Shown here piece after piece: positions 1 through 64,000 of a stretch of DNA of 64,000 bases. The stretch is from NCBI RefSeq assembly GCF_000379625.1, contig NZ_KB903229.1, positions 104,247-168,246 of the forward strand. Reading direction: 5' to 3'. The translations under genes were made by a program, and so were the position numbers. The stretch's first letter is position 1, and every line of letters starts with the position of its first letter. A model generated the notes under the pieces. The model worked only from the letters and a program-made list of their open reading frames with translations. It made no database searches and was not told the DNA's origin. Source of the stretch: Actinomycetospora chiangmaiensis DSM 45062. Its GTDB lineage: Bacteria > Actinomycetota > Actinomycetes > Mycobacteriales > Pseudonocardiaceae.

Positions 1-659
1 CCCGCCACTTCCGGGCCGTGCCCTTCGAGAACCTGTCCATCCACCTCGGGGAACTGATCGATCTGCGACCCGAGGCGCTCTTCGACAAGATCGTGCACCG
101 TCGTCGTGGTGGCTTCTGTTACGAGCTCAACGGGCTGTTCGGGTGGCTGCTCGGCGAGCTCGGGTACGACGTCGGATTCCTCGGCGGCATCGTCCACACC
201 CCGAGGGGCGACACGGCTCCGCTGGCGCACCTGGCCCTGCAGGTCGACGGGCTCCTCGTCGACGTCGGGTTCGGCGGGTTCCCCGTCCTGCCGACCGCGC
301 TCGACGAGCCCTCGACGCAGATCGATCCGCAGCCGGACGGCGACGTCGAGGTCCGTGGACCCCACGGCGGGCGCGGCTACCGGCTCGAGCGCCGGGTGCG
401 GTCGCGCGCCGACTTCGGCCCCACCTGCTTCTGGACCGCGACCCACCCCGACTCCGGCTTCACCCACGGCCCCACGTGCTCGTTGCCGACCGCCGACGGC
501 GGGCGCGCGACCATGGCCGGCGCGCACCGCATCGTCACCGCCGCCGACGGCACCCGCACCGAGGACGACCTTCCCGACGACGAGGCCCTGGTCGCCTACC
601 GCGTCCTGTTCGGCATCGAGCTCGATCGCCTCCCGGTCGCGTTGCACCCGCCGTCGTGA
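1..659 (+). CDS. nat: Arylamine N-acetyltransferase, 5'-truncated by the window edge
   Basis: Transfers an acetyl group from acetyl-CoA to arylamines, hydrazines or related substrates in the cytosol. The frame is already open at the left edge and reads RHFRAVPFENL, the usual NAT motif that follows a roughly 35-residue N-terminus, so the true start is outside the window; the GTG at 18 is internal. The catalytic triad is visible: Cys in RGGFCYELN (codon at 117), His in LAHLALQV (228) and Asp in VDVGFGG (261). The family is normally about 270-280 residues, which fits a loss of 30-50 residues. No partner gene is visible. Physiological substrate is unknown; in mycobacteria NAT sits near sterol catabolism genes, but no such genes are seen here. 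Confidence 0.93.
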   Translation, partial: RHFRAVPFENLSIHLGELIDLRPEALFDKIVHRRRGGFCYELNGLFGWLLGELGYDVGFLGGIVHTPRGDTAPLAHLALQVDGLLVDVGFGGFPVLPTALDEPSTQIDPQPDGDVEVRGPHGGRGYRLERRVRSRADFGPTCFWTATHPDSGFTHGPTCSLPTADGGRATMAGAHRIVTAADGTRTEDDLPDDEALVAYRVLFGIELDRLPVALHPPS

Positions 660-820
660 TCGCGGCCCCGCTCAGCCTCGCCCTCGACCTGCTCGACGGC
701 CGCATCGCGATCCTCACCCGGTCGACCTCGGGACCGTACCGCCCAGCGACGTCGTCGACTGCCCGCCGGACGTCCCGGCCTGGTTGGTGTCGCGGCGGGT
801 CGAGCCGCGGCAGCCGCCGG

Positions 821-1216
821 TCACCGCTCCAGGAGGAACTCGGCCGAGCGCCACGCCGGAGAGTGCGCGTCGCCGAACCACGCTACGAGCGCTCCATGAG
901 TCACGCCGGCGTCCGGGAGCGGGAGGTCCCGCTGACCGGTCGGCCAGGGCTGACCGGTCGCAGCTGTCACGGCGTCCTGGACATGGCTCAGCACGGCACG
1001 AGCAGCAGCTGACGCTCGCTCGTCGGCGTTACGGTCATCGTCGAGGTCCTCCAGGGCGGCGGCCGTCCCGTTCCGACTCTCCGTCCCGTCCGGGCTCGAC
1101 ACGACGACATCCGACCCGTCGGCGGAGATCCGGAAGCCGGACTCTCTCAGCTCTGCCCCGAGCTGGTCACTGAGAAAGGCAGCGAGTTCACGGGACGTAG
1201 CACTGGTTCGGGACAA
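821..1216 (-). CDS. Small actinobacterial hypothetical protein
   Basis: I do not recognise a named family. The reading frame (about 131 residues) has the amino-acid make-up of a real soluble protein, acidic and Ala-rich, with a central predicted helix (LEDLDDDRNADERASAAARAV) and a C-terminal LVAWFGDAHSPAWRS motif. The start is uncertain: a TTG at 1216 is preceded by GGAGGGGAG at good distance, which would make it overlap the end of the upstream secreted-protein gene by 29 bases; no in-frame ATG lies in the protein-like part. The overlap suggests translation coupled to its neighbour. Codon use matches the surroundings. Existence is likely, start and function are not established. Confidence 0.5.
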   Translation of the reverse strand: MSRTSATSRELAAFLSDQLGAELRESGFRISADGSDVVVSSPDGTESRNGTAAALEDLDDDRNADERASAAARAVLSHVQDAVTAATGQPWPTGQRDLPLPDAGVTHGALVAWFGDAHSPAWRSAEFLLER

Positions 1217-1580
1217 AGTAGTGCTCCCCTCCGAAGCGATCGGTGTGCCAGGCCTCGATGGACACGAACGAACTGGACGGCAGGTCGCGCGGACTGATGC
1301 TTCCGTGCGGCTGGTAGTCCTGGGTCTTGTCGTCGACCTTACGGTTGTTGACGTAGACGTGAACCTTCCACGGGCCGTCGTTCGACCAGCTGTCATACAT
1401 GGCGATGTTCCAGGCGACGTACCGGTTCGGACTGGTCCGAACGTTGATCTGCCCCGTGTTCCCCTTGAAGCTGATGTCGTCGCACATAGGCACGACGCTG
1501 GTCGGCGAGGCGGACGCCGAACCTGCTCCCAAGCCCGCGGCGAGCAGGCTGAGGAGCAGGACGACGAACTTGAGCTGCAT
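1188..1580 (-). CDS. Small secreted hypothetical protein
   Basis: A 130-residue protein starting at ATG 1580, chosen because GGAGG lies 7 bases upstream and a signal peptide follows at once: MQLKF, a Leu/Ala-rich hydrophobic core and an ASA-SA cleavage region near residue 25. The mature part has two cysteines (PMCDD and NQCYVP), placed to form one disulfide between the N- and C-terminal ends, and alternating hydrophobic stretches typical of a beta-rich extracellular domain (YVAWNIAMYDSW, WKVHVYVNN). Compared with its neighbours it uses more A/T-ending codons and more Asn/Lys/Tyr, which may reflect transfer. No function can be assigned; likely exported by Sec and disulfide-linked. Confidence 0.72.
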   Translation of the reverse strand: MQLKFVVLLLSLLAAGLGAGSASASPTSVVPMCDDISFKGNTGQINVRTSPNRYVAWNIAMYDSWSNDGPWKVHVYVNNRKVDDKTQDYQPHGSISPRDLPSSSFVSIEAWHTDRFGGEHYFVPNQCYVP

Positions 1581-1669
1581 GTGAGCCTCCGGAGGACGGT
1601 CTGCCTTTGGGGGCTCGGACTTGCGAGCGAGCGGTTCGGTTCCGACTTTTTCCGGCGGATGTCGCCGTC

Positions 1670-2761
1670 CTAGGTGCCCATCCGGGCGAAGCCCACTTCC
1701 ACCGCCTCCGCGAACGGCGTCGGGTCGATGCCCTGCGCGGCCAGCCAGGCGTCGTCGTCGAACGTGGCGCGGTAGCGGTCGGCGCGGTCGCAGAGCAGTG
1801 TGACGATGCTGCCCCGTTCGCCCCGCGCGGCCATCTCGCCCGCCAGGTGCAGGGCGCCGCACACGTTGGTGCCGGTGGAGGGGCCCGCGTCGATCCCGAA
1901 ACGGTCGGCGAGGAACCGCATCGCCGCCACCGACCCGCCGTCGGGAACGCCGAGCATCCGGTCGACGACCCGCGGGACGAACGACGGCTCGACCCGCGGC
2001 CGCCCGATCCCCTCGATCCGTGAACCCGGTCCGGTCGGTTCCTCACCGGCGTAGTGGCGCAGGAAGGCCGAGCCCTCCGGGTCGACGACGGCGAGCCGGG
2101 TCGCGTGGCCGCGGTAGCGCAGGTAGCGGCCGATGGTCGCGCTCGTGCCGCCGGTGCCGGCGCCGACGACGATCCAGGTCGGGACCGGGTGCGCTTCCTC
2201 CGCGAGCTGGTCGAAGATCGACTCGGCGATGTTGTTGTTGCCGCGCCAGTCGGTCGCCCGCTCGGCGTGGGTGAACTGGTCGAGGTAGTGCCCGCCGCGC
2301 TCGTCGGCGATCCGGCGGGCTTCCGCGTAGACCTCGCCGGGGGAGTCGACGAACGCGCACGCCCCGCCCTCGCGCTCGATCAGGCGGACCTTCCGCGCGC
2401 TGGTCGAGCGGGCCATGACCGCCACGAAGGGCAGCCCGACGAGCCGCGCGAAGTACGCCTCGCTGACGGCGGTCGACCCGGACGAGGCCTCGACGACGGT
2501 GGTGCCGGGCCCGATGTCGCCGTTGCAGAGCGCGTAGAGGAACAGGCTGCGGGCGAGCCGGTGCTTGAGGCTGCCGGTCGGGTGCGTCGACTCGTCCTTG
2601 AGGTAGAGCTGGATGCCGCTCTCCTCCGCGTGCGGCAGCCGCAGGAGATGGGTGTCCGCCGACCGGCGGGTGTCGGCCGTGATCTGCCCGACGGCCCAGG
2701 TCACCCAGGTGCGGTCGACGGTCGTGGCGGGACGGACGTCGCGGAGCTCCACGCCCCGCAT
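1670..2761 (-). CDS. PLP-dependent cysteine synthase-like enzyme (Cds1 type)
   Basis: Fold-type II PLP enzyme of the cysteine synthase/cystathionine beta-synthase family. The PLP lysine is in PTGSLKHR (Lys66), and the phosphate-binding loop is [12 protein letters not shown]. The N-terminus and the [12 protein letters not shown] stretch resemble the mycobacterial L-cysteine desulfhydrase Cds1 group (Rv3684) rather than CysK/CysM, so the likely reaction is release of sulfide from cysteine; this is inference from sequence memory. 363 residues, near the family length. It starts 4 bases after the stop of the DUF4395 gene, with a thioredoxin-like gene further upstream on the same strand, suggesting a small sulfur/thiol redox group. 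Confidence 0.85.
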
Positions 2762-2765
2762 GCTG

Positions 2766-3185
2766 TCAGGCGGTACGCGCGCCCCGGGCCCGGGCGATCA
2801 GCCCGTACATCTCGCAGCCGAGGCAGAACCCGAACGCGGCGTTGAGGAAGGCGGCGGCCAGGGCGAACGCGGTCGCGACGACGCCGAGGGCGGTCAGCCC
2901 GCCCAGGTACCCGGCGGCCGCGACGATCGTGAACACCAGACCGACCGTCTGCGAGAACCGCACCGGCGCGGCGTCCTCGGTCTCGGCCGGCGGACCGAGG
3001 CGCGGGCGCACCAGGACCCGGAACAGCGCGCCGTAGGGCGAGAGGCGCATTCCGAACAGCGAGGGCAGCGCGAACACGACGGCCTGGGCGAGCGCGAGCC
3101 AGCCGCTGCCGGTGATGAGGACGAGGGCGAGGACGACGGTCGTGATGGTGGCGGCGAACCGGACGCCGCGGGGGTCGAGCTGCAT
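2766..3185 (-). CDS. DUF4395 family membrane protein
   Basis: 139 residues with about four hydrophobic segments (roughly residues 12-28, 31-45, 78-97 and 100-122). A conserved FCLGCEMY motif close to the C-terminus gives a CxxC pair at the membrane boundary, typical of DUF4395. A GAGGAAG ribosome site 6 bases before the ATG supports the start. DUF4395 genes often lie next to thioredoxin-like or sulfurtransferase genes, as here, so a role in membrane thiol or sulfur chemistry is plausible but unproven. The downstream Cds1-like gene begins 4 bases after its stop. Confidence 0.85.
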
Positions 3186-3293
3186 GGGTGCTTCCTCTGG
3201 GGGGTGGTGGGCGCGTGAGTCAGCGGCCCGGACAGAGGTCCGCGGCGAGGCGGCCGAAGTCGACCGCGCGTCGTCGGGTGAGCACGTCGTCGA

Positions 3294-3725
3294 TCATCGG
3301 GCGCAGGTGAGCTCGCTGTCCAGCGCCTCGAGCAGTTCCCGACGACGGGGCACGCCGGACACCCGCAGCAGCTCCCGTCCGTCGCGGGCGAACGCGACGG
3401 TGGTGGGGGTGCGCATGACGTCGAGCGTGCGCGCGACCTCGGGGCGCTCGGCGATGTCGACCTCGACGTGGCGGAGCCCGTCGCGGGTCCCGCTCAACTC
3501 CGTCAGCTGCGCCGCGGTCTGTCGGCACGGCGTGCAGATCGGCGAGGACAGCTGGAGCAGGAGCACGCGGTCGTCGGCCTGCGGGGCGAGGCCGGCCAGC
3601 TCCCAACCCGGCGTGACGCGACCCGCCGTCGTGACGATGCGGCCGTTCCGCGCGCGCAGGAGGACGCCGACGACGGACGCGGCGGCGAGCACGACCAGGA
3701 CGACGATCAGGCCGGTGACGGACAC
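3294..3725 (-). CDS. Membrane-anchored thioredoxin-fold protein
   Basis: Thioredoxin-like protein with an N-terminal hydrophobic anchor (TGLIVVLVVLAAASVVGVLL), then a thioredoxin fold with the active site SPICTPCRQ (CTPC) and a cis-Pro region MRTPTTVAF. Likely a thiol-disulfide exchange protein on the outer face of the membrane. The start is set at GTG 3725, directly before the anchor; an ATG at 3830 would add 35 disordered residues and is possible. It is followed on the same strand by DUF4395 and the cysteine synthase-like gene, a recurrent association. Ribosome site is weak. Substrate unknown. Confidence 0.8.
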   Translation of the reverse strand: MSVTGLIVVLVVLAAASVVGVLLRARNGRIVTTAGRVTPGWELAGLAPQADDRVLLLQLSSPICTPCRQTAAQLTELSGTRDGLRHVEVDIAERPEVARTLDVMRTPTTVAFARDGRELLRVSGVPRRRELLEALDSELTCAR

Positions 3726-3923
3726 GTCCGGCTCAACCCCGCCCGACGACGGCCTGTTCCCCGCGCACCCGGTCTCCGGCCGGCGCCCGACCGTCAGCGG
3801 CCCGGTCGATCCGGTGCCGGCCGTGGCCAACCACTGACACCCGTGGTCAGCGGTGCGCCACCCTCGTCCCGTCGACCCCGCCCGATCGGGGCGCCGGGGA
3901 GGTCCCCTACACTCGGTCCTGCT

Positions 3924-3997
3924 GCCGCCTTAGCTCAGTCGGCCAGAGCAACGCACTCGTAATGCGTAGGTCTCGGGTTCGAATCCCGAAGGCGGCT
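3924..3997 (+). tRNA. tRNA-Thr (anticodon CGT)
   Basis: A 74-base cloverleaf: acceptor stem GCCGCCT paired with AGGCGGC and discriminator T, D-loop TAGCTCAGTCGG, anticodon stem ACGCA/TGCGT with loop CTCGTAA, and T-arm CGGGTTCGAATCCCG. The anticodon at 3958-3960 is CGT, reading ACG (Thr). CCA is not encoded. A terminator follows within 10 bases. Confidence 0.97.
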
Positions 3998-4006
3998 CCG
4001 TAGGAC

Positions 4007-4041
4007 AGGGCCGGTCCGGAGTCATCCGGGCCGGCCTTTCT
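4007..4041 (+). terminator. Intrinsic terminator after tRNA-Thr
   Basis: Inverted repeat AGGGCCGGTCCGGA / TCCGGGCCGGCCTT with a short loop, followed by TTTCT. It lies between the tRNA and the chitosanase gene on the same strand. Confidence 0.75.
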
Positions 4042-4063
4042 GCCGTCAGGGGAGGACGTCCGG

Positions 4064-4963
4064 GTGCAGACCCTGCCGAGACGGTCGCTCACGGCGGTGG
4101 GGGTCGCGGCCGTGCTGCTGGTCGCGGCCGCGTGTGGCAGCCCGCAGGTACCCGCCGTCGCGCCCCTGGCCGCGACGCCCACGGCCCCCGCTCCCCCGAT
4201 CGCGCCCCCTCCCCCCGCGCCGCCGACGACCACCACCACCGCGACCCCGGCGTCGGCCGACCTGCACGACCCGGCGCTCAAGGACATCGCGATGCAACTG
4301 GTGTCGAGCGCCGAGAACTCGTCGCTGGACTGGCGCGCCCAGTACGGCTACCTGCAGGACATCGGCGACGGGCGGGGCTACACCGGCGGGATCATCGGCT
4401 TCACGTCCGGGACCGGCGACATGCTGACGCTGGTCCGGAACTACACCGCCGCCGTGCCGGGCAACCCGCTCGCGGAGTTCCTCCCGGCCCTGCGTGCGGT
4501 GAACGGGAGCGATTCGCACGACGGCCTCGGCGCGGCGTTCGAGGACGCGTGGCGGGAGGCCGCCACCGACCGTCGGTTCACGGCCGCGCAGGACCGTCTC
4601 CGCGACTCGGCCTACTTCGACCCCGCCGTCGCGGCGGCGAGGGCCGACGGCCTGCCGCCGCTCGGTCAGTTCGCCTACTACGACGCGATCGTGGTGCACG
4701 GCCCCGGCGACGACGCCGCGAGCTTCGGCGGCATCCGGGCCGCGGCGAAGGACCGGGCGAGGACCCCGGCCCAGGGCGGTGACCTCGCCGACTACCTCGA
4801 CGCCTTCTGGCAGGTGCGGATCGCGGTGATGCGCTCCGAACCCGCCCACACCGACGTCACCCGCATCACCGACGTGCAGCAGAAGTTCGCCCGCGAGGGG
4901 AACTACGCGCTCCGGACGCCGCTGACCTTCTCGGTCTACGGGGACCGCTTCACCGTCCCGTGA
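4064..4963 (+). CDS. GH46 chitosanase, predicted lipoprotein
   Basis: Endo-hydrolase of chitosan, family GH46. The two catalytic acids are in place: Glu84 in SSAENS and Asp102 in GDGRGYTGG, 18 residues apart as in the Streptomyces enzyme. A lipoprotein signal precedes (LVAAAC, Cys24), followed by a Pro/Thr-rich linker (about residues 28-66), so the enzyme is probably tethered to the outer membrane face rather than freely secreted. 299 residues including the linker. GTG 4064 is chosen because AGGGGAGG lies 8 bases before it and the signal peptide begins there. It stands alone between the tRNA and DUF4267. Presumed role is use of fungal or arthropod chitosan. Confidence 0.9.
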   Translation: MQTLPRRSLTAVGVAAVLLVAAACGSPQVPAVAPLAATPTAPAPPIAPPPPAPPTTTTTATPASADLHDPALKDIAMQLVSSAENSSLDWRAQYGYLQDIGDGRGYTGGIIGFTSGTGDMLTLVRNYTAAVPGNPLAEFLPALRAVNGSDSHDGLGAAFEDAWREAATDRRFTAAQDRLRDSAYFDPAVAAARADGLPPLGQFAYYDAIVVHGPGDDAASFGGIRAAAKDRARTPAQGGDLADYLDAFWQVRIAVMRSEPAHTDVTRITDVQQKFAREGNYALRTPLTFSVYGDRFTVP

Positions 4964-4972
4964 CTCCTACTT

Positions 4973-4985
4973 CTAGCAGTGCTAG
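4973..4985. promoter_or_regulatory. Palindromic operator, upstream copy (DUF4267 gene)
   Basis: Perfect inverted repeat CTAGC-AGT-GCTAG located 55 bases before the DUF4267 start. A second copy with a different spacer lies at 5023-5035, and an isolated TCTAGCG half-site occurs between them. The arrangement suggests a dimeric repressor, probably TetR- or MarR-type; no such regulator gene is adjacent. Confidence 0.6.
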
Positions 4986-5022
4986 CGAAACGAGCGCCCG
5001 TGGTCTAGCGTTGCCCCAGACG

Positions 5023-5035
5023 CTAGCACCGCTAG
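5023..5035. promoter_or_regulatory. Palindromic operator, downstream copy (DUF4267 gene)
   Basis: CTAGC-ACC-GCTAG, same arms as the copy at 4973-4985. Its right end merges with the ribosome binding sequence GCTAGGAGAC just before the ATG, so a bound repressor would block both transcription and the start of the leader. Confidence 0.6.
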
Positions 5036-5040
5036 GAGAC

Positions 5041-5454
5041 ATGATGACCACGCTGCGCACGACGCTCGGCACCTCCCGCTCCCACCGCGCCGGAGTCCTC
5101 GGACTCGGGGCGGCGGCGGTCGCGATCATCCCGATCGGGGTGCGCTTCCTCGCCGCCCCCAAGGCGGCCCAGGCCGGCTACGGGCTCACGACGACGCCGG
5201 AGAACCCCTACGGCCGGGCCAAGGGCATCCGCGACATCGCGACCGGACTCATGACGCTCGCCGTCCTCGCGCGCGGCGACGGTCGCCTCGCGGGCCAGGT
5301 CGGTCTCGCGGCCGCCACGATCCCGCTCGGCGACATGGTCGTGGTGCTGCGCAGCGGCGGTCGGCCCCAGGACGCGTTCGGGATCCACGGGGCGACCTGC
5401 CTCGTCATGGCCGCGTCCGCCGCCGCGCTGCTCGCGGATCGCCGCCGGAATTGA
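5041..5454 (+). CDS. DUF4267 family small membrane protein
   Basis: 137 residues, four hydrophobic segments (about 18-40, 62-78, 88-105, 112-130) and the conserved NPYGRAKGIRDIATG motif of DUF4267. Function unknown in the family; members are often single genes under local repressors. The start is one of two adjacent ATGs (5041 or 5044) preceded by TAGGAG. Two CTAGC palindromes upstream point to tight repression and induction by an unknown signal. A GTG further upstream (4960) would read through both operators and is not favoured. Confidence 0.85.
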   Translation: MMTTLRTTLGTSRSHRAGVLGLGAAAVAIIPIGVRFLAAPKAAQAGYGLTTTPENPYGRAKGIRDIATGLMTLAVLARGDGRLAGQVGLAAATIPLGDMVVVLRSGGRPQDAFGIHGATCLVMAASAAALLADRRRN

Positions 5455-5682
5455 TGGAAACATCGCATCGCTCCCGGCGTCGTACCCGCAGGTAGTGCCG
5501 TACGGTGCGCCGCTGCCGATTCTCCCAGTAGTGGCCGCCGTTCGGACCAGAGATCCGGACGAATCTTCCCGTTACCGCGCGTTGCTTATGATCCACGGTA
5601 ACGGGAACGTCCGGTAAGGGACACCGCCTGTCCGGAATACCTCTCATGGCGGCCTGACGGGAAAGGCCGCACAGTCGAATTC

Positions 5683-6705
5683 ATGAGAGCGGCACAGCGC
5701 TACGACGACGTGGTGATCACGGGGCTGGCGCACGTCGACGCGCCGCACGTGGTCACCTCCACCGAGCTCGAGGACCGGCTGGCCGGCACCCTCGGGCGGC
5801 TCCGCATCACGCCGGGCCTGCTCGAGAAGCTGTCGGGCATCGTCGAGCGCCGGGTGTGGGACGACGGCACGATGCCGAGCGAGGTGGCAGCCCGGGCCGG
5901 CGAGAAGGCCCTTGCCGCCAGCGGGATCGACCGCGACGACATCGGCATCCTGATCAACACCTCGGTGTCGCGGGACCATCTCGAACCGTCGACCGCGAGC
6001 ATCGTGCACGGTCGCATGGAATTGTCGCCCGAGGCGGGCAATTTCGACCTCGGCAACGCGTGCCTGGGATTCCTCAACGGCATGAACGTCGTCGCGACGA
6101 TGATCGGGGCGGGCGAGATCGACCACGGGCTCGTCGTGGCGGGGGAGACCAGTCGATTCGCCATGGAATCGACGATCGCGCGCCTCGCGGGCGACGACGC
6201 GACGCGGAAGATGTTCCACCAGCAGTTCGCGACCCTCACCGTCGGCTCCGGCGCGGTCGCGATGGTGCTGTCCCGCGGCACGAGCGGCCACCGCTTCCTC
6301 GGCGGCCTCGGCCGGGCGAGCACGATGGGGAACTCGGAGCTGTGCGTCGGGCAGGCCGACGAGATGCGCACCGACTCCGGCGGGCTGCTCGCGGCCGGGA
6401 TGGAGCTCGCCGGGCGGGCCTGGAAGGACGCCGTCTCGGCCTTCGACTGGGACACCGACTCCTACGACGTCTACTGCCTGCACCAGGTCTCGAAGGTCCA
6501 CACCCGCGCCGTCGCCGACCAGCTCGGTCTCGACATCGCCCGGTTCCCGTCGCAGTTCCCGCGCTTCGGCAACATCGGCCCGGCCGGGGTGCCGACGGTG
6601 CTGTCGAAGGCGGTCGAGGACGGCACCGTCACCGACGGGTCCCGCGTGATGCTCATGGGGGTCGGCAGCGGGATCAACGCCGCGGCCGCCGAGGTGATCT
6701 GGTGA
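5683..6705 (+). CDS. oleA: OleA, thiolase-fold 3-oxoacyl-ACP synthase III-like condensing enzyme
   Basis: First enzyme of the Ole pathway: head-to-head Claisen condensation of two fatty acyl-CoAs to a 2-alkyl-3-ketoacid. The thiolase triad is visible as Cys127 (GNACLGF), His267 (YCLHQVS) and Asn297 (FGNIGP). 340 residues, the normal OleA length, and the DLGNACLGFLNGMN region matches OleA rather than FabH. It heads a four-gene operon in which each junction is a 4-base GTGA overlap (oleB starts at 6702). Upstream 5455-5682 holds no gene; I see no clear operator there. Whether final products are olefins or beta-lactones depends on OleB activity. Confidence 0.93.
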   Translation: MRAAQRYDDVVITGLAHVDAPHVVTSTELEDRLAGTLGRLRITPGLLEKLSGIVERRVWDDGTMPSEVAARAGEKALAASGIDRDDIGILINTSVSRDHLEPSTASIVHGRMELSPEAGNFDLGNACLGFLNGMNVVATMIGAGEIDHGLVVAGETSRFAMESTIARLAGDDATRKMFHQQFATLTVGSGAVAMVLSRGTSGHRFLGGLGRASTMGNSELCVGQADEMRTDSGGLLAAGMELAGRAWKDAVSAFDWDTDSYDVYCLHQVSKVHTRAVADQLGLDIARFPSQFPRFGNIGPAGVPTVLSKAVEDGTVTDGSRVMLMGVGSGINAAAAEVIW

Positions 6706-7580
6706 CCACCGGCTTCACGATCGAGCAGCGGACGGTCGAGATCGGCGGCCACACCATGGCCTACGTCGACGAGGGCGCCGGCACCCCGGTGCTGCACGTC
6801 CACGGCAACCCGACGTGGTCGTTCTACTTCCGCTCGCTGCTCACCACCCTGCCCGACGACGGGTTCCGCGCGATCGCGCCCGACCACATCGGCATGGGCC
6901 GCTCGGACAAGCCCGCGCTCGACGCGTACCCGCACACCCTCGCCCGTCGCGTCGCCGACCTCACGGAGTTCGTCGAGCACCTCGATCTCGACGAGCCGCT
7001 GCACCTCGTCGTGCACGACTGGGGCGGGCCGATCGGGCTCTCGTGGGCCGCCGAGCACCTCGACCGCGTCGACCGCATCGTGATCCTCAACAGCGCCGCG
7101 TTCCCGCTGCCCGCCGACAAGCGGATCCCGTGGACGCTGCAGGCTGCCCGGCTCCCCGTCGTCGGGGACGTGCTGGTGCGCCGCTTCAACGCCTTCTCGC
7201 TGGGCGCGCTCGCCCTCGGCAGCGGCCGGCCGTGGCTCGGCGCCGAGGCCCGCCGCGGGCTGCTCGCCCCGTACGACTCACCGGAGCACCGCGTCGCCGT
7301 CCACGCCTTCGTCCAGGACATCCCGACCGGCCCCGACGACCCGGCCCACCCCGTCCTGGAACGCCTCGCGGCGCGGCTGCCCGAGCTCGACAGGCACCCC
7401 GTCCAGGTGCACTGGGGGATGAAGGACCCGGTCTTCGACGACACGATCCTGCGTCACCTCGTCGCGCACCTGCCCCACGCCGAGGTGCACCGCTACCCCG
7501 ACGCCGGGCACTACGTCCTCGAGGACGCCGCGGACCGGATCGTGCCCCGCGTCCGCCGCTTCCTGACGGCGGGTCGGTGA
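6702..7580 (+). CDS. oleB: OleB, alpha/beta-hydrolase beta-lactone decarboxylase
   Basis: Haloalkane-dehalogenase-like alpha/beta hydrolase; in Ole pathways it converts the beta-lactone to a cis-olefin and CO2. Visible features: HGNPTWS oxyanion region (residues 34-40), nucleophile Asp106 in HDWGGP, and catalytic His270 in DAGHYV. 292 residues. GTG 6702 overlaps the oleA stop by 4 bases. OleB is a separate protein here; in several actinobacteria (for example Micrococcus) OleB and OleC are fused, and in the Nocardia nocardiolactone cluster a separate OleB is absent, so this layout is informative about the product. The Asp nucleophile being intact argues for activity. Confidence 0.92.
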   Translation: MTTGFTIEQRTVEIGGHTMAYVDEGAGTPVLHVHGNPTWSFYFRSLLTTLPDDGFRAIAPDHIGMGRSDKPALDAYPHTLARRVADLTEFVEHLDLDEPLHLVVHDWGGPIGLSWAAEHLDRVDRIVILNSAAFPLPADKRIPWTLQAARLPVVGDVLVRRFNAFSLGALALGSGRPWLGAEARRGLLAPYDSPEHRVAVHAFVQDIPTGPDDPAHPVLERLAARLPELDRHPVQVHWGMKDPVFDDTILRHLVAHLPHAEVHRYPDAGHYVLEDAADRIVPRVRRFLTAGR

Positions 7581-9190
7581 CGGTTCCGATGACACCGACG
7601 CTCGACGGCATGCTCGCCGAGCACGCCGTCGCCCGCTCCGACGCCGCCGCGCTCGTCCTGCCCGCTCCGCTCGGGCGCACCCGCACCGTCACGTTCGGGG
7701 CCCTGCAGCGACGCGTCGCGGACGCGGCGGCCGGGCTGCTCGCCGTCGGGATCGGGCCCGGGACGCGGACGGCGCTGCTCGTGCCCCCGACCGCCGACTT
7801 CTTCGTGCTGGCCTACGCGCTCCTGCGCGTGCGGGCCGTCCCCGTCGTCGTGGACCCCGGGATCGGGCTGACGCGGGTGCGCTCCTGTCTGAACGAGGCC
7901 GCGCCCGAGGCCTTCGTCGGGATCGCGAAGGCGCACCTCGCGCGGCGGGCGCTGCGGTGGTGCCCGTCCGCGCGGATCGCGGTCACCGCGGGTCCGGTGC
8001 CGGTCCCCGGCACGGTCTCCCTCCGTCGGCTCGAGGGCTCCGCCCGACGCCGGGCCCTGCCGCCGCTCCCGCGACCGGACGGCGTGCCCGCGGCGATCCT
8101 GTTCACCAGCGGCAGCACCGGCCCGCCGAAGGGCGTCGAGCACCACGAGGACGGGCTCCTCGCCCAGGCGCACCTCGTCCGCGACCTGTACGGCCTCGGT
8201 CCGGGCGACGTCAGCCTCGCGACCTTCCCGCCGTTCGCGCTGTTCGGGCCGGCCCTCGGCATGACGACGGTGGTGCCGCGGATGGACCCGACGAAGCCCG
8301 CGAGGGTCGTCCCGTCACGGCTCGTCGCGGCCGCGAACCGCACCGGCGCCACGGTCATGTTCGGGTCGCCCGCCGTGCTCGACCGCCTCGGTCGCGGTGC
8401 CCCCGCCGACACGCACCTGCCGACGCTGCGCCAGGTGGTCTCCGCGGGCGCCCCGGTGCCGCGGGACGTCCAGCGCCGCGTGCTCGCGCTGCTCCCGGAC
8501 GGCGCGCAGGTGCACACCCCGTACGGCGCCACCGAGGCGTTGCCGGTGGCCACCATCGGCAGCCACGAGCTGCTCGAGTTGCCCGACGACGGCATCTGCG
8601 TGGGGCGCTCCGTGCCCGGCGTCGACGTCGCCCTGATGCACCCGACCGACGGACCGGTGACGCGGCTCGAGCCGTCGATGCTGGTCGGACACGGTGAGGT
8701 CGGGGAGGTCGTCGTCCGCGGCCGGGTCGTGAGCCCCGCCTACGCCGAGCGCCCCGAGGCCACCGCGGCCGCGAAGCTCTCGTGGGACGGGCGGCTCGCG
8801 CACCGCACCGGCGACCTAGCGTCTCTCGACGACGCCGGGCGGCTCTGGTTCGCCGGGCGGGTCGCGCACGTGGTGCACACCGCCGACGGCCCGCTCTACA
8901 GCGTGCCGTGCGAGGAGGTGTTGAACCGCCATCCGGCGGTGCGGCGCACCGCCCTCGTCGGGACCGGACCCTCGTCGGACCGCACTCCGGTGGCCGTCGT
9001 CGAACTGGTCGACCGGACCCGCTGGTCCGCGGGACTGGTCGAGGAGCTCCGTGCGCTCGCCGCGAGCGACCCGCGGACGAAGCCGATCGAGGTGTTCCTG
9101 CACCACCGGGCGCTGCCGGTGGACCCGCGACACAACTCGAAGATCGACCGGGAGGCGCTGGGCCACTGGGCCGAGGGGGAGCTCACGTGA
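7577..9190 (+). CDS. oleC: OleC, ANL-superfamily beta-lactone synthetase
   Basis: ATP-dependent enzyme of the acyl-CoA synthetase superfamily that closes a 2-alkyl-3-hydroxyacid to a beta-lactone. Motifs: the P-loop-like LFTSGSTGPPKG (A3), TPYGATEALP (A5), the hinge/core TGDLASLDDAGRLWF (A7) and a C-terminal Lys region NSKIDRE (A10). Length 537 residues. GTG 7577 overlaps oleB by 4 bases; an in-frame ATG at 7589 is the alternative. It would act in a complex with OleB and OleD, as known for the family. Confidence 0.92.
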   Translation: MTVPMTPTLDGMLAEHAVARSDAAALVLPAPLGRTRTVTFGALQRRVADAAAGLLAVGIGPGTRTALLVPPTADFFVLAYALLRVRAVPVVVDPGIGLTRVRSCLNEAAPEAFVGIAKAHLARRALRWCPSARIAVTAGPVPVPGTVSLRRLEGSARRRALPPLPRPDGVPAAILFTSGSTGPPKGVEHHEDGLLAQAHLVRDLYGLGPGDVSLATFPPFALFGPALGMTTVVPRMDPTKPARVVPSRLVAAANRTGATVMFGSPAVLDRLGRGAPADTHLPTLRQVVSAGAPVPRDVQRRVLALLPDGAQVHTPYGATEALPVATIGSHELLELPDDGICVGRSVPGVDVALMHPTDGPVTRLEPSMLVGHGEVGEVVVRGRVVSPAYAERPEATAAAKLSWDGRLAHRTGDLASLDDAGRLWFAGRVAHVVHTADGPLYSVPCEEVLNRHPAVRRTALVGTGPSSDRTPVAVVELVDRTRWSAGLVEELRALAASDPRTKPIEVFLHHRALPVDPRHNSKIDREALGHWAEGELT

Positions 9191-10191
9191 GGGCGCTCGT
9201 GACCGGTGGCGGTGGCTTCCTCGGCGGTGCCGTGGTCGACGCGCTGCTCGCCCGGGGCGACGACGTCACGAGCGTCGCCCGCGGGGACTACCCGTCGTTG
9301 CGGGCGCGCGGGGTGACGACGATGCGCGGCGACCTGGCCGACCCCGCCGTCGCCCGGTCCGCCGTCGAGGACGTCGACGTGGTCTTCCACGTCGCCGCCC
9401 GTGCCGGGATCTCGGGGTCGACCGCCTCGTTCCGCCGCAGCAACGTCGACGCGACCCGGACGCTGCTCGACGCCTGCCGGGCGGCCGGCGTGGACCGGTT
9501 CGTCTTCACGAGCACCCCGAGCGTGGTGCACGCCGGGGACGACATCCGCGGCGGCGACGAGTCCCTGCCCTACGCCACGCACTTCGACTCGCCCTACCCG
9601 GAGACGAAGGCCGAGGCGGAACGCCTGGTGCTGGCGGCGGACTCCCCGGCACTGGCGACCGTCGCGCTGCGCCCGCACCTCGTGTGGGGCCCGGGCGACA
9701 CCCAGCTCGTCCCGCGCATCCTCGATCGCGCCCGCTCGGGACGGTTGCGCCTGGTCGGGGACGGTGGGGCGATCATCGACACGACCTACGTCGACGACGC
9801 TGCGCAGGCCCACCTCGACGCCGCCGACCGGCTCGCACCCGGTGCCGCGTGCGCCGGCCGGCCGTACTTCATCACCTCCGGCGATCCCCGTCCCGTGCGC
9901 GAGCTGGTCAACGGGATCGTGACGGCGGGCGGGCTCGAGCCGATCTCGGCGACGGTCCCGTTGCCGGTCGCGGTCGCCGCGGGCGCGGTGGTGGAGACGG
10001 TGTGGAAGGGGTTGGAGCGCATCGTGTCCGTGGGTGATCCGCCCATGACCCGCTTCCTCGCCCGCCAGCTCGCCACGGACCACTGGTTCGACATCTCCGC
10101 CGCCAAGCGGGACCTGGGCTACGCGCCGCAGGTCCCGCTGGACGAGGGGTTCGTGCGATTGGCAGGTGCGCTCCGCGCAGGTGAGCACTAA
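9187..10191 (+). CDS. oleD: OleD, NADPH-dependent 2-alkyl-3-ketoacid reductase
   Basis: Extended short-chain dehydrogenase/NAD-dependent epimerase family member that reduces the OleA product to the 3-hydroxyacid. The N-terminal Rossmann motif TGGGGFLGG, the SxnY-x3-K pair (FTSTPS and YPETK) and a substrate-domain tail are visible. 334 residues. GTG 9187 overlaps oleC by 4 bases. The TAA stop lies inside the left arm of a long stem-loop shared with the convergent esterase gene. Confidence 0.92.
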   Translation: MRALVTGGGGFLGGAVVDALLARGDDVTSVARGDYPSLRARGVTTMRGDLADPAVARSAVEDVDVVFHVAARAGISGSTASFRRSNVDATRTLLDACRAAGVDRFVFTSTPSVVHAGDDIRGGDESLPYATHFDSPYPETKAEAERLVLAADSPALATVALRPHLVWGPGDTQLVPRILDRARSGRLRLVGDGGAIIDTTYVDDAAQAHLDAADRLAPGAACAGRPYFITSGDPRPVRELVNGIVTAGGLEPISATVPLPVAVAAGAVVETVWKGLERIVSVGDPPMTRFLARQLATDHWFDISAAKRDLGYAPQVPLDEGFVRLAGALRAGEH

Positions 10192-10220
10192 GTGGGGCTA
10201 TCGGCCCACTGAGTGCTCAC
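10181..10220. terminator. Bidirectional stem-loop between oleD and the esterase
   Basis: Inverted repeat with 18-base arms (GTGAGCACTAAGTGGGGC and GGCCCACTGAGTGCTCAC), two mismatches and a 4-base loop. The stop codons of both convergent genes lie within it. The GTGAGCACT arm recurs at 34133-34178. Confidence 0.75.
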
Positions 10221-11312
10221 GAGGCCGAAGGCCACCCCCATCGCCTCGCTCGCGTCCGGACCCGCCGGGTCGGTGTACGACCCGCCGGCCCGCCCGCCCG
10301 ACCACGCGTGTCCGCTGCCGTGCACCGTCCAGTGTTCGGCGCGCATCGTCCCGTCGCGGTCGGTCCAGCGTTCGCGGGTCCAGCTCCGGGCACTGCCCCC
10401 GCCGCCGCGCTCCTCGGTGCGGGCGCAGCCCGGGTGGTCGGCGAGCGCGGCCTCGACGGCGCGGGTGCCGTTGACGGCGGCGACGGTCGGGTCGTCGCTG
10501 CCGTGGACGACGACCGTCGGCACGCTCGTCGCGGCGACCCGGTAGGGCGCTCCGCGCATCGCGGCGAAGGCCGACCCGACGTCCCGCGCCGATCCCGCAG
10601 GGAGCCCGGAGTGGATGCCGACCCCGGCGACGAGGTCGGGGTACGCCGCGCCCATCACGGCCGCCATCGCGGCGCCCGCCGAGAAGCCCGCGACGAACAC
10701 CCGCTCCCGGTCCACGCCGTGCGCCTCGGACACCCGCCCGGCGATCGCCGCGATCAGCGCGGCCTCGCCGGAGCGGCCCTGGTGCGCGGGCTCGAACCAG
10801 TTCCAGTAGCCCATCGGGTTCGCCGACCGGGACTGCTCCGGGTAGACCACGACGAAGCCCTCGCGCTCGGCGAGGTCGTCCATCCCGGTGGCCGCCGCGA
10901 ACGTGTCCGCGTCCTGCGTGCCGCCGTGCAGCATCACGAGCAGCGCCGGCTTCTCCGCGAGGTGCGGGGGCACGACGAGGCGGTACGAGCGCGTCCCGCC
11001 CGGAGCCGAGACGGACCCGCGGGAGACCGTTCCCGACGACGGGTCGGGTGCGGTCGGGCGGGAGGCCCCCGCCCAGGTCGGGGTGGGCCGCATCGTGCTG
11101 AACGGCGACCCGAACCGGGCCGCGCCCGGCATCGGGCCGGCCTGGGTGGTGGCGGTGGCGCCCTGCAGGACGGCCACGGCCTCGGTCAGCCGGCCCGCCC
11201 GGGTCAGGCGGGTCGCCTCGGCGACGGCGGACTGGTGCGGGCCACCCGTCGTCGCGCGGGAGCAGCGGTCGACGAGCGCCTCGACGAAGCGGCGGCCTCT
11301 GGGTGCGGTCAT
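10188..11312 (-). CDS. PHB depolymerase-family esterase
   Basis: Alpha/beta-hydrolase of the PHB depolymerase / feruloyl-esterase-like family (LpqC-like). After a long N-terminal tail (about 95 residues, helical and Pro-rich) comes YRLVVPPHL, the oxyanion HGGTQDADTF, nucleophile Ser in AGFSAGAAMA, Asp in VHGSDDPTV and His in GSGHAWSGG. No export signal is evident, so it may be cytosolic. 374 residues. It converges with oleD and shares a stem-loop with it. Substrate could be a short-chain polyester or aromatic ester; not decidable. Confidence 0.85.
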   Translation of the reverse strand: MTAPRGRRFVEALVDRCSRATTGGPHQSAVAEATRLTRAGRLTEAVAVLQGATATTQAGPMPGAARFGSPFSTMRPTPTWAGASRPTAPDPSSGTVSRGSVSAPGGTRSYRLVVPPHLAEKPALLVMLHGGTQDADTFAAATGMDDLAEREGFVVVYPEQSRSANPMGYWNWFEPAHQGRSGEAALIAAIAGRVSEAHGVDRERVFVAGFSAGAAMAAVMGAAYPDLVAGVGIHSGLPAGSARDVGSAFAAMRGAPYRVAATSVPTVVVHGSDDPTVAAVNGTRAVEAALADHPGCARTEERGGGGSARSWTRERWTDRDGTMRAEHWTVHGSGHAWSGGRAGGSYTDPAGPDASEAMGVAFGLVSTQWADSPT

Positions 11313-11369
11313 GCGTCGTCCCCTCGGACGAGTACGTGGCGAGGGGAGGACCCCGACGCCGTCGACGGC

Positions 11370-11762
11370 TCAGACGATCCGCGGACCCAGGGCCGCCTTC
11401 ACGGCCCGGCTCGCGCGGAACGCGCCGAGGACCTCGACCGAGGCGATGGTGGCCACCGCCAGGTCGGGTGTGACGTCCTCGGCGAGGCTCGCCAGCCCCA
11501 GCACCCGGATGTGGATCTGCTCGCCCCGGTCCTGCAGGGCCTGTAGATCGGCACGGGTGAAGTGCTGGGTGCCGAGCACCAACGTGCGGCGGGCCACCGT
11601 GCGGTCGAGGGCCGGGCCGTTCGCGCTCAGCTGGTTGCGGATCGCGGTACGGATGAAGTCGGTGCGGGTCGTGTAGAAGCCCTCCTGCACGAGGAGGTCG
11701 ATGTGCCCGAGATCCACCAACCCGAGGTTGACGGTGATCTTCTCGGTCTTGTCCTCTCCCAC
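11370..11762 (-). CDS. CopG-like (ribbon-helix-helix) regulatory protein
   Basis: 130 residues from GTG 11762. The N-terminal DKTEKITVNLGLVDLGHIDLL followed by YTTRTDFIRTAIRNQL fits a ribbon-helix-helix DNA-binding dimer: a beta strand then two helices. The C-terminal half (VLGTQHFTRADLQALQDRG, IHIRVLGLASLAEDV) is a conserved effector or oligomerisation part seen in actinobacterial proteins annotated as CopG family. No toxin gene is adjacent, so a toxin-antitoxin role is not supported. Upstream frame extends to 11870 but has no ribosome site and low coding character. Confidence 0.75.
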   Translation of the reverse strand: MGEDKTEKITVNLGLVDLGHIDLLVQEGFYTTRTDFIRTAIRNQLSANGPALDRTVARRTLVLGTQHFTRADLQALQDRGEQIHIRVLGLASLAEDVTPDLAVATIASVEVLGAFRASRAVKAALGPRIV

Positions 11763-11834
11763 GACCCACCCTTCGTCATCCGCATGCCATCCACTCGGAT
11801 GGTGCACGGCTGGCGAGACGTTGGCAAGCGACGG

Positions 11835-11886
11835 CGACGATGTGGTGTTCCTGCCACGGGATGACAGCAACGACGCGCTGCTGTCA
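11835..11886. repeat. 52-bp intergenic hairpin repeat, copy A
   Basis: Lies between the SDR stop (11899) and the CopG start. It matches the copy at 12987-13038 over 52 bases with 45 identical. It contains a perfect hairpin TGACAGCA-N9-TGCTGTCA (11862-11886), just after the stop of the minus-strand SDR gene. Confidence 0.75.
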
Positions 11887-11898
11887 GCCGGGCGGGGG

Positions 11899-12744
11899 TC
11901 AGCGGCCGCCGATGACCTTCCCGCCGAAGCGCACGAGCGCGGCCGGGTAGAAGCGCGGCACGAGGCGCACGAAGAGGTCGACCAGCTTCGCGTCGTTACC
12001 GACCAGCACGCGGGGCTTCCCGCTCTCGACGCCGTCGACGATGATCGTCGCGGCCTGGTCGGCCGGCATCTTCAGCAGCTTCTCGTTGTAGGCCTTCACG
12101 CGGGCCTCGTCGGCCGCGGTGGTCTGCCCGGCGGCGGAGCCCCGCTCGAACGCGGCGGTCGCGATGTTGGTCTTCACCCCGCCCGGGTGGACCACGGTCA
12201 CGGCGACCGGCTTGCCCGCCGCGAGCATCTCCGTGCGCAGCGTCTCGGTGAACCCGCGGACGCCGAACTTCGCCGTGCAGTAGGCCGACATCCCGGGCTG
12301 CGCCATGATCCCGTTCAGCGACGACACGTTGATCACGTGCCCGTCGCCCGAGCGCACGATCGCGGGCAGGAACGCCTTGGTCCCGTTGATGACGCCGAAC
12401 AGGTTGATGCCGAGCACGTGGTCGTACTCCGACCACTCGCCGTCGAGCACGGTGCCGGAGGAGGCGACGCCCGCGTTGTTGTAGACCTGGTGCACCACGC
12501 CGTAGTGCTCCTCGACGGCTGCGGCGTAGGCGAGGACGGCCTCGCGGTCGGCGACGTCGAGCCGTGCCGTGTGCACCTCGGCGCCCAGGGCCTTGGCGAG
12601 GTCGGCGGTCTCGGTCAGGCCGGTCTCGTTGACGTCGGAGATCGCGAGCCGTGCGCCCCGGCGGGCGAGTTCGAGCGCGAGCCGGCGCCCGATCCCCGAT
12701 CCGGCCCCGGTCACGACGGTGACCTTGTCCCGCACGCTGCTCAT
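11899..12744 (-). CDS. SDR family oxidoreductase
   Basis: Classical short-chain dehydrogenase: cofactor motif TGAGSGIG (residues 12-19), NNAG at about 90, catalytic Ser in NVSS and Tyr/Lys in YCTAK. The acidic residue after strand 2 (SDVNE) suggests NAD(H). The extended C-terminus (MPADQAATIIVDGVESGKPRVLVGNDAK) is typical of the mycobacterial acyl-chain/ketone SDR group. 281 residues. Two GGTACG-N4-CGTACC palindromes sit 27-70 bases upstream and probably hold a TetR-type repressor. Substrate unknown. Confidence 0.88.
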   Translation of the reverse strand: MSSVRDKVTVVTGAGSGIGRRLALELARRGARLAISDVNETGLTETADLAKALGAEVHTARLDVADREAVLAYAAAVEEHYGVVHQVYNNAGVASSGTVLDGEWSEYDHVLGINLFGVINGTKAFLPAIVRSGDGHVINVSSLNGIMAQPGMSAYCTAKFGVRGFTETLRTEMLAAGKPVAVTVVHPGGVKTNIATAAFERGSAAGQTTAADEARVKAYNEKLLKMPADQAATIIVDGVESGKPRVLVGNDAKLVDLFVRLVPRFYPAALVRFGGKVIGGR

Positions 12745-12770
12745 GGGTGGTGTGCCTCCTCGCGTCGTTC

Positions 12771-12814
12771 GGTACGTCTCCGTACCGCCAGTGTCGACGG
12801 TACGTCAGCGTACC
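12771..12814. promoter_or_regulatory. Tandem palindromic operators upstream of the SDR gene
   Basis: Two perfect-arm palindromes, GGTACG-TCTC-CGTACC (12771-12786) and GGTACG-TCAG-CGTACC (12799-12814), whose starts are 28 bases apart. They lie just upstream of the minus-strand SDR start at 12744. Such GTAC-arm sites are typical of TetR-family repressors; no regulator gene is adjacent. Confidence 0.65.
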
Positions 12815-12910
12815 GCTCGGGCGCAAGACGGTCCGTGCTGAAGGAACGGGACCCTCCAGCGGCACGAACAGGTCGTTCGTTCCGGGGGGCTCGCCGACCA
12901 GAATGATCAA

Positions 12911-12961
12911 CAGTCCCGCAGCGGGCTCAGCACCCGCCCGTCAGCCCGCTGGAGGACTGTC
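12911..12961. terminator. Interrupted stem-loop between two minus-strand genes
   Basis: Arms ACAGTCC-cgc-AGCGGGCT and AGCCCGCT-gga-GGACTGT around a 15-base loop. It follows the YihY gene on the minus strand, after repeat copy B, and may be a second terminator that insulates the SDR operators. Confidence 0.5.
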
Positions 12962-12986
12962 GATCACCAGCGTGGCGACACGCCAC

Positions 12987-13038
12987 GACGATGTGGATTC
13001 CCTGCCACTGGATGACAGCAACGACGCTCCGCTGCCAC
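12987..13038. repeat. 52-bp intergenic hairpin repeat, copy B
   Basis: Second copy of the element at 11835-11886 (45 of 52 bases identical), again directly after the stop of a minus-strand gene (YihY, stop at 13045). The hairpin arms are TGGCAGC and GCTGTCA, weakened by one G-T pair. Confidence 0.75.
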
Positions 13039-13044
13039 CAGAGG

Positions 13045-14049
13045 TCAGGGCCGCTCCTGACCGCGGGGCGGGGTGGCGGTCGGGTCGAAGTCGACGTCGA
13101 TGGTCTGGAACGACTTCAACCGCTCGGCCGCGGCGTAGGAGGCGAAGGCGCGCTCGTCGGCCGGGGTGGTGTCGGTGTCGTCCGGGAACGCGGAGAGCAG
13201 GCTGCGCGGGGACAGCCCGAGCACGCGCACGGTGTTCACCTCCGCGCAGAACAGGGCGACGACGGCGCTGAGGTAGATCCAGGCGAGCAGCCCCAGCACG
13301 ATGCCGAAGACGCCGTAACTCGCGTTCATCCCGCTCAGTTGGTACTGCACGAGGTAGGCCCCGAGCGTCTGCAGGAGGTACCAGGCGACGGCGGCGACGA
13401 TCGCCCCCGGCAGCACCTGACGCGTCGTGAGCGGCCGTGGGGTGAGCAGGCGGAACGCGAGGACCACGAGCAGGGCGTTGACGGCGATCCCGGCCAGGGT
13501 CAGCAGCACCTGCGCGAGGCCCGCGAGCGGGGAGGGCAGCCGGGGGAGCAGCGCGCCCAGGGCGGTGAGTCCGGCGGCGGTGCCGATCGCCAGCGCGAGG
13601 ACGACGACGGCGAGCGCCCCCCGCGCGTACGCCGTGGGCAGGGCCGGCCGCTCGGCCTTGGGCACCACCCACATCCGCGCGAACGCGTTCTGCACGGCCA
13701 CCGTCACGCCGAGGCCGCCGTAGATGCTGACGACGATCCCGACGACGAGCGCCTCCACGCTGCCCTGCAGGGACCGGACGTTCTCGCCGATCTGGTCCCC
13801 GACGACGGGGAAGTTGCGCAGCGCCGAGGTCAGGAGCGCCTGCTGCAGCGCGGGGTCGCCCTGCAGCACGAAGCCGAGCACCGTGAGGGCGAGCAGCAAC
13901 AGCGGGAACAGCGACAGGAAGCCGTAGTAGGTGATGAGCGCGGCGAGGTAGGTCGCCTCGTCGTCGATGAACTTCCACAGCACCGCGATGGGCAGCCCGG
14001 CCCAGCGATGGCGCCGCTGGTACTCGTCCAGCCTCCCGACGACGCCCAC
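13045..14049 (-). CDS. YihY/BrkB family membrane protein (first copy)
   Basis: 334 residues with six hydrophobic segments and the family hallmarks ALITYYGFLSLFPLLL in the first helix and GAYLVQYQLSGMNASYGVFGIVLGLLAWIY in the late helices; C-terminal AEVN motif and an acidic tail. YihY/BrkB proteins are inner-membrane proteins of unknown transport role. GTG 14049 is supported by GGGAGG 5 bases upstream. It starts 12 bases after the indolepyruvate oxidoreductase stop and is probably co-transcribed with it. A second, less similar copy occurs at 20677-21738. Confidence 0.9.
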   Translation of the reverse strand: MGVVGRLDEYQRRHRWAGLPIAVLWKFIDDEATYLAALITYYGFLSLFPLLLLALTVLGFVLQGDPALQQALLTSALRNFPVVGDQIGENVRSLQGSVEALVVGIVVSIYGGLGVTVAVQNAFARMWVVPKAERPALPTAYARGALAVVVLALAIGTAAGLTALGALLPRLPSPLAGLAQVLLTLAGIAVNALLVVLAFRLLTPRPLTTRQVLPGAIVAAVAWYLLQTLGAYLVQYQLSGMNASYGVFGIVLGLLAWIYLSAVVALFCAEVNTVRVLGLSPRSLLSAFPDDTDTTPADERAFASYAAAERLKSFQTIDVDFDPTATPPRGQERP

Positions 14050-14061
14050 GTTGCCTCCCGA

Positions 14062-17000
14062 TCAGCCCAGCAGCTCGTCCCGCCGCGCACGGAAGCGCTC
14101 GACGTTGCGCAGCTTGACCTCCTCGTACCCGCGGACGTCCTCGGCCAGCCCCGCGATCTCCAGCACCCGCTCGACCGGGAGGCCGGGCAGCCGCTCCACG
14201 CCCGCGCGCACCGCCTGCTGGTACTCCCCGACGAGGGCCCGCTCCACCGCGCGCACGTGCGCCAGTCCGAAGACGTCGAGCGGGGTGTGGCGCAGCCGCC
14301 GGGCGGCGCGCAGCCCGCGGAACGCGACCTCGGCGCTCCGACCGCGCAGCCGGATCTTGCGCTGCATCCCGAGGGCGCGCAGCAGCGGCGGGTGCAGCAT
14401 CACCGAGACGTCGGCGTCCACGCCGTACTCGGCCTCGCGGCGGGCGACCTCGACAGGGTCCAGGTGCAGCCGCGCGACCTCGTACTCGTCCTTGTAGGCC
14501 ATCAGTCGGTGCAGGCCGCGGGCGTAGGCGGCGCCGACGCGCGACCCGTCGTCGGGACCCACCGCCTCCGCCGCGAGCGCGGTGACCCGCCGGACCTCCT
14601 CGGCGTAGCGCGCGGCGTAGGCCGCGTCCTGGTAGCCGGTGAGGTCGGCGATCCGCGTCGCGAGCACGTCCTCGAGGCCCTCGACGGACGCGGCCAGGGC
14701 GGCGGCCGCGGGGTCCACCGTCACGACGGCGGGTGCGGCCGGGATCGCGGCCGCGAGGACCGCCGCGTGGTCGATCGCGGCGGCCCGGCCCCACCGGAAC
14801 GCCGCGAGCGAGGTGTCCACGGCCGCGCCGTTGAGCCGGATCGCCGCCTCGATCGCCTCCGCCGACACCGGGACCACACCGTGCTGCCACGCGGCCCCGA
14901 GCAGCAGCACGTTGGTGGGCAGGTGGTCGCCGAACAACGCCTCGGCCAGGCGCTGCGCGTCGACGTGGTGCACCTCGGCGGTGACCGCGGCGAGCTTGTC
15001 CAGGGCGTCGTCGGGGGAGCCGGGGAGCACGACCCGCCCGGTGACCATGGCCGCCGTCGGCGTGAGCGAGGTGTTGACGACGGCGACGGTGTGCCCCGGC
15101 CGCGCGACCCCGAGCGTGGCGGCGTCGGCCGCCCCGAGCAGGTCGAACCCGACGATCACGTCCGCGCTGCCCCGGGACGCGCGCAGCGCACCGGCGACCG
15201 GGTGCTTCGCGATGCGGACGTCGGAGACGACCGGCCCGCCCTTCTGCGCGAGCCCGACCTGCTCCAGTCCGGCGGCGAACGACCCGTCGAGGTGGGCGGC
15301 CATCTGCAGGATCTGCGAGACGGTGACGACGCCCGTGCCGCCGATGCCCGGCATCCGCAGCAGCACCTCGTCGTCGAGCACCCGTTCGACGGGCTCGACG
15401 AGCCGGACCGGCAGCTCGGGGACGGCGCGCGGCGCGCGGGTGCCGGGCTCGACGAGCAGGAACGACGGGCAGTCGCCCTTCAGGCAGGAGTAGTCGGAGT
15501 TGCACGACGCCTGGTGGATGCGGGTCTTGCGGCCGAACTCGGTCTCCACCGGCAGCACCGACAGGCACGTGGACACGTCGCCGCAGTCCCCGCAGCCCTC
15601 GCACACCCGCTCGTTGATCACGACCCGCTCGGTCGCGGCCGGTAGCTCCCCGCGCTTGCGCAGGCGCCGCTCCTCGGTGGCGCACCGGTCGTCGTGGATC
15701 AGCACGGTGACGCCCTCGACCGCGGCCAGCTCCTTCTCGACGGCGGCGAACTCGTCGCGGTGGCGCACGGTCGCGATCGGGTCGAGGTCGCCGCGGCGGT
15801 ACGTCCCCGGCTCGTCGGTGGTGACGACGATGCGGCGCACGCCCTCGATCGCGAGCTCGCGGGTGATGGCGGGGACGTCGAGGCGGCCCTCGGCGCGTTG
15901 CCCGCCGGTCATCGCGACGGCGTCGTTGTAGAGCAGCTTGTAGGTCATCGACACCCCGGCGGCGACGGCCGCGCGAATGGCGAGCGAGCCGGAGTGGTGG
16001 AAGGTGCCGTCGCCGAGGTTCTGCACGAGGTGGCGGTCGTCGGTGAACGGGGCGAGCCCGATCCACTGCGCGCCCTCGCCGCCCATCTGCGTCATGCCGA
16101 CCTGGTGGCCGCGGTGCGCGGGGTCGAGCGCCACCATCGCGTGGCAGCCGATCCCGACGCCGACCAGGGTGTCGTCGTCGGTGCGGGTCGAGGTGTTGTG
16201 CGGGCAGCCGGAGCAGAAGTACGGCGTGCGCGACGGGGTGTCGGCGGTGGTCAGCGGGATGCGGGACGGCCGAGGCGGACGCAGGGCGTCGAGGTGCGCG
16301 CGGGCGGTGGCCGGCAGCTCCGCGCCGACGGCGCTGAGCCGGGCGGCGATCGCGGTCGCGACGTCCTCGGCGGCGAGCTGGGCACGGGCGGAGAGCAGCG
16401 GCCGGTTCCGGTCGTCGAACCGGCCGACCACGCGCGGGGCGGGCACGGTGCCGTACAGCGCCTGCCGGACGTGGCCCTCGAGGAACGGGACCTTGTCCTC
16501 GACGACCAGCACCTCGTCGAGGTCGGACGTCATCGCCGCGAGCGCCTCGTGGTCGACCGGGAACGGCATCGCGAGCCGGACCAGCCGCACGCCGAGCGCG
16601 TCCAGCTCCGGCTCGCCCAGCCCGAGGTCGTCGAGCGCGCGCAGCACCGTCGCGTAGCTCGTCCCCGACGCGACGATCCCGAGCCGCGCTCGCTGCGCGG
16701 TGAACGCGACGCGGTTGAGCCCGGTCTCCCGCGCGTAGGCCTTCGCGAGGTCGAGGCGCCGGGTGAGGATGTCGAACTCGGCGTCGAGCGCGGTCGGTCC
16801 GACCAGCGCCGACGGCGCCGGACGCATTCCCGACGGCGGGTGCGGGATGCCGAGCACATCGGGCGCGAGGGCGCCGAGGTCGACGGTCGCAGAGGCGTCG
16901 GCGACGTCCGCGATGACCTTGAGCCCGGTCCACAGCCCGCTCGCGCGCGACAGCGCGACGGCGTGCAGCCCGAGCTCGACCACCTCGGCGACCGAACCGG

Positions 17001-17523
17001 GCGCGAGCAGCGGCAGCGACAGGCTTGCGGCCATCGGCTCGCACGAGCTCGGCACCGTCGAGGACTTGCTCGCCGGGTCGTCGCCGATGATCGCGACCGC
17101 GCCGCCCCGGGTGGCGGTGCCCACGAGCTGCCCGTGGCGGATCGCGTCGGCCGCCCGGTCCAGCCCCGGGTTCTTGCCGTACCAGAAGCCGATCACGCCC
17201 TCGTGCCGTCGCCCGGGGACGCGGTCGAGCAGCTGGGTGCCGGCCACCGCGGTCGCGGCGAGCTCCTCGTTGACGCCCGGGGTGAAGACCACGCCCAGCG
17301 GGTCGAGGTGACGGCGGGCCCGGACGATCTCGGCGTCGAACCCGCCCAGCGGCGAGCCCTGGTAGCCGGACACGAACACCCCCGTGTCGAACCCGCGGGC
17401 CGTGTCCAGCCGCCGCTGGTCGAGCAGCAGCCGGACCAGGGCCTGGATGCCGGTCATCAACGCCCGCCCGCCGGTGGCGGTGTAGCGGTCGTCGAGGGAG
17501 ACGGTCGTGTCGGGGGAGCCCAT
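14062..17523 (-). CDS. Indolepyruvate ferredoxin oxidoreductase, fused alpha-beta subunits
   Basis: Thiamine-diphosphate 2-oxoacid:ferredoxin oxidoreductase oxidatively decarboxylating aryl- or branched-chain 2-oxoacids to acyl-CoA. Order: pyrimidine-binding domain with SGYQGSPLGG near residue 50, TPP site LNLGDGTF-like VQNLGDGTFHHSG preceded by CSGCPHNTST, a ferredoxin-like segment with ERVCEGCGDCGDVSTC and the downstream SCNSDYSCLKGDC, then the gamma-type domain (MPGIGGTGVVTVSQILQMAA). 1153 residues, as usual for the fused form in aerobic actinobacteria. ATG 17523 is the first start before the conserved TVSLDDRYTATGG; upstream codons are not protein-like. Electron acceptor ferredoxin is not encoded nearby. 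Confidence 0.92.
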   Translation of the reverse strand: MGSPDTTVSLDDRYTATGGRALMTGIQALVRLLLDQRRLDTARGFDTGVFVSGYQGSPLGGFDAEIVRARRHLDPLGVVFTPGVNEELAATAVAGTQLLDRVPGRRHEGVIGFWYGKNPGLDRAADAIRHGQLVGTATRGGAVAIIGDDPASKSSTVPSSCEPMAASLSLPLLAPGSVAEVVELGLHAVALSRASGLWTGLKVIADVADASATVDLGALAPDVLGIPHPPSGMRPAPSALVGPTALDAEFDILTRRLDLAKAYARETGLNRVAFTAQRARLGIVASGTSYATVLRALDDLGLGEPELDALGVRLVRLAMPFPVDHEALAAMTSDLDEVLVVEDKVPFLEGHVRQALYGTVPAPRVVGRFDDRNRPLLSARAQLAAEDVATAIAARLSAVGAELPATARAHLDALRPPRPSRIPLTTADTPSRTPYFCSGCPHNTSTRTDDDTLVGVGIGCHAMVALDPAHRGHQVGMTQMGGEGAQWIGLAPFTDDRHLVQNLGDGTFHHSGSLAIRAAVAAGVSMTYKLLYNDAVAMTGGQRAEGRLDVPAITRELAIEGVRRIVVTTDEPGTYRRGDLDPIATVRHRDEFAAVEKELAAVEGVTVLIHDDRCATEERRLRKRGELPAATERVVINERVCEGCGDCGDVSTCLSVLPVETEFGRKTRIHQASCNSDYSCLKGDCPSFLLVEPGTRAPRAVPELPVRLVEPVERVLDDEVLLRMPGIGGTGVVTVSQILQMAAHLDGSFAAGLEQVGLAQKGGPVVSDVRIAKHPVAGALRASRGSADVIVGFDLLGAADAATLGVARPGHTVAVVNTSLTPTAAMVTGRVVLPGSPDDALDKLAAVTAEVHHVDAQRLAEALFGDHLPTNVLLLGAAWQHGVVPVSAEAIEAAIRLNGAAVDTSLAAFRWGRAAAIDHAAVLAAAIPAAPAVVTVDPAAAALAASVEGLEDVLATRIADLTGYQDAAYAARYAEEVRRVTALAAEAVGPDDGSRVGAAYARGLHRLMAYKDEYEVARLHLDPVEVARREAEYGVDADVSVMLHPPLLRALGMQRKIRLRGRSAEVAFRGLRAARRLRHTPLDVFGLAHVRAVERALVGEYQQAVRAGVERLPGLPVERVLEIAGLAEDVRGYEEVKLRNVERFRARRDELLG

Positions 17524-17652
17524 GGCCACTCCTGGCGCGCGTCGACGTGGTGGTGGAGACCACATGGCAGCCGACCGGACCCCGTGGCGCAACCTTCGCC
17601 GACCCGCCGTCGGGAAGGACGCAAAGAACCGGGGGCCGCGCCGCTCGGCGCG

Positions 17653-18486
17653 TCAGTTCGTTGCGCCGAGGAACTCCTCCACGACGGCGTTGAACCGCTC
17701 CGGGTTCTCGAGGAACGGGAAGTGCGAGCGGGCCTCGTCGGCGGAGAACACGTGCAGCCGGGCGTCCGGGATCTGGTCGGCGATGTACTCCTGCGAGGAC
17801 GGGGCGACGTGGCTGCCGTCGCAGCCGAGGACCAGCGTGGGGACGTCGACCCGCGGGAGCACGTCGCGCCAGTCCTGCGCGCAGTGGTCGAAGAGCAGCG
17901 GGACCCCGGCGTACGCGGGTGTCGCGCGGATCTCCTGCCGGACGAACTCCCACACGTCGGGCTCCGGCTCGCCGGAGAACATGCTGCGCACGAAGTCCTC
18001 GAGCGCCGCCTCGCCCTTCTCCCCGGCGAGCTCCCCGCCGAGCGCGACGAGCCCGGCGACGTCGAAGATCGCTCCGCACTGGGTCTGCTCGGTCCGACTC
18101 ATCCAGGGCACGGCGGCGACGGCGGCCGGCTGGTCGACGGCCACGAAGCGGCGGACCCGGCCGGACCCGCGCTGGTCGAGGTAGCTCCAGCAGACCGACA
18201 CCCCCATCGACCAGCCGAGCAGGTCGACCTCGTCGACCCCGAGGTGGTCGAGGAACTCGTGGAGGTCCTGGGCGAGGCGGGCGATCCGGTACCCGTGGTG
18301 CGGCTTGTCGGACTCGCCGTGACCGCGGAGATCGATGGTGACGACCCGGCGGTCGAGACCGTCGAGCTGGTGGCGGAACATCGCCTGGGTCTGGCCCCAG
18401 CCGTGGAGCATGACCAGGGGGACGCCCGTGCCGCCGCTGTCCCGGTAGGTGAGGGCGACGCCGTCGTCGGTGGTGAAGGTCGGCAT
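17653..18486 (-). CDS. Alpha/beta-fold hydrolase
   Basis: 277-residue hydrolase of the alpha/beta superfamily. It begins with PTFTTDDGVALTYRDSG, has the oxyanion HGWGQT, the nucleophile Ser in GWSMGVS, an acid in VLGCDGSHV and a candidate His in ARSHFPFLENP. The cap region is long. Close in layout to chloroperoxidase-like or meta-cleavage-like hydrolases, but the substrate cannot be told. It lies alone between the IOR gene and the PucR regulator, all on the minus strand. Confidence 0.85.
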   Translation of the reverse strand: MPTFTTDDGVALTYRDSGGTGVPLVMLHGWGQTQAMFRHQLDGLDRRVVTIDLRGHGESDKPHHGYRIARLAQDLHEFLDHLGVDEVDLLGWSMGVSVCWSYLDQRGSGRVRRFVAVDQPAAVAAVPWMSRTEQTQCGAIFDVAGLVALGGELAGEKGEAALEDFVRSMFSGEPEPDVWEFVRQEIRATPAYAGVPLLFDHCAQDWRDVLPRVDVPTLVLGCDGSHVAPSSQEYIADQIPDARLHVFSADEARSHFPFLENPERFNAVVEEFLGATN

Positions 18487-18582
18487 GGCGACGAGGGTGC
18501 TCCCGACGTGACCTGCACCACGACCGACCGATGTCGGAGGTCGCCCCCGTCGCCGTCCTCGTTCTGTCGAGTCCCGCCGGGT

Positions 18583-19800
18583 TCAGCTCCGCTGCTCGAG
18601 CAGTTCGAGGGCCCGCAGGCCCTGGTGCAGCACGAGCCGGGCCGACCCGTCGTCGAGATCGGCGCCGGTGATCTCCGCGATCTGTCGCAGCCGGTAGTAC
18701 AGCGAGGTCCGGTGCAGGTGGAGCCGCTCCGCGGTACGCGGCACGGAGCCCGCGAGGTCGAGGAAGACCTCCAAGGTCGTCCGCAGTCGCGGGCCGGACT
18801 CGTGCTCGACGAGCCGGCGCAGGCCCTCGGGGACGAGGTCGGGCCCGAGCGCGCTGTCGGGGAGCCGGAGCAGCACCGCGTGGTCGGCCACGTCCTCGAT
18901 GCGGGCCGTCCCGCCGTGCCGGGCGAGCGACCACGCCCCGCGGACGGCGAGGGCGGCCTCGGCGGCCGACCGCTCGGCGGCGAGGAGGCCCGGGACGTCC
19001 CCGCCGACGCCGGCCCGGACCTCGTTCGTGGGGCCGACCGCGGACCGCACCGCCGCCACGAGCCGCCGGGCGACGGCCGCGACGGCCTCGCGGTCGTCGG
19101 GCCGCGGCCCGACCTCCACGAGTCGGACCCGGCCGGCGGCCACCACGGAGAGGCCGGGACGGAGACCACGGCGCAGGTGCGCGGTGGCGGCGCTGCGCAG
19201 CGCGCGGGTGAGTTCCCCCGCGCGCACCGCGGCCCGCGCCTCGACGACGGTGACCACCGCGTGCGGTGCGTCGGGCAGCCCGCCGGCGACGAGCGCGCGG
19301 TGCGCCTCCGCGCGCTCCTCCGGCCGGCCGTCGAGCAGGGCGGCGGCGTGTCGTTCCACGGCGGCGGACGTGCGGGCCGCCTCGAGCTCGCGTTCGGCCA
19401 GGCAGGTCCCGATGATCTCGGCGACCGCGCGCAGCCGCCCGAGCTCGTCGGGGGTGAGGGTGTCGTCGGCGTCGATGACCAGCAGCAGCCCGAGGAGCCG
19501 CGCCCCCTGACGGATCGGGACGCACACCCGGCGTCGCAACCCGAGCCCGTCGTCGGGCGGGACGACGCCGGGCTCCGTCCAGCGCGCGACGCCGAGCCCG
19601 AGCACGTAGGCCGCGACGGCGGCGCCGGGGTCGCGCTGCAGCACCGCACGGACGCGCACCGGGTCCTCGTCGGCGAAGTGGCGCGTGACGTGGAGGAGGT
19701 GCATCCCCGGGTCGTTGACGACGATCGAGCGCCCCAGCTCGTCGGCGAGCTCGTCGACGAGGCGCTGCACCTCGTCCACCGCTCCCACGTGCGCCGTCAT
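18583..19800 (-). CDS. PucR/CdaR family helix-turn-helix regulator
   Basis: 405-residue transcription factor. An N-terminal GAF-like sensory region (about 1-140; VDELADELGRSIVVNDPG, VCVPIRQGARLLGLLLVID) is followed by a central GGDEF-like CdaR segment and a C-terminal PucR helix-turn-helix: LRTTLEVFLDLAGSVPRTAERLHLHRTSLYYRLRQI (about 338-375). It is divergent from an SDR gene at 19929 with 128 bases between, so the SDR is the most likely target. Effector unknown. Confidence 0.9.
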   Translation of the reverse strand: MTAHVGAVDEVQRLVDELADELGRSIVVNDPGMHLLHVTRHFADEDPVRVRAVLQRDPGAAVAAYVLGLGVARWTEPGVVPPDDGLGLRRRVCVPIRQGARLLGLLLVIDADDTLTPDELGRLRAVAEIIGTCLAERELEAARTSAAVERHAAALLDGRPEERAEAHRALVAGGLPDAPHAVVTVVEARAAVRAGELTRALRSAATAHLRRGLRPGLSVVAAGRVRLVEVGPRPDDREAVAAVARRLVAAVRSAVGPTNEVRAGVGGDVPGLLAAERSAAEAALAVRGAWSLARHGGTARIEDVADHAVLLRLPDSALGPDLVPEGLRRLVEHESGPRLRTTLEVFLDLAGSVPRTAERLHLHRTSLYYRLRQIAEITGADLDDGSARLVLHQGLRALELLEQRS

Positions 19801-19928
19801 CTCCCACCTCCTCGCCCGCAGGGATGTTCCTACAGAACGAGGAGGGCGCGGAGCACGGTCACGTCAGTGGTCGGTCGTCCGCCGGGTGCGGGAAGGGCAC
19901 CGTCCGGATCGACGAGGGGAGGTCGACG

Positions 19929-20693
19929 ATGCCCGATCTGCGGGGCCGGGTGGCCGTGGTGTTCGGAGCGGGCTCCAGCGGCGCGGCCCTGAGCAACGGC
20001 AGGGCGGCGGCCCTGGCGTACGCCGCGGCCGGCGCCGCCGTCGTCGCGGTGGACCGGGACGCCGAGCAGGCCGCGTTGACCGCGCGCCTCGTCGGCGAGC
20101 AGGGCGGCCGGGCGCTCGACGTGCGCGCCGACGTCACCGTGGAGGACGACGTCGTCGCCGCCCTCGACGCGGCCGCCGCGCTCGGGAGCGTGTCGATCCT
20201 GCACAACAACGTCGGGGTCGCGACGCCGAGCGGCCTCGCCGACCTCAGCCGGAGCGCGTGGGACGCCGCGCTCGCGGTCAACGTCAGCGGCGTGTTCCTC
20301 ACCTGCAAGCACGCCGTGCCGCGGATGGTCGCCGCGGGCGGCGGCGCGGTGGTCAACGTGTCCTCGGTGGCCGCCATCCGCCACCCCGGCTACGACTACC
20401 CGGGCTACATGGCGGCGAAGGCCGCCGTCGACCAGCTGACCGTCTCGGTCGCGCTCACCTACGCCGCGCAGGGCATCCGGGCCAACGCCGTGCTGCCCGG
20501 CCTCATCGACACCCCGCTCGTCGGCGACCAGCTCGCCGACGAGGCCGCCGCCCGGGCCCGCCGCAGCCCGACCGGCCGGTGCGGGACACCGTGGGACGTC
20601 GCGAACGCCGCCGTCTTCCTCGCCTCCGACGACGCCGCGTACGTCAACGGGGTGTGCCTGCCCGTGGACGGCGGGCTCACCGCGCGTTGCTGA
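19929..20693 (+). CDS. SDR family oxidoreductase with extended cofactor loop
   Basis: 254 residues. Rossmann motif GAGSSGAALSNGRA carries a 4-residue insert compared with the usual GxxxGxG; NNVG (usually NNAG), Ser in NVSSVA and YMAAK catalytic pair follow, with a normal C-terminal CLPVDGG. ATG 19929 has GAGGGGAGG upstream. It faces the PucR regulator and its stop overlaps the end of the convergent YihY gene by 17 bases. Probably an NAD-dependent alcohol/ketone oxidoreductase; substrate unknown. Confidence 0.88.
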   Translation: MPDLRGRVAVVFGAGSSGAALSNGRAAALAYAAAGAAVVAVDRDAEQAALTARLVGEQGGRALDVRADVTVEDDVVAALDAAAALGSVSILHNNVGVATPSGLADLSRSAWDAALAVNVSGVFLTCKHAVPRMVAAGGGAVVNVSSVAAIRHPGYDYPGYMAAKAAVDQLTVSVALTYAAQGIRANAVLPGLIDTPLVGDQLADEAAARARRSPTGRCGTPWDVANAAVFLASDDAAYVNGVCLPVDGGLTARC

Positions 20694-21738
20694 GCCCCGG
20701 CGTCAGCGCGTCGTCCGCCTTCACCGCGCCGCGCTGACCCATCGGCTTCGACGGGCCCGTCGTGGTGTCGGCGGCGGTCTGGTACTCCGACTCCGAGTTG
20801 ACCTCGGCGCCGAGCAGCACGATGTAGCTGGTCAGGTACAGCCAGAGCATGAGGACGATGACACCGGCGAGCGCGCCGTAGGTCTTGTTGTAGCTGCCGA
20901 AGTTGTTGACGTAGACGCTGAACAGCACGCTGGCGATGACCCAGACGACGGTCGCGAAGATCGACCCTGGGGTGACCCACCGGAAGCGCGGGGCGTCGCG
21001 GTCGGGCGCCACGCGGTACAGCACGGCCAGCGCGACCAGCATGAACAGCACGAGCAGCACCCAGCGCACGACCTGTCCGACGAACTGTCCCACCGGCCCG
21101 AGCGAGTCGAGCACGATCGGCGCGACGGCCACGAGGGCGATCGCGACGATCACGAAGACCACGGCACCGAGGGTCAGCAGCAGGGCGATCACCCGCAGCT
21201 TGACCGCGCCACGGGATTCGGTCTCGTCGTAGGCGATGTTGATCGCCGCCATGAGGTTCTGGGTCCCGCTCGAGGCGCTGAACAGGGCCGCGAGGGTCGC
21301 GATGATCAGACCCGTCGTCAGGCCGCCGGGGTTCGCGGTGACCACCGACTGCAGCTGGTCGGCGACGAGCGGCCGAGCGCTGTCCGGGAGGGCCGACGTC
21401 ACGCTCTCCAGGGTCTGCGCCGCCTGCGCAGGGTCGGCGACCAGCCCGTAGAGCGACACCAGGGCGATCAGTGCCGGGAAGATCGCGAGGAACCCGAAGA
21501 ACGCGACGCCACCCGCCAGCATGCTGACGTTGTCCTTGCCGCTCTCGGCGAACGCACGCTGCAGGATCTGCCACCAGCCGCGCGGCGGGATCTCCGTCGG
21601 CTTCTCCGCGTTCCCGCCGGGCGGGCCGGAGGTGTTCCGCGGGGGCACCGGACGGTCGGTCGACGGGTGCGGGTGGCGCACGCCCTGGGCGACGCTGCGG
21701 GCGACCAGTCCCGCGGCGAGCATCCTGGCTGGGTTCAT
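20677..21738 (-). CDS. YihY/BrkB family membrane protein (second copy)
   Basis: 353 residues. A basic, Pro-rich cytosolic N-terminus (1-60) leads to six hydrophobic segments, beginning MLAGGVAFFGFLAIFPALIALVSLYG and ending with SYNKTYGALAGVIVLMLWLYLTSYIVLLGAEVN, the clearest BrkB signature. ATG 21738 is the first plausible start; the ribosome site is weak. This subtype (with WWQILQRAF at its head) differs from the copy at 13045-14049 and the two probably have separate roles. Convergent with the SDR by 17 bases. Confidence 0.9.
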   Translation of the reverse strand: MNPARMLAAGLVARSVAQGVRHPHPSTDRPVPPRNTSGPPGGNAEKPTEIPPRGWWQILQRAFAESGKDNVSMLAGGVAFFGFLAIFPALIALVSLYGLVADPAQAAQTLESVTSALPDSARPLVADQLQSVVTANPGGLTTGLIIATLAALFSASSGTQNLMAAINIAYDETESRGAVKLRVIALLLTLGAVVFVIVAIALVAVAPIVLDSLGPVGQFVGQVVRWVLLVLFMLVALAVLYRVAPDRDAPRFRWVTPGSIFATVVWVIASVLFSVYVNNFGSYNKTYGALAGVIVLMLWLYLTSYIVLLGAEVNSESEYQTAADTTTGPSKPMGQRGAVKADDALTPGLSNAR

Positions 21739-21767
21739 TCCTGCTGGTACCCGACCGGCGGTCCGGG

Positions 21768-22421
21768 TCACCGTCGTCGTCGGGAACTCTCCGCCGCGTC
21801 GTCGAGGGTGACCCCGACGTGCGCGTCCAGCCACTGCGCCAGGGGGTCCATCCGCCGCCATGCCGCGGCGACCCGGTCGGCGAGCTCCGGGGTGTGCAGC
21901 TCGTCGGAGGGCTCCCAGGACGTGGACGCGTAGAGCGCCTTGTGCCGCAGCAGGTCGATCCGCGGGTGGTCCGGGTCGGTGCCCCGCGGCCGGGTCCTCA
22001 GGCGCTCCCCGCCGAGGGCGAACCCGTCGTCGTGCAGCGCGGCGACGATCCGTTCGAGTTCCGGGCCGTGCCGCTCGTCGTCGACCGCGGCCCGGTACCG
22101 CGCGACCTGCCCCGGGACCATGGCGTAGTAGCCAGCGGCCACCATGATGCCGTCCGCCGAGAGCTGCACGTAGTGCGCTCCGGCGGTGGCCCCGCACTGC
22201 GTCTTGTACGGGATCTTCTCCTTGGAGAACCGCACGTCCCGGTACGGCCGGAAGATGCGGCCCTCGCCGAACTCGGGCTCGAGGGCCAGGAGCAGGGCCT
22301 GCATCGGCGCCCGCACGTGGTCGTCGTACAGGTGTTTGTTGTCCTGCCAGTAGGCCTTCGAGTTGTCGGCCTCGAGGCCCTCGTAGAAGTCGACCGCCGC
22401 GTCGCCGAACCCCGTGAACAC
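21768..22421 (-). CDS. DUF2461 domain-containing protein
   Basis: 217 residues matching the DUF2461 pattern: FTGFGDAAVDFYEGLEADNSKAYW at the N-terminus, RIFRPYRDVRFSKEKIPYKTQCGA in the middle and RDVRFSKDKSPYKT-type conserved residues. The family is widespread and uncharacterised. It lies 29 bases upstream of the second YihY gene on the same strand, so the two may share a transcript. Confidence 0.88.
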   Translation of the reverse strand: MFTGFGDAAVDFYEGLEADNSKAYWQDNKHLYDDHVRAPMQALLLALEPEFGEGRIFRPYRDVRFSKEKIPYKTQCGATAGAHYVQLSADGIMVAAGYYAMVPGQVARYRAAVDDERHGPELERIVAALHDDGFALGGERLRTRPRGTDPDHPRIDLLRHKALYASTSWEPSDELHTPELADRVAAAWRRMDPLAQWLDAHVGVTLDDAAESSRRRR

Positions 22422-22474
22422 GGTCGACGACGCTAGTACGGCGGGCGACCCGGCGGCTGACTCGACGACTGACC

Positions 22475-23905
22475 TCAGCGGCTGCGGCGCCCGGCGCCGG
22501 CCGAGGCCGACGACGAGGTCGCCGACGCCTGACCGCTGCGGCCGTTGCCTCCGCGGGTGCCACGACGACGACCGCCGGCCGCGGCCTGCCCGCCGGCGTT
22601 CTGGCCGGTGGCCTGCGGGGCGCCACCGCGGCCGCCCCGGCGGCGCGGCCGGCCGGAGCGGGACGACGAGCCCGACGACGGGCGGGACTCCTGCGGGGCC
22701 GACTCGACCGCCGGCATCTCCGCGGGCGGCGCGGGCTCGCCCACGAGGTCACGGATCTCGCGCGACCCGGGCGTGACCTGGGCGGTGCGCGGCTTGATGC
22801 CGGCCTGGCGGGTCAGCTTCGCGACGTCCGAGCGCTGGTCGGGGGCTGCGAGCGTCACGACGTCCCCGGCCGAGCCGGCGCGCGCGGTGCGCCCGGAGCG
22901 GTGCAGGTAGGCCTTGTGCTCGGCGGGCGGGTCGACGTGCACCACGAGGGCGACGTCGTCGACGTGGATGCCGCGGGCGGCGATGTCGGTGGCCACGAGG
23001 ACCCGGACCTCGCCGTCGCGGAACCAGCCGAGGTTCCGGTCACGGGCGTTCTGCGCGAGGTTCCCGTGCAGCTCGGCGGCCGGGATGCCGGACGCGGCGA
23101 GCTTGCGGGAGAGCTTGCGGGCGGCGTGCTTGGTGCGCGTGAACAGCATCGTGCGGCCGAGACCGCCGGCGAGCTCCTGCACGATCTGCGCGCGATCGGC
23201 CGCCTGCACCGTGAACACGTGGTGGGTCATGTCCGGCACGGGCTCCGCGGCGCGGTCGACGCTGTGCGTGACCGGGGACCGCAGGAACTCCCTGACGACC
23301 TTGTCGACCTCGCCGTCGAGCGTGGCCGAGAACAGCAGCCGCTGCGAGGTCGTCGGGGTACGGCGCAGCAGGCGGCGGACGGCCGGGAGGAACCCGAGGT
23401 CGGACATGTGGTCGGCCTCGTCGAGCACCGTGACCTCGACGCGGTCGAGGTCGAGGATGCCCTGGCCGATGAGGTCCTCGAGGCGGCCGGGGCAGGCGAT
23501 GAGGAGGTCGACGCCGCGGCGCAGCGCGTTCTCCTGCGGCCGCTGCCCGACCCCGCCGTAGACGACGGTCTGCTCGAGCCCGAGCGCCTCGGAGAGCGGG
23601 GCGAGTGCGTCGCGGACCTGGCTCGCGAGCTCGCGGGTCGGCAGCAGGATCAGGGCACGCGGCCGGTTGGGCCGCGTCGGGGCGTCGCAGCGGGCGAGCT
23701 TCGCCAGCACGGGGAGTCCGAAGGCGAGGGTCTTGCCCGATCCGGTGCGCCCGCGGCCGAGGACGTCGCGTCCGGCCAGGGCGTCGGGGATCGCGGCGGC
23801 CTGGATCGGGGTGGGCTCGGTGATGCCGCGGGGGGCGAGGAGCTCGGCGATCGAGGGCGAGATGCCCAGGCCGGTGAACGTGGTGATGTCAGAGATGAGG
23901 AGCAC
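22475..23905 (-). CDS. DEAD-box RNA helicase (RhlE-like)
   Basis: ATP-dependent RNA helicase. Motifs in order: Q-motif [19 protein letters not shown] (I), PTRELASQV (Ia), VLDEADHM (II, DEAD), SATLDG (III), then the second RecA domain with RGIHVDDV and [10 protein letters not shown] (VI). The 110-residue tail is rich in Arg/Gly ([13 protein letters not shown]) and probably binds RNA nonspecifically. 476 residues. The GTG at 23905 has no ribosome site and could be leaderless; the first 10 residues are therefore uncertain. Likely role is ribosome assembly or cold-stress RNA remodelling. Confidence 0.92.
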
Positions 23906-24146
23906 CTAGCGTCGGGGTGGGTCCGCCCGGGCGGTGCTCGCGCGTCGCGAGGGCCAGGCGGCGTGCGCGTCACACATCAGGGGGTGTCGCGCTCGGATCC
24001 AGTGTCTCATGGAGATCGTCCGGGGTGCTTCCGAACGTGATCCTCGTCCTCGGCAGCCCCCCCCGACGGGGGTCCGGACGACGGGACCACCGGTGGCGTC
24101 CTCCCGATGCTTCCTGACGACGGGTCGCGCGGCCTACGCTCGCGCG

Positions 24147-24374
24147 ATGGCCGTGTACGAGTTCCGGTGCCGGGAGTGCGGGTCGACCTTCGAGGTCAAC
24201 CGGCCGATGCAGCAGGCGGGCGACCCCGCGGACTGCCCGGGCGGGCACCGCGACACCGTCAAGCTGCTCTCCACCGTGGCGCTCGGCGGGAAGGCGCGCA
24301 CCGCGCAGCGGCCCGCCATGGCGCCGAGCGGCGGCGGCGGTGGAGGGTGCTGCGGGGGCGGCTGCTGCGGCTGA
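24147..24374 (+). CDS. FmdB-family zinc ribbon protein
   Basis: 75 residues. MAVYEFRCRECGSTFEV gives the first CxxC, but the second pair is reduced to a single Cys (ADCPGGHRD), unlike canonical FmdB proteins where CxxC is repeated; His may complete the site. The tail is Gly-rich with two CC pairs (GGGCCGGGCCG). The start is supported by a TACGCT -10-like box 7 bases before the ATG, implying a leaderless transcript. Function of the family is uncertain (regulatory or metal binding). Confidence 0.82.
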   Translation: MAVYEFRCRECGSTFEVNRPMQQAGDPADCPGGHRDTVKLLSTVALGGKARTAQRPAMAPSGGGGGGCCGGGCCG

Positions 24375-24547
24375 CCGGCTGCCGCGGTTGACCGGCTGCC
24401 CGCTGGCTCGGCGGCGGGAAGTCCGAGTGGTCGACCGAGTCGTCATGACCCGGTCGATCGTGTCCTCCCACGACCGGGGTGCCCGGCGCCGCTGGAACGG
24501 CACGGGGACCCGATGGCACCGCGGCCGGTCCGCGGCAGGTCGAGGTG

Positions 24548-24592
24548 GTCCGGGGGCTCCGACCGGTCCGATGCGCGGCGGAGCCCCCGGAC
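24548..24592 (-). terminator. Stem-loop after the GLP-repeat gene
   Basis: Perfect 14-base arms GTCCGGGGGCTCCG / CGGAGCCCCCGGAC around a 17-base loop, 7 bases beyond the stop of the minus-strand gene at 24599. Confidence 0.75.
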
Positions 24593-24598
24593 GACCGG

Positions 24599-25228
24599 TC
24601 AGCCCGCGGAGACCCCACCGCCGGCGCCGACCGATCCCGCACTGATGCCGCCGGAGCCGGAGACCGGGGGCACCGTCGGAATCGCGGGGAGGCCCGGCAC
24701 GGCGGGCAGACCCGGGGTCGACGGCAGGCTCGGCACCGACGGCAGGCTCGGCACCGACGGCAGAGACGGGGCCGACGGCAGGCTCGGCACCGACGGCAGG
24801 CTCGGCGCCGACGGCAGGCCCGGCACCGTCGGCTTGGGCAGCGAGGGCAGGCCGGGCAGCGTCGGCTTCGGCACCGTCGGCAGGCCGGGCAGCGTCGGCT
24901 TCGGCACCGTCGGCAGGCCGGGCAGCGTCGGCAGGCCCGGCACCGTCGGCAGGCCCGGCAGCGACGGCAGGCCCGGGAGCGACGGCAGGCCGGGGGTGGT
25001 GATCCCCCCGCCGACGGACGCCGACCCGCTCACGCCCGCCGAGCCCGACGGCGGCGTCGGCGTCGGATCGGTCAGCCCGAGTGCGCTCAGCAGGTCGGAC
25101 ACCACCGGGATGCCGTGGGTCGTCGTGCCCGCCGGCGGGATGACCTGGTCGGCCATCGCCACCGGTGCGCTCCACAGCGCCGCACCCGCCACCATCGCCG
25201 CCAGAACGGCCCGCGTCCTCGTCCTCAT
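24599..25228 (-). CDS. Secreted GLPxxP-repeat protein
   Basis: 209 residues. Signal peptide MRTRTRAVLAAMVAGAALWSAPVAMA with cleavage near residue 26, a short unique region (VIPPAGTTTHGIPVVSDLLSALGL), then about 100 residues of hexapeptide units of the form GLP[ST][LV]P and SLPS[VA]P, and a Gly/Ser-rich tail. Low-complexity Pro repeats of this kind are common in actinobacterial cell-wall or surface proteins. The DNA repeats CGGCAGGC underlying it could vary in copy number. Strong terminator follows. No enzymatic domain. Confidence 0.78.
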   Translation of the reverse strand: MRTRTRAVLAAMVAGAALWSAPVAMADQVIPPAGTTTHGIPVVSDLLSALGLTDPTPTPPSGSAGVSGSASVGGGITTPGLPSLPGLPSLPGLPTVPGLPTLPGLPTVPKPTLPGLPTVPKPTLPGLPSLPKPTVPGLPSAPSLPSVPSLPSAPSLPSVPSLPSVPSLPSTPGLPAVPGLPAIPTVPPVSGSGGISAGSVGAGGGVSAG

Positions 25229-25329
25229 CGTGTCCCCCGATCACTTCGAAGCCCGGCCCGGCCGCTGTCGCGATCGAGCGAGGAGGAGAAAACGCTGCGT
25301 CGATTCGGGCCACAAGGAATGTCGACACG

Positions 25330-25347
25330 CCACACCTGATGGTGTGG
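25330..25347. promoter_or_regulatory. Palindrome in the divergent spacer before the DtxR-family gene
   Basis: CCACACC-TGAT-GGTGTGG, perfect 7-base arms, in the 218-base spacer between the divergent repeat-protein gene and the DtxR-family gene. A weaker pair GCTAC-N5-GTAGC lies at 25372-25386. No consensus DtxR box is seen. Confidence 0.4.
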
Positions 25348-25446
25348 TTCGTGACGGCTGGGCTTCCTGTGGCTACCCCGTGTAGCGAACAGTGCCCGTC
25401 ATGAAGTGGCCGGTCCGGGTGCAGCCGCGGCGATACTGTGGCGGTC

Positions 25447-26115
25447 ATGGACGGCGGGCACTCGGCGGCGGTCGACGACTACGTCAAGGCCGTCTACAAG
25501 CTCGTCGAGTCCGAGGGCACGGCGACCACGTCGCGGCTCGCGCTGCGTCTGGGGCTGTCGGCGTCGTCGGTGTCGGGCATGGCCCGCAAGCTCGCCGACC
25601 TGGGCCTCGTCGAGCACCGTCCGTACGCCGGGATCACGCTCACCGAGGCGGGGCGTCGTCACGCTCTGTCGATGCTGCGCCGGCACCGGTTGATCGAGAC
25701 GTTCCTCGTGCAGGAGCTCGGCTACGGCTGGGACGAGGTGCAGGACGAGGCGGAGGTCCTGGAGCACTACGTCTCCGACACCTTCCTCGCCCGCATCGAC
25801 GGCAAGCTCGGTCACCCGCGGGTCGACCCGCACGGTGACCCCATCCCGGACGTCGAGGGCCGGACGGTCGAGCAGGAGGCCTGCCTGCTGTCGCTGCTCG
25901 AGACCGGGTCGACCGGGCGCCTCGTCCGGGTCGACGAGGAGGACCCCGCCGTCCTGCGTCACCTGAAGGAGCGGGGGTTCGGGCTCGGCACCGAGGTGTT
26001 CATGCGCGGCCGGCACCCCTTCGGCGGCTCGTTCATCGTGTCCCGCGGCAGCGACGCCGACGAGCACCTGCTCGGCCCGGAACTGGCGGCCGCGATGTGG
26101 GTGGAGGTGCACTGA
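25447..26115 (+). CDS. DtxR-family metal-dependent regulator, MntR-like ligands
   Basis: 222 residues: winged helix (about 5-65; TTSRLALRLGLSASSVSGMARKL recognition region), dimerisation/metal domain to 145, then an FeoA/SH3-like domain. At the primary site the protein has Asp11 (DDYVKAVY) where IdeR/DtxR have Met10 and Glu103 (EAEVLEHYVSD, with Glu106/His107) where they have Cys102, a pattern closer to Mn-sensing MntR than to iron-sensing IdeR. ATG 25447 follows a GATACT -10-like box by 9 bases, suggesting a leaderless transcript; GTG 25438 is an alternative. Targets are not in the immediate neighbourhood. Confidence 0.88.
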   Translation: MDGGHSAAVDDYVKAVYKLVESEGTATTSRLALRLGLSASSVSGMARKLADLGLVEHRPYAGITLTEAGRRHALSMLRRHRLIETFLVQELGYGWDEVQDEAEVLEHYVSDTFLARIDGKLGHPRVDPHGDPIPDVEGRTVEQEACLLSLLETGSTGRLVRVDEEDPAVLRHLKERGFGLGTEVFMRGRHPFGGSFIVSRGSDADEHLLGPELAAAMWVEVH

Positions 26116-26172
26116 GGCCCGCGGGTGGGAAGAGAAGCCACGGAATCGTCCACGATCGACCGAGGAGGACCC

Positions 26173-26712
26173 GTGGCGCCGCAGCCGCCGGACCCGTACA
26201 GCTTCCTGCCCGAGGTGGCCACCTTCGAGGTGACCTCCACCGACGTCACCGACGGTCAGCCGGTGCCGAACTCCCTGGTCAGCGGCATCATGGGTGCCGG
26301 CGGCGAGGACGTGTCGCCGCAGCTCGAGTGGTCCGGGTTCCCCGAGGGCACCAAGAGCTTCGCGGTGACCTGCTACGACCCGGACGCCCCGACGGCCAGC
26401 GGGTTCTGGCACTGGGCGGTCACGAACATCCCGGTCACGACGACCTCGCTGCCGACCGACGCCGGCAACCCGGACAAGGGCCTGCTGCCCGAGGGTGCGG
26501 TCACGCTGGCGAACGACGCCGGGGCGCACCGCTTCATCGGCGCCGCCCCGCCCGAGGGCCACGGGCCGCACCGCTACTTCTTCGTGGTCCACGCCGTCGA
26601 CGTGGAGGACCTCGGGGTGGGTGAGGACGGGAGCCCCGCGTTCCTGGGCTTCAACCTGTTCTTCCACACCATCGGCCGCGCCACGATCACGCCGACCTAC
26701 GAGGTGTCCTAG
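26173..26712 (+). CDS. YbhB/YbcL (PEBP) family protein
   Basis: 179 residues of the phosphatidylethanolamine-binding protein fold. Conserved YbhB motifs: [32 protein letters not shown] (ligand-pocket Asp and Pro residues), [10 protein letters not shown] and [21 protein letters not shown] 26173 is preceded by GAGGAGG, better than upstream ATGs. Cytosolic, no signal peptide. The role in bacteria is unclear, possibly binding of small anionic ligands. It ends 4 bases before a perfect bidirectional stem-loop. Confidence 0.9.
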
Positions 26713-26716
26713 CGAA

Positions 26717-26762
26717 CCCGTGAGTACTCATCCGTGTCCAGGCACGGATGAGTACTCACGGG
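26717..26762. terminator. Perfect 20-bp stem-loop between convergent genes
   Basis: Arms of 20 bases (CCCGTGAGTACTCATCCGTG and its exact complement) with a 6-base loop TCCAGG, placed between the PEBP gene and the convergent gene at 26770. Related in outline to the stem-loops at 10181 and 34133. Confidence 0.85.
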
Positions 26763-26769
26763 ACGGACG

Positions 26770-27033
26770 TCACCTCTCGAGCAGTTCCTCGAGGAACGCC
26801 TCGAGGTCCAGCGGCCGACCAGCGACGTCCTCGAGACGCGGCGCGGGACGAATCTCCGCGGTGGCCTCCTCGACGGCCTGGCAGACCACCGCGAGCTCCT
26901 CGGCGCCGAGCACCCGGAAGCCGCGGGTGACCCCGTTGTAGGGGCGCCGCCACTCGAGGGCGGTCAGCTCGGTGTCCTCGATCTCCCACATCACGACGCG
27001 ATTGCCCATCCAGGGCACCGAAGTCGTCGGCAT
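26770..27033 (-). CDS. Small hypothetical protein
   Basis: 87 residues, not recognised. The frame encodes a plausible soluble protein (VVMWEIEDTELTALEWRRPYNGVTRGFRVLGAEELAVV), with a C-terminal acidic helix LEAFLEELLER. ATG 27033 is preceded by GGTGAGGG. An overlapping frame at 26756-27046 is rich in Arg and looks like a shadow. Nothing in the context hints at function. Confidence 0.6.
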   Translation of the reverse strand: MPTTSVPWMGNRVVMWEIEDTELTALEWRRPYNGVTRGFRVLGAEELAVVCQAVEEATAEIRPAPRLEDVAGRPLDLEAFLEELLER

Positions 27034-27159
27034 CGTCCCTCACCACCTGATCCCGTGCTGGTACGCGTGTCCGGCCGCAGCACTGGGGCGACCACGCGAG
27101 GATGCCTGTCGGTCACCCGCCGCACACGGGGGAGTGGTCTGTGTGACAGGCGACGGCGG

Positions 27160-27639
27160 TCACCCCCCGGCGTGGAGCCGGCGGTGCAGCTCGCGGACCT
27201 CCGCGTCCAGTCCGGGAGCCGGACCCTCGACGACGACGCCCGGCGCCACGGCGGCCACCGGCAGCGCCGCCACCGGGCCGGGCGCGGCGCCGAACTCCGC
27301 GAGCCAGCCCGTCAGCTGCTCCGAGGAGCTCGCGTACACGATCCGGCCGAGCCCGACCCAGGCGTGCGCCGCCGAGCACATCGGGCAGTGCTCGCCCGAG
27401 GTGTAGACGGTGGCGCCCGGCCGGTCGGCGGGCGGCAACGACGCCGCGGCCCACCGGGCGAGCGCGAACTCCGGGTGCAGCGTCGCGTCCGACCCGGTGT
27501 TCACCCGGTTCCTGTCCTCGGCCAGGGCCGTTCCGTCGGGGCCGACGAGCACCGACCCGAACGGCTCGTCGCCGGCCTCCAGAGCCTCGCGGGCCAGCTC
27601 GACACAGCGGCGGAGGTGGACCAGGTCGGCGTCGCGCAC
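27160..27639 (-). CDS. Nucleoside deaminase (cytidine deaminase-like fold)
   Basis: 159 residues. Zinc-site motifs HPEFALARW and SGEHCPMCSAA (CxxC) define the CDA fold; the usual HAE and EPCPMC are altered to HPE and EHCPMC, as in a subgroup of guanine/nucleoside deaminase-like proteins. GTG 27639 is the first start in the protein-like region, 11 bases after the P450 stop, so it is likely part of the TetR/P450 transcription unit. Substrate unresolved: guanine, adenosine or a modified base are possible. Confidence 0.82.
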   Translation of the reverse strand: MRDADLVHLRRCVELAREALEAGDEPFGSVLVGPDGTALAEDRNRVNTGSDATLHPEFALARWAAASLPPADRPGATVYTSGEHCPMCSAAHAWVGLGRIVYASSSEQLTGWLAEFGAAPGPVAALPVAAVAPGVVVEGPAPGLDAEVRELHRRLHAGG

Positions 27640-27650
27640 GCCCGGGGAAG

Positions 27651-29060
27651 CTACAGCCGCTCCAGGCGCAGCGGCAGGTGGTCGGCCGGCGTCGGACCCG
27701 TCGTGAGGCCGATCGGCATGACGTAGCCGTCGGGGACCGACCAGCGGAAGCGCCGCAGCATCGCGTGCATGATCGCCTTGACCTCCATGCCGCCGAAGTG
27801 CAGGCCGATGCACTTGTGGACGCCGCCGCCGAAGGGCATCCAGGCGAAGCGGTGCGACTTGTCCTCGGCGCGCTCGGGGGCGAACCGGTCGGGGTCGAAC
27901 TCGTCGGGTCGGCTCCACCAGGGTTCCAGGCGCTGCGAGGCGTGGATGCCGAGCGACATCAGCGTGCCGGCGGGGATGTGGAAGCCCTGGAGCTCGGCGT
28001 CGCGGACCGTGATCCGGGCGAGCTGACCGACCGGGGCGTACATCCGCAGCGTCTCGCGCATCGCGAGGTCGAGGGAGACCAGCGAGTCGAGCTCGGCGCC
28101 CGTCAGGTCGTCGGAGTCCAGCGCGAACGACTCCTCGCGCAGCTTCTCCTGCCACTCGGGGTTCTTCGCGAGCAGGTAGCTCATCATCGACAGCGTGATC
28201 GTCGACGTGTCGTGCGCCGCCATGAGCAGGAAGATCATGTGGTTGACGATGTCGTCGTCGGAGAACGTCTCGCCCTCGTCGCTGCGCGCATGGCAGAGCA
28301 CGCTGAACATGTCCCGGCCGTCGCCGGCCCGCTTGGCGGGGATCTGGGCGGCGAAGTAGGCCTCGAGCAGCTTCCGGCCGTCGAGCCCGCGCTTCCACGA
28401 GCCGCCCGGGACCGGTGCGCGGATCACCGCGACGCCCGCGTGCACGGTGTCGACGAAGGCCCGGTTGACGCGGTCGGCCCGCGGTCCGAGCTCGTCGCCG
28501 ACGAACACCTCGGTCCCGATGTCGAGGGTCATCTGCTTGATGCGGTCGTAGATGCGGATGCCGTCGCCGGTGGTCCAGTCGTCGAGGCTGCGCCGGATGC
28601 GCGGGTTCATCACCTCGAGGTACTCGGCGAGCCGGTCGCGGGTGAACGCCTCCTGCAGGATGCGCCGGTGGGTGCGGTGCTCCTCGAAGTCGAGCAGCAT
28701 CACGCCGCGCCGGAAGAACGGGCCGATGAAGAAGCCCCAGCCGTCGGCGTTGCCGAAGAACTTGTCCTTGTTGACGAGCACCTGGCCCAGCGCGTCCGGG
28801 CCCAGCACCGACACCATGCGCCGGCCGAACGCCCCGGTCCACGACACCGGCCCGTACTGCTCGTAGCGCTGCCGACCGAACCCCAGCATGTCCGCGGCGA
28901 ACTCCAGCGACCGCCCGACGACGGGCGTGCCGTAGTCGCCGGGAACCGGCTCCAGGCCGCTGCCGGGCGGCGGCACGGCGAGCGGGGCCGCGGCCGACGG
29001 CACCCGGCTCAGTGCTGTGGCCAGGCCGGTCTGGATGCGGTGCGTCAGCGGTGCCGTCAT
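27651..29060 (-). CDS. Cytochrome P450
   Basis: 469-residue haem monooxygenase. The haem-ligand loop FGGGVHKCIG carries Cys417, the I-helix is LLMAAHDTST (with AHDT rather than AGxxT), ETLRMYAP is the ExxR motif and the N-terminus is soluble without an anchor. In layout and motifs it resembles the mycobacterial sterol/hydrocarbon-type P450s such as CYP136 or CYP51-like classes. Its ATG overlaps the TetR stop by 4 bases (ATGA), so the regulator controls its own P450. No ferredoxin gene lies nearby, so electrons come from elsewhere. Confidence 0.93.
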   Translation of the reverse strand: MTAPLTHRIQTGLATALSRVPSAAAPLAVPPPGSGLEPVPGDYGTPVVGRSLEFAADMLGFGRQRYEQYGPVSWTGAFGRRMVSVLGPDALGQVLVNKDKFFGNADGWGFFIGPFFRRGVMLLDFEEHRTHRRILQEAFTRDRLAEYLEVMNPRIRRSLDDWTTGDGIRIYDRIKQMTLDIGTEVFVGDELGPRADRVNRAFVDTVHAGVAVIRAPVPGGSWKRGLDGRKLLEAYFAAQIPAKRAGDGRDMFSVLCHARSDEGETFSDDDIVNHMIFLLMAAHDTSTITLSMMSYLLAKNPEWQEKLREESFALDSDDLTGAELDSLVSLDLAMRETLRMYAPVGQLARITVRDAELQGFHIPAGTLMSLGIHASQRLEPWWSRPDEFDPDRFAPERAEDKSHRFAWMPFGGGVHKCIGLHFGGMEVKAIMHAMLRRFRWSVPDGYVMPIGLTTGPTPADHLPLRLERL

Positions 29061-29674
29061 CGGTCCTCCGGGAAGTCGGCGGCGGCGACCACGAGGCGGG
29101 CGCAGCGCGTGACGAGGTGGTCGGCGTCGACGGCGAGCCGGCCGTCGAGCCAGAAACCGACGGCGTCGACGATGCCGGCGGTGAGCAGCACCGTCGTGAC
29201 GTCGAGGTCGGCGGACGACAGGTGCGGCCGCGCCGCGACGATCAGGCGGGCGAGGAAGGCGGCGAACGCGGCCACCGTGTCCTGCCGGCGGGCGGCGAGG
29301 ACGGGGTGCCCGACCGCCTCCCGGTAGAGCCGGGCCGACCGCGGGTCGTGGGCGAGCAGCGTGACGGTGGCGCGGACCGCGGCGCGCGCCCGGGCCTCGA
29401 GGTCGGCCGCCGGCACGGCCGCGGCGGCCTGCTCGGCCAGGCGCAGCGCGGTGTCCGACGTGGCCTCGAACAGCGCCGCGAGCAGGTCGTCCCGCCGGGC
29501 GAACGACTCGTAGAAGTAGCGCTCGGTCAGCCCGGCCGCCCGGCAGACCGCGGTCATCGTGAAGTCGGCGACCCCGCGCTCGCCCACCACGTCCAGGGCG
29601 GCGTCGAGCAGCCGCGCGCGACGCTCGGCCACGCGCTCCGTGGCGCTCGCGCCCTGGAAGGTGCGGGTGGGCAT
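29057..29674 (-). CDS. TetR-family regulator of the P450
   Basis: 205 residues. N-terminal helix-turn-helix RLLDAALDVVGERGVADFTMTAVCRAAGLTERYFYESFARRDDLL is clear; the C-terminal ligand domain is not recognisable. Its stop overlaps the P450 start by 4 bases. An 18-base perfect palindrome lies 10 bases upstream of its ATG and is the probable autoregulatory operator. Confidence 0.9.
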   Translation of the reverse strand: MPTRTFQGASATERVAERRARLLDAALDVVGERGVADFTMTAVCRAAGLTERYFYESFARRDDLLAALFEATSDTALRLAEQAAAAVPAADLEARARAAVRATVTLLAHDPRSARLYREAVGHPVLAARRQDTVAAFAAFLARLIVAARPHLSSADLDVTTVLLTAGIVDAVGFWLDGRLAVDADHLVTRCARLVVAAADFPEDR

Positions 29675-29684
29675 GCGGCCATCT

Positions 29685-29702
29685 TGACAGGGCGCCCTGT
29701 CA
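29685..29702. promoter_or_regulatory. Palindromic operator of the TetR/P450 unit
   Basis: TGACAGGGC-GCCCTGTCA, a perfect 18-base palindrome directly upstream of the TetR start at 29674, in the spacer shared with the downstream end of the DUF5709 gene. Confidence 0.7.
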
Positions 29703-29713
29703 GAAAGGAAGGC

Positions 29714-30184
29714 TCAGCCCTCCTCCTGACCGATCACGTGCATCGCGGCCTCCTCGGCGGTCGCGCCCGCGCCGTCGACGCCCACGTCGTCGGCGTAGCC
29801 CTCGTCGCCCTCGTCGCGCAGCACCAGCCGGCCGGACCGGGCGTCGCCGACCTCGTCGTCGTAGAGCTCGCCCGCCGTGTCCCGGGAGTCGCCGAGGCCG
29901 TCGGCGCCGAGGTCGTCGGGGTCCTCGGCGATCTCGCGGCGCAGCCGGTCGTCGAGCGGCTCCCCGTCCTCCTCCTCGCGCTGCGTGACGCCCCACGCGT
30001 CGACGCCGCGCGTGCGCTCGTTCGGGATCCACCCGGCGTCGAGCGGGTCCTCCGGGTCGCGCTCCGGGGCGTGGCCGTCGAGCAGGTCGGCCTCGTCGAG
30101 CTGCTCGAAGGAGGTGTCGTCGACGGAGTCGCGGTCGTCGGCGGGGAGTTCGTCAGGGCTCTCGGGCAGCTCGGTGCCGGTCAT
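29714..30184 (-). CDS. DUF5709 family protein
   Basis: 156 residues, strongly acidic. The family pattern is visible: DEADLLDGHAPERDPEDPLDAGWIPNERTRGVDAWGVTQREEEDGEPLDDRLRRE, then a C-terminal HVIGQEEG. ATG 30184 has GAGGGAG upstream and is preferred to the upstream ATG at 30241. DUF5709 proteins are actinobacterial, cytosolic and uncharacterised. Expression probably independent of the neighbouring channel-like gene (41 bases downstream of that gene's stop). Confidence 0.85.
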   Translation of the reverse strand: MTGTELPESPDELPADDRDSVDDTSFEQLDEADLLDGHAPERDPEDPLDAGWIPNERTRGVDAWGVTQREEEDGEPLDDRLRREIAEDPDDLGADGLGDSRDTAGELYDDEVGDARSGRLVLRDEGDEGYADDVGVDGAGATAEEAAMHVIGQEEG

Positions 30185-30225
30185 GGTCAGGTCTCCCTCG
30201 TGTGGTCGGGGTGTCGCGTCACTGT

Positions 30226-31341
30226 CTACCGCCGCACCCACGGCGAACTACGGAAGGGCAGGGCGCGGTCGCCCGACCAGGGCGCGGTCGGCGCCTCGAC
30301 GAGCCCGGCGAAGCGCAGCAGCACGCCGTCGTAGTTCACCCGCCAGCCGGCGAAGTCCCGCCACGCCTGCTCGACGTCGGGTCGCAGCGGCGCACCTGCC
30401 GCCGCGAGCTCCGCCCTGGCCGCGTCGAACTCGGCGCGGGTCACGGAGATCGGATCGGTGGGGGACGGGTCGGGATCGTGCGGGATCGCGAAGAAGTCCC
30501 CGACCCGTCGCAGGGTCAGGTAGCCCGACCGGAGGCACAGCTCGGCCGCGGGGCGCCGACCGAGGTCCAGGGTCGAGGACACGAGCGCGGCGGCGTCCAT
30601 CACCGCACCGGCGGCGGTCACCCACGAGCGCTCCGGCTGGGGCGATCGGAAGTAGACCAGCGAGGGCGTCGAGCAGTGCGTCTCCTCGACGTCGGCGAAC
30701 CAGTGGGACCACTGGTCCCAGAAGGGTCCGAGGCTCTCGAACCCGTGGATGCGGGCGAGCCGCACGAGCAGGTCGACCGCCGACGGTGGGGTCCCGGCGA
30801 GGCTCTCGAGGCCCGTCACCATGAGCTCGCGCCGGGAGTAGGACGCGTAGATCGACGGCAGGTACGAGACCAGCAGGGCCACGAGGCCGAGGCCGAGGAA
30901 CGCCTCGAGGAACGCCAGCGCCGCGGGCCCGACCCCCGACGGTTCCCGGAAGCCCAGGGTCAGCAGCGAGGAGCCGCTCTCCAGGAAGGCGTCGGCGGGG
31001 TTCTCGCCCACGGCCGTGAAGAGGAGCCCGAACCCGACGAGCACCAGGGCGAGCCACACCAGCGGCAACGTCAGCAGGCTCATCGGGGCGTACAGCGCGA
31101 GGAGCTGTTCGCCGCGGCGCCGCGGCACGATCCGCCGGGTCCCGCGCAGCACCGAGCCCGCGGCGACGAAGACCCAGCGGGTGATGAGCAGGGGGGTCGC
31201 CCGGGGCACCGCGAGCGTCTGCGCGGCGGACAGGACCGTCGCGACCACGATCACCGCGCCGAGCGCCCCGAGAATGACCAGCAGCACCGCGTGCACCGGA
31301 TGATGGTGCCGATCGTCGTGGTTCTGCTCCACACGGGGCAC
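30226..31341 (-). CDS. Membrane protein with potassium-channel-like pore segment
   Basis: 371 residues with about four hydrophobic segments: residues 15-42, 85-112, a re-entrant-like stretch FLESGSSLLTLGFREP (about 121-136), and 137-162, followed by a large cytosolic domain. The TM-pore-TM arrangement and TLGF in place of the TxGYG filter recall two-TM potassium channels, but the filter is not canonical. The start is uncertain; a GTG inside VHAVLLVILG would trim the His-rich start. Function unknown. Confidence 0.6.
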   Translation of the reverse strand: MPRVEQNHDDRHHHPVHAVLLVILGALGAVIVVATVLSAAQTLAVPRATPLLITRWVFVAAGSVLRGTRRIVPRRRGEQLLALYAPMSLLTLPLVWLALVLVGFGLLFTAVGENPADAFLESGSSLLTLGFREPSGVGPAALAFLEAFLGLGLVALLVSYLPSIYASYSRRELMVTGLESLAGTPPSAVDLLVRLARIHGFESLGPFWDQWSHWFADVEETHCSTPSLVYFRSPQPERSWVTAAGAVMDAAALVSSTLDLGRRPAAELCLRSGYLTLRRVGDFFAIPHDPDPSPTDPISVTRAEFDAARAELAAAGAPLRPDVEQAWRDFAGWRVNYDGVLLRFAGLVEAPTAPWSGDRALPFRSSPWVRR

Positions 31342-31370
31342 GATGGGTCCCTCGGTCGAGAGGAGCCGAC

Positions 31371-32000
31371 ATGGCGATCACGCGCGGTTTCAGCGGGCGG
31401 CGCAGGCAGGCGGAGCGCGACCCGCGGCTGCCACCGGGCCAGTACGACGTCGGGAAGTCCTGGCCGGTGCTCACCGCGGAGCCCACCGGCCGGGTCGACG
31501 CCGAGCGGTGGACGCTGACGATCGACGGGCTCGTCGCGAACCCGACGTCGTGGTCGCTGAAGGAGCTCAAGGCCCTCGCGGCCCGGAAGAACGACGGGAC
31601 GGACACCTACCGCGGCGACATCCACTGCGTGACGACCTGGTCGAAGCTCGACACGTCGTTCACCGGGATCAGCCTGGACACCCTGCTCGAGGTGGCGCAG
31701 CCGCTGCCCGGGGCGCGGTTCGTCGTCGAGGAGTCGACGACGCGGTACCGCACCAACCTCCCGCTCGACGACGTCACCGGCGGGAAGGCCTGGGTCGTGT
31801 GGGAGCACGAGGGCAGGCCCCTGACGCGCGAGCACGGCGGGCCGGTGCGGATGCTCGTGCCGCACCTGTACTTCTGGAAGTCCGCGAAGTGGATCTCGAA
31901 GATCACGCTGCTCGACCACGACGAGCCCGGCTTCTGGGAGATCAACGGCTACCACCACCGCGGCGACCCGTGGCAGGAGCAGCGCTTCGATGGCGACTGA
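31371..32000 (+). CDS. Sulfite oxidase-like molybdopterin oxidoreductase (MsrP/YedY-type)
   Basis: 209 residues with a single molybdopterin-binding domain; Cys86 in GDIHCVTTW is the expected Mo ligand, followed by FTGISLDTLLEV and EHGGPVRMLVPHLYFWKSAKW. No Tat signal is seen, so it is probably cytosolic, unlike MsrP. AGGAG lies before ATG 31371. It overlaps the ferredoxin-reductase-like gene by 11 bases, which overlaps the disulfide oxidoreductase by 8, making a three-gene unit. Likely reduces sulfoxide- or N-oxide-type substrates using electrons from the downstream flavoprotein. Confidence 0.88.
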   Translation: MAITRGFSGRRRQAERDPRLPPGQYDVGKSWPVLTAEPTGRVDAERWTLTIDGLVANPTSWSLKELKALAARKNDGTDTYRGDIHCVTTWSKLDTSFTGISLDTLLEVAQPLPGARFVVEESTTRYRTNLPLDDVTGGKAWVVWEHEGRPLTREHGGPVRMLVPHLYFWKSAKWISKITLLDHDEPGFWEINGYHHRGDPWQEQRFDGD

Positions 32001-32736
32001 TCCGACCCCCCGTCGCTCCGCCCGCCCCGAGGAGGACCGGAAGCTCGCGGCCACCTGGCGCGACGCGAAGGTCGTCTCCGTCGACCACCACGGCGAGCTC
32101 GGCGTGATCCTGCGCCTCGACGTGCCCGACCGCGTCGTCCACCGCCCCGGCCAGCACTACGTCCTGCGGCTGCGCGCCGAGGACGGTTACACGGCGAGCC
32201 GCTCGTACTCGGCGGTCTCGGCGCCCTCCGACGACCTCGTCGAGCTGTACGTGGAGAAGGTTCCCGACGGGGAGGTGTCCGGCTTCCTCGCCGAGGTCGT
32301 CGAGCCCGGGGACGTGCTCGAGTGCCGCGGTCCGATCGGGCGCTGGTTCGCCTGGGACGGCCGGTCGCCCGCCCTCGGGATCGGTGGTGGCAGCGGGGTG
32401 GCGCCGCTGGTGTCGATGCTGCGGCACGCCCGCGACGTCGGGCACCCCGAGCTGCTGCACCTGGCGGTCTCGGCGTGGACCGCCGAGCACCTGCCCTATC
32501 GCGAGGAGCTGGAGGCGTCCGGCGCCCTCATCGCGTACTCCCGGCAGAAGGGCGGCTCCCGGCTCGATGCGGCGGTGATCGCCGCGGTCGCCGACCCGGG
32601 CGCCACCGCGTTCGTGTGCGGCTCGGCACGATTCACCCTGGCGATGGAGTCGCACCTCCTGTCCGCCGGGCAGCCGGAGTCCAGCATCCGGATCGAGCGG
32701 TTCGGACCGACGGGAGAAGGTGACGGGGATGGCTGA
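31990..32736 (+). CDS. Ferredoxin/flavin reductase (FNR family)
   Basis: 248 residues. FAD motif RSYSAVSAP (RxYS), NAD(P) motif GGGSGVAPL, and C-terminal FVCGSARF. No iron-sulfur domain. Begins inside the last 11 bases of the molybdoenzyme gene, so the two are translationally coupled, and it very likely supplies its electrons from NAD(P)H. This pairing of a YedY-like protein with an FNR-type reductase is common in actinobacteria. Confidence 0.9.
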   Translation: MATDPTPRRSARPEEDRKLAATWRDAKVVSVDHHGELGVILRLDVPDRVVHRPGQHYVLRLRAEDGYTASRSYSAVSAPSDDLVELYVEKVPDGEVSGFLAEVVEPGDVLECRGPIGRWFAWDGRSPALGIGGGSGVAPLVSMLRHARDVGHPELLHLAVSAWTAEHLPYREELEASGALIAYSRQKGGSRLDAAVIAAVADPGATAFVCGSARFTLAMESHLLSAGQPESSIRIERFGPTGEGDGDG

Positions 32737-34126
32737 CCTCGAGGTGGACGTCGTGGTGATCGGCGCGGGCCCGGTGGGGGAGAACGTCGCCGACCGCGCG
32801 CACCAGCAGGGGCTGAGCGCCGCGATCGTCGAGGCGGGCCTGGTCGGGGGCGAGTGCTCGTACTACGCGTGCATCCCGTCGAAGGCGCTGCTGCGCCCGG
32901 TCGACCTGCGGGCCGCGGTGGCGCGCATGCCCGGTCTCGACGTGGGCCCGGTGGACCCGGCGAAGGTCTTCGCGCGGCGCGACCAGTTCGCGAACCCGGA
33001 CGACTCCGGCCAGGCCGACTGGCTCGACGGCGCCGGCATCACGCTGCTGCGCGGCCGCGGCCGGATCACCGGTGAGCGGGCGGTCGCGGTGGACCACGGG
33101 GACGGGACGACGACGGACGTCGCCGCCCGCTACGTCGTCGTCGCGACCGGCTCGGTGCCCACGTACCCGCCGATCGACGGGATCGATGAGGTCGACGCGT
33201 GGACCAACCGCGAGGTCACGCAGGCTTCGCGCGTGCCGGACTCACTGCTGATCCTCGGCGGTGGGGTGGTCGGGGTGGAGATGGCGACCGCCTACCAGCG
33301 GCTGGGCAGCCGCGTGACGCTCGTGCAGCACGGCGAGCGGCTGGTCCCCTCCGTCGAGCCCGAGGCGTCCCGGCGGCTGCAGGCCTCGCTGGAGCGTGAC
33401 GGCGTGGACGTGCGGCTCGGCGTCTCGATGACGGCCGTGAAGCGCGACGGCAGTGAGGTCGTGGCCTCGCTCGACGACGGGTCCGAGCTGCGCGGGGCGG
33501 AACTGCTCGTCGCGGCGGGTCGGAAGCCCGCGACGTCGGACCTCGGGCTGGACACGGTGGGCCTGGAGCCCGGCAAGCCGCTCGACGCCGACGACACGAC
33601 GACGGTGCAGGGCGACTGGCTGTACGCCGTCGGGGACGCCTCGACCGGCGCGAAGCTCACGCACATGGGCAAGTACCAGGCCCGCAGCTGCGCCGACGTG
33701 CTCGTGGCCCGCTCGAAGGGCGCCGAGGTGGGCGGCCGGTACACGAAGACCTCGACGACGGCCGAGCAGACCGCCGTCCCGCAGGTCATCTTCACCGACC
33801 CGCAGCTCGCGGCGGTCGGGCACACGTCGGAGAGCGCGGAACGGGCCGGGCTGCCCGTCCGCGCCGTGAGCTACGAGATCGGGAACACCGCCGGCGGGTC
33901 CTTGCAGGCCGACGGCTACGACGGGTTCGCGACGATCGTGGTCGACACCGACCGCGAGGTGATCGTCGGCGCGACCTTCGTCGGGCAGGACGTCGCCGAC
34001 ATGGTGCACGGGGCGACCATCGCGATCGTCGGGGAGGTGCCGCTCGCCCGCCTGTGGCACGCGGTCCCGTCGTTCCCGACGATGTCCGAGGTCTGGCTGC
34101 GCCTGCTGGAGACGTACGGGATGTGA
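32729..34126 (+). CDS. Pyridine nucleotide-disulfide oxidoreductase
   Basis: 465 residues. N-terminal FAD motif VIGAGPVGENVA, a redox pair C43-x4-C48 in GECSYYACIPSK, then a second Rossmann motif LILGGGVVGVEMATAY, and the C-terminal dimerisation domain ending WHAVPSFPTMSEVWL. The class I signature is usually GGTCxNxGCxPSK; here it is GGECSYYACIPSK, typical of an actinobacterial subgroup. ATG 32729 overlaps the upstream gene by 8 bases. Substrate may be a mycothiol-related disulfide or lipoamide; unresolved. It ends just before a stem-loop. Confidence 0.88.
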   Translation: MADLEVDVVVIGAGPVGENVADRAHQQGLSAAIVEAGLVGGECSYYACIPSKALLRPVDLRAAVARMPGLDVGPVDPAKVFARRDQFANPDDSGQADWLDGAGITLLRGRGRITGERAVAVDHGDGTTTDVAARYVVVATGSVPTYPPIDGIDEVDAWTNREVTQASRVPDSLLILGGGVVGVEMATAYQRLGSRVTLVQHGERLVPSVEPEASRRLQASLERDGVDVRLGVSMTAVKRDGSEVVASLDDGSELRGAELLVAAGRKPATSDLGLDTVGLEPGKPLDADDTTTVQGDWLYAVGDASTGAKLTHMGKYQARSCADVLVARSKGAEVGGRYTKTSTTAEQTAVPQVIFTDPQLAAVGHTSESAERAGLPVRAVSYEIGNTAGGSLQADGYDGFATIVVDTDREVIVGATFVGQDVADMVHGATIAIVGEVPLARLWHAVPSFPTMSEVWLRLLETYGM

Positions 34127-34132
34127 CCCCGT

Positions 34133-34178
34133 CAGGTGAGCACTCAATGGGGTTATAGGCCCTCTTAGTGCTCACCTG
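34133..34178. terminator. Bidirectional stem-loop with GTGAGCACT arms
   Basis: Outer 12-base arms CAGGTGAGCACT / AGTGCTCACCTG with a few mismatches inside and a TTATAG loop. It separates the three-gene redox operon from the convergent gene at 34193. Same arm sequence as at 10181. Confidence 0.75.
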
Positions 34179-34192
34179 CGCGGCGCGCACCT

Positions 34193-34831
34193 CTAGTTGC
34201 TGATCGCCGGCGACGCGTGCAGGTACGCGGTGCTGGTGACTTGGTCGACCAGGAAGCGGGCGACGTCGGCGCGCGCCATCTCCACGCCGATCGGGTCGAC
34301 GCCGAGGAAGCCCGACCGGATCGGGTTGCCGCCCGGCACGTCGATCGGCGCGAACATGCGGGCGACGGTCCAGTCGAGGTCGGACGTGGTGACGACCTCG
34401 TGGATGCCCTGCACCTCGGCGAGCGCGCCGGGGATGAGGATGCCGATCCCGATCGGCACGAGCCGGTCGAGCAGGCGCGGCCGGTCCCGCGGGTCGGGCA
34501 CGCTCACGGTGACCAGCGAGACCAGTCGCCGCACGTCCGCGGCCTGCATCGCCTTGACGACGTTCCGGGTGCCGTCGGTCAGCGGCGTGTCGGACAGGAA
34601 CGGGTCGATCGGCGGGCCGTAGGCGGTGATCACCGCGTCGGCGCCGTCGACGGCCCGGGCCACGGCGTCGGTGTCCGAGAGCTGGGCCTCGATCACCTCC
34701 ACCGCGTACTGCAGTTCCCCGAGCTTCCCGGGGGAGCGGACGAGGGCGGTGACCTCGTGCCCGTCGGCGAGGAGGTGGCTGACGACGAACCGGCCGACGC
34801 CGCCGGTCGCCCCGAACACGGTGACCTTCAT
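34193..34831 (-). CDS. NAD(P)H-binding protein (NmrA/SDR-like)
   Basis: 212 residues of the atypical SDR group: KVTVFGATGGVGRFVVSHLL, AQLSDTDAVARAVDGADAVITAYG, and a C-terminal FLVDQVTSTAYLHASP. Its ATG overlaps the stop of the MgtE-N/CBS gene by 4 bases (ATGA), so its translation depends on that gene. It has no obvious metal role; possibly a redox sensor or an enzyme riding on the operon. Ribosome site is weak, in line with coupling. Confidence 0.85.
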   Translation of the reverse strand: MKVTVFGATGGVGRFVVSHLLADGHEVTALVRSPGKLGELQYAVEVIEAQLSDTDAVARAVDGADAVITAYGPPIDPFLSDTPLTDGTRNVVKAMQAADVRRLVSLVTVSVPDPRDRPRLLDRLVPIGIGILIPGALAEVQGIHEVVTTSDLDWTVARMFAPIDVPGGNPIRSGFLGVDPIGVEMARADVARFLVDQVTSTAYLHASPAISN

Positions 34832-36156
34832 GGGGAGGGATGGCTCACGGAGGTCGTGTCCAACCGTTCCGTGTCGGGCAGCACACCGGGCGTCGGCAGC
34901 TCGCGGCGCCGCCAGTCGTCCGGGACCGCCGCCTCGAGGGCGTCGTCGACGGTGACCACGCCGAGGACCCGCCCGTCGCCGTCGACCACGGGCAGCGTCA
35001 GCAGGTCGTAGTCGCTCATGAGCACCGCGACCTCGACGACGTCCGCGTCCGCGCGTACCCGCACCGGGTCGGCCTCCGCGACGTCGGCCATCCGCGCCGC
35101 CGGGTCCGCCTGGATGAGGCGCACGAGCGGGACGCTGCCGCACAGCCGGTCGTGGGCGTCGAGGGCGAGCACGGTCGTGAGCACCCCCGGCTGCACCGCC
35201 GACGTCCGAACCCGGTCGAGGGCCTCCGCGACCGACGTCGACCCCGGCACGGCGAGGTGGTCGGGGATCATCAGGCCGCCCGCCGACGTCGGGTTGTACC
35301 CCAGGAGGGCGACGACCTTCGCGCGTCGCGGGGCCGGCAGGAGGTCGAGCACCCGCCGTCGGCGCTCCTGGGACAGGTCCATCAGGGCGTCCGTGGCGTC
35401 GTCGGCGTTCATCCGCGCGAGGACCGAGGCCACGTCGTCGTCGGTGCGGTCGCGGAACAGCCGGGACTGGTCGTCCTCCTCGAGCTCCTCGAAGACGTCG
35501 GCCTCGAGCTCCGGGTCCGCGTGGACGCGGTCGAGCAGCTCGGCCTGCTCGGACCGGGACGCCTCCTCGAGGAGGTCGGCGAGCTGGGGTGCCTTGAGGT
35601 CGCGGAGCCGGTCGAGCGGGGTCCGGGCGAGGACCGAGGGCGCGTGCCCGATGAGGGCCTCGAACGCGACCCAGTCGCGGCAGCGGGCGCCGTCGTCGTC
35701 GGTGACCGGGACGGGACCGGGGAGCAGCCTTCCCAACGCACGCCGCCACCAGGCGCGGGGGCGGACGTCGACCCCGACGAGGGTGGCGGCCGCCGGCGTG
35801 ACGGCGAGCTCCAGATCCCAGGCGGTGACGAGCGCCGCGGCGGGGATGTCGATGAGGCGGTGCCCGAGGATGTCCTGGCGCAGCAGCACCTCGCCGTCGC
35901 GGCGGGCGAAGGGCCGCAGGTCGAGCCGATCCCCGCGCAGGGCGAGATCGGTGGCGCTCCAGTCGACGACCTCCTCGGCGGGCAGGAACAGCCGGTGGCC
36001 GCCGACGTCGGCGACGAGCCCGGTCACGGCCGGGTGGTCGTGTCCGCTGAGCCGGACGATCACGTCGGCGACGCGACCGAGGTGCTGGTCGTGGGTGCCC
36101 CGAACCGGGCGCCCGAGGAGGTCGTGCAGGGATCGGTTCCGGACCGGCTGGGACAT
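34828..36156 (-). CDS. Soluble MgtE-N / CBS domain protein with PRC-barrel
   Basis: 442 residues without membrane segments. Order: PRC-barrel-like N-terminus (about 10-80; LHDLLGRPVRGTHDQHLGRVADVIVRL), a second barrel to about 140, an MgtE-N superhelical domain (about 165-290; LADLLEEASRSEQAELLDRVHADPELEADVFEELEEDDQ), and two CBS motifs (about 300-425). MgtE channels use exactly these cytosolic parts to sense Mg2+, but here the membrane pore is missing. ATG 36156 has GGAAGGAAG upstream; a start at 36189 overlapping the Nramp stop (ATGA) is an alternative. It lies immediately downstream of an Nramp-type transporter and is likely its Mg2+-sensing regulatory partner. Confidence 0.85.
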   Translation of the reverse strand: MSQPVRNRSLHDLLGRPVRGTHDQHLGRVADVIVRLSGHDHPAVTGLVADVGGHRLFLPAEEVVDWSATDLALRGDRLDLRPFARRDGEVLLRQDILGHRLIDIPAAALVTAWDLELAVTPAAATLVGVDVRPRAWWRRALGRLLPGPVPVTDDDGARCRDWVAFEALIGHAPSVLARTPLDRLRDLKAPQLADLLEEASRSEQAELLDRVHADPELEADVFEELEEDDQSRLFRDRTDDDVASVLARMNADDATDALMDLSQERRRRVLDLLPAPRRAKVVALLGYNPTSAGGLMIPDHLAVPGSTSVAEALDRVRTSAVQPGVLTTVLALDAHDRLCGSVPLVRLIQADPAARMADVAEADPVRVRADADVVEVAVLMSDYDLLTLPVVDGDGRVLGVVTVDDALEAAVPDDWRRRELPTPGVLPDTERLDTTSVSHPSP

Positions 36157-36185
36157 GGTGCTTCCTTCCGGGGTCGGTGCGGGGC

Positions 36186-37829
36186 TCATGACGCGAGGGC
36201 GAGCTGGACGATGCGGACGACGACCATCCCGACGGCGACGACGAGGTAGCCGCGGAGCACGGTCAGCCCGAGCCGGCGCCCGCGGGAGAGTTCCGGGCGG
36301 GTGAGCAGGGCGAGCGGAGGCATGCGCCAGGTGGTCCGGTCGGCCGTCACCACCTCGGGCCGCGCCGCGCCCGACCGGCGACGGACCGCGAGGACGAGGG
36401 CCACCAGCCCGACGAGCACCGCGAGGCCCCCGCCCGCCCCGAGGATCATCAGGATGGCGCCCGCGGTGATGTCGGGGAACACGACGGCCGCGGTCAGGAC
36501 GATCGAGAGCAGCACCAGCACCGCGATGACGACGACGGTGAACAGGTTCCGCACCCGGCCGTTGACCCACGGCCCGAGGACCTCGCGGTCGTTGCAGAGC
36601 AGGAGCAGGAAGACGCTCGCGGAGGGCAGCAGGACGCCGGCGAGGGTCTGCACGCCCTCGGTGAGCAGGCCGAGCGGGCTGCCCGGGATCACCACGACGA
36701 CGGCGGCGAGCACGAGGATGCCCGCGAACACCGCGTAGAAGCCCTTGGCCTCGCGGACCCCGCGGTGCAGCGAGTGCTTCAGCCCGAGGACGTCGCCGAT
36801 CGCGTAGGCGGTGGCCAGCGAGACCGCGGCGGCCCCGATGATGGAGGCGTCGATGAGGGCGAGCGCGAACATCACGCCCGCGGCCGGGCCGACGTAGCGC
36901 CCGAGGCCGTCGGCCACCCCGCCCGCGTCGGTGAAGGCGCCGAACTCCGGCTGTCCGGCGAAGGCCGTCGTCGTGAAGGCCATCATCGCCCCGGCGCCGA
37001 TCACCACGATGACGATGCCGATCCACAGGTCGGCCTTCTCGTAGCCCATGAAACGGGGCGTGATCCGCTTGTCGATCACGTAGGACTGCTGGAAGAACAG
37101 CTGCCACGGCGCCACGGTGGTCCCGACGATGCCGATGATCAGCAGCATCACGGTCGACAGCTCGCCACCGGGCAGGCCGGGCACCACGAAGTCGCGGGCG
37201 AGCTGCCCGATCGGCGGGTGCGCCATGACGAGGATCGGGATCAGCAGCACGTTCCCGACGACGAGCACCAGGCAGACCCGCTCGAAGCGGCGGAAGCTGC
37301 CGGTGGAGGCCGCCGCGACGACGACGACGGCGGCGACGAGCACCCCGGGCACGGTCGGGAGCCCGAGGTAGGACAGCCCGAGGCTGATGCCGATGAACTC
37401 GGTGACGATCGTCAGGCCGTTGAGCAGGAACAGGTCGATGACGCTGAACGCGCCCCAGAACCGGCCGAAGCGCTCCAGGATGAGCCGGGCGTGCCCGACG
37501 CCGGTGACGGCGCCGAGGCGCAGCACCATCTCCTGGTTGAGGTAGAGCACGGGGACGAGCAGGAGCAGCGTCCAGAGCAGGCTCGTGCCGTAGTTCTGCC
37601 CGGCCTGGGTGTAGGTGCCGAAGGCGCCCGCGTCGTTGTCGCCGACCATGACGATGAGGCCGGGGCCGACGATGGCGACGAGGGTCCTGAGGCGGGCGGG
37701 CAGGGTGGCCCGCGCGCCGGTGTCGTCGAGGCGGACGGTGCCGAGCGCACCGTGGATGTCGCCGAGGTGGGCGTCGTCGAGGACGGCGCTCTCGGAGCGG
37801 CCGCGGTCGGTCGGGGTGGGCGTGGCCAT
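36186..37829 (-). CDS. Nramp-related divalent metal transporter (Mg2+-type site)
   Basis: 547 residues with about 11 membrane segments. The TM1 motif that is DPGN in Nramp/MntH reads D66-A-G-A (GDNDAGAFG), and the TM6 Met-Pro-His reads A240-P-W (GTTVAPWQ). Loss of the TM6 methionine is the hallmark reported for Nramp-related magnesium transporters, so Mg2+ rather than Mn2+/Fe2+ is the likely cargo. The gene is followed by the MgtE-N/CBS protein and preceded by a copy of an operator-like sequence found before arsR. Direction (uptake) is inferred from the family. Confidence 0.85.
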   Translation of the reverse strand: MATPTPTDRGRSESAVLDDAHLGDIHGALGTVRLDDTGARATLPARLRTLVAIVGPGLIVMVGDNDAGAFGTYTQAGQNYGTSLLWTLLLLVPVLYLNQEMVLRLGAVTGVGHARLILERFGRFWGAFSVIDLFLLNGLTIVTEFIGISLGLSYLGLPTVPGVLVAAVVVVAAASTGSFRRFERVCLVLVVGNVLLIPILVMAHPPIGQLARDFVVPGLPGGELSTVMLLIIGIVGTTVAPWQLFFQQSYVIDKRITPRFMGYEKADLWIGIVIVVIGAGAMMAFTTTAFAGQPEFGAFTDAGGVADGLGRYVGPAAGVMFALALIDASIIGAAAVSLATAYAIGDVLGLKHSLHRGVREAKGFYAVFAGILVLAAVVVVIPGSPLGLLTEGVQTLAGVLLPSASVFLLLLCNDREVLGPWVNGRVRNLFTVVVIAVLVLLSIVLTAAVVFPDITAGAILMILGAGGGLAVLVGLVALVLAVRRRSGAARPEVVTADRTTWRMPPLALLTRPELSRGRRLGLTVLRGYLVVAVGMVVVRIVQLALAS

Positions 37830-37849
37830 GGGTCAACTCGCTCTCATGG

Positions 37850-37865
37850 TCATACAATCGTTTGA
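37850..37865. promoter_or_regulatory. Operator-like site upstream of the Nramp-related gene
   Basis: On the minus strand reads TCAAACGATTGTATGA, sharing TCAAACGAT and GTATGA with the site before arsR at 40726. TATGAC at its end may serve as a -10 box, 18 bases before the ATG at 37829. Confidence 0.5.
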
Positions 37866-37901
37866 ACGTAGGTCGGGGAGACGGGCGCGGATGCGGGTGG
37901 A

Positions 37902-40490
37902 CTAGAGCCAGCGGCCCCGGCGTCGCAGGTGTAGGGCCTTGAGCGCCTGGGCGAGCACGGCGTAACCGAGCACCACGGCGGCGATCCAGAGCAGGTAGAC
38001 CGGCGGCGGGCCCTGGAGGGACAGCGCGCCGGCCAGGGGACTGAAGGTGAGGACGAGGCCCGCCGCCGCGACGGCGCCGGCGGCGAGGACCACCGGGCGC
38101 CGGGGGAGGCGGCGCCACGGTCGCCCGCGGGTGCGCAGCACCAGCACGATCGCGAGCTGGGTGAGCAGTCCCTCGACGAACCAGCCGGCCCGGAAGACCT
38201 CGGGCGTGCCGCCGGCGTCGAGGCCCCACCAGAGCACGCCGAAGGTGGCGAGGTCGAACAGCGAGCTCAGCGGCCCGAACACCAGCATGAAGCGGACCAG
38301 CTCGGAGGTGTCCCAGCGGCGGGGTCGCGCGGTGTACTCGGGGTCGACCCGGTCCCACGGCAGGGCGAGCTGGGCGGCGTCGTAGAGCAGGTTCTGCACC
38401 ACGAGCTGCAGCGGGAGCAGGGGGAGGAACGGCAGCAGGACGGCGGCGGCGACGAGCGTCAGCACGTTGCCGAAGTTCGAGCTCGCCGTGATCGTGACGT
38501 ACTTCAGCGTGTTGCCGAGCGTGCGGCGGCCCTCGACCACCCCGGCGGCGAGCACGGCGAGGTCCGGGTCGGTCAGGACGAGGTCGGCGGCCCGCTTGGC
38601 CGCCGGGGTCGCGGAGTCGGGTGCGATGCCGACGTCGGCGATCCGCAGGGCGGGGGCGTCGTTGACCCCGTCGCCGACGAAGCCGACGACCCGGCCGCGG
38701 GCCCGCAACGCGCTGACGACCCGGACCTTGTGGGCCGGGGTGACGCGGGCGAACACCCGCGCCCGCTCCAGCACGCGTGCGAGCCGGGCGTCGTCGAGCG
38801 CGTCGAGCTCCTCGCCGACGACGACGTCGGTGGCGGGGATGCCCGCCTGGTTCGCCACCCGTGCCGCGACGTGGCGGTTGTCCCCGGTGAGCAGGAGGAC
38901 CTCGACCCCGTGCGCGGCGAGCCCCCGGACCGTGGCCGGGGCGCTCTCGCGCACCGGGTCGACGAACCCGACGAAGCCGACGAGGATCAGGTCCTGCTCG
39001 TCGGCCTCGGAGACCTCGCCCAGCCGGGGGAGCCGCCGCGCGGCCACCGCGAGCAGGCGCAGCCCCTGGTCGGCGTGGGCGCGCGCGAGGTCGTCCGCGG
39101 CGAGCCGGCTCCCGCGGTCGAGCTCGAGCGCGTCACCCGCGAGGCGGACGTGCGAGCAGCGCGGGAGCACCTCGTCCGGGTCGCCCTTGGTGATCATCAG
39201 GCGCTCGCCGTCGTGGCGGCGCACGACCACCGACGACCGGCGCCGCACCTGGTCGAACCCGATCTCGTCCACCGGGCTGTAGAGCGTCTCGTCGAGGGTG
39301 TCCGTCGGGTCGGCCAGCTGCTCGAGCACGGCCTCGTCGAGCCGGCCCGCCGGCGCGATCTGACACCGGACGGCGAGGACGGCGTACGCCGCCGCCTCGT
39401 CGTCGGGACGGCCACGGGGGTCGATGCTGTGCGTCGCGACGAGCCGCTCCTCGGTGAGCGTCCCGGTCTTGTCCACGCACACGACGTCGGCCGCGCCGAG
39501 GTCCTGCACCGCGTTCAGCCGGGTCACGATCACGTGGGCGCGCGCGAGCCGGCGGGCGCCCCGCGCGAGGGTGGTCGTCACGACGACCGGGAGCATCTCC
39601 GGCGTCAGGCCCACCGCCACCGCCGTGGCGAACAGCAGGGCCTGCTCCCAGTCCCCGGTCACCGTGCCGTTGACGGCGAGCACGATCGGGACCAGCACGA
39701 GCATGAAGCGCACGAGCGTGCGGCTGACGTCGCGGACCCCGCGGTCGAACGACGACTCGGGGCGCTCCCGCGCGGCCCGGCGCGCCAGGGCCCCGGAGTA
39801 GGTGGCCGCGCCCACGGCGACGACGACGGCCGTCGCGGTCCCGGCGACCACCTCGGAGCCGGCCAGGCAGAGCACGGCGGAGTCCTCGGGCCCGCCCTCG
39901 GGCGTCCCGGTCGCCGCCTTCGCCACCGGCAGGCTCTCCCCGGTGAGCACGGCCTGGTCGACGAACAGGTCGGCGCTGGTGAGGAGCCGCAGGTCTGCGG
40001 GGACGACGTCCCCGGGGGCGAGCAGGACCACGTCGCCGGGCACGACGTCCGCGAGCGGGACCTCCCGGGCGAACGGGTCGGCGTCGGCGTCGGCCCGGCG
40101 GCGGACGGTCACGGTGGTCACCACACGGGACCCGACCGCGCGCACCGCCCGGTCGGAGCGGACCTGCTGCCACCGGCGCAGGGCCACCGAGGCCAGGACC
40201 GTCGCGGTCACCGTGACGGCGCCACGGACGTCCCCGACGAGGACGAACACGACGGCGAGCCCGGAGAGCAGGGCCACGAACGGGCTGCGGACCGCGCTCC
40301 ACGTCGCCCCGAGGGCGGACGGGCGCGGGTCGAGGTCGACGGCGTTCTCGCCGTGGGTGTCCTGCCGCCGGGCGGCCTCGGCCTCGGTGAGGCCGTGCGG
40401 TCCGGTGTCGAGGGTGCGCAGCACCTCGAACGCCGACGCGGTCGCGGCGTGGGTGAGGGCGGCGGTGTCGGGCAGCGTGCCGGTGGGCAT
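37902..40490 (-). CDS. mgtA: Magnesium-translocating P-type ATPase (MgtA/MgtB type)
   Basis: 862 residues. Motifs: TGES (VLTGESLPVAK), GLTPEMLPVVV in TM4 (the P3B Mg2+-ATPase signature), phosphorylation site DKTGTLTE, TGDNRHVA and GDGVNDAPAL, and NLLYDAAQLALPWDRVD in TM6, typical of MgtA. Imports Mg2+ when magnesium is low. ATG 40490 has AGGGA 8 bases upstream. A small leader ORF with a strong ribosome site lies 76-153 bases upstream in the same direction. The divergent arsR gene begins 285 bases away. No M-box riboswitch pattern is evident. Confidence 0.93.
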   Translation of the reverse strand: MPTGTLPDTAALTHAATASAFEVLRTLDTGPHGLTEAEAARRQDTHGENAVDLDPRPSALGATWSAVRSPFVALLSGLAVVFVLVGDVRGAVTVTATVLASVALRRWQQVRSDRAVRAVGSRVVTTVTVRRRADADADPFAREVPLADVVPGDVVLLAPGDVVPADLRLLTSADLFVDQAVLTGESLPVAKAATGTPEGGPEDSAVLCLAGSEVVAGTATAVVVAVGAATYSGALARRAARERPESSFDRGVRDVSRTLVRFMLVLVPIVLAVNGTVTGDWEQALLFATAVAVGLTPEMLPVVVTTTLARGARRLARAHVIVTRLNAVQDLGAADVVCVDKTGTLTEERLVATHSIDPRGRPDDEAAAYAVLAVRCQIAPAGRLDEAVLEQLADPTDTLDETLYSPVDEIGFDQVRRRSSVVVRRHDGERLMITKGDPDEVLPRCSHVRLAGDALELDRGSRLAADDLARAHADQGLRLLAVAARRLPRLGEVSEADEQDLILVGFVGFVDPVRESAPATVRGLAAHGVEVLLLTGDNRHVAARVANQAGIPATDVVVGEELDALDDARLARVLERARVFARVTPAHKVRVVSALRARGRVVGFVGDGVNDAPALRIADVGIAPDSATPAAKRAADLVLTDPDLAVLAAGVVEGRRTLGNTLKYVTITASSNFGNVLTLVAAAVLLPFLPLLPLQLVVQNLLYDAAQLALPWDRVDPEYTARPRRWDTSELVRFMLVFGPLSSLFDLATFGVLWWGLDAGGTPEVFRAGWFVEGLLTQLAIVLVLRTRGRPWRRLPRRPVVLAAGAVAAAGLVLTFSPLAGALSLQGPPPVYLLWIAAVVLGYAVLAQALKALHLRRRGRWL

Positions 40491-40565
40491 GGTCGGTCCC
40501 TGTCGCTGGTCGAGCGGATCGGGGGCGTGCCACCACGCGGGACGACCGGGCACCTGGCGGCCCCG

Positions 40566-40643
40566 TCAGGGCCGGGCGGTCCGGTCGCCCGCGCGGCGGC
40601 CCGGACTTCCGGTGGGATCCGTGGCGTCGGACAGATCGGTCAT
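40566..40643 (-). CDS. Putative mgtA leader peptide (25 residues)
   Basis: A short ORF from ATG 40643 to TGA 40566, preceded by a near-perfect ribosome site AGGAGGTGAG 6 bases away, much stronger than that of mgtA itself. The peptide begins MTDLSDATDPTGSPGRR and ends RTARP, with Asp at 3, 6, 9 and Pro at 10 and 14. Asp/Pro-containing leaders regulate mgtA in enterobacteria by Mg2+-sensitive translation. GC-rich potential stems (GGGCCG with CGGCCC) overlap the ORF. Whether it works as an attenuator is inference; its existence as a translated ORF is supported by the ribosome site. Confidence 0.55.
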   Translation of the reverse strand: MTDLSDATDPTGSPGRRAGDRTARP

Positions 40644-40725
40644 GCGGGCTCACCTCCTCGGGTCGGGACCGGACACGTCGCCGGACGACGACGGCGATCA
40701 GTAGACCCCCGCGTCCCTCGAACAG

Positions 40726-40748
40726 TCAAACGATCGTGCAAGTATGAT
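40726..40748 (+). promoter_or_regulatory. arsR promoter with overlapping operator
   Basis: TCAAACGATCGTGCAAGTATGA ends in the -10-like hexamer TATGAT (40743-40748). It contains the 8-base palindrome ACGATCGT. It shares TCAAACGAT and GTATGA with the site before the Nramp-related gene, so a common regulator, probably the ArsR encoded next door, may bind both. Confidence 0.55.
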
Positions 40749-40775
40749 GACTCACGTCGTCTCCAGGAGGTGCGC

Positions 40776-41126
40776 ATGGCCCCACCGGGACCGGGCGAGC
40801 GGCCGGACCCGGCCGTCGTCCAGGACGCGGCCGGGACCTTCGGGCTCCTCGCCGCCACCGTGCGGGTGGAGCTCGTGTGGCTGCTCGCGCACGGCGAGCG
40901 CGACGTGGGCACGCTGGCGGAGCTCACCGGACAGTCGGTCGCCACCGTCAGCCACCACCTCGGCAAGCTGCGCCTCGCGGGCCTCGTGAGCGCGCGACGC
41001 GAGGGCAAGTACCAGGTCTACGCGGTCGACGACCCGCACGTGGTCGAGCTGGTGCGCGGCGCCGTCGCCCACCACGAGGACCTGCGGCGGACCCCGCCCG
41101 TCCGCCGGCGTCGCCGTGGTGCTTGA
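40776..41126 (+). CDS. ArsR/SmtB-family metal-responsive repressor
   Basis: 116 residues with a winged helix (TLAELTGQSVATVSHHLGKLRLAGLVSARREGKYQVYAV). The C-terminal alpha-5 helix carries D86-x-H88-x10-H99-x2-D102, the spacing of the alpha-5 metal site of SmtB, CzrA and NmtR, and there are no cysteines. It could thus sense Zn, Ni, Co or Mn. AGGAGG lies 5 bases before ATG 40776. It is divergent from mgtA and shares an operator-like sequence with the Nramp-related gene, so it may be the regulator of the magnesium module. The LCP gene starts inside its last 11 bases. Confidence 0.88.
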   Translation: MAPPGPGERPDPAVVQDAAGTFGLLAATVRVELVWLLAHGERDVGTLAELTGQSVATVSHHLGKLRLAGLVSARREGKYQVYAVDDPHVVELVRGAVAHHEDLRRTPPVRRRRRGA

Positions 41127-42633
41127 CGCCCCCGGCCGGCCGGCCGGACAGGGGTCGTCGCGGCCCCACCTCCCGCGTCCTCCGGTCGGCCCCGCTCCCC
41201 GCACCCCGACGGCCCCGCCGCGCGGCCCGCGTCGTGTCCGCCTCGGCCGCGTCGTGGCCACGCTCTGCTCGGTGCTCGTGCTCGTGACCGCCGGCGTCGG
41301 CTACGTCGCCGACCGGTCGCTCACCGGCACCGCGTTCGCGTCCGGGAGCTCGTCCACGCGCTCGGCCGACGGCTCGACGAACATCCTGCTCATCGGGCTC
41401 GACACCCGGCGGGACCAGAACGGCGGCCCGCTGCCCAAGGCCGTGCTCGACGCGCTGCACGCGGGCGACGGCAACGAGGGCGGCTACAACACCAACACGA
41501 TGATCCTGCTCCACGTGCCGAACGGCGGCGGCCGGGTCACCGCGTTCTCCGTCCCGCGCGACGACCTGGTCCCGATCCCCGGCTACCGCCCGGACAAGAT
41601 CAAGCAGGCCTACGGCGTCACCAAGGCCGCCGTCGAGGACCGGATGACCGCGCAGGGTGTCACCGATCCGGCCACCCTCGAGCAGGCCGGCCGGGCGGCG
41701 GGTCGGCAGGCGACCGTCGGGGTGGTGCAGAGCCTGACCGGGCTCCCCGTCGACCACGTGGCCGAGGTGACGCTCGCGGGCTTCTACGACATCGCCACCG
41801 CCCTCGGTGGGGTCACCGTCTGCCTGAACCACGCCGTTCAGGACTCCTACTCCGGCGCCGACTTCCCGGCCGGGGTCCAGCAGCTCGACGGGTCCCAGGC
41901 CCTGGCCTTCGTCCGGCAGCGGCACGGCCTGACCAACGGCGACCTCGACCGCACCCACCGCCAGCAGGCGTTCCTGTCCTCCGCGATGCACCAGGTCACC
42001 GCGGCGGGCACGTGGACCGACCCGACGAAGCTCGCGGCGCTGCTCGACGTCGCCCACCGCGACATCGTGCTCGACCAGGACTTCGACGTGCTCTCCTTCG
42101 CCGCGTCCGCCTCGAACCTCACCAACGGCGACGCCGCCTTCTTCACGCTGCCCATCGAGGGCTTCGTGCAGGCCAACGACGAGGACGACAACGAGGTCGA
42201 CCCGGCCCACGTGCAGGCGTTCATCCGCCAGCAGATCGCCGCCGCGGCCGCGCCGCCGCCCGCCCCGGCCCCGCCGACCGACCCGGCGACCGCCAGGGGG
42301 ACGACGGTGGAGGTCCAGAACGCGTCGGGCACCGCGGGCGAGGCGGCCGCGGCCGAGACGATGCTCGTGGGACACGGCTTCAGCCCCGGTGCCACGTCGA
42401 CCGTCGACGACCGCGCCGCATCGACCGTCGCCGCCGCACCGGGCTCGGAGGCGGCCGCCGCCCTCGCCGCCTCGCTGCTCGGGGGCGGGGTCGCGGTCGC
42501 GACCGACCCCGCGCTGCCCGCCGGTCACCTGCGCATCGTGCTGGGCACCGGCTACCACCCGCCCGCGCCCCCCTCGGCCGCCGGTCCGTCCGGCGGTCCC
42601 GTCCAGGCCGGAGGAGTCCCGTGTGTCGACTGA
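41116..42633 (+). CDS. LytR-CpsA-Psr (LCP) family cell-wall ligase
   Basis: Attaches polymers (arabinogalactan or teichoic-type) from lipid carriers to peptidoglycan. 505 residues: basic Pro-rich cytosolic tail (1-42), one membrane anchor (about 45-68), LCP domain (about 90-330; NILLIGLDTRRD, TMILLHVPNGGGRVTAFSVPRDD, LTNGDLDRTHRQQAFL), a Pro/Ala linker and a LytR_C domain (about 395-475). GTG 41116 lies within the arsR stop region (11-base overlap), suggesting coupling. It is followed by a small membrane protein and a RodA/FtsW gene, all overlapping, consistent with wall synthesis. Confidence 0.9.
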   Translation: MVLDAPGRPAGQGSSRPHLPRPPVGPAPRTPTAPPRGPRRVRLGRVVATLCSVLVLVTAGVGYVADRSLTGTAFASGSSSTRSADGSTNILLIGLDTRRDQNGGPLPKAVLDALHAGDGNEGGYNTNTMILLHVPNGGGRVTAFSVPRDDLVPIPGYRPDKIKQAYGVTKAAVEDRMTAQGVTDPATLEQAGRAAGRQATVGVVQSLTGLPVDHVAEVTLAGFYDIATALGGVTVCLNHAVQDSYSGADFPAGVQQLDGSQALAFVRQRHGLTNGDLDRTHRQQAFLSSAMHQVTAAGTWTDPTKLAALLDVAHRDIVLDQDFDVLSFAASASNLTNGDAAFFTLPIEGFVQANDEDDNEVDPAHVQAFIRQQIAAAAAPPPAPAPPTDPATARGTTVEVQNASGTAGEAAAAETMLVGHGFSPGATSTVDDRAASTVAAAPGSEAAAALAASLLGGGVAVATDPALPAGHLRIVLGTGYHPPAPPSAAGPSGGPVQAGGVPCVD

Positions 42634-42839
42634 CCGTCCCCCCACGTCCGGCGCCCGGCGCCGCCGTCGCCCTGCTGATCGGTGGCGTCCTCGCGCTCGC
42701 CCACCCCTCGTCCCCGATGACCGACGTGGTGGCGACAGCGGCCGTCCTCGCGCTGCTCGCCGCGGTCGGTCACGGGCTCGCGCTCACCCGCCGCCTCGCA
42801 CGGCAGATCGCCGACGCCCCCGTGGGAGGCCCGCGATGA
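42621..42839 (+). CDS. Small two-helix membrane protein in the LCP-RodA operon
   Basis: 72 residues from GTG 42621, preceded by GGAGGAG at good distance. Two hydrophobic segments (about 13-28 and 36-55) separated by a short HPSSPMTD loop. The gene starts 13 bases before the LCP stop and overlaps the RodA-like start by 4 bases (ATGA), so it is embedded in a chain of coupled genes. Not recognised; may assist the RodA-like protein. Confidence 0.7.
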   Translation: MCRLTVPPRPAPGAAVALLIGGVLALAHPSSPMTDVVATAAVLALLAAVGHGLALTRRLARQIADAPVGGPR

Positions 42840-44332
42840 CCGTGCGGGACCGCCCGCCGGGAGCGACCGACCGGCGCGGCCCGAGCCGGCCCGACCCGTC
42901 GTCGGGACCCCCCGCGCCGCCGACCGGCCGGAGCACCGAGCTCGCGCTGCTCGTGCTCGCGGCCGCGATCACCACCGCGTCGCTGGTGTCGGTGGAGCTC
43001 GACCAGCAGCACGAGCTCAGCCCGGCGCTGGGCTACCTCGGGCTCGCGTACCTGGCGCTGTTCGCGGGCGCGCACCTCGCGGTGCGGCGGTGGGCGGCGT
43101 ACGCCGACCCGCTGATCCTGCCCTGCGTCGCGCTGCTGACGGGGATCGGCCTCGTCATGATCCACCGCCTCGACCTCGGGGCGGTGGCCGACGCGTTCGT
43201 CGCGGGCGACCCGGCCCCGTCGGCCGACGCGCCCCGCCAGCTCGCCTGGGCGGCGGGCGCGGTGATCCTTCTCGTCGTCGTGCTGTGGCGGGTCCCCGAC
43301 CACCGGGTGCTCGCCCGCTACGGCTACCTGTTCGGCCTGGTCGGGCTCGTCCTGCTCGTGCTGCCCGGGCTGCTGCCCGCGAGCATCTCGGAGGTCAACG
43401 GGGCGAAGCTGTGGATCCGGGTCGGGCCGTTCTCGCTGCAGCCCGGCGAGTTCGCGCGGATCGCGATCATCGTGTTCGCCGCCGCGTTCCTGGTCGAGAA
43501 GCGGGCACTGTTCGCGACGGCGGGCCGCCGCGTCGGGCGGATGGAGCTGCCCCGCCCGCGCGACCTCGCGCCGCTGCTGATCGCCTGGCTCGCCGCCGTC
43601 GGGGTCCTCGCGCTGGAGAAGGAGCTCGGGGCGTCGCTGCTGTTCTTCGGGATCGTGCTCGCGATGATCTACATCGCGACGGAGCGGATCTCGTGGGTGC
43701 TCATCGGGCTGGGGTTCTTCGTCGGCTCGAGCGTGCTGGCCGACCACCTCTTCGCCCACGTGGGCGTGCGCGTGGCGGTGTGGGCCGACCCCACCGCCGA
43801 CTTCGCGAACACCGGCTACCAGCTCTCCGAGGGCCTCTTCGGGCTGGCCTACGGCGGCATGCTGGGCACCGGACTCGGAGCGGGACACCCGACGTTGGTC
43901 CCGCTGGCGAACACCGACTTCATCGTCGCCGCCCTCGGGGAGGAGCTCGGTCTCGCGGGCCTGTCCGCCCTGCTCTGCGTGTTCCTCGTCCTCATCGGAC
44001 GGGGCCTGCGCACCGCGACCGCCGCGCGCGACCCCTTCTCCACGCTCGTCGCCGCCGGGCTCTCGTTCTCCCTGGCGCTGCAGGTGTTCATCGTGGTCGG
44101 CGGAGTCACCGATCTCATCCCCGAGACCGGCCTGACCGCCCCGTTCCTGTCCTACGGCGGGTCCTCGCTGCTCGCGGAGTACATCGCGGTCGCGGTGCTG
44201 CTCCGCATCTCCCACCAGGCGCGCAAGCCCCTCGAGCGGCCGGCCGCGCCCTCGGTCCCGCTGGCGCACGCGGCCACCGTCATGAGCCCGCGCCCCGACC
44301 TACCCGAGTCCCACCGGACGGAGTCGAGATGA
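42836..44332 (+). CDS. FtsW/RodA/SpoVE family glycosyltransferase
   Basis: SEDS-family peptidoglycan polymerase, 498 residues, about ten membrane segments. Conserved SEDS features: KLWIRVGPFSLQPGEFARI, LEKELGASLLFFGIV, GYQLSEGLFGLAYGGMLGTGLGAGHP, FIVAALGEELGLAG and TGLTAPFLSYGGSSLLAEY. The N-terminal about 35 residues are Pro/Arg-rich. No PBP partner is in the window, unlike the pbpA-rodA locus. Start overlaps the previous gene by 4 bases, its stop the next by 4. Confidence 0.92.
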   Translation: MTVRDRPPGATDRRGPSRPDPSSGPPAPPTGRSTELALLVLAAAITTASLVSVELDQQHELSPALGYLGLAYLALFAGAHLAVRRWAAYADPLILPCVALLTGIGLVMIHRLDLGAVADAFVAGDPAPSADAPRQLAWAAGAVILLVVVLWRVPDHRVLARYGYLFGLVGLVLLVLPGLLPASISEVNGAKLWIRVGPFSLQPGEFARIAIIVFAAAFLVEKRALFATAGRRVGRMELPRPRDLAPLLIAWLAAVGVLALEKELGASLLFFGIVLAMIYIATERISWVLIGLGFFVGSSVLADHLFAHVGVRVAVWADPTADFANTGYQLSEGLFGLAYGGMLGTGLGAGHPTLVPLANTDFIVAALGEELGLAGLSALLCVFLVLIGRGLRTATAARDPFSTLVAAGLSFSLALQVFIVVGGVTDLIPETGLTAPFLSYGGSSLLAEYIAVAVLLRISHQARKPLERPAAPSVPLAHAATVMSPRPDLPESHRTESR

Positions 44333-44463
44333 CCTACTGGGAAGGGGCCGGCGTGTTCGCCGGCATCCCCCTGCTCGTGCTGTTCCTCATCGCCCTCCCG
44401 ATCTTCGGGCCGGTGTGGCTCGCGCGGTGGCGCGGGCGCAAGGGCGACGACTCAACCCCGTAG
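44329..44463 (+). CDS. Tiny single-pass membrane protein
   Basis: 44 residues: MTYWEGAGVFAG, a hydrophobic helix (about 8-30; IPLLVLFLIALPIFGPV) and a basic tail WRGRKGDD. ATG 44329 overlaps the RodA-like stop by 4 bases. Its end overlaps the convergent LLM gene by 12 bases. Not recognised; its coupling to the SEDS gene suggests a small accessory subunit. Confidence 0.65.
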   Translation: MTYWEGAGVFAGIPLLVLFLIALPIFGPVWLARWRGRKGDDSTP

Positions 44464-45405
44464 CGCGGGCAGGACCTCCTTCGCGTAGGCCGAGAAGAAG
44501 CCCTCGACGTCGGGCCCGATCTGCTGGACGTAGACCTCGTCGTAGCCGGCGTCGGCGTAGGAGCGCAGCTGGGAGACGTGCTCGTCGACGTCCGGTCCGC
44601 AGGAGAACAGCCCCGGGACGGCGTCGCGCTGCAGGAGCTGCGCGGCGTCCTCGAAGTCGGTCGGCCGCGGCAGGGTCTGCGCGAGCTGGCCGGGGAAGCC
44701 GTCGTTGGGCCACATCCGGTACGCGTGGTCGATCATCGCCTCGCGGTCGTCGCCCCAGCAGACCTTCGTGCCGCCCTGCGTCGGGCCCTGGCCGCCGGCG
44801 GAACGGTAGGTCTCCAGCAGCGACGCGTCGGGTGCGACCCCGCAGTACCCGTCCCCGACGCGTGCGGCGAGCTCGGTGGCCTGCTCCCCGAAGCCGGAGA
44901 CGTAGATCGGCACGGGGTGCTCGGGCAGCGTGTAGATCCGGGCGTCGGTGACGCGGTAGTGCTTGCCGCGGTGGTTGACCACGCCGCCCTCGTGCATGCG
45001 GCGGATGATCCCGATCGCCTCCTCGAGCATCTCGAAGCGCTCGCCGATCGGCGGCCACGGGTCGCCGAGGACGTGGTCGTTCAACGCCTCCCCGGTGCCG
45101 ACGCCGAAGACGAACCGGCCCCCGAGCAGCACGGACGCGGTGGCGGTGGCCTGCGCCAGGATCGCGGGGTGGATGCGGATGATCGGGCTGGTCACCGCCG
45201 TCGACACCGGCAGGGACGTCACCTGGGACAGCGCCCCCAGAACACCCCACACGAAGGCGCTCTGGCCCTGGGCGTCGTTCCACGGATGGAAGTGGTCGGA
45301 GATCCACAGCCGCTCGAACCCGGCGTCCTCGGCCCGGCGGGCCTGGTCGAGGAGTTCGCGCGGTGAGTACTGCTCGCTGGACAGGAAGTAGCCGTAGGAG
45401 GTCAT
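44452..45405 (-). CDS. F420-dependent LLM-class oxidoreductase (TIGR03557-like)
   Basis: 317 residues of the luciferase-like fold. The N-terminus SYGYFLSSEQYSPRELLDQA, WISDHFHPW, VFGVGTGEALNDHVLGDPWPPIGERFEMLEEAI and the C-terminal DEVYVQQIGPDVEGFF are typical of the F420-dependent glucose-6-phosphate-dehydrogenase-like clade. Substrate not known. It is divergent from the serine hydrolase gene with a 74-base spacer. Confidence 0.9.
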   Translation of the reverse strand: MTSYGYFLSSEQYSPRELLDQARRAEDAGFERLWISDHFHPWNDAQGQSAFVWGVLGALSQVTSLPVSTAVTSPIIRIHPAILAQATATASVLLGGRFVFGVGTGEALNDHVLGDPWPPIGERFEMLEEAIGIIRRMHEGGVVNHRGKHYRVTDARIYTLPEHPVPIYVSGFGEQATELAARVGDGYCGVAPDASLLETYRSAGGQGPTQGGTKVCWGDDREAMIDHAYRMWPNDGFPGQLAQTLPRPTDFEDAAQLLQRDAVPGLFSCGPDVDEHVSQLRSYADAGYDEVYVQQIGPDVEGFFSAYAKEVLPALRG

Positions 45406-45479
45406 CGCCCCGGCTACCCGGGCGGGCCCGGAACGACGTGTGTTCCCGGCCCGGCCGCGAGCTGATCCACACTGGGCGC

Positions 45480-46826
45480 GTGCTGCTCGACGCCACCGCC
45501 CAGGCCCTCACCCACCGCCTCGCCGTCGAGCAGTCCCGCGGCCGGGCCCCGTCGATGGCGGGCGCGGTGCTGCGGGGCGACGAGATCGTGTGGCGCGGGG
45601 CCCGCGGTGAGGTCGACGGCAGCGCGCCGACCGACGACACGCAGTACCGCATCGGGTCGATCACCAAGACCTTCGTCGCCGTGGTCGTCCTGCGGCTGCG
45701 GGAGGAGGGCCGGCTCGGGCTCGACGACCGGCTCGGCGACCACCTGTCCGACACGCCCGTCGCCGACGCGACGATCGCCCAGCTGCTCGCCCACTCCTCC
45801 GGGCTGCCGGCCGAGACCGGCGCGCCCTGGTGGGAGCGATCCGACGGCGGCGTGCGGCCCGACCTCGCGAGCCTCGTCGCCGAGCCCCCGCTGCGCGCCC
45901 CCGGGCGTCGCCACCATTACTCGAACGTCGGGTTCGGCCTGCTCGGGGCGCTCGTGGGACACCTGCGGGGCCATGACTGGTTCACCGCGGTCACCCGCGA
46001 GATCCTCGAGCCGCTCGGGATGGGGCGGACGACCTACCGCCCGACCGCGCCGCACGCGTCCGGCTGGGCCGTGCACCCGTGGGCGGACCTCCTGCACCCC
46101 GAGCCCGCCCACGACGCCGGGCTGATGGCGCCCGCCGGTCAGATGTGGTCGACGACGACGGACCTCGCCCGCTACGGCGCCTTCCTCCTGCACGGCGACG
46201 ACCGGATCCTGCCGGCGCGCGTCGTCGAGGAGATGCGCCGGCCGTCGGCGCCGTCCGAGGCGGGGGACGCCGACCGGTCGCAGGGCCTCGGCCTGCAGCT
46301 GCTGCGCCACGCCGGCCACGCCCTCGCGGGGCACACGGGGTCGATGCCCGGCTTCGTCGCGACGCTGTGGGTCGACCCCGCGGAGGACCTCGCGGCGGTC
46401 GCGTTCGCCAACGCCACGTCGGGCCCGGCGATCGGCGCCCTCGTCGCCGAGCTGATCGGCACCGTGGCCGAGCGCGAGCCCCGCCTGCCGACGCCGTGGC
46501 GACCCGCCGTCGTGAATGAGGAGGTCCTGGCGCTGCTCGGGCCCTGGTACTGGGGCGCCGCGCCGATCGCGCTGCGGCTGCGCGGGACCGACGAGCTCAC
46601 CGTCGGCGGCCTCGGCGGCGGGGCACGGACCTCCCGGTTCTCGCCCGGGCCGGACGGGACGTGGGTCGGCCTCGACGGCTACTACGCGGGGGAGACGCTG
46701 CGCGCGGTCCGCCGCGCCGACGGCACCGTCAGCCACCTCGACCTCGGGAGCTTCGTCCTCACCCGCGAGCCCTACGCCCCCGGCGAGGTGATCCCCGGCG
46801 GCGTTCCCGACGACGGGTGGCGGTGA
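45480..46826 (+). CDS. Serine hydrolase (class C beta-lactamase/DD-peptidase-like)
   Basis: 448 residues. Beta-lactamase fold with SITK (Ser60, Lys63), HYSNVGF (YxN) and HTGS near 310; a C-terminal domain of about 120 residues follows (DUF3471-like). No signal peptide, so cytosolic action, e.g. as an esterase or aminopeptidase, is more likely than antibiotic resistance. GTG 45480 follows CACACT by 6 bases, consistent with a leaderless start. Convergent with the exporter gene at 46840. Confidence 0.88.
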   Translation: MLLDATAQALTHRLAVEQSRGRAPSMAGAVLRGDEIVWRGARGEVDGSAPTDDTQYRIGSITKTFVAVVVLRLREEGRLGLDDRLGDHLSDTPVADATIAQLLAHSSGLPAETGAPWWERSDGGVRPDLASLVAEPPLRAPGRRHHYSNVGFGLLGALVGHLRGHDWFTAVTREILEPLGMGRTTYRPTAPHASGWAVHPWADLLHPEPAHDAGLMAPAGQMWSTTTDLARYGAFLLHGDDRILPARVVEEMRRPSAPSEAGDADRSQGLGLQLLRHAGHALAGHTGSMPGFVATLWVDPAEDLAAVAFANATSGPAIGALVAELIGTVAEREPRLPTPWRPAVVNEEVLALLGPWYWGAAPIALRLRGTDELTVGGLGGGARTSRFSPGPDGTWVGLDGYYAGETLRAVRRADGTVSHLDLGSFVLTREPYAPGEVIPGGVPDDGWR

Positions 46827-46839
46827 GTCCCGGCCCGAC

Positions 46840-47430
46840 CTAGCCGGTCACGGCGGACGCCAGGCTGAACCCCGCGAGCACGATCATCACGAGCGCGGCG
46901 ATCCGGGTGAGCCACGTCAGCGACAAGATCTTCTGGACCTTCCGCCCGCCCAGGATCGCGAGGCCGCCGACGGCCCACAGCGCGAGGGTCGCGCCGACCC
47001 CGACCGCGATCGGGTCCTGGTAGTGCGCGGCCAGGTTGGCGGTGACGATCTGGGTGAGGTCGCCGAACTCGGCCACGAGGATGACGCCGAAGCTCGTGGC
47101 GGCGACTCGCCACCCCGGGAGCGTCGAGGAGACGGGCAGCTCCTCCTCCTCGCCGGACTCCCCGCCGCGCGCACCGCGCAGCAGGAGCAGCGCCCCGACG
47201 ACGAACATCGCCGCGACGACGCCCTCGACGATCCGCTGGGGCAGCAGCGCGATGAGGCTGCCGGCCGCGATCGCGAGACAGACGTGCACCAGGAAGGCGC
47301 CGGCGACCCCGGCGAACACCTGGCGCGGGTCGTACCGGCTGCCGAGCATCAGGCTCGCGAGGGCGGTCTTGTCCGGCAGCTCGGCCGGGAAGATGATCGC
47401 GAACACGATGCCGGTGACGGCGAGGCTCAC
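46840..47430 (-). CDS. TMEM165/GDT1 (UPF0016) family manganese exporter
   Basis: 196 residues with six membrane segments. The two family motifs are AELPDKT (E-x-x-D-K-T, first helix) and AEFGDLTQ (fourth helix); the first has Pro where Gly is usual. Bacterial members export Mn2+. GTG 47430 is chosen as the only start just before the first helix. The gene lies directly downstream of a yybP-ykoY riboswitch, which by itself predicts Mn2+-dependent expression. Acidic loop GESGEEEELPVSS may bind metal. Confidence 0.9.
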   Translation of the reverse strand: MSLAVTGIVFAIIFPAELPDKTALASLMLGSRYDPRQVFAGVAGAFLVHVCLAIAAGSLIALLPQRIVEGVVAAMFVVGALLLLRGARGGESGEEEELPVSSTLPGWRVAATSFGVILVAEFGDLTQIVTANLAAHYQDPIAVGVGATLALWAVGGLAILGGRKVQKILSLTWLTRIAALVMIVLAGFSLASAVTG

Positions 47431-47494
47431 TGCTGGACCTCTCGGGACGTCACGCGACCGGACCGACCTCGGTGCGGCCGCGTGGAGCGGCTGG

Positions 47495-47595
47495 GGCACC
47501 GAAGGTCTCGCCCACCCCGGGATCGGGGCCACCGGGCCGGGCGGAGAACCGCCAGCATGTCGACGCCGGTGCGGGGGGCTACTCCCCTTCGCTTG
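47495..47595 (-). promoter_or_regulatory. yybP-ykoY manganese riboswitch
   Basis: On the minus strand the leader reads GAAGGGGAGTAGCC at 47590-47577, then CGTCGACATGCTGGCGG in the middle, and GGGCGAGACCTTCGG ending at 47499. The first and last parts pair (GAAGG/CCTTC) as P1, and the GGGGAGTAG and GACATGCTGG loops are the Mn2+-binding elements of the known class. A strong stem (47471-47500, GGTGC...GCACC) follows and may be the expression platform. It precedes the GDT1-family exporter. Confidence 0.92.
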
Positions 47596-47743
47596 ACGTC
47601 CACCCTACCCCGGCGTGCCCGCGTCCGCGATCACGGGCGTCAACATCTGCACCTCGGAGGAGAATGATGTGACCCGGGACATAGCCGATTACCGTCGCCG
47701 CCATCCCGCCCACCACCGGGCGGGCAGGACGGAGAGCCCACCC

Positions 47744-48196
47744 ATGGCCGACACCACGGACTCCGACGGCGACCAGGTCTTCCGCCTCACCTACCGGAGC
47801 CGGCTGCGGGTGCCGCAGCCGGACCGCAAGGCCGAGCTCGGCGCGATCTTCAGCACCGCCCGCTCGAAGAACTCCCGTGCGGGCATCACCGGCGCCCTGC
47901 TCGTGTGGGAGGACCACATCGTCCAGTCGCTCGAGGGCGACGAGGAGGCGGTCCGCGCGCTGTACGACGTGATCGAGCGGGACCCCCGGCACGACCGCGT
48001 CGAGATGCTCGGCACCGAGACGGCGGCCCGGGTCTTCGGCCGGTGGTCCATGGCCCGGGTGACCGAGGACGACGAGCCCGACATCCCCCTGCTGATGAAC
48101 CGGGACAAGGGCGGCATCAGCCCGGCGGCGCCCCGGGCCACGACGCTCGAGCAGGACGCGGCGCTCGACGCCATGCGCGAGCAGATCCGCGGCTGA
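47744..48196 (+). CDS. BLUF-domain blue-light photoreceptor
   Basis: 150 residues with a single BLUF domain (about 12-105) and a short tail. Photoactive residues are present: Tyr17 (LTYRS), Asn43 (SKNSRAGITG), Gln61 (IVQSLEG), Trp101 and Met103 (GRWSMARV), aligning with Tyr21, Asn45, Gln63, Trp104 and Met106 of AppA. FAD would be bound and blue light would shift its hydrogen bonds. No output domain is attached, so signalling must go through a partner. The ERCC4-Lsr2 gene starts 17 bases after its stop. ATG 47744 has GGAGAG upstream. Confidence 0.9.
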   Translation: MADTTDSDGDQVFRLTYRSRLRVPQPDRKAELGAIFSTARSKNSRAGITGALLVWEDHIVQSLEGDEEAVRALYDVIERDPRHDRVEMLGTETAARVFGRWSMARVTEDDEPDIPLLMNRDKGGISPAAPRATTLEQDAALDAMREQIRG

Positions 48197-48213
48197 CCAC
48201 TACCGTCGGCCGG

Positions 48214-49185
48214 GTGGCGGAACTCCTGATCGCCCGGAACCCCGACCCGGACTCGAAGCTCCCGTTCCTGCTCCGGGTCCCCACGGCGGGCGGGCTCGTC
48301 TTCCGGACGTCGGGTACGTGGCCGCGGACGAAGGCGCTCTACTGCCACCCGGTCGGGCTCGACGAGTGGCCGGACGAGCCCGAGATCGTCGAGCGTGTGT
48401 CGCTGGTGTCGTGTTCCCGGACCGGAGCGGCCATCGACGTCATCGCCGATCGCCGCACCGAACGGCGGTCGCAGATCGTGCACACGCGGGCTCGCGGCCG
48501 CGAGATGGTGTTCTGGCAGTCGCCCAACACCCGCAAACAGGCGCGCCCGCAGGTCCGCACGCCGACCGCGCGAGCGGCCGGGACCGAGGCGGAGCTGGAC
48601 ATCCTCGTCGACTCCCACGAGCGCTACGCCTACCGCTTCTCCGGGCAGCAGGTGCGGACGACGAGACGGACGCTGAGCTGCGGGGACTACGGCGTCGAGG
48701 TGGAGGGGAGGCTCGTCGCCGCCGTCGAGCGCAAGTCGTTGTCCGATCTCGTCTCGAGTCTGACGAACTCGACGCTGCGCCACGCGGTGGCGGAGCTCGC
48801 CACCCTGCCGCGGGCCGCCGTCGTCGTGGAGGAGCGGTACTCCCGGGTCTTCGCCCTGGAGTACGTGCGGCCCGCGGTCGTCGCGGACGGCCTCGCCGAA
48901 CTCGCCGTGCGCTATCCGGGTGTGCCGGTCGTCTTCACCGAGACCCGCGGCCTCGCCGAGGAGTGGATCTACCGTTTCCTCGCCGCTGCGTGGGCCTGGG
49001 CCCAGGACGAGGCGGTCATCGGTGCCCGCATCCCAGGCGCGGAGTCGGAACTCGGGGACGCCGGGACGGCGCCCGAGCCCACGACCGCCCAGGTCCGGTC
49101 GTGGGCCCGCTCGGCCGGGATCGACGTCCCTGACCGCGGCCGGTTGCGCCCGGAGGTGTGGGCGGCCTACCGGACCGCGCACTAG
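48214..49185 (+). CDS. ERCC4-type nuclease with Lsr2-like DNA-binding tail
   Basis: 323 residues. N-terminal part (1-120) is of unknown fold. An ERCC4/XPF nuclease domain follows (about 128-270) with the motif GDXnERKX3D: Asp133, G157-D158 and Glu172-Arg-Lys-x3-Asp178. The C-terminal 30 residues (VRSWARSAGIDVPDRGRLRPEVWAAY) resemble the Lsr2 DNA-binding domain with its RGR AT-hook-like motif. A structure-specific or AT-rich DNA endonuclease is likely. GTG 48214 follows TACCGT by 7 bases, suggesting a leaderless internal start. It follows the BLUF gene closely and converges with the next gene by 4 bases. Confidence 0.88.
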   Translation: MAELLIARNPDPDSKLPFLLRVPTAGGLVFRTSGTWPRTKALYCHPVGLDEWPDEPEIVERVSLVSCSRTGAAIDVIADRRTERRSQIVHTRARGREMVFWQSPNTRKQARPQVRTPTARAAGTEAELDILVDSHERYAYRFSGQQVRTTRRTLSCGDYGVEVEGRLVAAVERKSLSDLVSSLTNSTLRHAVAELATLPRAAVVVEERYSRVFALEYVRPAVVADGLAELAVRYPGVPVVFTETRGLAEEWIYRFLAAAWAWAQDEAVIGARIPGAESELGDAGTAPEPTTAQVRSWARSAGIDVPDRGRLRPEVWAAYRTAH

Positions 49186-50759
49186 AAGCGGTCCGGGTCC
49201 GCCCGCTCCCAGTCGTCGACCCACCCCATCGGCGGCTCGGCGAGCAGCTGCCCGGGGCGCAGCCACTCGTAGAGCTCGGCGTAGGAGCGGGTGTCGGTCG
49301 GGGTGATCCGGCGTCGCAGCATCCGCGGGTGCAGCTCGCCCGGGCACGAGGCGCCCAGCGACGCCGTCATCCGGGTGGCCTCCATGACCGTGGCGCGCTG
49401 GTAGCGGTGCACCCGGTGGAGCTTGTCCTCGACGACGAGGGCCCGCGCCCGCTTCGGGTCCTGGGTCGCGACGCCGACGGGGCACTGGTTGGTGTGGCAG
49501 CGCTGGCTCTGGATGCAGCCGGTCGCCATCATCATCGCCCGCGCCGAGTTGGTGTAGTCGGCACCCTGAATGAGCCGCTTGACGATGTCGGTCCCGGTCG
49601 CGACCTTGCCCGACGCGCCGATCCGCACCCGGTCCCGCAGGCCCGCGCCGACCAGGGCGTTGTGCACCAGGATCAGACCCTCGGTGAGCGGGGTGCCCAT
49701 GTGGTCCTCGTACTCCAGCGGTGCTGCGCCGGTCCCGCCCTCGGAGCCGTCGACGACGATGAAGTCGGGCGTCGTGCCCTCGTCGACCATGGCCTTCACG
49801 ACGGCGAGCACGTCGACCCGGGTGCCGACGCACAGCTTGAACCCCGTGGGCTTGCCGCCCGCCAGCTCCCGCATCCGCGCGATGAAGCGCACCAGCTCGC
49901 GCGGGGTGGAGAACGCGGTGTGGCGCGACGGGCTGGTGACGGTCTCCCCGACCGGGACGGCGCGCGCCTCGGCGATCTCCGGGGTCACCTTCGGGCCCGG
50001 GAGCACCCCGCCGATGCCGGGCTTCGCGCCCTGGCTCAGCTTGAGCGACACGCACTTCACGGCGTGGTGGGAGGCCTTGTCGGCGAACTGGGCGGCGTCG
50101 AACCCGCCGTCGGGGAGGCGTGCGCCGAAGTAACCGCTGCCGAGCTCCCAGATCAGGTCCCCGCCGCGCTCGAGGTGGTACTTGGAGAGGCCGCCCTCGC
50201 CGGTGTCGTGGGCGAAGCCGCCGAGCGCCGCGCCGGCGTTGAGCGCCCGGATCGCGTTGGCCGACAGCGATCCGAAGCTCATGGCGGAGACGTTGAGCAT
50301 GGCCATGTCGTAGGGCTTCGTGCAGTCCGGCCCGCCGACGCGGACGTAGTGCGGCTGGGCCGGCTCGTCGGCGGGCGCCGCGGAGTGCACGAGGTACTCG
50401 TAGCCGACGGCGTTGACGTCGAGCTCGGTGCCGAAGGCCTTCTCGCCGGCGATGCCCTTGGCGCGCTCGTAGACGATCGTGCGGGTGTCGCGGTCGAAGG
50501 GACGACCGTCGACGTTGCGCTCGATGAAGTACTGCTGCAGCTCGGGGCGGATCTTCTCGAGCAGGAACCGCAGGTGCCCGATCACCGGGTAGTTCCGCAG
50601 GATCGAGTGCCGGGTCTGGAACACGTCGACGATCCCGACGACCAGCAGCACCCCGATCAGTCCGAGCAGCACCCACCACGCCGCCGAGCCGACGGCCGCC
50701 GCGAGGACCGTGAGCGCCCCGAGCACCACGAGGAACCCGAGGATGAAGAAGGCCAGCAC
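49182..50759 (-). CDS. FMN-binding glutamate synthase-family protein
   Basis: 525 residues. An N-terminal membrane segment pair (about 1-45) precedes the GltB-like FMN domain: NVSAMSFGSLSANAIRALN, GLSKYHLERGGDLIWELGSGYFG, VDGSEGGTGAAP and the 3Fe-4S-type motif CIQSQRCHTNQCPVG. No amidotransferase domain. This stand-alone membrane-tethered form is widespread; natural substrate unknown. GTG 50759 is the first start before the hydrophobic segment. Confidence 0.9.
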   Translation of the reverse strand: MLAFFILGFLVVLGALTVLAAAVGSAAWWVLLGLIGVLLVVGIVDVFQTRHSILRNYPVIGHLRFLLEKIRPELQQYFIERNVDGRPFDRDTRTIVYERAKGIAGEKAFGTELDVNAVGYEYLVHSAAPADEPAQPHYVRVGGPDCTKPYDMAMLNVSAMSFGSLSANAIRALNAGAALGGFAHDTGEGGLSKYHLERGGDLIWELGSGYFGARLPDGGFDAAQFADKASHHAVKCVSLKLSQGAKPGIGGVLPGPKVTPEIAEARAVPVGETVTSPSRHTAFSTPRELVRFIARMRELAGGKPTGFKLCVGTRVDVLAVVKAMVDEGTTPDFIVVDGSEGGTGAAPLEYEDHMGTPLTEGLILVHNALVGAGLRDRVRIGASGKVATGTDIVKRLIQGADYTNSARAMMMATGCIQSQRCHTNQCPVGVATQDPKRARALVVEDKLHRVHRYQRATVMEATRMTASLGASCPGELHPRMLRRRITPTDTRSYAELYEWLRPGQLLAEPPMGWVDDWERADPDRF

Positions 50760-50805
50760 GAGATCACGTTAGGACCGTCGGCGCTGGTGAGCGCGCCGAA
50801 CGGGG

Positions 50806-51558
50806 TCATCCCCGCCCGAGGTACGGCATCGTCGTCGCCATGATCGTGAGGAACGGGACGTTCGCGTCGAGCGGCAGCCCGACCATGAAGCGGACCGCCT
50901 CGGCGACGTGCTCGGCGTCAAACGTCGGCTCGACCATCCGCTCGCCGTGCGGCTGCACGATCCCCTCGCGCATGCGCGCGGTCATGTCGGTGGCGGCGTT
51001 GCCGACGTCGAACTGGCCGCAGGCGATCCCGAAGGGCCGCCCGTCGAGCGCGATCGACCGGGTGATCCCGGTGATCGCGTGCTTCGTCGCGGTGTAGGCG
51101 ATCCCGCCGGGCCGACCCACGTGCGCCGCGATCGAGCCGTTGTTGACGATCCGCCCGCCCTGCGGGTCCTGCGCCCGCATGATCGCGAACGCCTCCCGCG
51201 CGCAGAGGAACGAGCCGGTGAGGTTGACGCCCACCGTGGCGTGCCAGCCGTCGACGTCCACCTCGTCGGGCGTGCCGACCGGGCCCGTCATCCCGGCGTT
51301 GTTCACGAGCAGGTCGAGCCGCCCCCAGCGGTCGAGCACGGCCCGGAAGAGCGCCACCACGGCGTCGGCGTCGGCGACGTCGGTGGGGACGACCAGGGCG
51401 TGCTCCCGGCCCTCGACCGTCTCCTCGAGCGCCTCGGTGCGCCGGCCCGCGAGCGCCACCCGCCACCCGTCGTCGAGCAGGGCCCGCGTGATCACCCGCC
51501 CGAGCCCGGAGCCCGCTCCGGTGACGACGGCGATCCCGGGCTCGGTGTGGCTGACCAT
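50806..51558 (-). CDS. SDR family oxidoreductase
   Basis: 250 residues. TGAGSGLG, NNAG, NNGSIA (Ser) and YTATK (Tyr, Lys) define a classical SDR; an Arg after strand 2 (AGRRTEALE) suggests NADP(H). The C-terminus ends ANVPFLTIMATTMPYLGRG, typical of a subgroup of unknown substrate. It is divergent from the broken DUF3224 gene with about 70 bases between. Confidence 0.88.
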   Translation of the reverse strand: MVSHTEPGIAVVTGAGSGLGRVITRALLDDGWRVALAGRRTEALEETVEGREHALVVPTDVADADAVVALFRAVLDRWGRLDLLVNNAGMTGPVGTPDEVDVDGWHATVGVNLTGSFLCAREAFAIMRAQDPQGGRIVNNGSIAAHVGRPGGIAYTATKHAITGITRSIALDGRPFGIACGQFDVGNAATDMTARMREGIVQPHGERMVEPTFDAEHVAEAVRFMVGLPLDANVPFLTIMATTMPYLGRG

Positions 51559-51626
51559 GGCGTCACCCTGGCACGGGGTCGCGAATATTCAATCCCGACG
51601 ACGGGTCGCGCCCTAGCGTCCGCGCC

Positions 51627-52059
51627 ATGCAGACCAGCGGCACCGTCGAGGTGACCCTCGTCGAGGCCGTCGACGTCACCCTCACCCCACCGGTCGGGAC
51701 CGCCCTCCCGATCGGGGTCGCCCGGATGACCAAGACCTACGGCGGAGGCGTGACCGGACACTCGGCGACGGTCTTCACCTCGGCGTACGGCGGCGAGGTC
51801 GGGACCTACGTCGCGCTCGAGGCGTTCGAGGGGACGCTCGACGGCCGCGCCGGGACTGTTCGCCTACGTGCACTCCGCCTCGACCGGCGGCACCGACCGC
51901 GGCGACGCGTTCTTCCGCCTCGTCGCGGGCAGCGGGACCGGCGAGCTCACCGCCATCCGCGGGGGCGGGAGCCTCACGATCGACGAGGACGGCACGCACC
52001 GCGTGGTCTTCGACGACGAGCTCGACGGGCCCGTCGCCCGTTCGAGTGGCAGCGGCTGA
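51627..52059 (+). pseudogene. DUF3224 family protein, frameshifted
   Basis: Residues 1-75 (QTSGTVEVTLVEAVDVTL, VFTSAYGGEVGTYVALEAFEGTLDGRAG) read in one frame and the remainder (AYVHSASTGGTDRGDAFFRLVAGSGTGEL) in another. Together they make a normal DUF3224 protein of about 144 residues. The break is near 51857, where the bases GGGACTGTTCGCC would restore the frame if one T were absent. It may be a real pseudogene or a sequencing error. A TAGCGT box 7 bases before the ATG resembles the leaderless promoters elsewhere here. Confidence 0.75.
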
Positions 52060-52383
52060 CGGGTCGCCGACGACTGCCTCGCGAAGCTCGCCCACTCCGG
52101 TGGCCCGACCGGCACCACCGTCCCGCGATGACCGCTCGGTGACGACGCTCCGCGCCGGTGACCACGGATGCCTCGGGCCGGCCGCGATCATGACCGGGCC
52201 GGACCCGTTCGGCGTGCGAAGGACGTAGCTCCGTACTCCCGACGGGGGAACTCGACCCCCACGATCGGCAGAACTCGCGGGAAGGGATCGCATCGCTGCG
52301 CCGCGGGGCTCGTTACGCCGGACAACATCCCCCACGGGTGCCGTCCGCCCGTGCCGCTCCCCGCCCCGCAGTGGAGGTCGACC
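52060..52383. other. Intergenic leader before the PAAAQ-repeat gene
   Basis: 324 bases without a gene. It contains a GGGGG-AACTCGA-CCCCC hairpin (about 52245-52261) and a GGAGG ribosome site at its end. I see no known riboswitch pattern or clear operator. Confidence 0.5.
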
Positions 52384-53118
52384 GTGCCCCTGTCCGCGCG
52401 CTCCCGCGCCCTGACCATCGGCGTGCTCGCCGTGGCCGCCGCCTCGCCGGCCGTCGCGAACGCCGCGCCCGCGCCCGCGGCCGCCCCGGCCCCTGCGGCC
52501 GCGCAGCCTGCCGCCGCCCAGCCTGCTGCTGCTCAGCCTGCCGCCGCGCAGCCTGCTGCCGCGCAGCCGGCGGCCGCCCAGCCTGCCGCGGCCCAGCCCG
52601 CTGCTGCCCAGCCGGCGGCCGCGCAGCCCGCCGCCGCTCAGCCGGCGGCTGCTCAGCCTGCCGCGGCCCAGCCTGCCGCGGCCCAGCCGGCGGCTGCCCA
52701 GCCGGCCGCTGCCCAGCCGGCCGCCGCGCAGCCGGCCGCTGCCCAGCCGGCCGCCGCGCAGCCGGCCGCTGCCCAGCCCGCTGCTGCTCAGCCCGCCGCC
52801 CCGCAGTCGCCGGTCATGAGCGTCTTCAGCGCCGTCACCGGTGTCCCCGGTCCCGCCGCCACGCCGGCGCCGGCCGCGCAGCCCGCCGCGGCCCAGCCCG
52901 CCGCCGCGCAGCCCGCCGCCGCCCAGCCGGCGGCCGCCAAGCCCGCGGCCGCGCCGCAGGCCAAGCAGGCCACGAAGGCCGCGCAGACCGGCAAGCACCA
53001 CGCCGCGGACGCCGCGGCCGCGCCGAAGAAGGCGGGCGACGCCGCCCAGGGCAAGCACGCCAAGCCGGACGCGAAGACGTCGAAGGCCGCCCTCAGCGGG
53101 ATGCACCTCAACCTCTGA
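52384..53118 (+). CDS. Secreted PAAAQ-repeat protein
   Basis: 244 residues from GTG 52384, chosen because GGAGG precedes it and a signal peptide follows (PLSARSRALTIGVLAVAAASPAVANA). Then come 21 consecutive PAAAQ pentapeptides (the last PAAPQ), a short unique segment SPVMSVFSAVTGVPGPAAT, a few more repeats and a Lys/Ala/His-rich tail (TKAAQTGKHHAADAAAAPKKAGDAA). The extended Ala/Pro rod plus basic tail suggests a wall-spanning or peptidoglycan-binding protein. No catalytic domain. Ends before a strong bidirectional terminator. Confidence 0.75.
   Translation: MPLSARSRALTIGVLAVAAASPAVANAAPAPAAAPAPAAAQPAAAQPAAAQPAAAQPAAAQPAAAQPAAAQPAAAQPAAAQPAAAQPAAAQPAAAQPAAAQPAAAQPAAAQPAAAQPAAAQPAAAQPAAAQPAAAQPAAPQSPVMSVFSAVTGVPGPAATPAPAAQPAAAQPAAAQPAAAQPAAAKPAAAPQAKQATKAAQTGKHHAADAAAAPKKAGDAAQGKHAKPDAKTSKAALSGMHLNL
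52492..52806 (+). repeat. 15-bp tandem repeats encoding PAAAQ
   Basis: 21 in-frame 15-base units (form CCNGCNGCNGCNCAG), third positions varied (T, C, G), so the DNA repeats are imperfect while the peptide is nearly invariant. This implies selection on the protein rather than recent expansion. Confidence 0.9.
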
Positions 53119-53128
53119 CCGACCGCCA

Positions 53129-53179
53129 CGACGACGAAGGCCGGCCCTCCCGCGCGGGGAGGACCGGCCTTCGTCGTCG
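53129..53179. terminator. Bidirectional stem-loop between convergent genes
   Basis: 23-base arms with one mismatch (CGACGACGAAGGCCGGCCCTCCC and its complement), loop GCGCG, between the PAAAQ gene and the CBS-domain gene. Confidence 0.85.
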
Positions 53180-53193
53180 CAGGGAGCGGTGGC

Positions 53194-53601
53194 TCAGCCC
53201 ACCTGGTGGCCCGCCCGGTCGGCGTCGCGGGCGGCGACGTCGGCCGCGGAGCAGAACCCGCGCCCGTGCCGCTTCAGGCAGAGCAGCCCGAGCAGGACCC
53301 CGGCGGCGTCGACGACGGCGAGCCGCCGCTGCCCCCGCCCGGCCATGGCGAGGCGGGTCTCCTCCAGGTCGTCCTGCGGGGACGCGACCCGACCGGCGAG
53401 CGAGCCCACCGCCCGGGCCCGGGCCCCGTCGGGAACGCCCTCGAGATCGCCCCGCTCGACGACCGCGACGAGGACGCCGTCCTCGACGAGCAGGAGGGCG
53501 TGGACGTGCCCGTCGAGGAAGAACACGCGCGCCGCACCGACGGACACGTCGGGTCCGTGGACCTTCGGTGTCCGCAGGTGGGCGTCGCTGACGGTGCTCA
53601 T
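53194..53601 (-). CDS. CBS-domain protein
   Basis: 135 residues, a Bateman-type pair of CBS motifs: the first near RVFFLDGHVHALLLVEDGVLVAVVERGDLEGVP and the second near RLAMAGRGQRRLAVVDAAGVLLGLLCLKRHGRGFCSAADV. Likely binds an adenosyl nucleotide and regulates a partner. ATG 53601 lies 2 bases after the stop of the molybdopterin oxidoreductase, so the partner may be that enzyme. The C-terminal Cys (GFCSAADV) is unusual. Confidence 0.8.
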   Translation of the reverse strand: MSTVSDAHLRTPKVHGPDVSVGAARVFFLDGHVHALLLVEDGVLVAVVERGDLEGVPDGARARAVGSLAGRVASPQDDLEETRLAMAGRGQRRLAVVDAAGVLLGLLCLKRHGRGFCSAADVAARDADRAGHQVG

Positions 53602-53603
53602 GA

Positions 53604-55739
53604 TCAGACCGGGGTGACCTCGACGCGGGTGTCGGAGAACGTCGGTGCGTTCCCCAGGTCCGCGAAGACGAACGGGTTGACGGCGTTCACCGTGGTGCCC
53701 TCCTTCGCGTTCTTCCCCCACGATCCCATGGGACAGACGACGACGCCGGGTGCGATCTCCTCGGAAATCCGCGCCAGCGCCACGAACCGCCCCCGGTCGT
53801 TCGAGACCGCCACGTAGTTGCCCTCGTCGATGCCGCGCGCCTCGGCGTCGGCCGGGTGGATCGTCACGGTCTGCTCGCCCTGGACCCGCTTCTGCATCGC
53901 CTGGTCGCCCGCGCTCGAGTTGATGTACGCGTGCGACTTCGGCGAGAGCAGGTTGAGCGGGTAGACCTCACTGCGCTCGCGCGGGGCGACGTAGTGCGGC
54001 AGCGGGTCGATCGGGTTGCCGGGCTGGTGGTCGTCGGAGAGCTGCCGGAACAGGTTCACGACGAAGTTGCCCATCGCCTCGAGCGCCGAGCTCCGGAACT
54101 CCGTCTTCCCCGACGGCGTGGGGAAGTTGCCGTCCGCGTGCGGGCGGTACTCGTCCGGGCCCGGCAGGTTGAGCCGCGCCCAGCCGGTCTCGCGCAGCGA
54201 CTCGAGGGTGATCCCCTCCATCGCCGGGGCCGACCAGTCGTAGGCCTGCGCGAGGAGCTCCTCGTCGGAGAGCTGGAAGAAGTCGTCATCGAAGCCCATG
54301 GCCGCGGCGAGGCGCCGGAACAGCTCGGTGTTGGGCACCGACTCGCCCTCCGGCTCGACGGCCGGGGTGTTCAGCGTGACGTAGAAGTGGCCCCAGCTGA
54401 ACATGATGTCGTGCTGCTCGAGCTGGGTGGTCGCGGGCAGCACGATGTCGGCGTAGCGCGCGGTGTCGGTCATGAAGTGGTCGCTGACCACCGTGAAGAG
54501 GTCCTCGCGCTCCAGACCCCGGGCGATCTTCTCCTGCTCGGGGGAGACGACCATCGGGTTGGAGTTGTAGACCATCACCGCTGTCACCGGGGTGTCGAGA
54601 TCCAGCTCGCCCGTGAGGGCCCGCCCGAGCAGGAACTGGTTGATGACCCGGGTGCCCGGCGTGCGGTACTCGGGGTGGATGAACGCGGGCCAGTTGACCG
54701 GGTGCGCCCACAGCGGCAGCTGCAGCAGGCCGCCGCCGACGTGGCGCCAGGCCCCGACGAGGGCCGGGAGGCAGGCGATCGAGCGCACGGTCTGCCCGCC
54801 GCCGGCGTGCCGCTCGATGGCGACACCGATGCGGATCATCGACGGGTCGGTGGTCGCGTACTCGCGGGCGAGGGTGCGGATGTCCTCGACCGGGATGCCG
54901 GTCTCCTCCGACGCCCACTCCGGGGTGTACTGCTGCACGCGCTCGGCGAGCTCCTCGAAGCCCACCGTGTGCTCGCGGACGTACTCCTCGTCGTGCAGTC
55001 CCTCGGTGATGATCACGTGCATCATCGCCAGCGCGAGGGCGCCGTCGGTGCCGGGCCGGATCGGGATGTGCCAGTCGGCGCGCTGCGCGGTGCGGTGACG
55101 CATCGGGTCGATGCAGACGACCTTCGCGCCGCGCTTCTGCGCCTCGGCGATCACCGGCCACAGGTGCAGGTTGGTCGAGATCGTGTTCGACGCCCAGATG
55201 ATGATGTACTTCGAGTGGACGATGCTCTCGGGGTCCACGCCCGCCGTCGCGCCGACGGTGGAGGCGTAGGCGGTGCAGGCGCCGGAGTCGCAGTAGGTGC
55301 GCTCGGTGACCGTGGCGCCGAGGCGGTGGAAGAACGCGTCGCCGGCGGACAGGCCGTTGAGGATGCCCTGCGTGCCGAGGTAGCTGACCGGCATGACCGT
55401 CTCGGCGCCGTGCTCGGCGATCTTCGCCCTGAACGTGGAGGCGATGGTCTCCAGCGCCTCGTCCCAGGAGATCCGCTCGAAGCGGCCGAGCCCCTTCGGC
55501 CCGACCCGCTTCATCGGGTACAGCAGGCGGTCCGGGCTGTAGGTCTTGTCCGGGTAGTTGTTGACCTTGACGCAGAGTCCGCCCCGGGTGATCGGGTGGT
55601 CGGGGTCGCCCGCGACGTTGGTCGCGCGCCCCTCCTCGACGGTCACCAGCATCGCGCAGGTGTCCGGGCAGTCGTGCGGGCAGGCGGCGCGGACCGTGGT
55701 GGTGGTCGGCGTCAGGGTCAGGTCGTCCAGAGCGGTCAC
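53604..55739 (-). CDS. Molybdopterin-dependent oxidoreductase (DMSO reductase family)
   Basis: 711 residues. The N-terminal 4Fe-4S ligands are Cys20, Cys24, Cys28 and Cys56 (CPHDCPDTC ... GGLC), then the bis-MGD domains (PVSYLGTQGILNG, SNTISTNLHLWP, DPMRHRTA), and the C-terminal MopB barrel (NLLSPKSHAYINSSAGDQ, IHPADAEARGI). GTG 55739 is chosen because AGGAGGAG lies 5 bases upstream. No Tat signal is seen, so cytosolic. Substrate unknown; no chaperone or subunit genes adjacent. Co-transcribed with the CBS gene. Confidence 0.9.
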   Translation of the reverse strand: MTALDDLTLTPTTTTVRAACPHDCPDTCAMLVTVEEGRATNVAGDPDHPITRGGLCVKVNNYPDKTYSPDRLLYPMKRVGPKGLGRFERISWDEALETIASTFRAKIAEHGAETVMPVSYLGTQGILNGLSAGDAFFHRLGATVTERTYCDSGACTAYASTVGATAGVDPESIVHSKYIIIWASNTISTNLHLWPVIAEAQKRGAKVVCIDPMRHRTAQRADWHIPIRPGTDGALALAMMHVIITEGLHDEEYVREHTVGFEELAERVQQYTPEWASEETGIPVEDIRTLAREYATTDPSMIRIGVAIERHAGGGQTVRSIACLPALVGAWRHVGGGLLQLPLWAHPVNWPAFIHPEYRTPGTRVINQFLLGRALTGELDLDTPVTAVMVYNSNPMVVSPEQEKIARGLEREDLFTVVSDHFMTDTARYADIVLPATTQLEQHDIMFSWGHFYVTLNTPAVEPEGESVPNTELFRRLAAAMGFDDDFFQLSDEELLAQAYDWSAPAMEGITLESLRETGWARLNLPGPDEYRPHADGNFPTPSGKTEFRSSALEAMGNFVVNLFRQLSDDHQPGNPIDPLPHYVAPRERSEVYPLNLLSPKSHAYINSSAGDQAMQKRVQGEQTVTIHPADAEARGIDEGNYVAVSNDRGRFVALARISEEIAPGVVVCPMGSWGKNAKEGTTVNAVNPFVFADLGNAPTFSDTRVEVTPV

Positions 55740-55884
55740 GAAGCTCCTCCTGGTGCGTGGTGGTGGCGGAGTCGTCATCGACGTCGGAGCGGATGCTCGC
55801 CCCGGGCGAGGGGAGCGGGCTTGTCGTTCCGTGCCAGACCACGGCGGGCGCCGGAGTCGCTACCTGACGGAAACACGAGCAGCC

Positions 55885-55913
55885 TTGCGGCCAGGTGACG
55901 GCCGCCCTAGCGT
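55885..55913 (+). promoter_or_regulatory. Sigma70-like promoter for the AraC-family gene
   Basis: TTGCGG (55885-55890), 17-base spacer, TAGCGT (55908-55913). The gene starts at 55945, giving a short leader of about 25 bases. Confidence 0.55.
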
Positions 55914-55944
55914 CGGACGACCACCACCGGAAGCCACCCTGCCG

Positions 55945-56943
55945 ATGACACGAGCCATGCACCCCGTCGGGCCCTTCGTCGAGCCCGGGACCGCGTGCGC
56001 CGCCGACCGGGCGGAGGGCCTCGGACGGTGGAACGACCTGCTGCGCGAGCACTTCGTGTCCCTCCACGTGGACGACACCGTGGACGCGGACCGGGGCTTC
56101 GTCTCGACGGTGCGGAGCACGCTCGTCGGGCACCTCTCCGCGGCGGTGGTCAGCTCGATGCGCCAGAGCGCCCGGCGCACCGAGCGCCTCGTGCGGGCCG
56201 ATCCGCGGACCTACCTGCAGGTCGGGATGGTGACGCGCGGTCGGGCCGTGCTCGAGCAGGACGGTCGAGAGGCGGTCCTGACGCCGGGTCGCTACGCCGT
56301 CTACGAGACCGACCGGCCCTTCGCATGGCACTTCGACGGTCCCTGGACGCTGAACGTGCTGACCTGGCCCCGGGAACTCGTCCCCCTCGGCGTCGACGTC
56401 ACGCGGGCGGCCACCGCCCGCACCCTCGGCGAGGACCGGCTCGGCGCGATCGTCGGGCACGCCCTCGCGGAGACCGCCACGTCCCCGCCCGACCTGGGTG
56501 ATCCCGCGGGCGGTCGGCTTGCGGGCCAGCTCGCGGCCCTGCTCGGGACCGCGGTGGGGGAGTCGCTGCGCCGCGACGAGGTGCTCTCCCCGGGGAGTGC
56601 GGAGGACCTGCGGGCGCGCGTCGACGACTACGTCTCCGAGCACCTCGACGATCCCGAGCTCGGGCCCGAGGACGTCGCCCGCGCCCACTTCATCTCGGTC
56701 CGGGCCCTGCACCGGGTGTTCGCGGACAGCGACCTCTCGGTGGGGGCGCTCATCCGGCTGCGGCGCCTCCAGCACGCCCGGCGCCGCCTGCTCGACCCGC
56801 GCGACGCCGCCCTGAGCCTCACCGAGATCGCCCACGCCTGCGGCTTCGCCGACCTGGCGTCGTTCAGCCGCCGCTTCAAGCAGGAGTTCCACGAGGCGCC
56901 GGCCGCCTATCGTCGCCGCGGCGGCTTCACGATGCGGGGCTGA
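55945..56943 (+). CDS. AraC-family transcriptional regulator
   Basis: 332 residues: an N-terminal AraC-binding-like (cupin) region (about 30-180; YLQVGMVTRGRAVLEQDGREAVLTPGRYAVYETDRPFAWHF) and a C-terminal double helix-turn-helix (about 225-325; LGPEDVARAHFISVRALHRVF, LSLTEIAHACGFADLASFSRRFKQEF). Similar to the MarR-of-lipase/ NphR-like class. It is divergent from the molybdopterin oxidoreductase (205 bases between), its likely target. Effector unknown. Confidence 0.9.
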   Translation: MTRAMHPVGPFVEPGTACAADRAEGLGRWNDLLREHFVSLHVDDTVDADRGFVSTVRSTLVGHLSAAVVSSMRQSARRTERLVRADPRTYLQVGMVTRGRAVLEQDGREAVLTPGRYAVYETDRPFAWHFDGPWTLNVLTWPRELVPLGVDVTRAATARTLGEDRLGAIVGHALAETATSPPDLGDPAGGRLAGQLAALLGTAVGESLRRDEVLSPGSAEDLRARVDDYVSEHLDDPELGPEDVARAHFISVRALHRVFADSDLSVGALIRLRRLQHARRRLLDPRDAALSLTEIAHACGFADLASFSRRFKQEFHEAPAAYRRRGGFTMRG

Positions 56944-57135
56944 ACCCGTCCCGACCGGGGGCGCAGGAACTTCCCACCCGTGGACTGATGTGATCGAGTG
57001 TGGCGTGGGTAACCATCCACCGCGACCATCGACGGCCGACCCCGCGGAGCGCCCACCGGGTTTCCCGGACGCTCGCGACCACCGGCCCCGACGGCGAGCT
57101 CCGGAACGGACCTGGACGCGGCGGGGGTGTGGGCG

Positions 57136-59430
57136 ATGGCGGTGGATGTCGGGTCCGAGGCGGTCACGAGGGCCGACGGGGCCGGTGAGGTGATCGTGCT
57201 CGGTGCGGCCCGCACCGCGCCCGAGCGGGATCTCGTCGGTGAGTGGGCGGCGGAGCACCACCCCGGCGCCCCGGTCTGCCTCACCCAGGACGACCTCGAC
57301 CGCGCCTTGGCGGCCGCGACGCCGACGACGACGGTGGTGCCCGTCCGCGTCACGTGGCTGCCGCCGACCCGCGCCGCCCAGTGGGCGGACGGCACCGGGG
57401 CGCCGCCGCAGCGGCCGAAGCCGGCCGACCTGCTCGCCCTCGTCGGTCACCGTCGGCCGCCCGCCTTCTGGCAGCGCCGGCTCGCCCGTGCCGTCCCGGA
57501 GCGGGTCCGCGTGGTGGAGGGCGAGCCCGCGACCCTCGCCGACCTCGTCCGCCGCCACGACGCCCAGGCCCGCGAGGAACCGCTGGCCGCCTACGTGCAC
57601 CGGGCGGGCGTCCTGTCCTGCGAGCGGGCCGAGCGGGCCGTGATCGGTGACCACTACACGGTGCCGCGGCTGGTGGTGGAGCAGATCGTCGCGTCGACCG
57701 CGGTGCGGGAGAAGGTGCGCGGGCTCGCCGAGAAGGAGGGACGCCCCTTCGACGAGGTGCTCGACGAGATGCGCGCCCGCCTCGCCGACCTCGCGGCCGT
57801 GCAGAACCCGCTGTCGATCGACGCCTTCCGCACCCTCCTGGCCCCGATGCACGCCTCGGCGTGGGAGGTCGACGTCGACGCCGAGACCGTCGAGCCCTTG
57901 CGGGAGCTCAGCCGCACCGCGCCGCTGGTCTTCCTCCCGACCCACCGCTCCTACGCCGACCCGCTCGTCCTCGGCGAGGTGCTGCGCGAGGAGGGGCTGC
58001 CCCGCAACACGGTGCTCGGCGGCAACAACATGTCGTTCTGGCCGATCGGGCCGCTCGGCAAGCGCGCGGGCGTGGTGTTCATCCGGCGCTCGAGCGGCGA
58101 CGACATGGTCTACCGGCTCGCACTGCGCGAGTACATCGCGCACCTCGTGGCGAAGCGCTTCAACCTCGAGTGGTACATCGAGGGCGGCCGGTCGCGGACC
58201 GGGAAGCTGCGCCGGCCCAGCCTGGGGCTGCTCTCCTACCTCGTCGGGGCGCTCGACGACGGCCGCGTCCCGGACGTGCAGCTCGTCCCGACGTCGATGG
58301 TCTACGACCGGCTCTACGAGCTCGACGCGATGGCCGCCGAGCAGGGCGGGCAGGGCAAGTCCGCCGAGGGCCTCGGGTGGCTCGCGCGCTACGTACGCGG
58401 CCAGCGGCACAACCACGGCAACGCCCGGGTGCGCTTCGGCGCACCGTTCTCCCTCGCGGACGCCCTCGCCGAGGCCGGCGACGGACCGAACCGGCTGGAC
58501 AAGCTCGCCTTCACGATCTGCGACGGCATCAACCGCGCGACGCCGGCCACCCCGACCGCCCTGGTCACGTTCGCGCTGCTCGGGACGGGTGGCCGGGCGC
58601 TGACCCACGACCAGATCCGGGTGTCCACCGGGCCGCTGCTCGACCACCTCGACGCCCTCGGCCGTCCGGGGCCCCGCGAGGGCCTGCACGACGACGGGCT
58701 CTCCCGCACCCTGCAGCGGCTGGTCACCGGGCAGGTGGTCGAGCGCTACGACGGCGGGGACGAGCCGGTCTGGTCGATCCGCGACGGCCGCCACCGGGTC
58801 GCCGCGTTCTACCGCAACGGCGCGATCCACCACTTCGTCGACCGCGCGATCGTGGAGATGGCCCTGCTCGCGGCGTCCCGTGCGCCCGCGGGCTCCGACC
58901 CGGTCGAGGTGGCGTGGGCGGACGCCCTCGCCCTGCGCGACCTGCTGAAGTTCGAGTTCTTCTTCCCCTCCAGACGACGGTTCTCCGAGGCGATCACCGC
59001 GGAGACCGACCTGATCGACGCCCGGTGGCGCGAGCTGGTGGCGGACGGCGGTGCGACGGCCCTGCTCGACCGCGCCCGGTTCCTCGTCGCGCCCCGGACC
59101 CTCCGCTCGTTCGTCGACGCGCAGTGGGTCGTGGCCACCAAGCTCGCCGGCGCGGATCCGACGGCCGAGGTCGACCCGAAGGCGTTCCCGACGGAGTGCC
59201 TGGGGCTGGGCCGCCAGATGCTGCGGCAGGGCCGGGTCGCGCGGCCGGACTCGGTGTCGACGGAGCTCTACGCGTCCGCGCTCGACCTCGCGCGCAACCG
59301 CGGCGTGGTCGGCGAGGGAGCGACCCGCGAGGGGCGGGCGGCCTTCCTCGCCGAGATCGACGACGTGCGGGACCGGCTCGTGGAGCTGGCCCGGCTCGAG
59401 GAACGACGGACCGAGGAGCTGCTGGCATGA
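57136..59430 (+). CDS. plsB: Glycerol-3-phosphate 1-O-acyltransferase (PlsB type)
   Basis: 764 residues. First acylation of sn-glycerol-3-phosphate at the membrane. Motifs: HRSYADPL (His270-x4-Asp275, block I), GVVFIRRSSGDD (block II), YIEGGRSRTGK (block III) and VPTSMVYDRL (block IV). Start is ATG 57136 (GTG 57127 is also possible); ribosome site is weak. It overlaps the next gene, a HAD-PlsC fusion, by 4 bases (ATGA), which overlaps a WS/DGAT by 4, making a glycerolipid operon. The LacZ-length N- and C-terminal extensions are usual for the mycobacterial PlsB2-like class. Confidence 0.92.
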   Translation: MAVDVGSEAVTRADGAGEVIVLGAARTAPERDLVGEWAAEHHPGAPVCLTQDDLDRALAAATPTTTVVPVRVTWLPPTRAAQWADGTGAPPQRPKPADLLALVGHRRPPAFWQRRLARAVPERVRVVEGEPATLADLVRRHDAQAREEPLAAYVHRAGVLSCERAERAVIGDHYTVPRLVVEQIVASTAVREKVRGLAEKEGRPFDEVLDEMRARLADLAAVQNPLSIDAFRTLLAPMHASAWEVDVDAETVEPLRELSRTAPLVFLPTHRSYADPLVLGEVLREEGLPRNTVLGGNNMSFWPIGPLGKRAGVVFIRRSSGDDMVYRLALREYIAHLVAKRFNLEWYIEGGRSRTGKLRRPSLGLLSYLVGALDDGRVPDVQLVPTSMVYDRLYELDAMAAEQGGQGKSAEGLGWLARYVRGQRHNHGNARVRFGAPFSLADALAEAGDGPNRLDKLAFTICDGINRATPATPTALVTFALLGTGGRALTHDQIRVSTGPLLDHLDALGRPGPREGLHDDGLSRTLQRLVTGQVVERYDGGDEPVWSIRDGRHRVAAFYRNGAIHHFVDRAIVEMALLAASRAPAGSDPVEVAWADALALRDLLKFEFFFPSRRRFSEAITAETDLIDARWRELVADGGATALLDRARFLVAPRTLRSFVDAQWVVATKLAGADPTAEVDPKAFPTECLGLGRQMLRQGRVARPDSVSTELYASALDLARNRGVVGEGATREGRAAFLAEIDDVRDRLVELARLEERRTEELLA

Positions 59431-60851
59431 CCGTCGCCGTGGTCGGACCCGAGGCCGGACCCGAGGGCGCCCTGGCCGCCCGGATCGACGCCGCCCCCGC
59501 CGGCGAGGTGGTCACCGCGTTCGTCGTGGTGGACGGCGGCCTGCTCGCGGGCAACCCGCTGGCCCCGTTCGCGGCGCCGGACTCGCTGTGGGGCCGCCTC
59601 GTGGCGGACGTCCGCTCGGGGCTGGCCGGACCCGCCGTCGTGACTCCCGCGGACGTCACGCACGTGGTGCGCGCCCGCCGCGGCCGCCCGGTCGCGGAGG
59701 TGGCCGACGAGTGCGCCGCGACCTTCCGGGACACCACCGCCGCGTGGCTGCACCCCGAGGTGTGGCGGCTGGCCGTCCGGCACCTCGGGCGCGGTCACCG
59801 CGTGGTGCTCGTGTCCGCAGCGACCCCGCTCGACGTGGCCCCGCTCGCCGAGGCGCTCGGCGCCGACGACGTGGTGGCGACGCGGCTGTCGGTGGCGGGC
59901 ACGGGGGAGGACGCGGTCGTCGCCGGGCTGGGCTCCCCGGTGTGCGCCGGCCCCGACGCCGCCGCCGCGGTGGTGGGGTGGGCCGACGACCACGAGGTCG
60001 ACCTCGGGCAGGCGTTCGTCTACGCCCCGGCCGCGGACCGCCCGGTGCTGGACCTGGCGGCGCACCCCACCGTGGTCGGGGAGCCCGACGGGGTCCACCC
60101 GGCGCTCCCGGTCGCCCCCCGCGGGGCCGTGCCCCCGGTCGAGGCCATCGGCGGCACCGTCGGCTTCTACGGCGGGTTCCTGACGGCGACCGCGGCCGCC
60201 CTGGGCTCCGGGCTCCTGCGGCTCTCGCGCCACCACGCGATCAACCTCGCGGGCTCGCTCGGCTCGGAGCTGGCCCTCGGCATCGCCGGGGTCGACGTCG
60301 AGGTCGACGGCGCCGAACACCTGTGGTCGGACCGGCCCGCCGTGTTCGTGTTCAACCACCAGAGCGCCCTGGACCCCATCGTCGCCATGACGATGCTGCG
60401 GCACGACTTCACCGGCGTCGCGAAGGCCGAGGCGCGGTCGATGCCCCTGTTCGGGCAGCTGTTCATGTTGGCCGACGTCGCCTTCGTCGAACGCGGCAAC
60501 ACGACGCAGGCCCGCGAGGCCCTCGAACCCGCCGTCGAGAAGGTCCGGCGGGGGATGTCGCTGCTGATGGCACCCGAGGGGACGCGCTCGCCGACGCCCC
60601 GGCCGGGCCGGTTCAAGAAGGGCGCCTTCCACATCGCGATGCAGGCGGGCGTGCCGATGGTGCCGATCGTGCTGGAGAACGCGGGCGAGCTGATGTGGCG
60701 GCACGACGTGACCGTCCGGCCCGGCACGGTGCGCGCCACCGTCCTGCCCCCGATCGACACCGGCGCGTGGAGCGTCGAGACTCTCGACGAGCACGTCGCG
60801 CACGTCCGCGGCCTGTTCCTGGCGACGCTCGGGCTGGGGGAGAAGCAGTGA
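59427..60851 (+). CDS. Degenerate HAD domain fused to 1-acylglycerol-3-phosphate acyltransferase (PlsC)
   Basis: 474 residues. The N-terminal about 200 residues have the SerB-like HAD fold, but motif I, normally FDxDGT, reads AFVVVDGGL (Val34 in place of the nucleophilic Asp), and motif IV lacks the usual DxxxD. It is therefore probably inactive as a phosphatase. The C-terminal half is a PlsC-type acyltransferase with FNHQSALDP (NHx4D), GVAKAE and APEGTRS. Known relatives in mycobacteria (Rv2483c type) have the same fusion. ATG 59427 overlaps plsB by 4 bases. Likely converts lysophosphatidic acid to phosphatidic acid. Confidence 0.88.
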   Translation: MTVAVVGPEAGPEGALAARIDAAPAGEVVTAFVVVDGGLLAGNPLAPFAAPDSLWGRLVADVRSGLAGPAVVTPADVTHVVRARRGRPVAEVADECAATFRDTTAAWLHPEVWRLAVRHLGRGHRVVLVSAATPLDVAPLAEALGADDVVATRLSVAGTGEDAVVAGLGSPVCAGPDAAAAVVGWADDHEVDLGQAFVYAPAADRPVLDLAAHPTVVGEPDGVHPALPVAPRGAVPPVEAIGGTVGFYGGFLTATAAALGSGLLRLSRHHAINLAGSLGSELALGIAGVDVEVDGAEHLWSDRPAVFVFNHQSALDPIVAMTMLRHDFTGVAKAEARSMPLFGQLFMLADVAFVERGNTTQAREALEPAVEKVRRGMSLLMAPEGTRSPTPRPGRFKKGAFHIAMQAGVPMVPIVLENAGELMWRHDVTVRPGTVRATVLPPIDTGAWSVETLDEHVAHVRGLFLATLGLGEKQ

Positions 60852-62272
60852 CCGACACGGGGTTGGCCTGGGCGGACGCCGACGAGATGTCGGCGTTCGA
60901 GACGATGATGTGGCGCGCGGAGGCCGACCCGGCGCTGCGGTCCACCATGGTGGCCGTCGCCGAACTCGACGCGACTCCGGACTGGCCGCGCCTGGTCGCC
61001 GCGCACGACTGGGCGACCCGCATGGTGCCCCGGTTCCGCAAGCGCGTCGTCGAGCCGCCGCTCGGGCTGGGGACGCCGGTGTGGGCCCCGGACCCGAACT
61101 TCGACCTGGACCGCCACGTGCGTCGGGTGTCGGTGCCGTCGGGCGGTGGCTGGTCGGACGTCCTCGCGATCGCCGAGCACCTCGCGCTCACCCCGTTCGA
61201 CCGGGAACGGCCCCCGTGGGAGGGGGTGCTCGTCGAGGGCCTGCCCGACGGGCGGGCCGCCTACCTGCTCAAGCTGCACCACGCGACCACCGACGGACTC
61301 GGCGGCGTGCAGCTGTTCAACGGCCTGCTCAACCGGTCGCGGGAGACCGACCCCGGCAAGCCCCAGCCCGAGCCGCCGACCGAGGACGGCCCCGGTCCCT
61401 GGACCGCGCTCGGCCGCCAGGTGCGCCACGACGCGGAGGCGCTCGCATCCGTGCCGGTCCACATGGTGCGGGCCGCAGGGGCGGCATTGCGGGACCCGAT
61501 CGCGAAGGCCCGGGAGGCGGTCGCGTTCGGGCTGTCGGCGATCCGGGTCGTCGGCGACCCGGGGGCCACGCCGTCCCCGCTGCTCGCGACCCGGGGGCCC
61601 GACTGGCGCTTCATCGCGATGGAACTGCCGTTCGCGCCCTTCCGGGCGGCGGCGAAGGCCTGCGGCGGCAGCGTGAACGACGCCTACCTCGCCGCCCTGC
61701 TCGGCGCGTTCCGGCTCTACCACGAGGCGCTGGGCAGCCCGACCGACACGATCCGGATGTCCATCCCCGTCTCGCTGCGCGCGGACGCCGACGCGGCCGG
61801 CGGCAACCGGATCGCCTCGCTGCGGCTGGCCGGGGCCATCGCCGAGAAGGACCCCGCCGTGCGCATGGCGACGATCGCCGCCGACGTGGCCCGGGGCCGG
61901 GCCGAGCCCGCGGCCGACGACATCGGGCTGGTGTCACCGCTGCTCGCCCGTCTGCCCGGCAGCGTCATGGCGGCGGTCGCGGGCGGCGTGACCAAGGGCA
62001 ACGACCTGCAGGCCTCCAACGTGCCCGGCATCCGCGAGGACGTGTTCCTCGCCGGGGCGAAGGTGGACCGGATGTTCCCCTACGCGCCCCGTCCGGGCTG
62101 CGCCGCGATGATCACGATGCTGACGCACGGCGACACCTGCTGCCTCGGCGCCAACGTCGACCCGGCCGCGATCACCGACCGCGAGCTGTTCGGCCGGTGC
62201 CTGGTGGAGGGCTTCGTCGAGGTGCTCGCCCTGGGACCGGACGGTCCCCCGGAGCCGGTGCTCCGCAGCTGA
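60848..62272 (+). CDS. WS/DGAT family acyltransferase
   Basis: 474 residues of the wax ester synthase/diacylglycerol acyltransferase family. The catalytic HHxxxDG motif is HHATTDG (His144, His145, Asp149). The C-terminal DUF1298 region carries PVSLRADADAAGGNRIA and NVPGIREDVFLAGAKV. Ends the glycerolipid operon; GTG 60848 overlaps the HAD-PlsC stop by 4 bases. Expected to make triacylglycerol or wax esters. Confidence 0.92.
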   Translation: MTDTGLAWADADEMSAFETMMWRAEADPALRSTMVAVAELDATPDWPRLVAAHDWATRMVPRFRKRVVEPPLGLGTPVWAPDPNFDLDRHVRRVSVPSGGGWSDVLAIAEHLALTPFDRERPPWEGVLVEGLPDGRAAYLLKLHHATTDGLGGVQLFNGLLNRSRETDPGKPQPEPPTEDGPGPWTALGRQVRHDAEALASVPVHMVRAAGAALRDPIAKAREAVAFGLSAIRVVGDPGATPSPLLATRGPDWRFIAMELPFAPFRAAAKACGGSVNDAYLAALLGAFRLYHEALGSPTDTIRMSIPVSLRADADAAGGNRIASLRLAGAIAEKDPAVRMATIAADVARGRAEPAADDIGLVSPLLARLPGSVMAAVAGGVTKGNDLQASNVPGIREDVFLAGAKVDRMFPYAPRPGCAAMITMLTHGDTCCLGANVDPAAITDRELFGRCLVEGFVEVLALGPDGPPEPVLRS

Positions 62273-62277
62273 GCCGC

Positions 62278-62544
62278 TCAGCCCGCGCGCAGCCCGCGGA
62301 GCCGGTCGAGCAGGGAGGGCCGACGGTCCGCGGGGTCGGCCTCCCCGGTCGCGGCGGCGCACTCGGGGCAGCGGGCGGCCGGCGGGCTGGCCAGCGAGGA
62401 CGCCCAGACCGTCCGGGTGCAGGCCGCGCGGTGGGCGCCGGAGACCGGGTCGTGGTGCAGCACCGCGTGGTCGCGGCCGTCGACGGCGCAGGTGAGCCAG
62501 TGCGCGCGACCGTGCAGCGCGCCGTGGTCGACGGGAGCGGCCAT
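62278..62544 (-). CDS. Small Cys/His-containing protein of the DUF397 unit
   Basis: 88 residues. Conserved-looking Cys/His residues: HWLTCAVDG, HHDPVSGAHRAACT and ARCPECAA. They could form a small zinc-binding fold. Small zinc-finger-like genes often sit next to DUF397/XRE pairs in Pseudonocardiales and Streptomyces. ATG 62544 shares one base with the DUF397 stop (TGATG), so it is coupled. Function unknown. Confidence 0.7.
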   Translation of the reverse strand: MAAPVDHGALHGRAHWLTCAVDGRDHAVLHHDPVSGAHRAACTRTVWASSLASPPAARCPECAAATGEADPADRRPSLLDRLRGLRAG

Positions 62545-62768
62545 CACGCGCCCTCGAGGAGGTCGTCGAACCGGCCCGCGCGGACGTCGGAGAGGAACGC
62601 GCCGAGGTCGGCGCGGGTGAGCAGCAGCGCCGCGTCGTCCGGGTACCGGGAGTTGCGGACGGCGACCCGCCCGGCGACGGCGGCCAGCTCCACGCAGTTG
62701 CCCTGCTTGCCGCTGTGCCGGCTGCGGCGCCAGGCCGCGCCGGCGAGGAGCGAGGCCGTGGTGTGCAT
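62544..62768 (-). CDS. DUF397 domain-containing protein
   Basis: 74 residues. The DUF397 pattern is clear: WRRSRHSGKQGNCVELA, VRNSRYPDDAALLLTRADLGAFLSDVRAGRFDDLL. DUF397 proteins are typically encoded next to a Scr1-type XRE regulator that they interact with. Start ATG 62768; the XRE gene ends 95 bases upstream. Confidence 0.88.
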   Translation of the reverse strand: MHTTASLLAGAAWRRSRHSGKQGNCVELAAVAGRVAVRNSRYPDDAALLLTRADLGAFLSDVRAGRFDDLLEGA

Positions 62769-62863
62769 CGGTCGTCCCGTCCGCCGTCGTTGAATCCCGG
62801 ACGACGGTAGCACCCGCGCGAGCCGTCTGCATGTGCAGAAGCTCCCGTCGCGTGCCGGAGGCG

Positions 62864-63760
62864 TCAGCCCCGGTCCGCCCGCAGCTTCGCGAGCAGCGCC
62901 CGGCTCTCCTCGGGGCTCAGCGCGTCGATGGTCAGCTCGTCCATCTGCCGCGAGTACTCCTCGACCTCGGCCCGGCGGTCGAGGTAGAGCGCGCCCGTGA
63001 GTCCCTCGATGTAGGTGATGTCGGGGACGTCGGACGCGGCGAAGCGCAGCATGGTGAAGGCGGTCTCGCTGCCGTAGCCCGACAGGTCCGAGGGCAGCAC
63101 CTGCAGCGTGACGTTCGGGCGCCGCGACATCTCCGCGAGGTGGTCGAGCTGGGCCGCCAGCACCGCGTGCCCGCCGATCGGCCGGTGCAGGACCGCCTCC
63201 TCGACGACCGCCCACAGCCGCGGGGCGTCGGGACGGTCGAGGACCCGCTGCCGCTTCATCCGGACCTCGACGCGCTCGCGCTCGGTCGGCGTGGCCCGCT
63301 CGGGGTGGCCGCGCGTGACGATGGCGAGGGCGTAGTCGGCGGTCTGCAGCAGCCCGGGCACGAACAGCAGCTCGTAGGTCTGGATGCGCACCGCCGCGGC
63401 CTCGAGGCCCACGTACTCGGAGAACCAGTCCGGCACGGCCTCACCGGGCCGCTGCCACCAGCCCGGCTCGTTGGCCTGCGTCGCGAGCTCGAGCAGCCGG
63501 GCGCGCCGTTCGGTCTCGCCCTCGCCGTAGAGGGTCAGCAGGTCGTGGACGTCACGGTGCTTGAAGCCGACCTTGCCCGACTCCATCCGGCTGATCTTCG
63601 ACTCGCTGCCGCGGATGTGGTAGCCGGCCGCGCCGCGCGTGACGCCCGCGTCCTCCCGGAGCCGCTTGAGCTGGGCGCCGACGATGATCCGTCGTGCGGT
63701 GGGGCCGGGATCGTCCGGTCCGCCGAAGCCGTCGGGTCCCTCGGCAGCGTTCTCGGCCAC
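62864..63760 (-). CDS. XRE-family regulator with DUF5753 (Scr1-type)
   Basis: 298 residues. N-terminal helix-turn-helix (about 28-90; LKRLREDAGVTRGAAGYHIRGSESKISRMESGKVGF) and a C-terminal DUF5753 sensor (about 110-285; VPDWFSEYVGLEAAAVRIQTYELLFVPGLLQTADYAL, RPNVTLQVLPSD). Paired with the DUF397 gene. Start is a GTG at 63760. Such pairs regulate development in Streptomyces and other actinobacteria. Targets here are not known. Confidence 0.9.
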   Translation of the reverse strand: MAENAAEGPDGFGGPDDPGPTARRIIVGAQLKRLREDAGVTRGAAGYHIRGSESKISRMESGKVGFKHRDVHDLLTLYGEGETERRARLLELATQANEPGWWQRPGEAVPDWFSEYVGLEAAAVRIQTYELLFVPGLLQTADYALAIVTRGHPERATPTERERVEVRMKRQRVLDRPDAPRLWAVVEEAVLHRPIGGHAVLAAQLDHLAEMSRRPNVTLQVLPSDLSGYGSETAFTMLRFAASDVPDITYIEGLTGALYLDRRAEVEEYSRQMDELTIDALSPEESRALLAKLRADRG

Positions 63761-63886
63761 GCCGGTGTCCTCCGGTGTCGGTGACTCCTCGAACGCAGGA
63801 GACTACAGGCCGACGGGGGATTTCCGAACGTGTCGCGGCCGACCGGGCCGGGCATGCCCGCCCGGGTCGGCAGGTGCGGGAGGGTC

Positions 63887-64000
63887 ATGACGGCGGGGTG
63901 GGCCGCGATGCTCGCCCCCGGGCGCCGCGGGGCGGTCGGGGTGCTCTGCGGCGGCGTGCTGCTGTTCGCGATCGACACCTACGTGACGGCGAGCCTCCTG
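63887..64000 (+). CDS. Putative MFS transporter, 3'-truncated by the window edge
   Basis: 38 residues visible from ATG 63887 (GGGAGGG upstream): MTAGWAAMLAPGRRGA, then a hydrophobic helix VGVLCGGVLLFAIDTYVTASLL. The AIDTYVTASLLP pattern is the first helix of an actinobacterial MFS exporter. Cut by the right edge, so the assignment rests on one helix. Confidence 0.6.
   Translation, partial: MTAGWAAMLAPGRRGAVGVLCGGVLLFAIDTYVTASLL

Follow-up and report, generated by a model that had tools for sequence, protein, structure and literature searches.

Gene content of the locus

The window, by which we mean the whole 64-kb stretch of Actinomycetospora chiangmaiensis DNA that was analysed, contains a module of four genes, three on the minus strand and a divergently oriented arsR on the plus strand, with candidate control elements located in the spaces between them:

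34828..36156, minus strand: protein with PRC barrel, MgtE_N and CBS domains and without pore, 442 aa (domain profile matches)
36186..37829, minus strand: Nramp-related transporter of the NRMT type, 547 aa (PF01566, 266.9 bits; best PDB match EleNRMT, 7qia)
37844..37868, minus strand: operator 2, 21 nt 5' of the nramp start codon (0-mismatch match at 37850-37865; 16.2 bits)
37902..40490, minus strand: mgtA, Mg2+-translocating P-type ATPase, 862 aa (TIGR01524, 868.6 bits, cut-off 610.75)
40566..40643, minus strand: leader ORF of 25 codons, MTDLSDATDPTGSPGRRAGDRTARP, with a strong Shine-Dalgarno sequence, GAGGAGGTGA; related ORFs in relatives
40700..40729, minus strand: putative mgtA promoter TTGACT-N18-TCTACT, assigned by eye, with the -35 box within operator 1
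40723..40747, plus strand: operator 1 in the arsR/mgtA intergenic region (0-mismatch pattern match at 40726-40741; 36.3 bits)
40776..41126, plus strand: arsR, predicted ArsR/SmtB-family repressor, 116 aa (NF033788, 75.4 bits, cut-off 55)

The genes, the operators, the leader ORF and the recurrence in relatives are read directly in the sequence, and ORFs and profile matches place all four genes where a preliminary description of this DNA had put them, on the same strands and with arsR facing mgtA. The rest of the genome encodes three CorA proteins and two further Nramp proteins.

MgtA, which scores above the curated threshold of TIGR01524, an equivalog model for Mg2+ ATPases, is by family match a P3B-type Mg2+ ATPase. 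Among solved structures, the Mg2+ transporter EleNRMT (7qia) is closest to the Nramp-type protein, matched with 175 bits as compared to 70.6 bits for the next PDB match, and by this similarity the protein falls among the NRMT transporters of Mg2+ type, nearer to EleNRMT than to the Mn2+/Fe2+ Nramps. The replacement of the Nramp Asn in TM1 and Met in TM6, noticed at the outset, was confirmed by the motifs DNDAGA in TM1 and GTTVAPW in TM6, which form a DxxA-TxxA site. When compared to the NRMT consensus site DxxG-TxxA/T (PMC8806188), the TM6 part fits (TTVA), whereas TM1 carries DxxA, with DxxG being present in three of nine aligned relatives.

The third protein is indeed a pore-less MgtE-N/CBS protein, with matches to MgtE_N and CBS and, absent from the preliminary description, an N-terminal match to the PRC barrel. 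The MgtE pore domain PF01769 was matched neither in this protein nor anywhere in the genome. Nine Mg2+-site residues of TtMgtE are named in PMC5882242; the six inside the aligned part, E59, D91, D95, D226, D247 and D250, correspond to D220, D252, D256, D384, D405 and E408 of the window protein, all of them acidic, while E258, D259 and D432 are located outside the aligned part and were left out of this count. The view that these genes indicate Mg2+ is supported.

Shin et al. reported in 2014 (PMC4072509) that NRMT genes lie beside genes for pore-less MgtE fragments, in many cases preceded by an M-box, and the same paper already guessed, as a speculation, at feedback by the fragment on NRMT. The central idea of the preliminary description, a CBS protein that would gate or stabilise the NRMT beside it, is therefore not new, and its remark that it knew of no description of the combination does not hold for the MgtE fragment and NRMT, which have been in print since 2014. 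For one such pair, expressing the fragment together with the transporter is reported there to give no further Mg2+ rescue, and this transporter mainly restored uptake of Mn2+.

Operators and promoter

The 16-bp operator pattern TCAAACGATYGTRYRA, derived from the two window sites, has exactly two 0-mismatch matches in the 5.86-Mb genome, both in the module; one more match is found at one mismatch and one at two mismatches, and the reversed pattern, used as a control, had no match within two mismatches in the same genome. In the operator matrix, which was built from 16 sites, operator 1 with its 36.3 bits is a training site. Operator 2, with a low score of 16.2 bits, is the sole matrix match above 8 bits besides operator 1 in the 64-kb window.

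The putative mgtA promoter was assigned by eye and was not reported by a sigma-70 consensus scan; TTGACT-N17/18-TCTACT with the -35 box under the operator is seen, likewise by eye, in most mgtA leaders compared. The positions of operators and promoter support the earlier proposal that ArsR controls expression, as far as this can be read from sequence. For the genome's three CorA genes, no operator above 14 bits was present in the loci examined.

Occurrence in relatives and further probable targets

Among 120 family genomes, arsR was counted by eye as divergent from mgtA and no more than about 510 nt away at 12 of 21 mgtA places (E<=1e-120), and at 12 of the 15 places where the mgtA match has at least 49% identity; a thirteenth arsR-mgtA pair is that of G027. 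The operator is located 5' of arsR at 11 of these 13 places, being absent in G082 and G050, and recurs where arsR is paired with nramp, as in Cellulomonas and others. The genes arsR and mgtA are found together above chance. mgtA and nramp together are uncommon, because mgtA with at least 50% identity is near nramp in only 2 of 80 loci of transporter relatives. Any arsR relative is near nramp in 15 of these 80 loci, and a relative of the MgtE-N gene is found within 300 nt 3' of nramp in 16. The complete four-gene set is present at four places, the window, L020, L024 and L073, among 95 loci examined, several of which are short. A genome of the same genus (G042) has the arsR-mgtA pair without an nramp match. 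The genes are dispersed in Actinomycetospora endophytica (L073), and there mgtA (32.7 bits) and nramp (31.1 bits) are both preceded by operators that are non-training sites, and a weaker match 5' of arsR is seen by eye.

A matrix scan of 1.216 Mb from the 80 loci returned 14 rows above 17 bits, five of which are training sites, and the non-training rows represent seven distinct places. Five of these fall at promoters of mgtA, of nramp, of arsR/nramp or of an M-box (L073 twice, L110, L056 and L040), and the remaining two are at position 6529 of L073 and position 2310 of L056.

When 394 class genomes were scanned for the operator without regard to gene content, matches with at most one mismatch turned up in nine genomes. 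Both 0-mismatch sites precede arsR-like sequence, in G486 and G353 respectively. The G486 ArsR has 74% identity to the window ArsR in the tblastn match (70% over a longer match), and forms an arsR-corA pair with the same operator, the divergent corA having another corA behind it. In G353, arsR is cut by the contig end, and the 6.9 kb examined contained no match to the window MgtA, Nramp or MgtE-N protein and no Mg2+ gene. The 1-mismatch sites comprise the window's own site, three sites that look unrelated by sequence (L148, L150, L151) and three at which none of the four window proteins was matched (L146, L152, L153). As it is found at arsR-mgtA, arsR-nramp and arsR-corA promoters, an operator-bearing ArsR precedes three unrelated families of Mg2+ transporters. 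Remoter ArsRs with operator adjoin a Na/Ca exchanger (G065, 31.3 bits; G093, 26.7 bits), and the remaining ArsR homologs tested, which include the mgtA-linked one of G082 (9.0 bits) and L209, a locus with no upstream sequence, score below 22 bits.

M-box and operator

No M-box (RF00380) was detected between positions 34000 and 42000 of the window at E<=1, nor in the whole genome, and an Rfam Mg2+ riboswitch was rejected as a candidate for the window, as the 64 kb contained no match at gathering score. A palindrome, TTGCG-N-CGCAA, precedes several Streptomyces M-boxes.

The main nramp gene of 44 actinobacterial loci was scanned with an operator consensus that came from sites found earlier; the second nramp copies of L059, L069, L080 and L081, none with M-box or operator, were left out of this count. 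An M-box is located 207-442 nt 5' of the nramp match start in 26 of the 44 loci, an operator with up to three mismatches and no M-box in six (L039, L042, L071, L073, L085, L102), only a 4-mismatch operator in two (L056, L067) and neither element in ten, among them L110, in which a 20.5-bit matrix site was later found. The operator with up to three mismatches thus occurs at none of the 26 M-box nramp genes versus 6 of the 18 others (Fisher p = 0.0026, relatedness ignored). A 4-mismatch operator is present in three of the 26 M-box loci (L037, L040, L049), and that of L040 (17.8 bits) is located directly 5' of the M-box. The matrix scan of the M-box promoters covered 25 of these 26 loci, L048 having no upstream sequence.

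A strict either/or of the two elements was rejected, since in G017 the operator is followed in series by an M-box at a decayed mgtA and at each of the two nramp genes; two arsR-linked mgtA genes of the same genome have the operator without M-box. Also rejected, as evidence for replacement, was the genome-wide absence of M-boxes, which among 28 family genomes concerns 10 of 12 with an arsR-mgtA pair versus 14 of 16 without. In the genome scan for M-boxes, G102 and G120 look like one genome counted twice. The case for equivalence of operator and M-box is therefore made by the same orthologous nramp having either control and by the arrangement in series, and not by genome-wide absence.

The leader ORF

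Of the 44 actinobacterial loci, 36 have an ORF with an S..P motif, picked after inspection of the peptides, 5' of nramp, compared with means of 1.9 in shuffles and 2.0 in random segments and 0 in antisense; of the 36 other loci, 9 have one (shuffles 0.5, random segments 0.9, antisense 1). In the mgtA leaders of G042, L025 and L073, none was detected with the finder used. Serine is encoded by AGT in 84 of 190 cases in the actinobacterial leaders versus 24 of 1081 within nramp itself, and in 13 of 24 versus 49 of 858 at the other loci, counting one ORF per locus, with the L044 entry being an overlapping frame and not the preferred ORF. In a Streptomyces alignment, length differences within the leader ORF look, by eye, like multiples of three. 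The M-box core was located in 6 of 18 mycobacterial-looking M-box loci, and ORFs of the MSPGDSPYP type are present in four of the six, namely the four with an nramp match.

Leader ORFs occur with the M-box, with the ArsR operator and with both. Before the window nramp there is no room for one, because the gap between operator and start codon is 21 nt. RNA structure was rejected as evidence, both for the window leader (z -1.64; 15 of 200 shuffles equally or more stable) and for six aligned mgtA leaders, with an unfavourable covariation term of +0.78 kcal/mol.

The ArsR protein, its signal and alternative explanations

Very probably, the ArsR protein governs Mg2+ import at this locus, and we consider it likely that the module is a Mg2+-import module under an ArsR-family repressor, off at sufficient Mg2+ and derepressed when Mg2+ falls. 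We infer that ArsR would bind the imperfect palindrome over the -35 box of the putative mgtA promoter and over its own promoter, as well as the second operator copy just 5' of the NRMT gene, and that it would keep mgtA, nrmT and the mgtE-N/CBS gene off as long as Mg2+ is sufficient, with repression being lifted upon a drop in Mg2+. The short leader ORF 5' of mgtA may add post-transcriptional control. MgtA would import Mg2+ using ATP and NRMT would act as a second importer, which the soluble MgtE-N/CBS protein probably throttles at high Mg2+. In classical ArsR logic, metal frees the repressor from the DNA, which counts against repression by Mg2+ because the importers would be switched on at high metal.

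The window ArsR exceeds the cut-off of its subfamily model NF033788, and its nearest solved relatives are SmtB (1r22, 54 bits) and NmtR (2lkp, 42 bits). It possesses an SmtB-like set of alpha5 residues, D86, H88, H99 and D102. Among 20 linked ArsRs the four positions fit in 14, 13, 15 and 11 proteins respectively, and 18 of the 20 are without Cys. A more specific proposal is that ArsR itself is a Mg2+ sensor that replaces the M-box or acts in series with it, Mg2+-bound ArsR repressing MgtA, NRMT and CorA by an inverted logic and the leader ORF forming a second layer common to both controls; this we put forward tentatively, as a possibility that falls short of an even chance.

Alternatively, ArsR could sense a non-metal signal tied to Mg2+ shortage, such as pH, nucleotides or envelope stress, with the leader ORF and its RNA being the Mg2+ sensor. 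The ArsR family includes the non-metal regulators BigR, NolR and SdpR, and the variable ligand positions as well as a leader ORF that is kept with either type of control would agree with such a signal. The targets are, however, mostly Mg2+ transporters, and the window nramp leaves no space for a leader ORF, and we regard this explanation as rather unlikely. An ordinary Zn/Ni/Co/Mn sensor, in which a toxic metal bound at alpha5 frees the DNA and Mg2+ importers are turned on against the competing metal, seems unlikely. The family is metalloregulatory, the window protein has the SmtB-like residues, and EleNRMT-type sites accept Mn2+ too (PMC8806188), yet operator and targets persist in relatives whose alpha5 positions fit only in part and which mostly are without Cys, the targets are Mg2+ transporters of three families and the G017 operator precedes M-boxes. 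Because the alpha5 positions vary across the linked ArsRs, it is unlikely that a single fixed site for a transition metal accounts for the regulon; Mg2+, or a signal connected with it, would suit the ArsR targets better. Mn2+ homeostasis, with NRMT and the MgtE-N/CBS protein serving Mn2+ and ArsR answering to Mn2+, is very unlikely, since although the Acidobacterium capsulatum NRMT with MgtE fragment chiefly restored Mn2+ uptake (PMC4072509) and the window site is DxxA and not the consensus DxxG, the other ArsR targets are mgtA and corA and the orthologous nramp is preceded by an M-box in 26 of 44 actinobacterial loci.

In bacteria, Mg2+ import is so far known to be controlled mostly by PhoPQ or by RNA (PMC4072509). 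A literature search among open-licence PMC papers found none tying ArsR to mgtA, NRMT or Mg2+ import; what was not found described is thus the ArsR control circuit over the known transporter pairing of NRMT and MgtE fragment. Should an ArsR indeed replace the M-box or act in series with it, nature would here offer a small, self-contained example of one control task shared or exchanged between a protein and an RNA, and it would become testable how the ArsR fold can respond to an ion that is hard, weakly bound and present at millimolar concentrations. The occurrence of the leader ORF under both controls, with its strong AGT bias, broadens a class of peptides that has been described as specific for mycobacteria, and suggests a layer of translational control common to both.

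Comparison with known systems

With SmtB, CzrA and NmtR, the window ArsR shares the fold family, the position divergent to a target gene and residues of the alpha5 type, but the targets of those regulators are efflux pumps, whereas the targets here are Mg2+-type importers, and the ligand positions are unconserved in the orthologs. Enterobacterial mgtA has a leader peptide, MgtL, in its 5' leader. The mgtA 5' leader of the window likewise contains a short ORF, with the differences that the peptide is unrelated, PhoP is not involved and an ArsR operator is located at the promoter.

The transporter resembles EleNRMT (PMC8806188; PDB 7qia) in that the TM1 Asp is kept, the TM6 Met is replaced by Ala and TxxAPW is present, while its TM1 motif is DxxA as opposed to DxxG of the EleNRMT type. 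As in the mgtE-fragment/nrmT operons (PMC4072509), NRMT adjoins a pore-less protein consisting of MgtE cytoplasmic domains and control appears linked to Mg2+. Those operons are described as controlled by an M-box riboswitch, in contrast to the putative ArsR operator of the window, where mgtA belongs to the same regulon, nramp precedes mgtE-N and the MgtE-N protein carries a PRC barrel. Finally, uORF2/Rv1805A of the mycobacterial M-box is, like the leader ORFs here, a short conserved ORF between a Mg2+ control element and a transporter; while its authors call it mycobacteria-specific (PMC12810186), similar ORFs occur here across Actinobacteria, also behind ArsR operators without M-box.

Genes flanking the module

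Two genes border the module in the window:

34193-34831 (-): NAD(P)H-binding/NmrA-type gene
41116-42633 (+): LCP-family gene

The former overlaps the stop codon of the mgtE-N/CBS gene by 4 nt and may therefore belong to its operon, while the latter overlaps the end of arsR, with which it may share a transcript. Burkholderia sp. H160 (locus L050, 8001-12347) carries a tandem arrangement of two NRMT-type genes.

Leader ORFs and promoter elements

Short leader ORFs preceding mgtA or nramp, such as the one at 40566-40643 (-) in the window and those of the relatives' loci L035-L114, carry an S..P motif, and the rare serine codon AGT is strongly favoured in them, with 84 of 190 serine codons in actinobacterial leaders as compared to 24 of 1081 in nramp. 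Burkholderia-type loci (L050, L088, L089, L096, L099, L107 and L111) harbour short D/S/P-rich ORFs upstream of nramp, with peptides of the types MNDSDSCPLC, MPDSDSYP and MPDPEPCS; these loci are without an M-box finding, with the Rfam scan among them covering only L089 and L099.

The nramp promoter of eight loci displays the palindrome TTGCR-N-YGCAA, in one copy per locus, which precedes the M-box wherever such a locus possesses one:

L038: 7623
L043: 7606
L066: 7421
L068: 7432
L074: 7463
L076: 3909
L078: 7451
L105: 7434

ArsR tails and the operator in other settings

Comparison by eye of the C-termini of the window ArsR and its orthologs (L116-L124, Actinomycetospora endophytica L073 and P0005) revealed a basic RRxRxA-type tail in most ArsRs linked to arsR-mgtA/corA pairs, a tail which is absent from nramp-linked and unlinked ArsRs. 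Around the mgtA genes without arsR in L219 and L220 (genomes G041 and G084), an operator scoring above 8 bits was not found within the sequence stretch covered; directly upstream of these mgtA genes lies an ORF judged by eye to be corA-like. At about 4143-4376 of L167 (G017:C56), operator, M-box and leader ORF precede an apparently decayed mgtA in series, and in L129 and L132 (G065 and G093) a Na/Ca exchanger gene is divergent from an operator-bearing ArsR relative.
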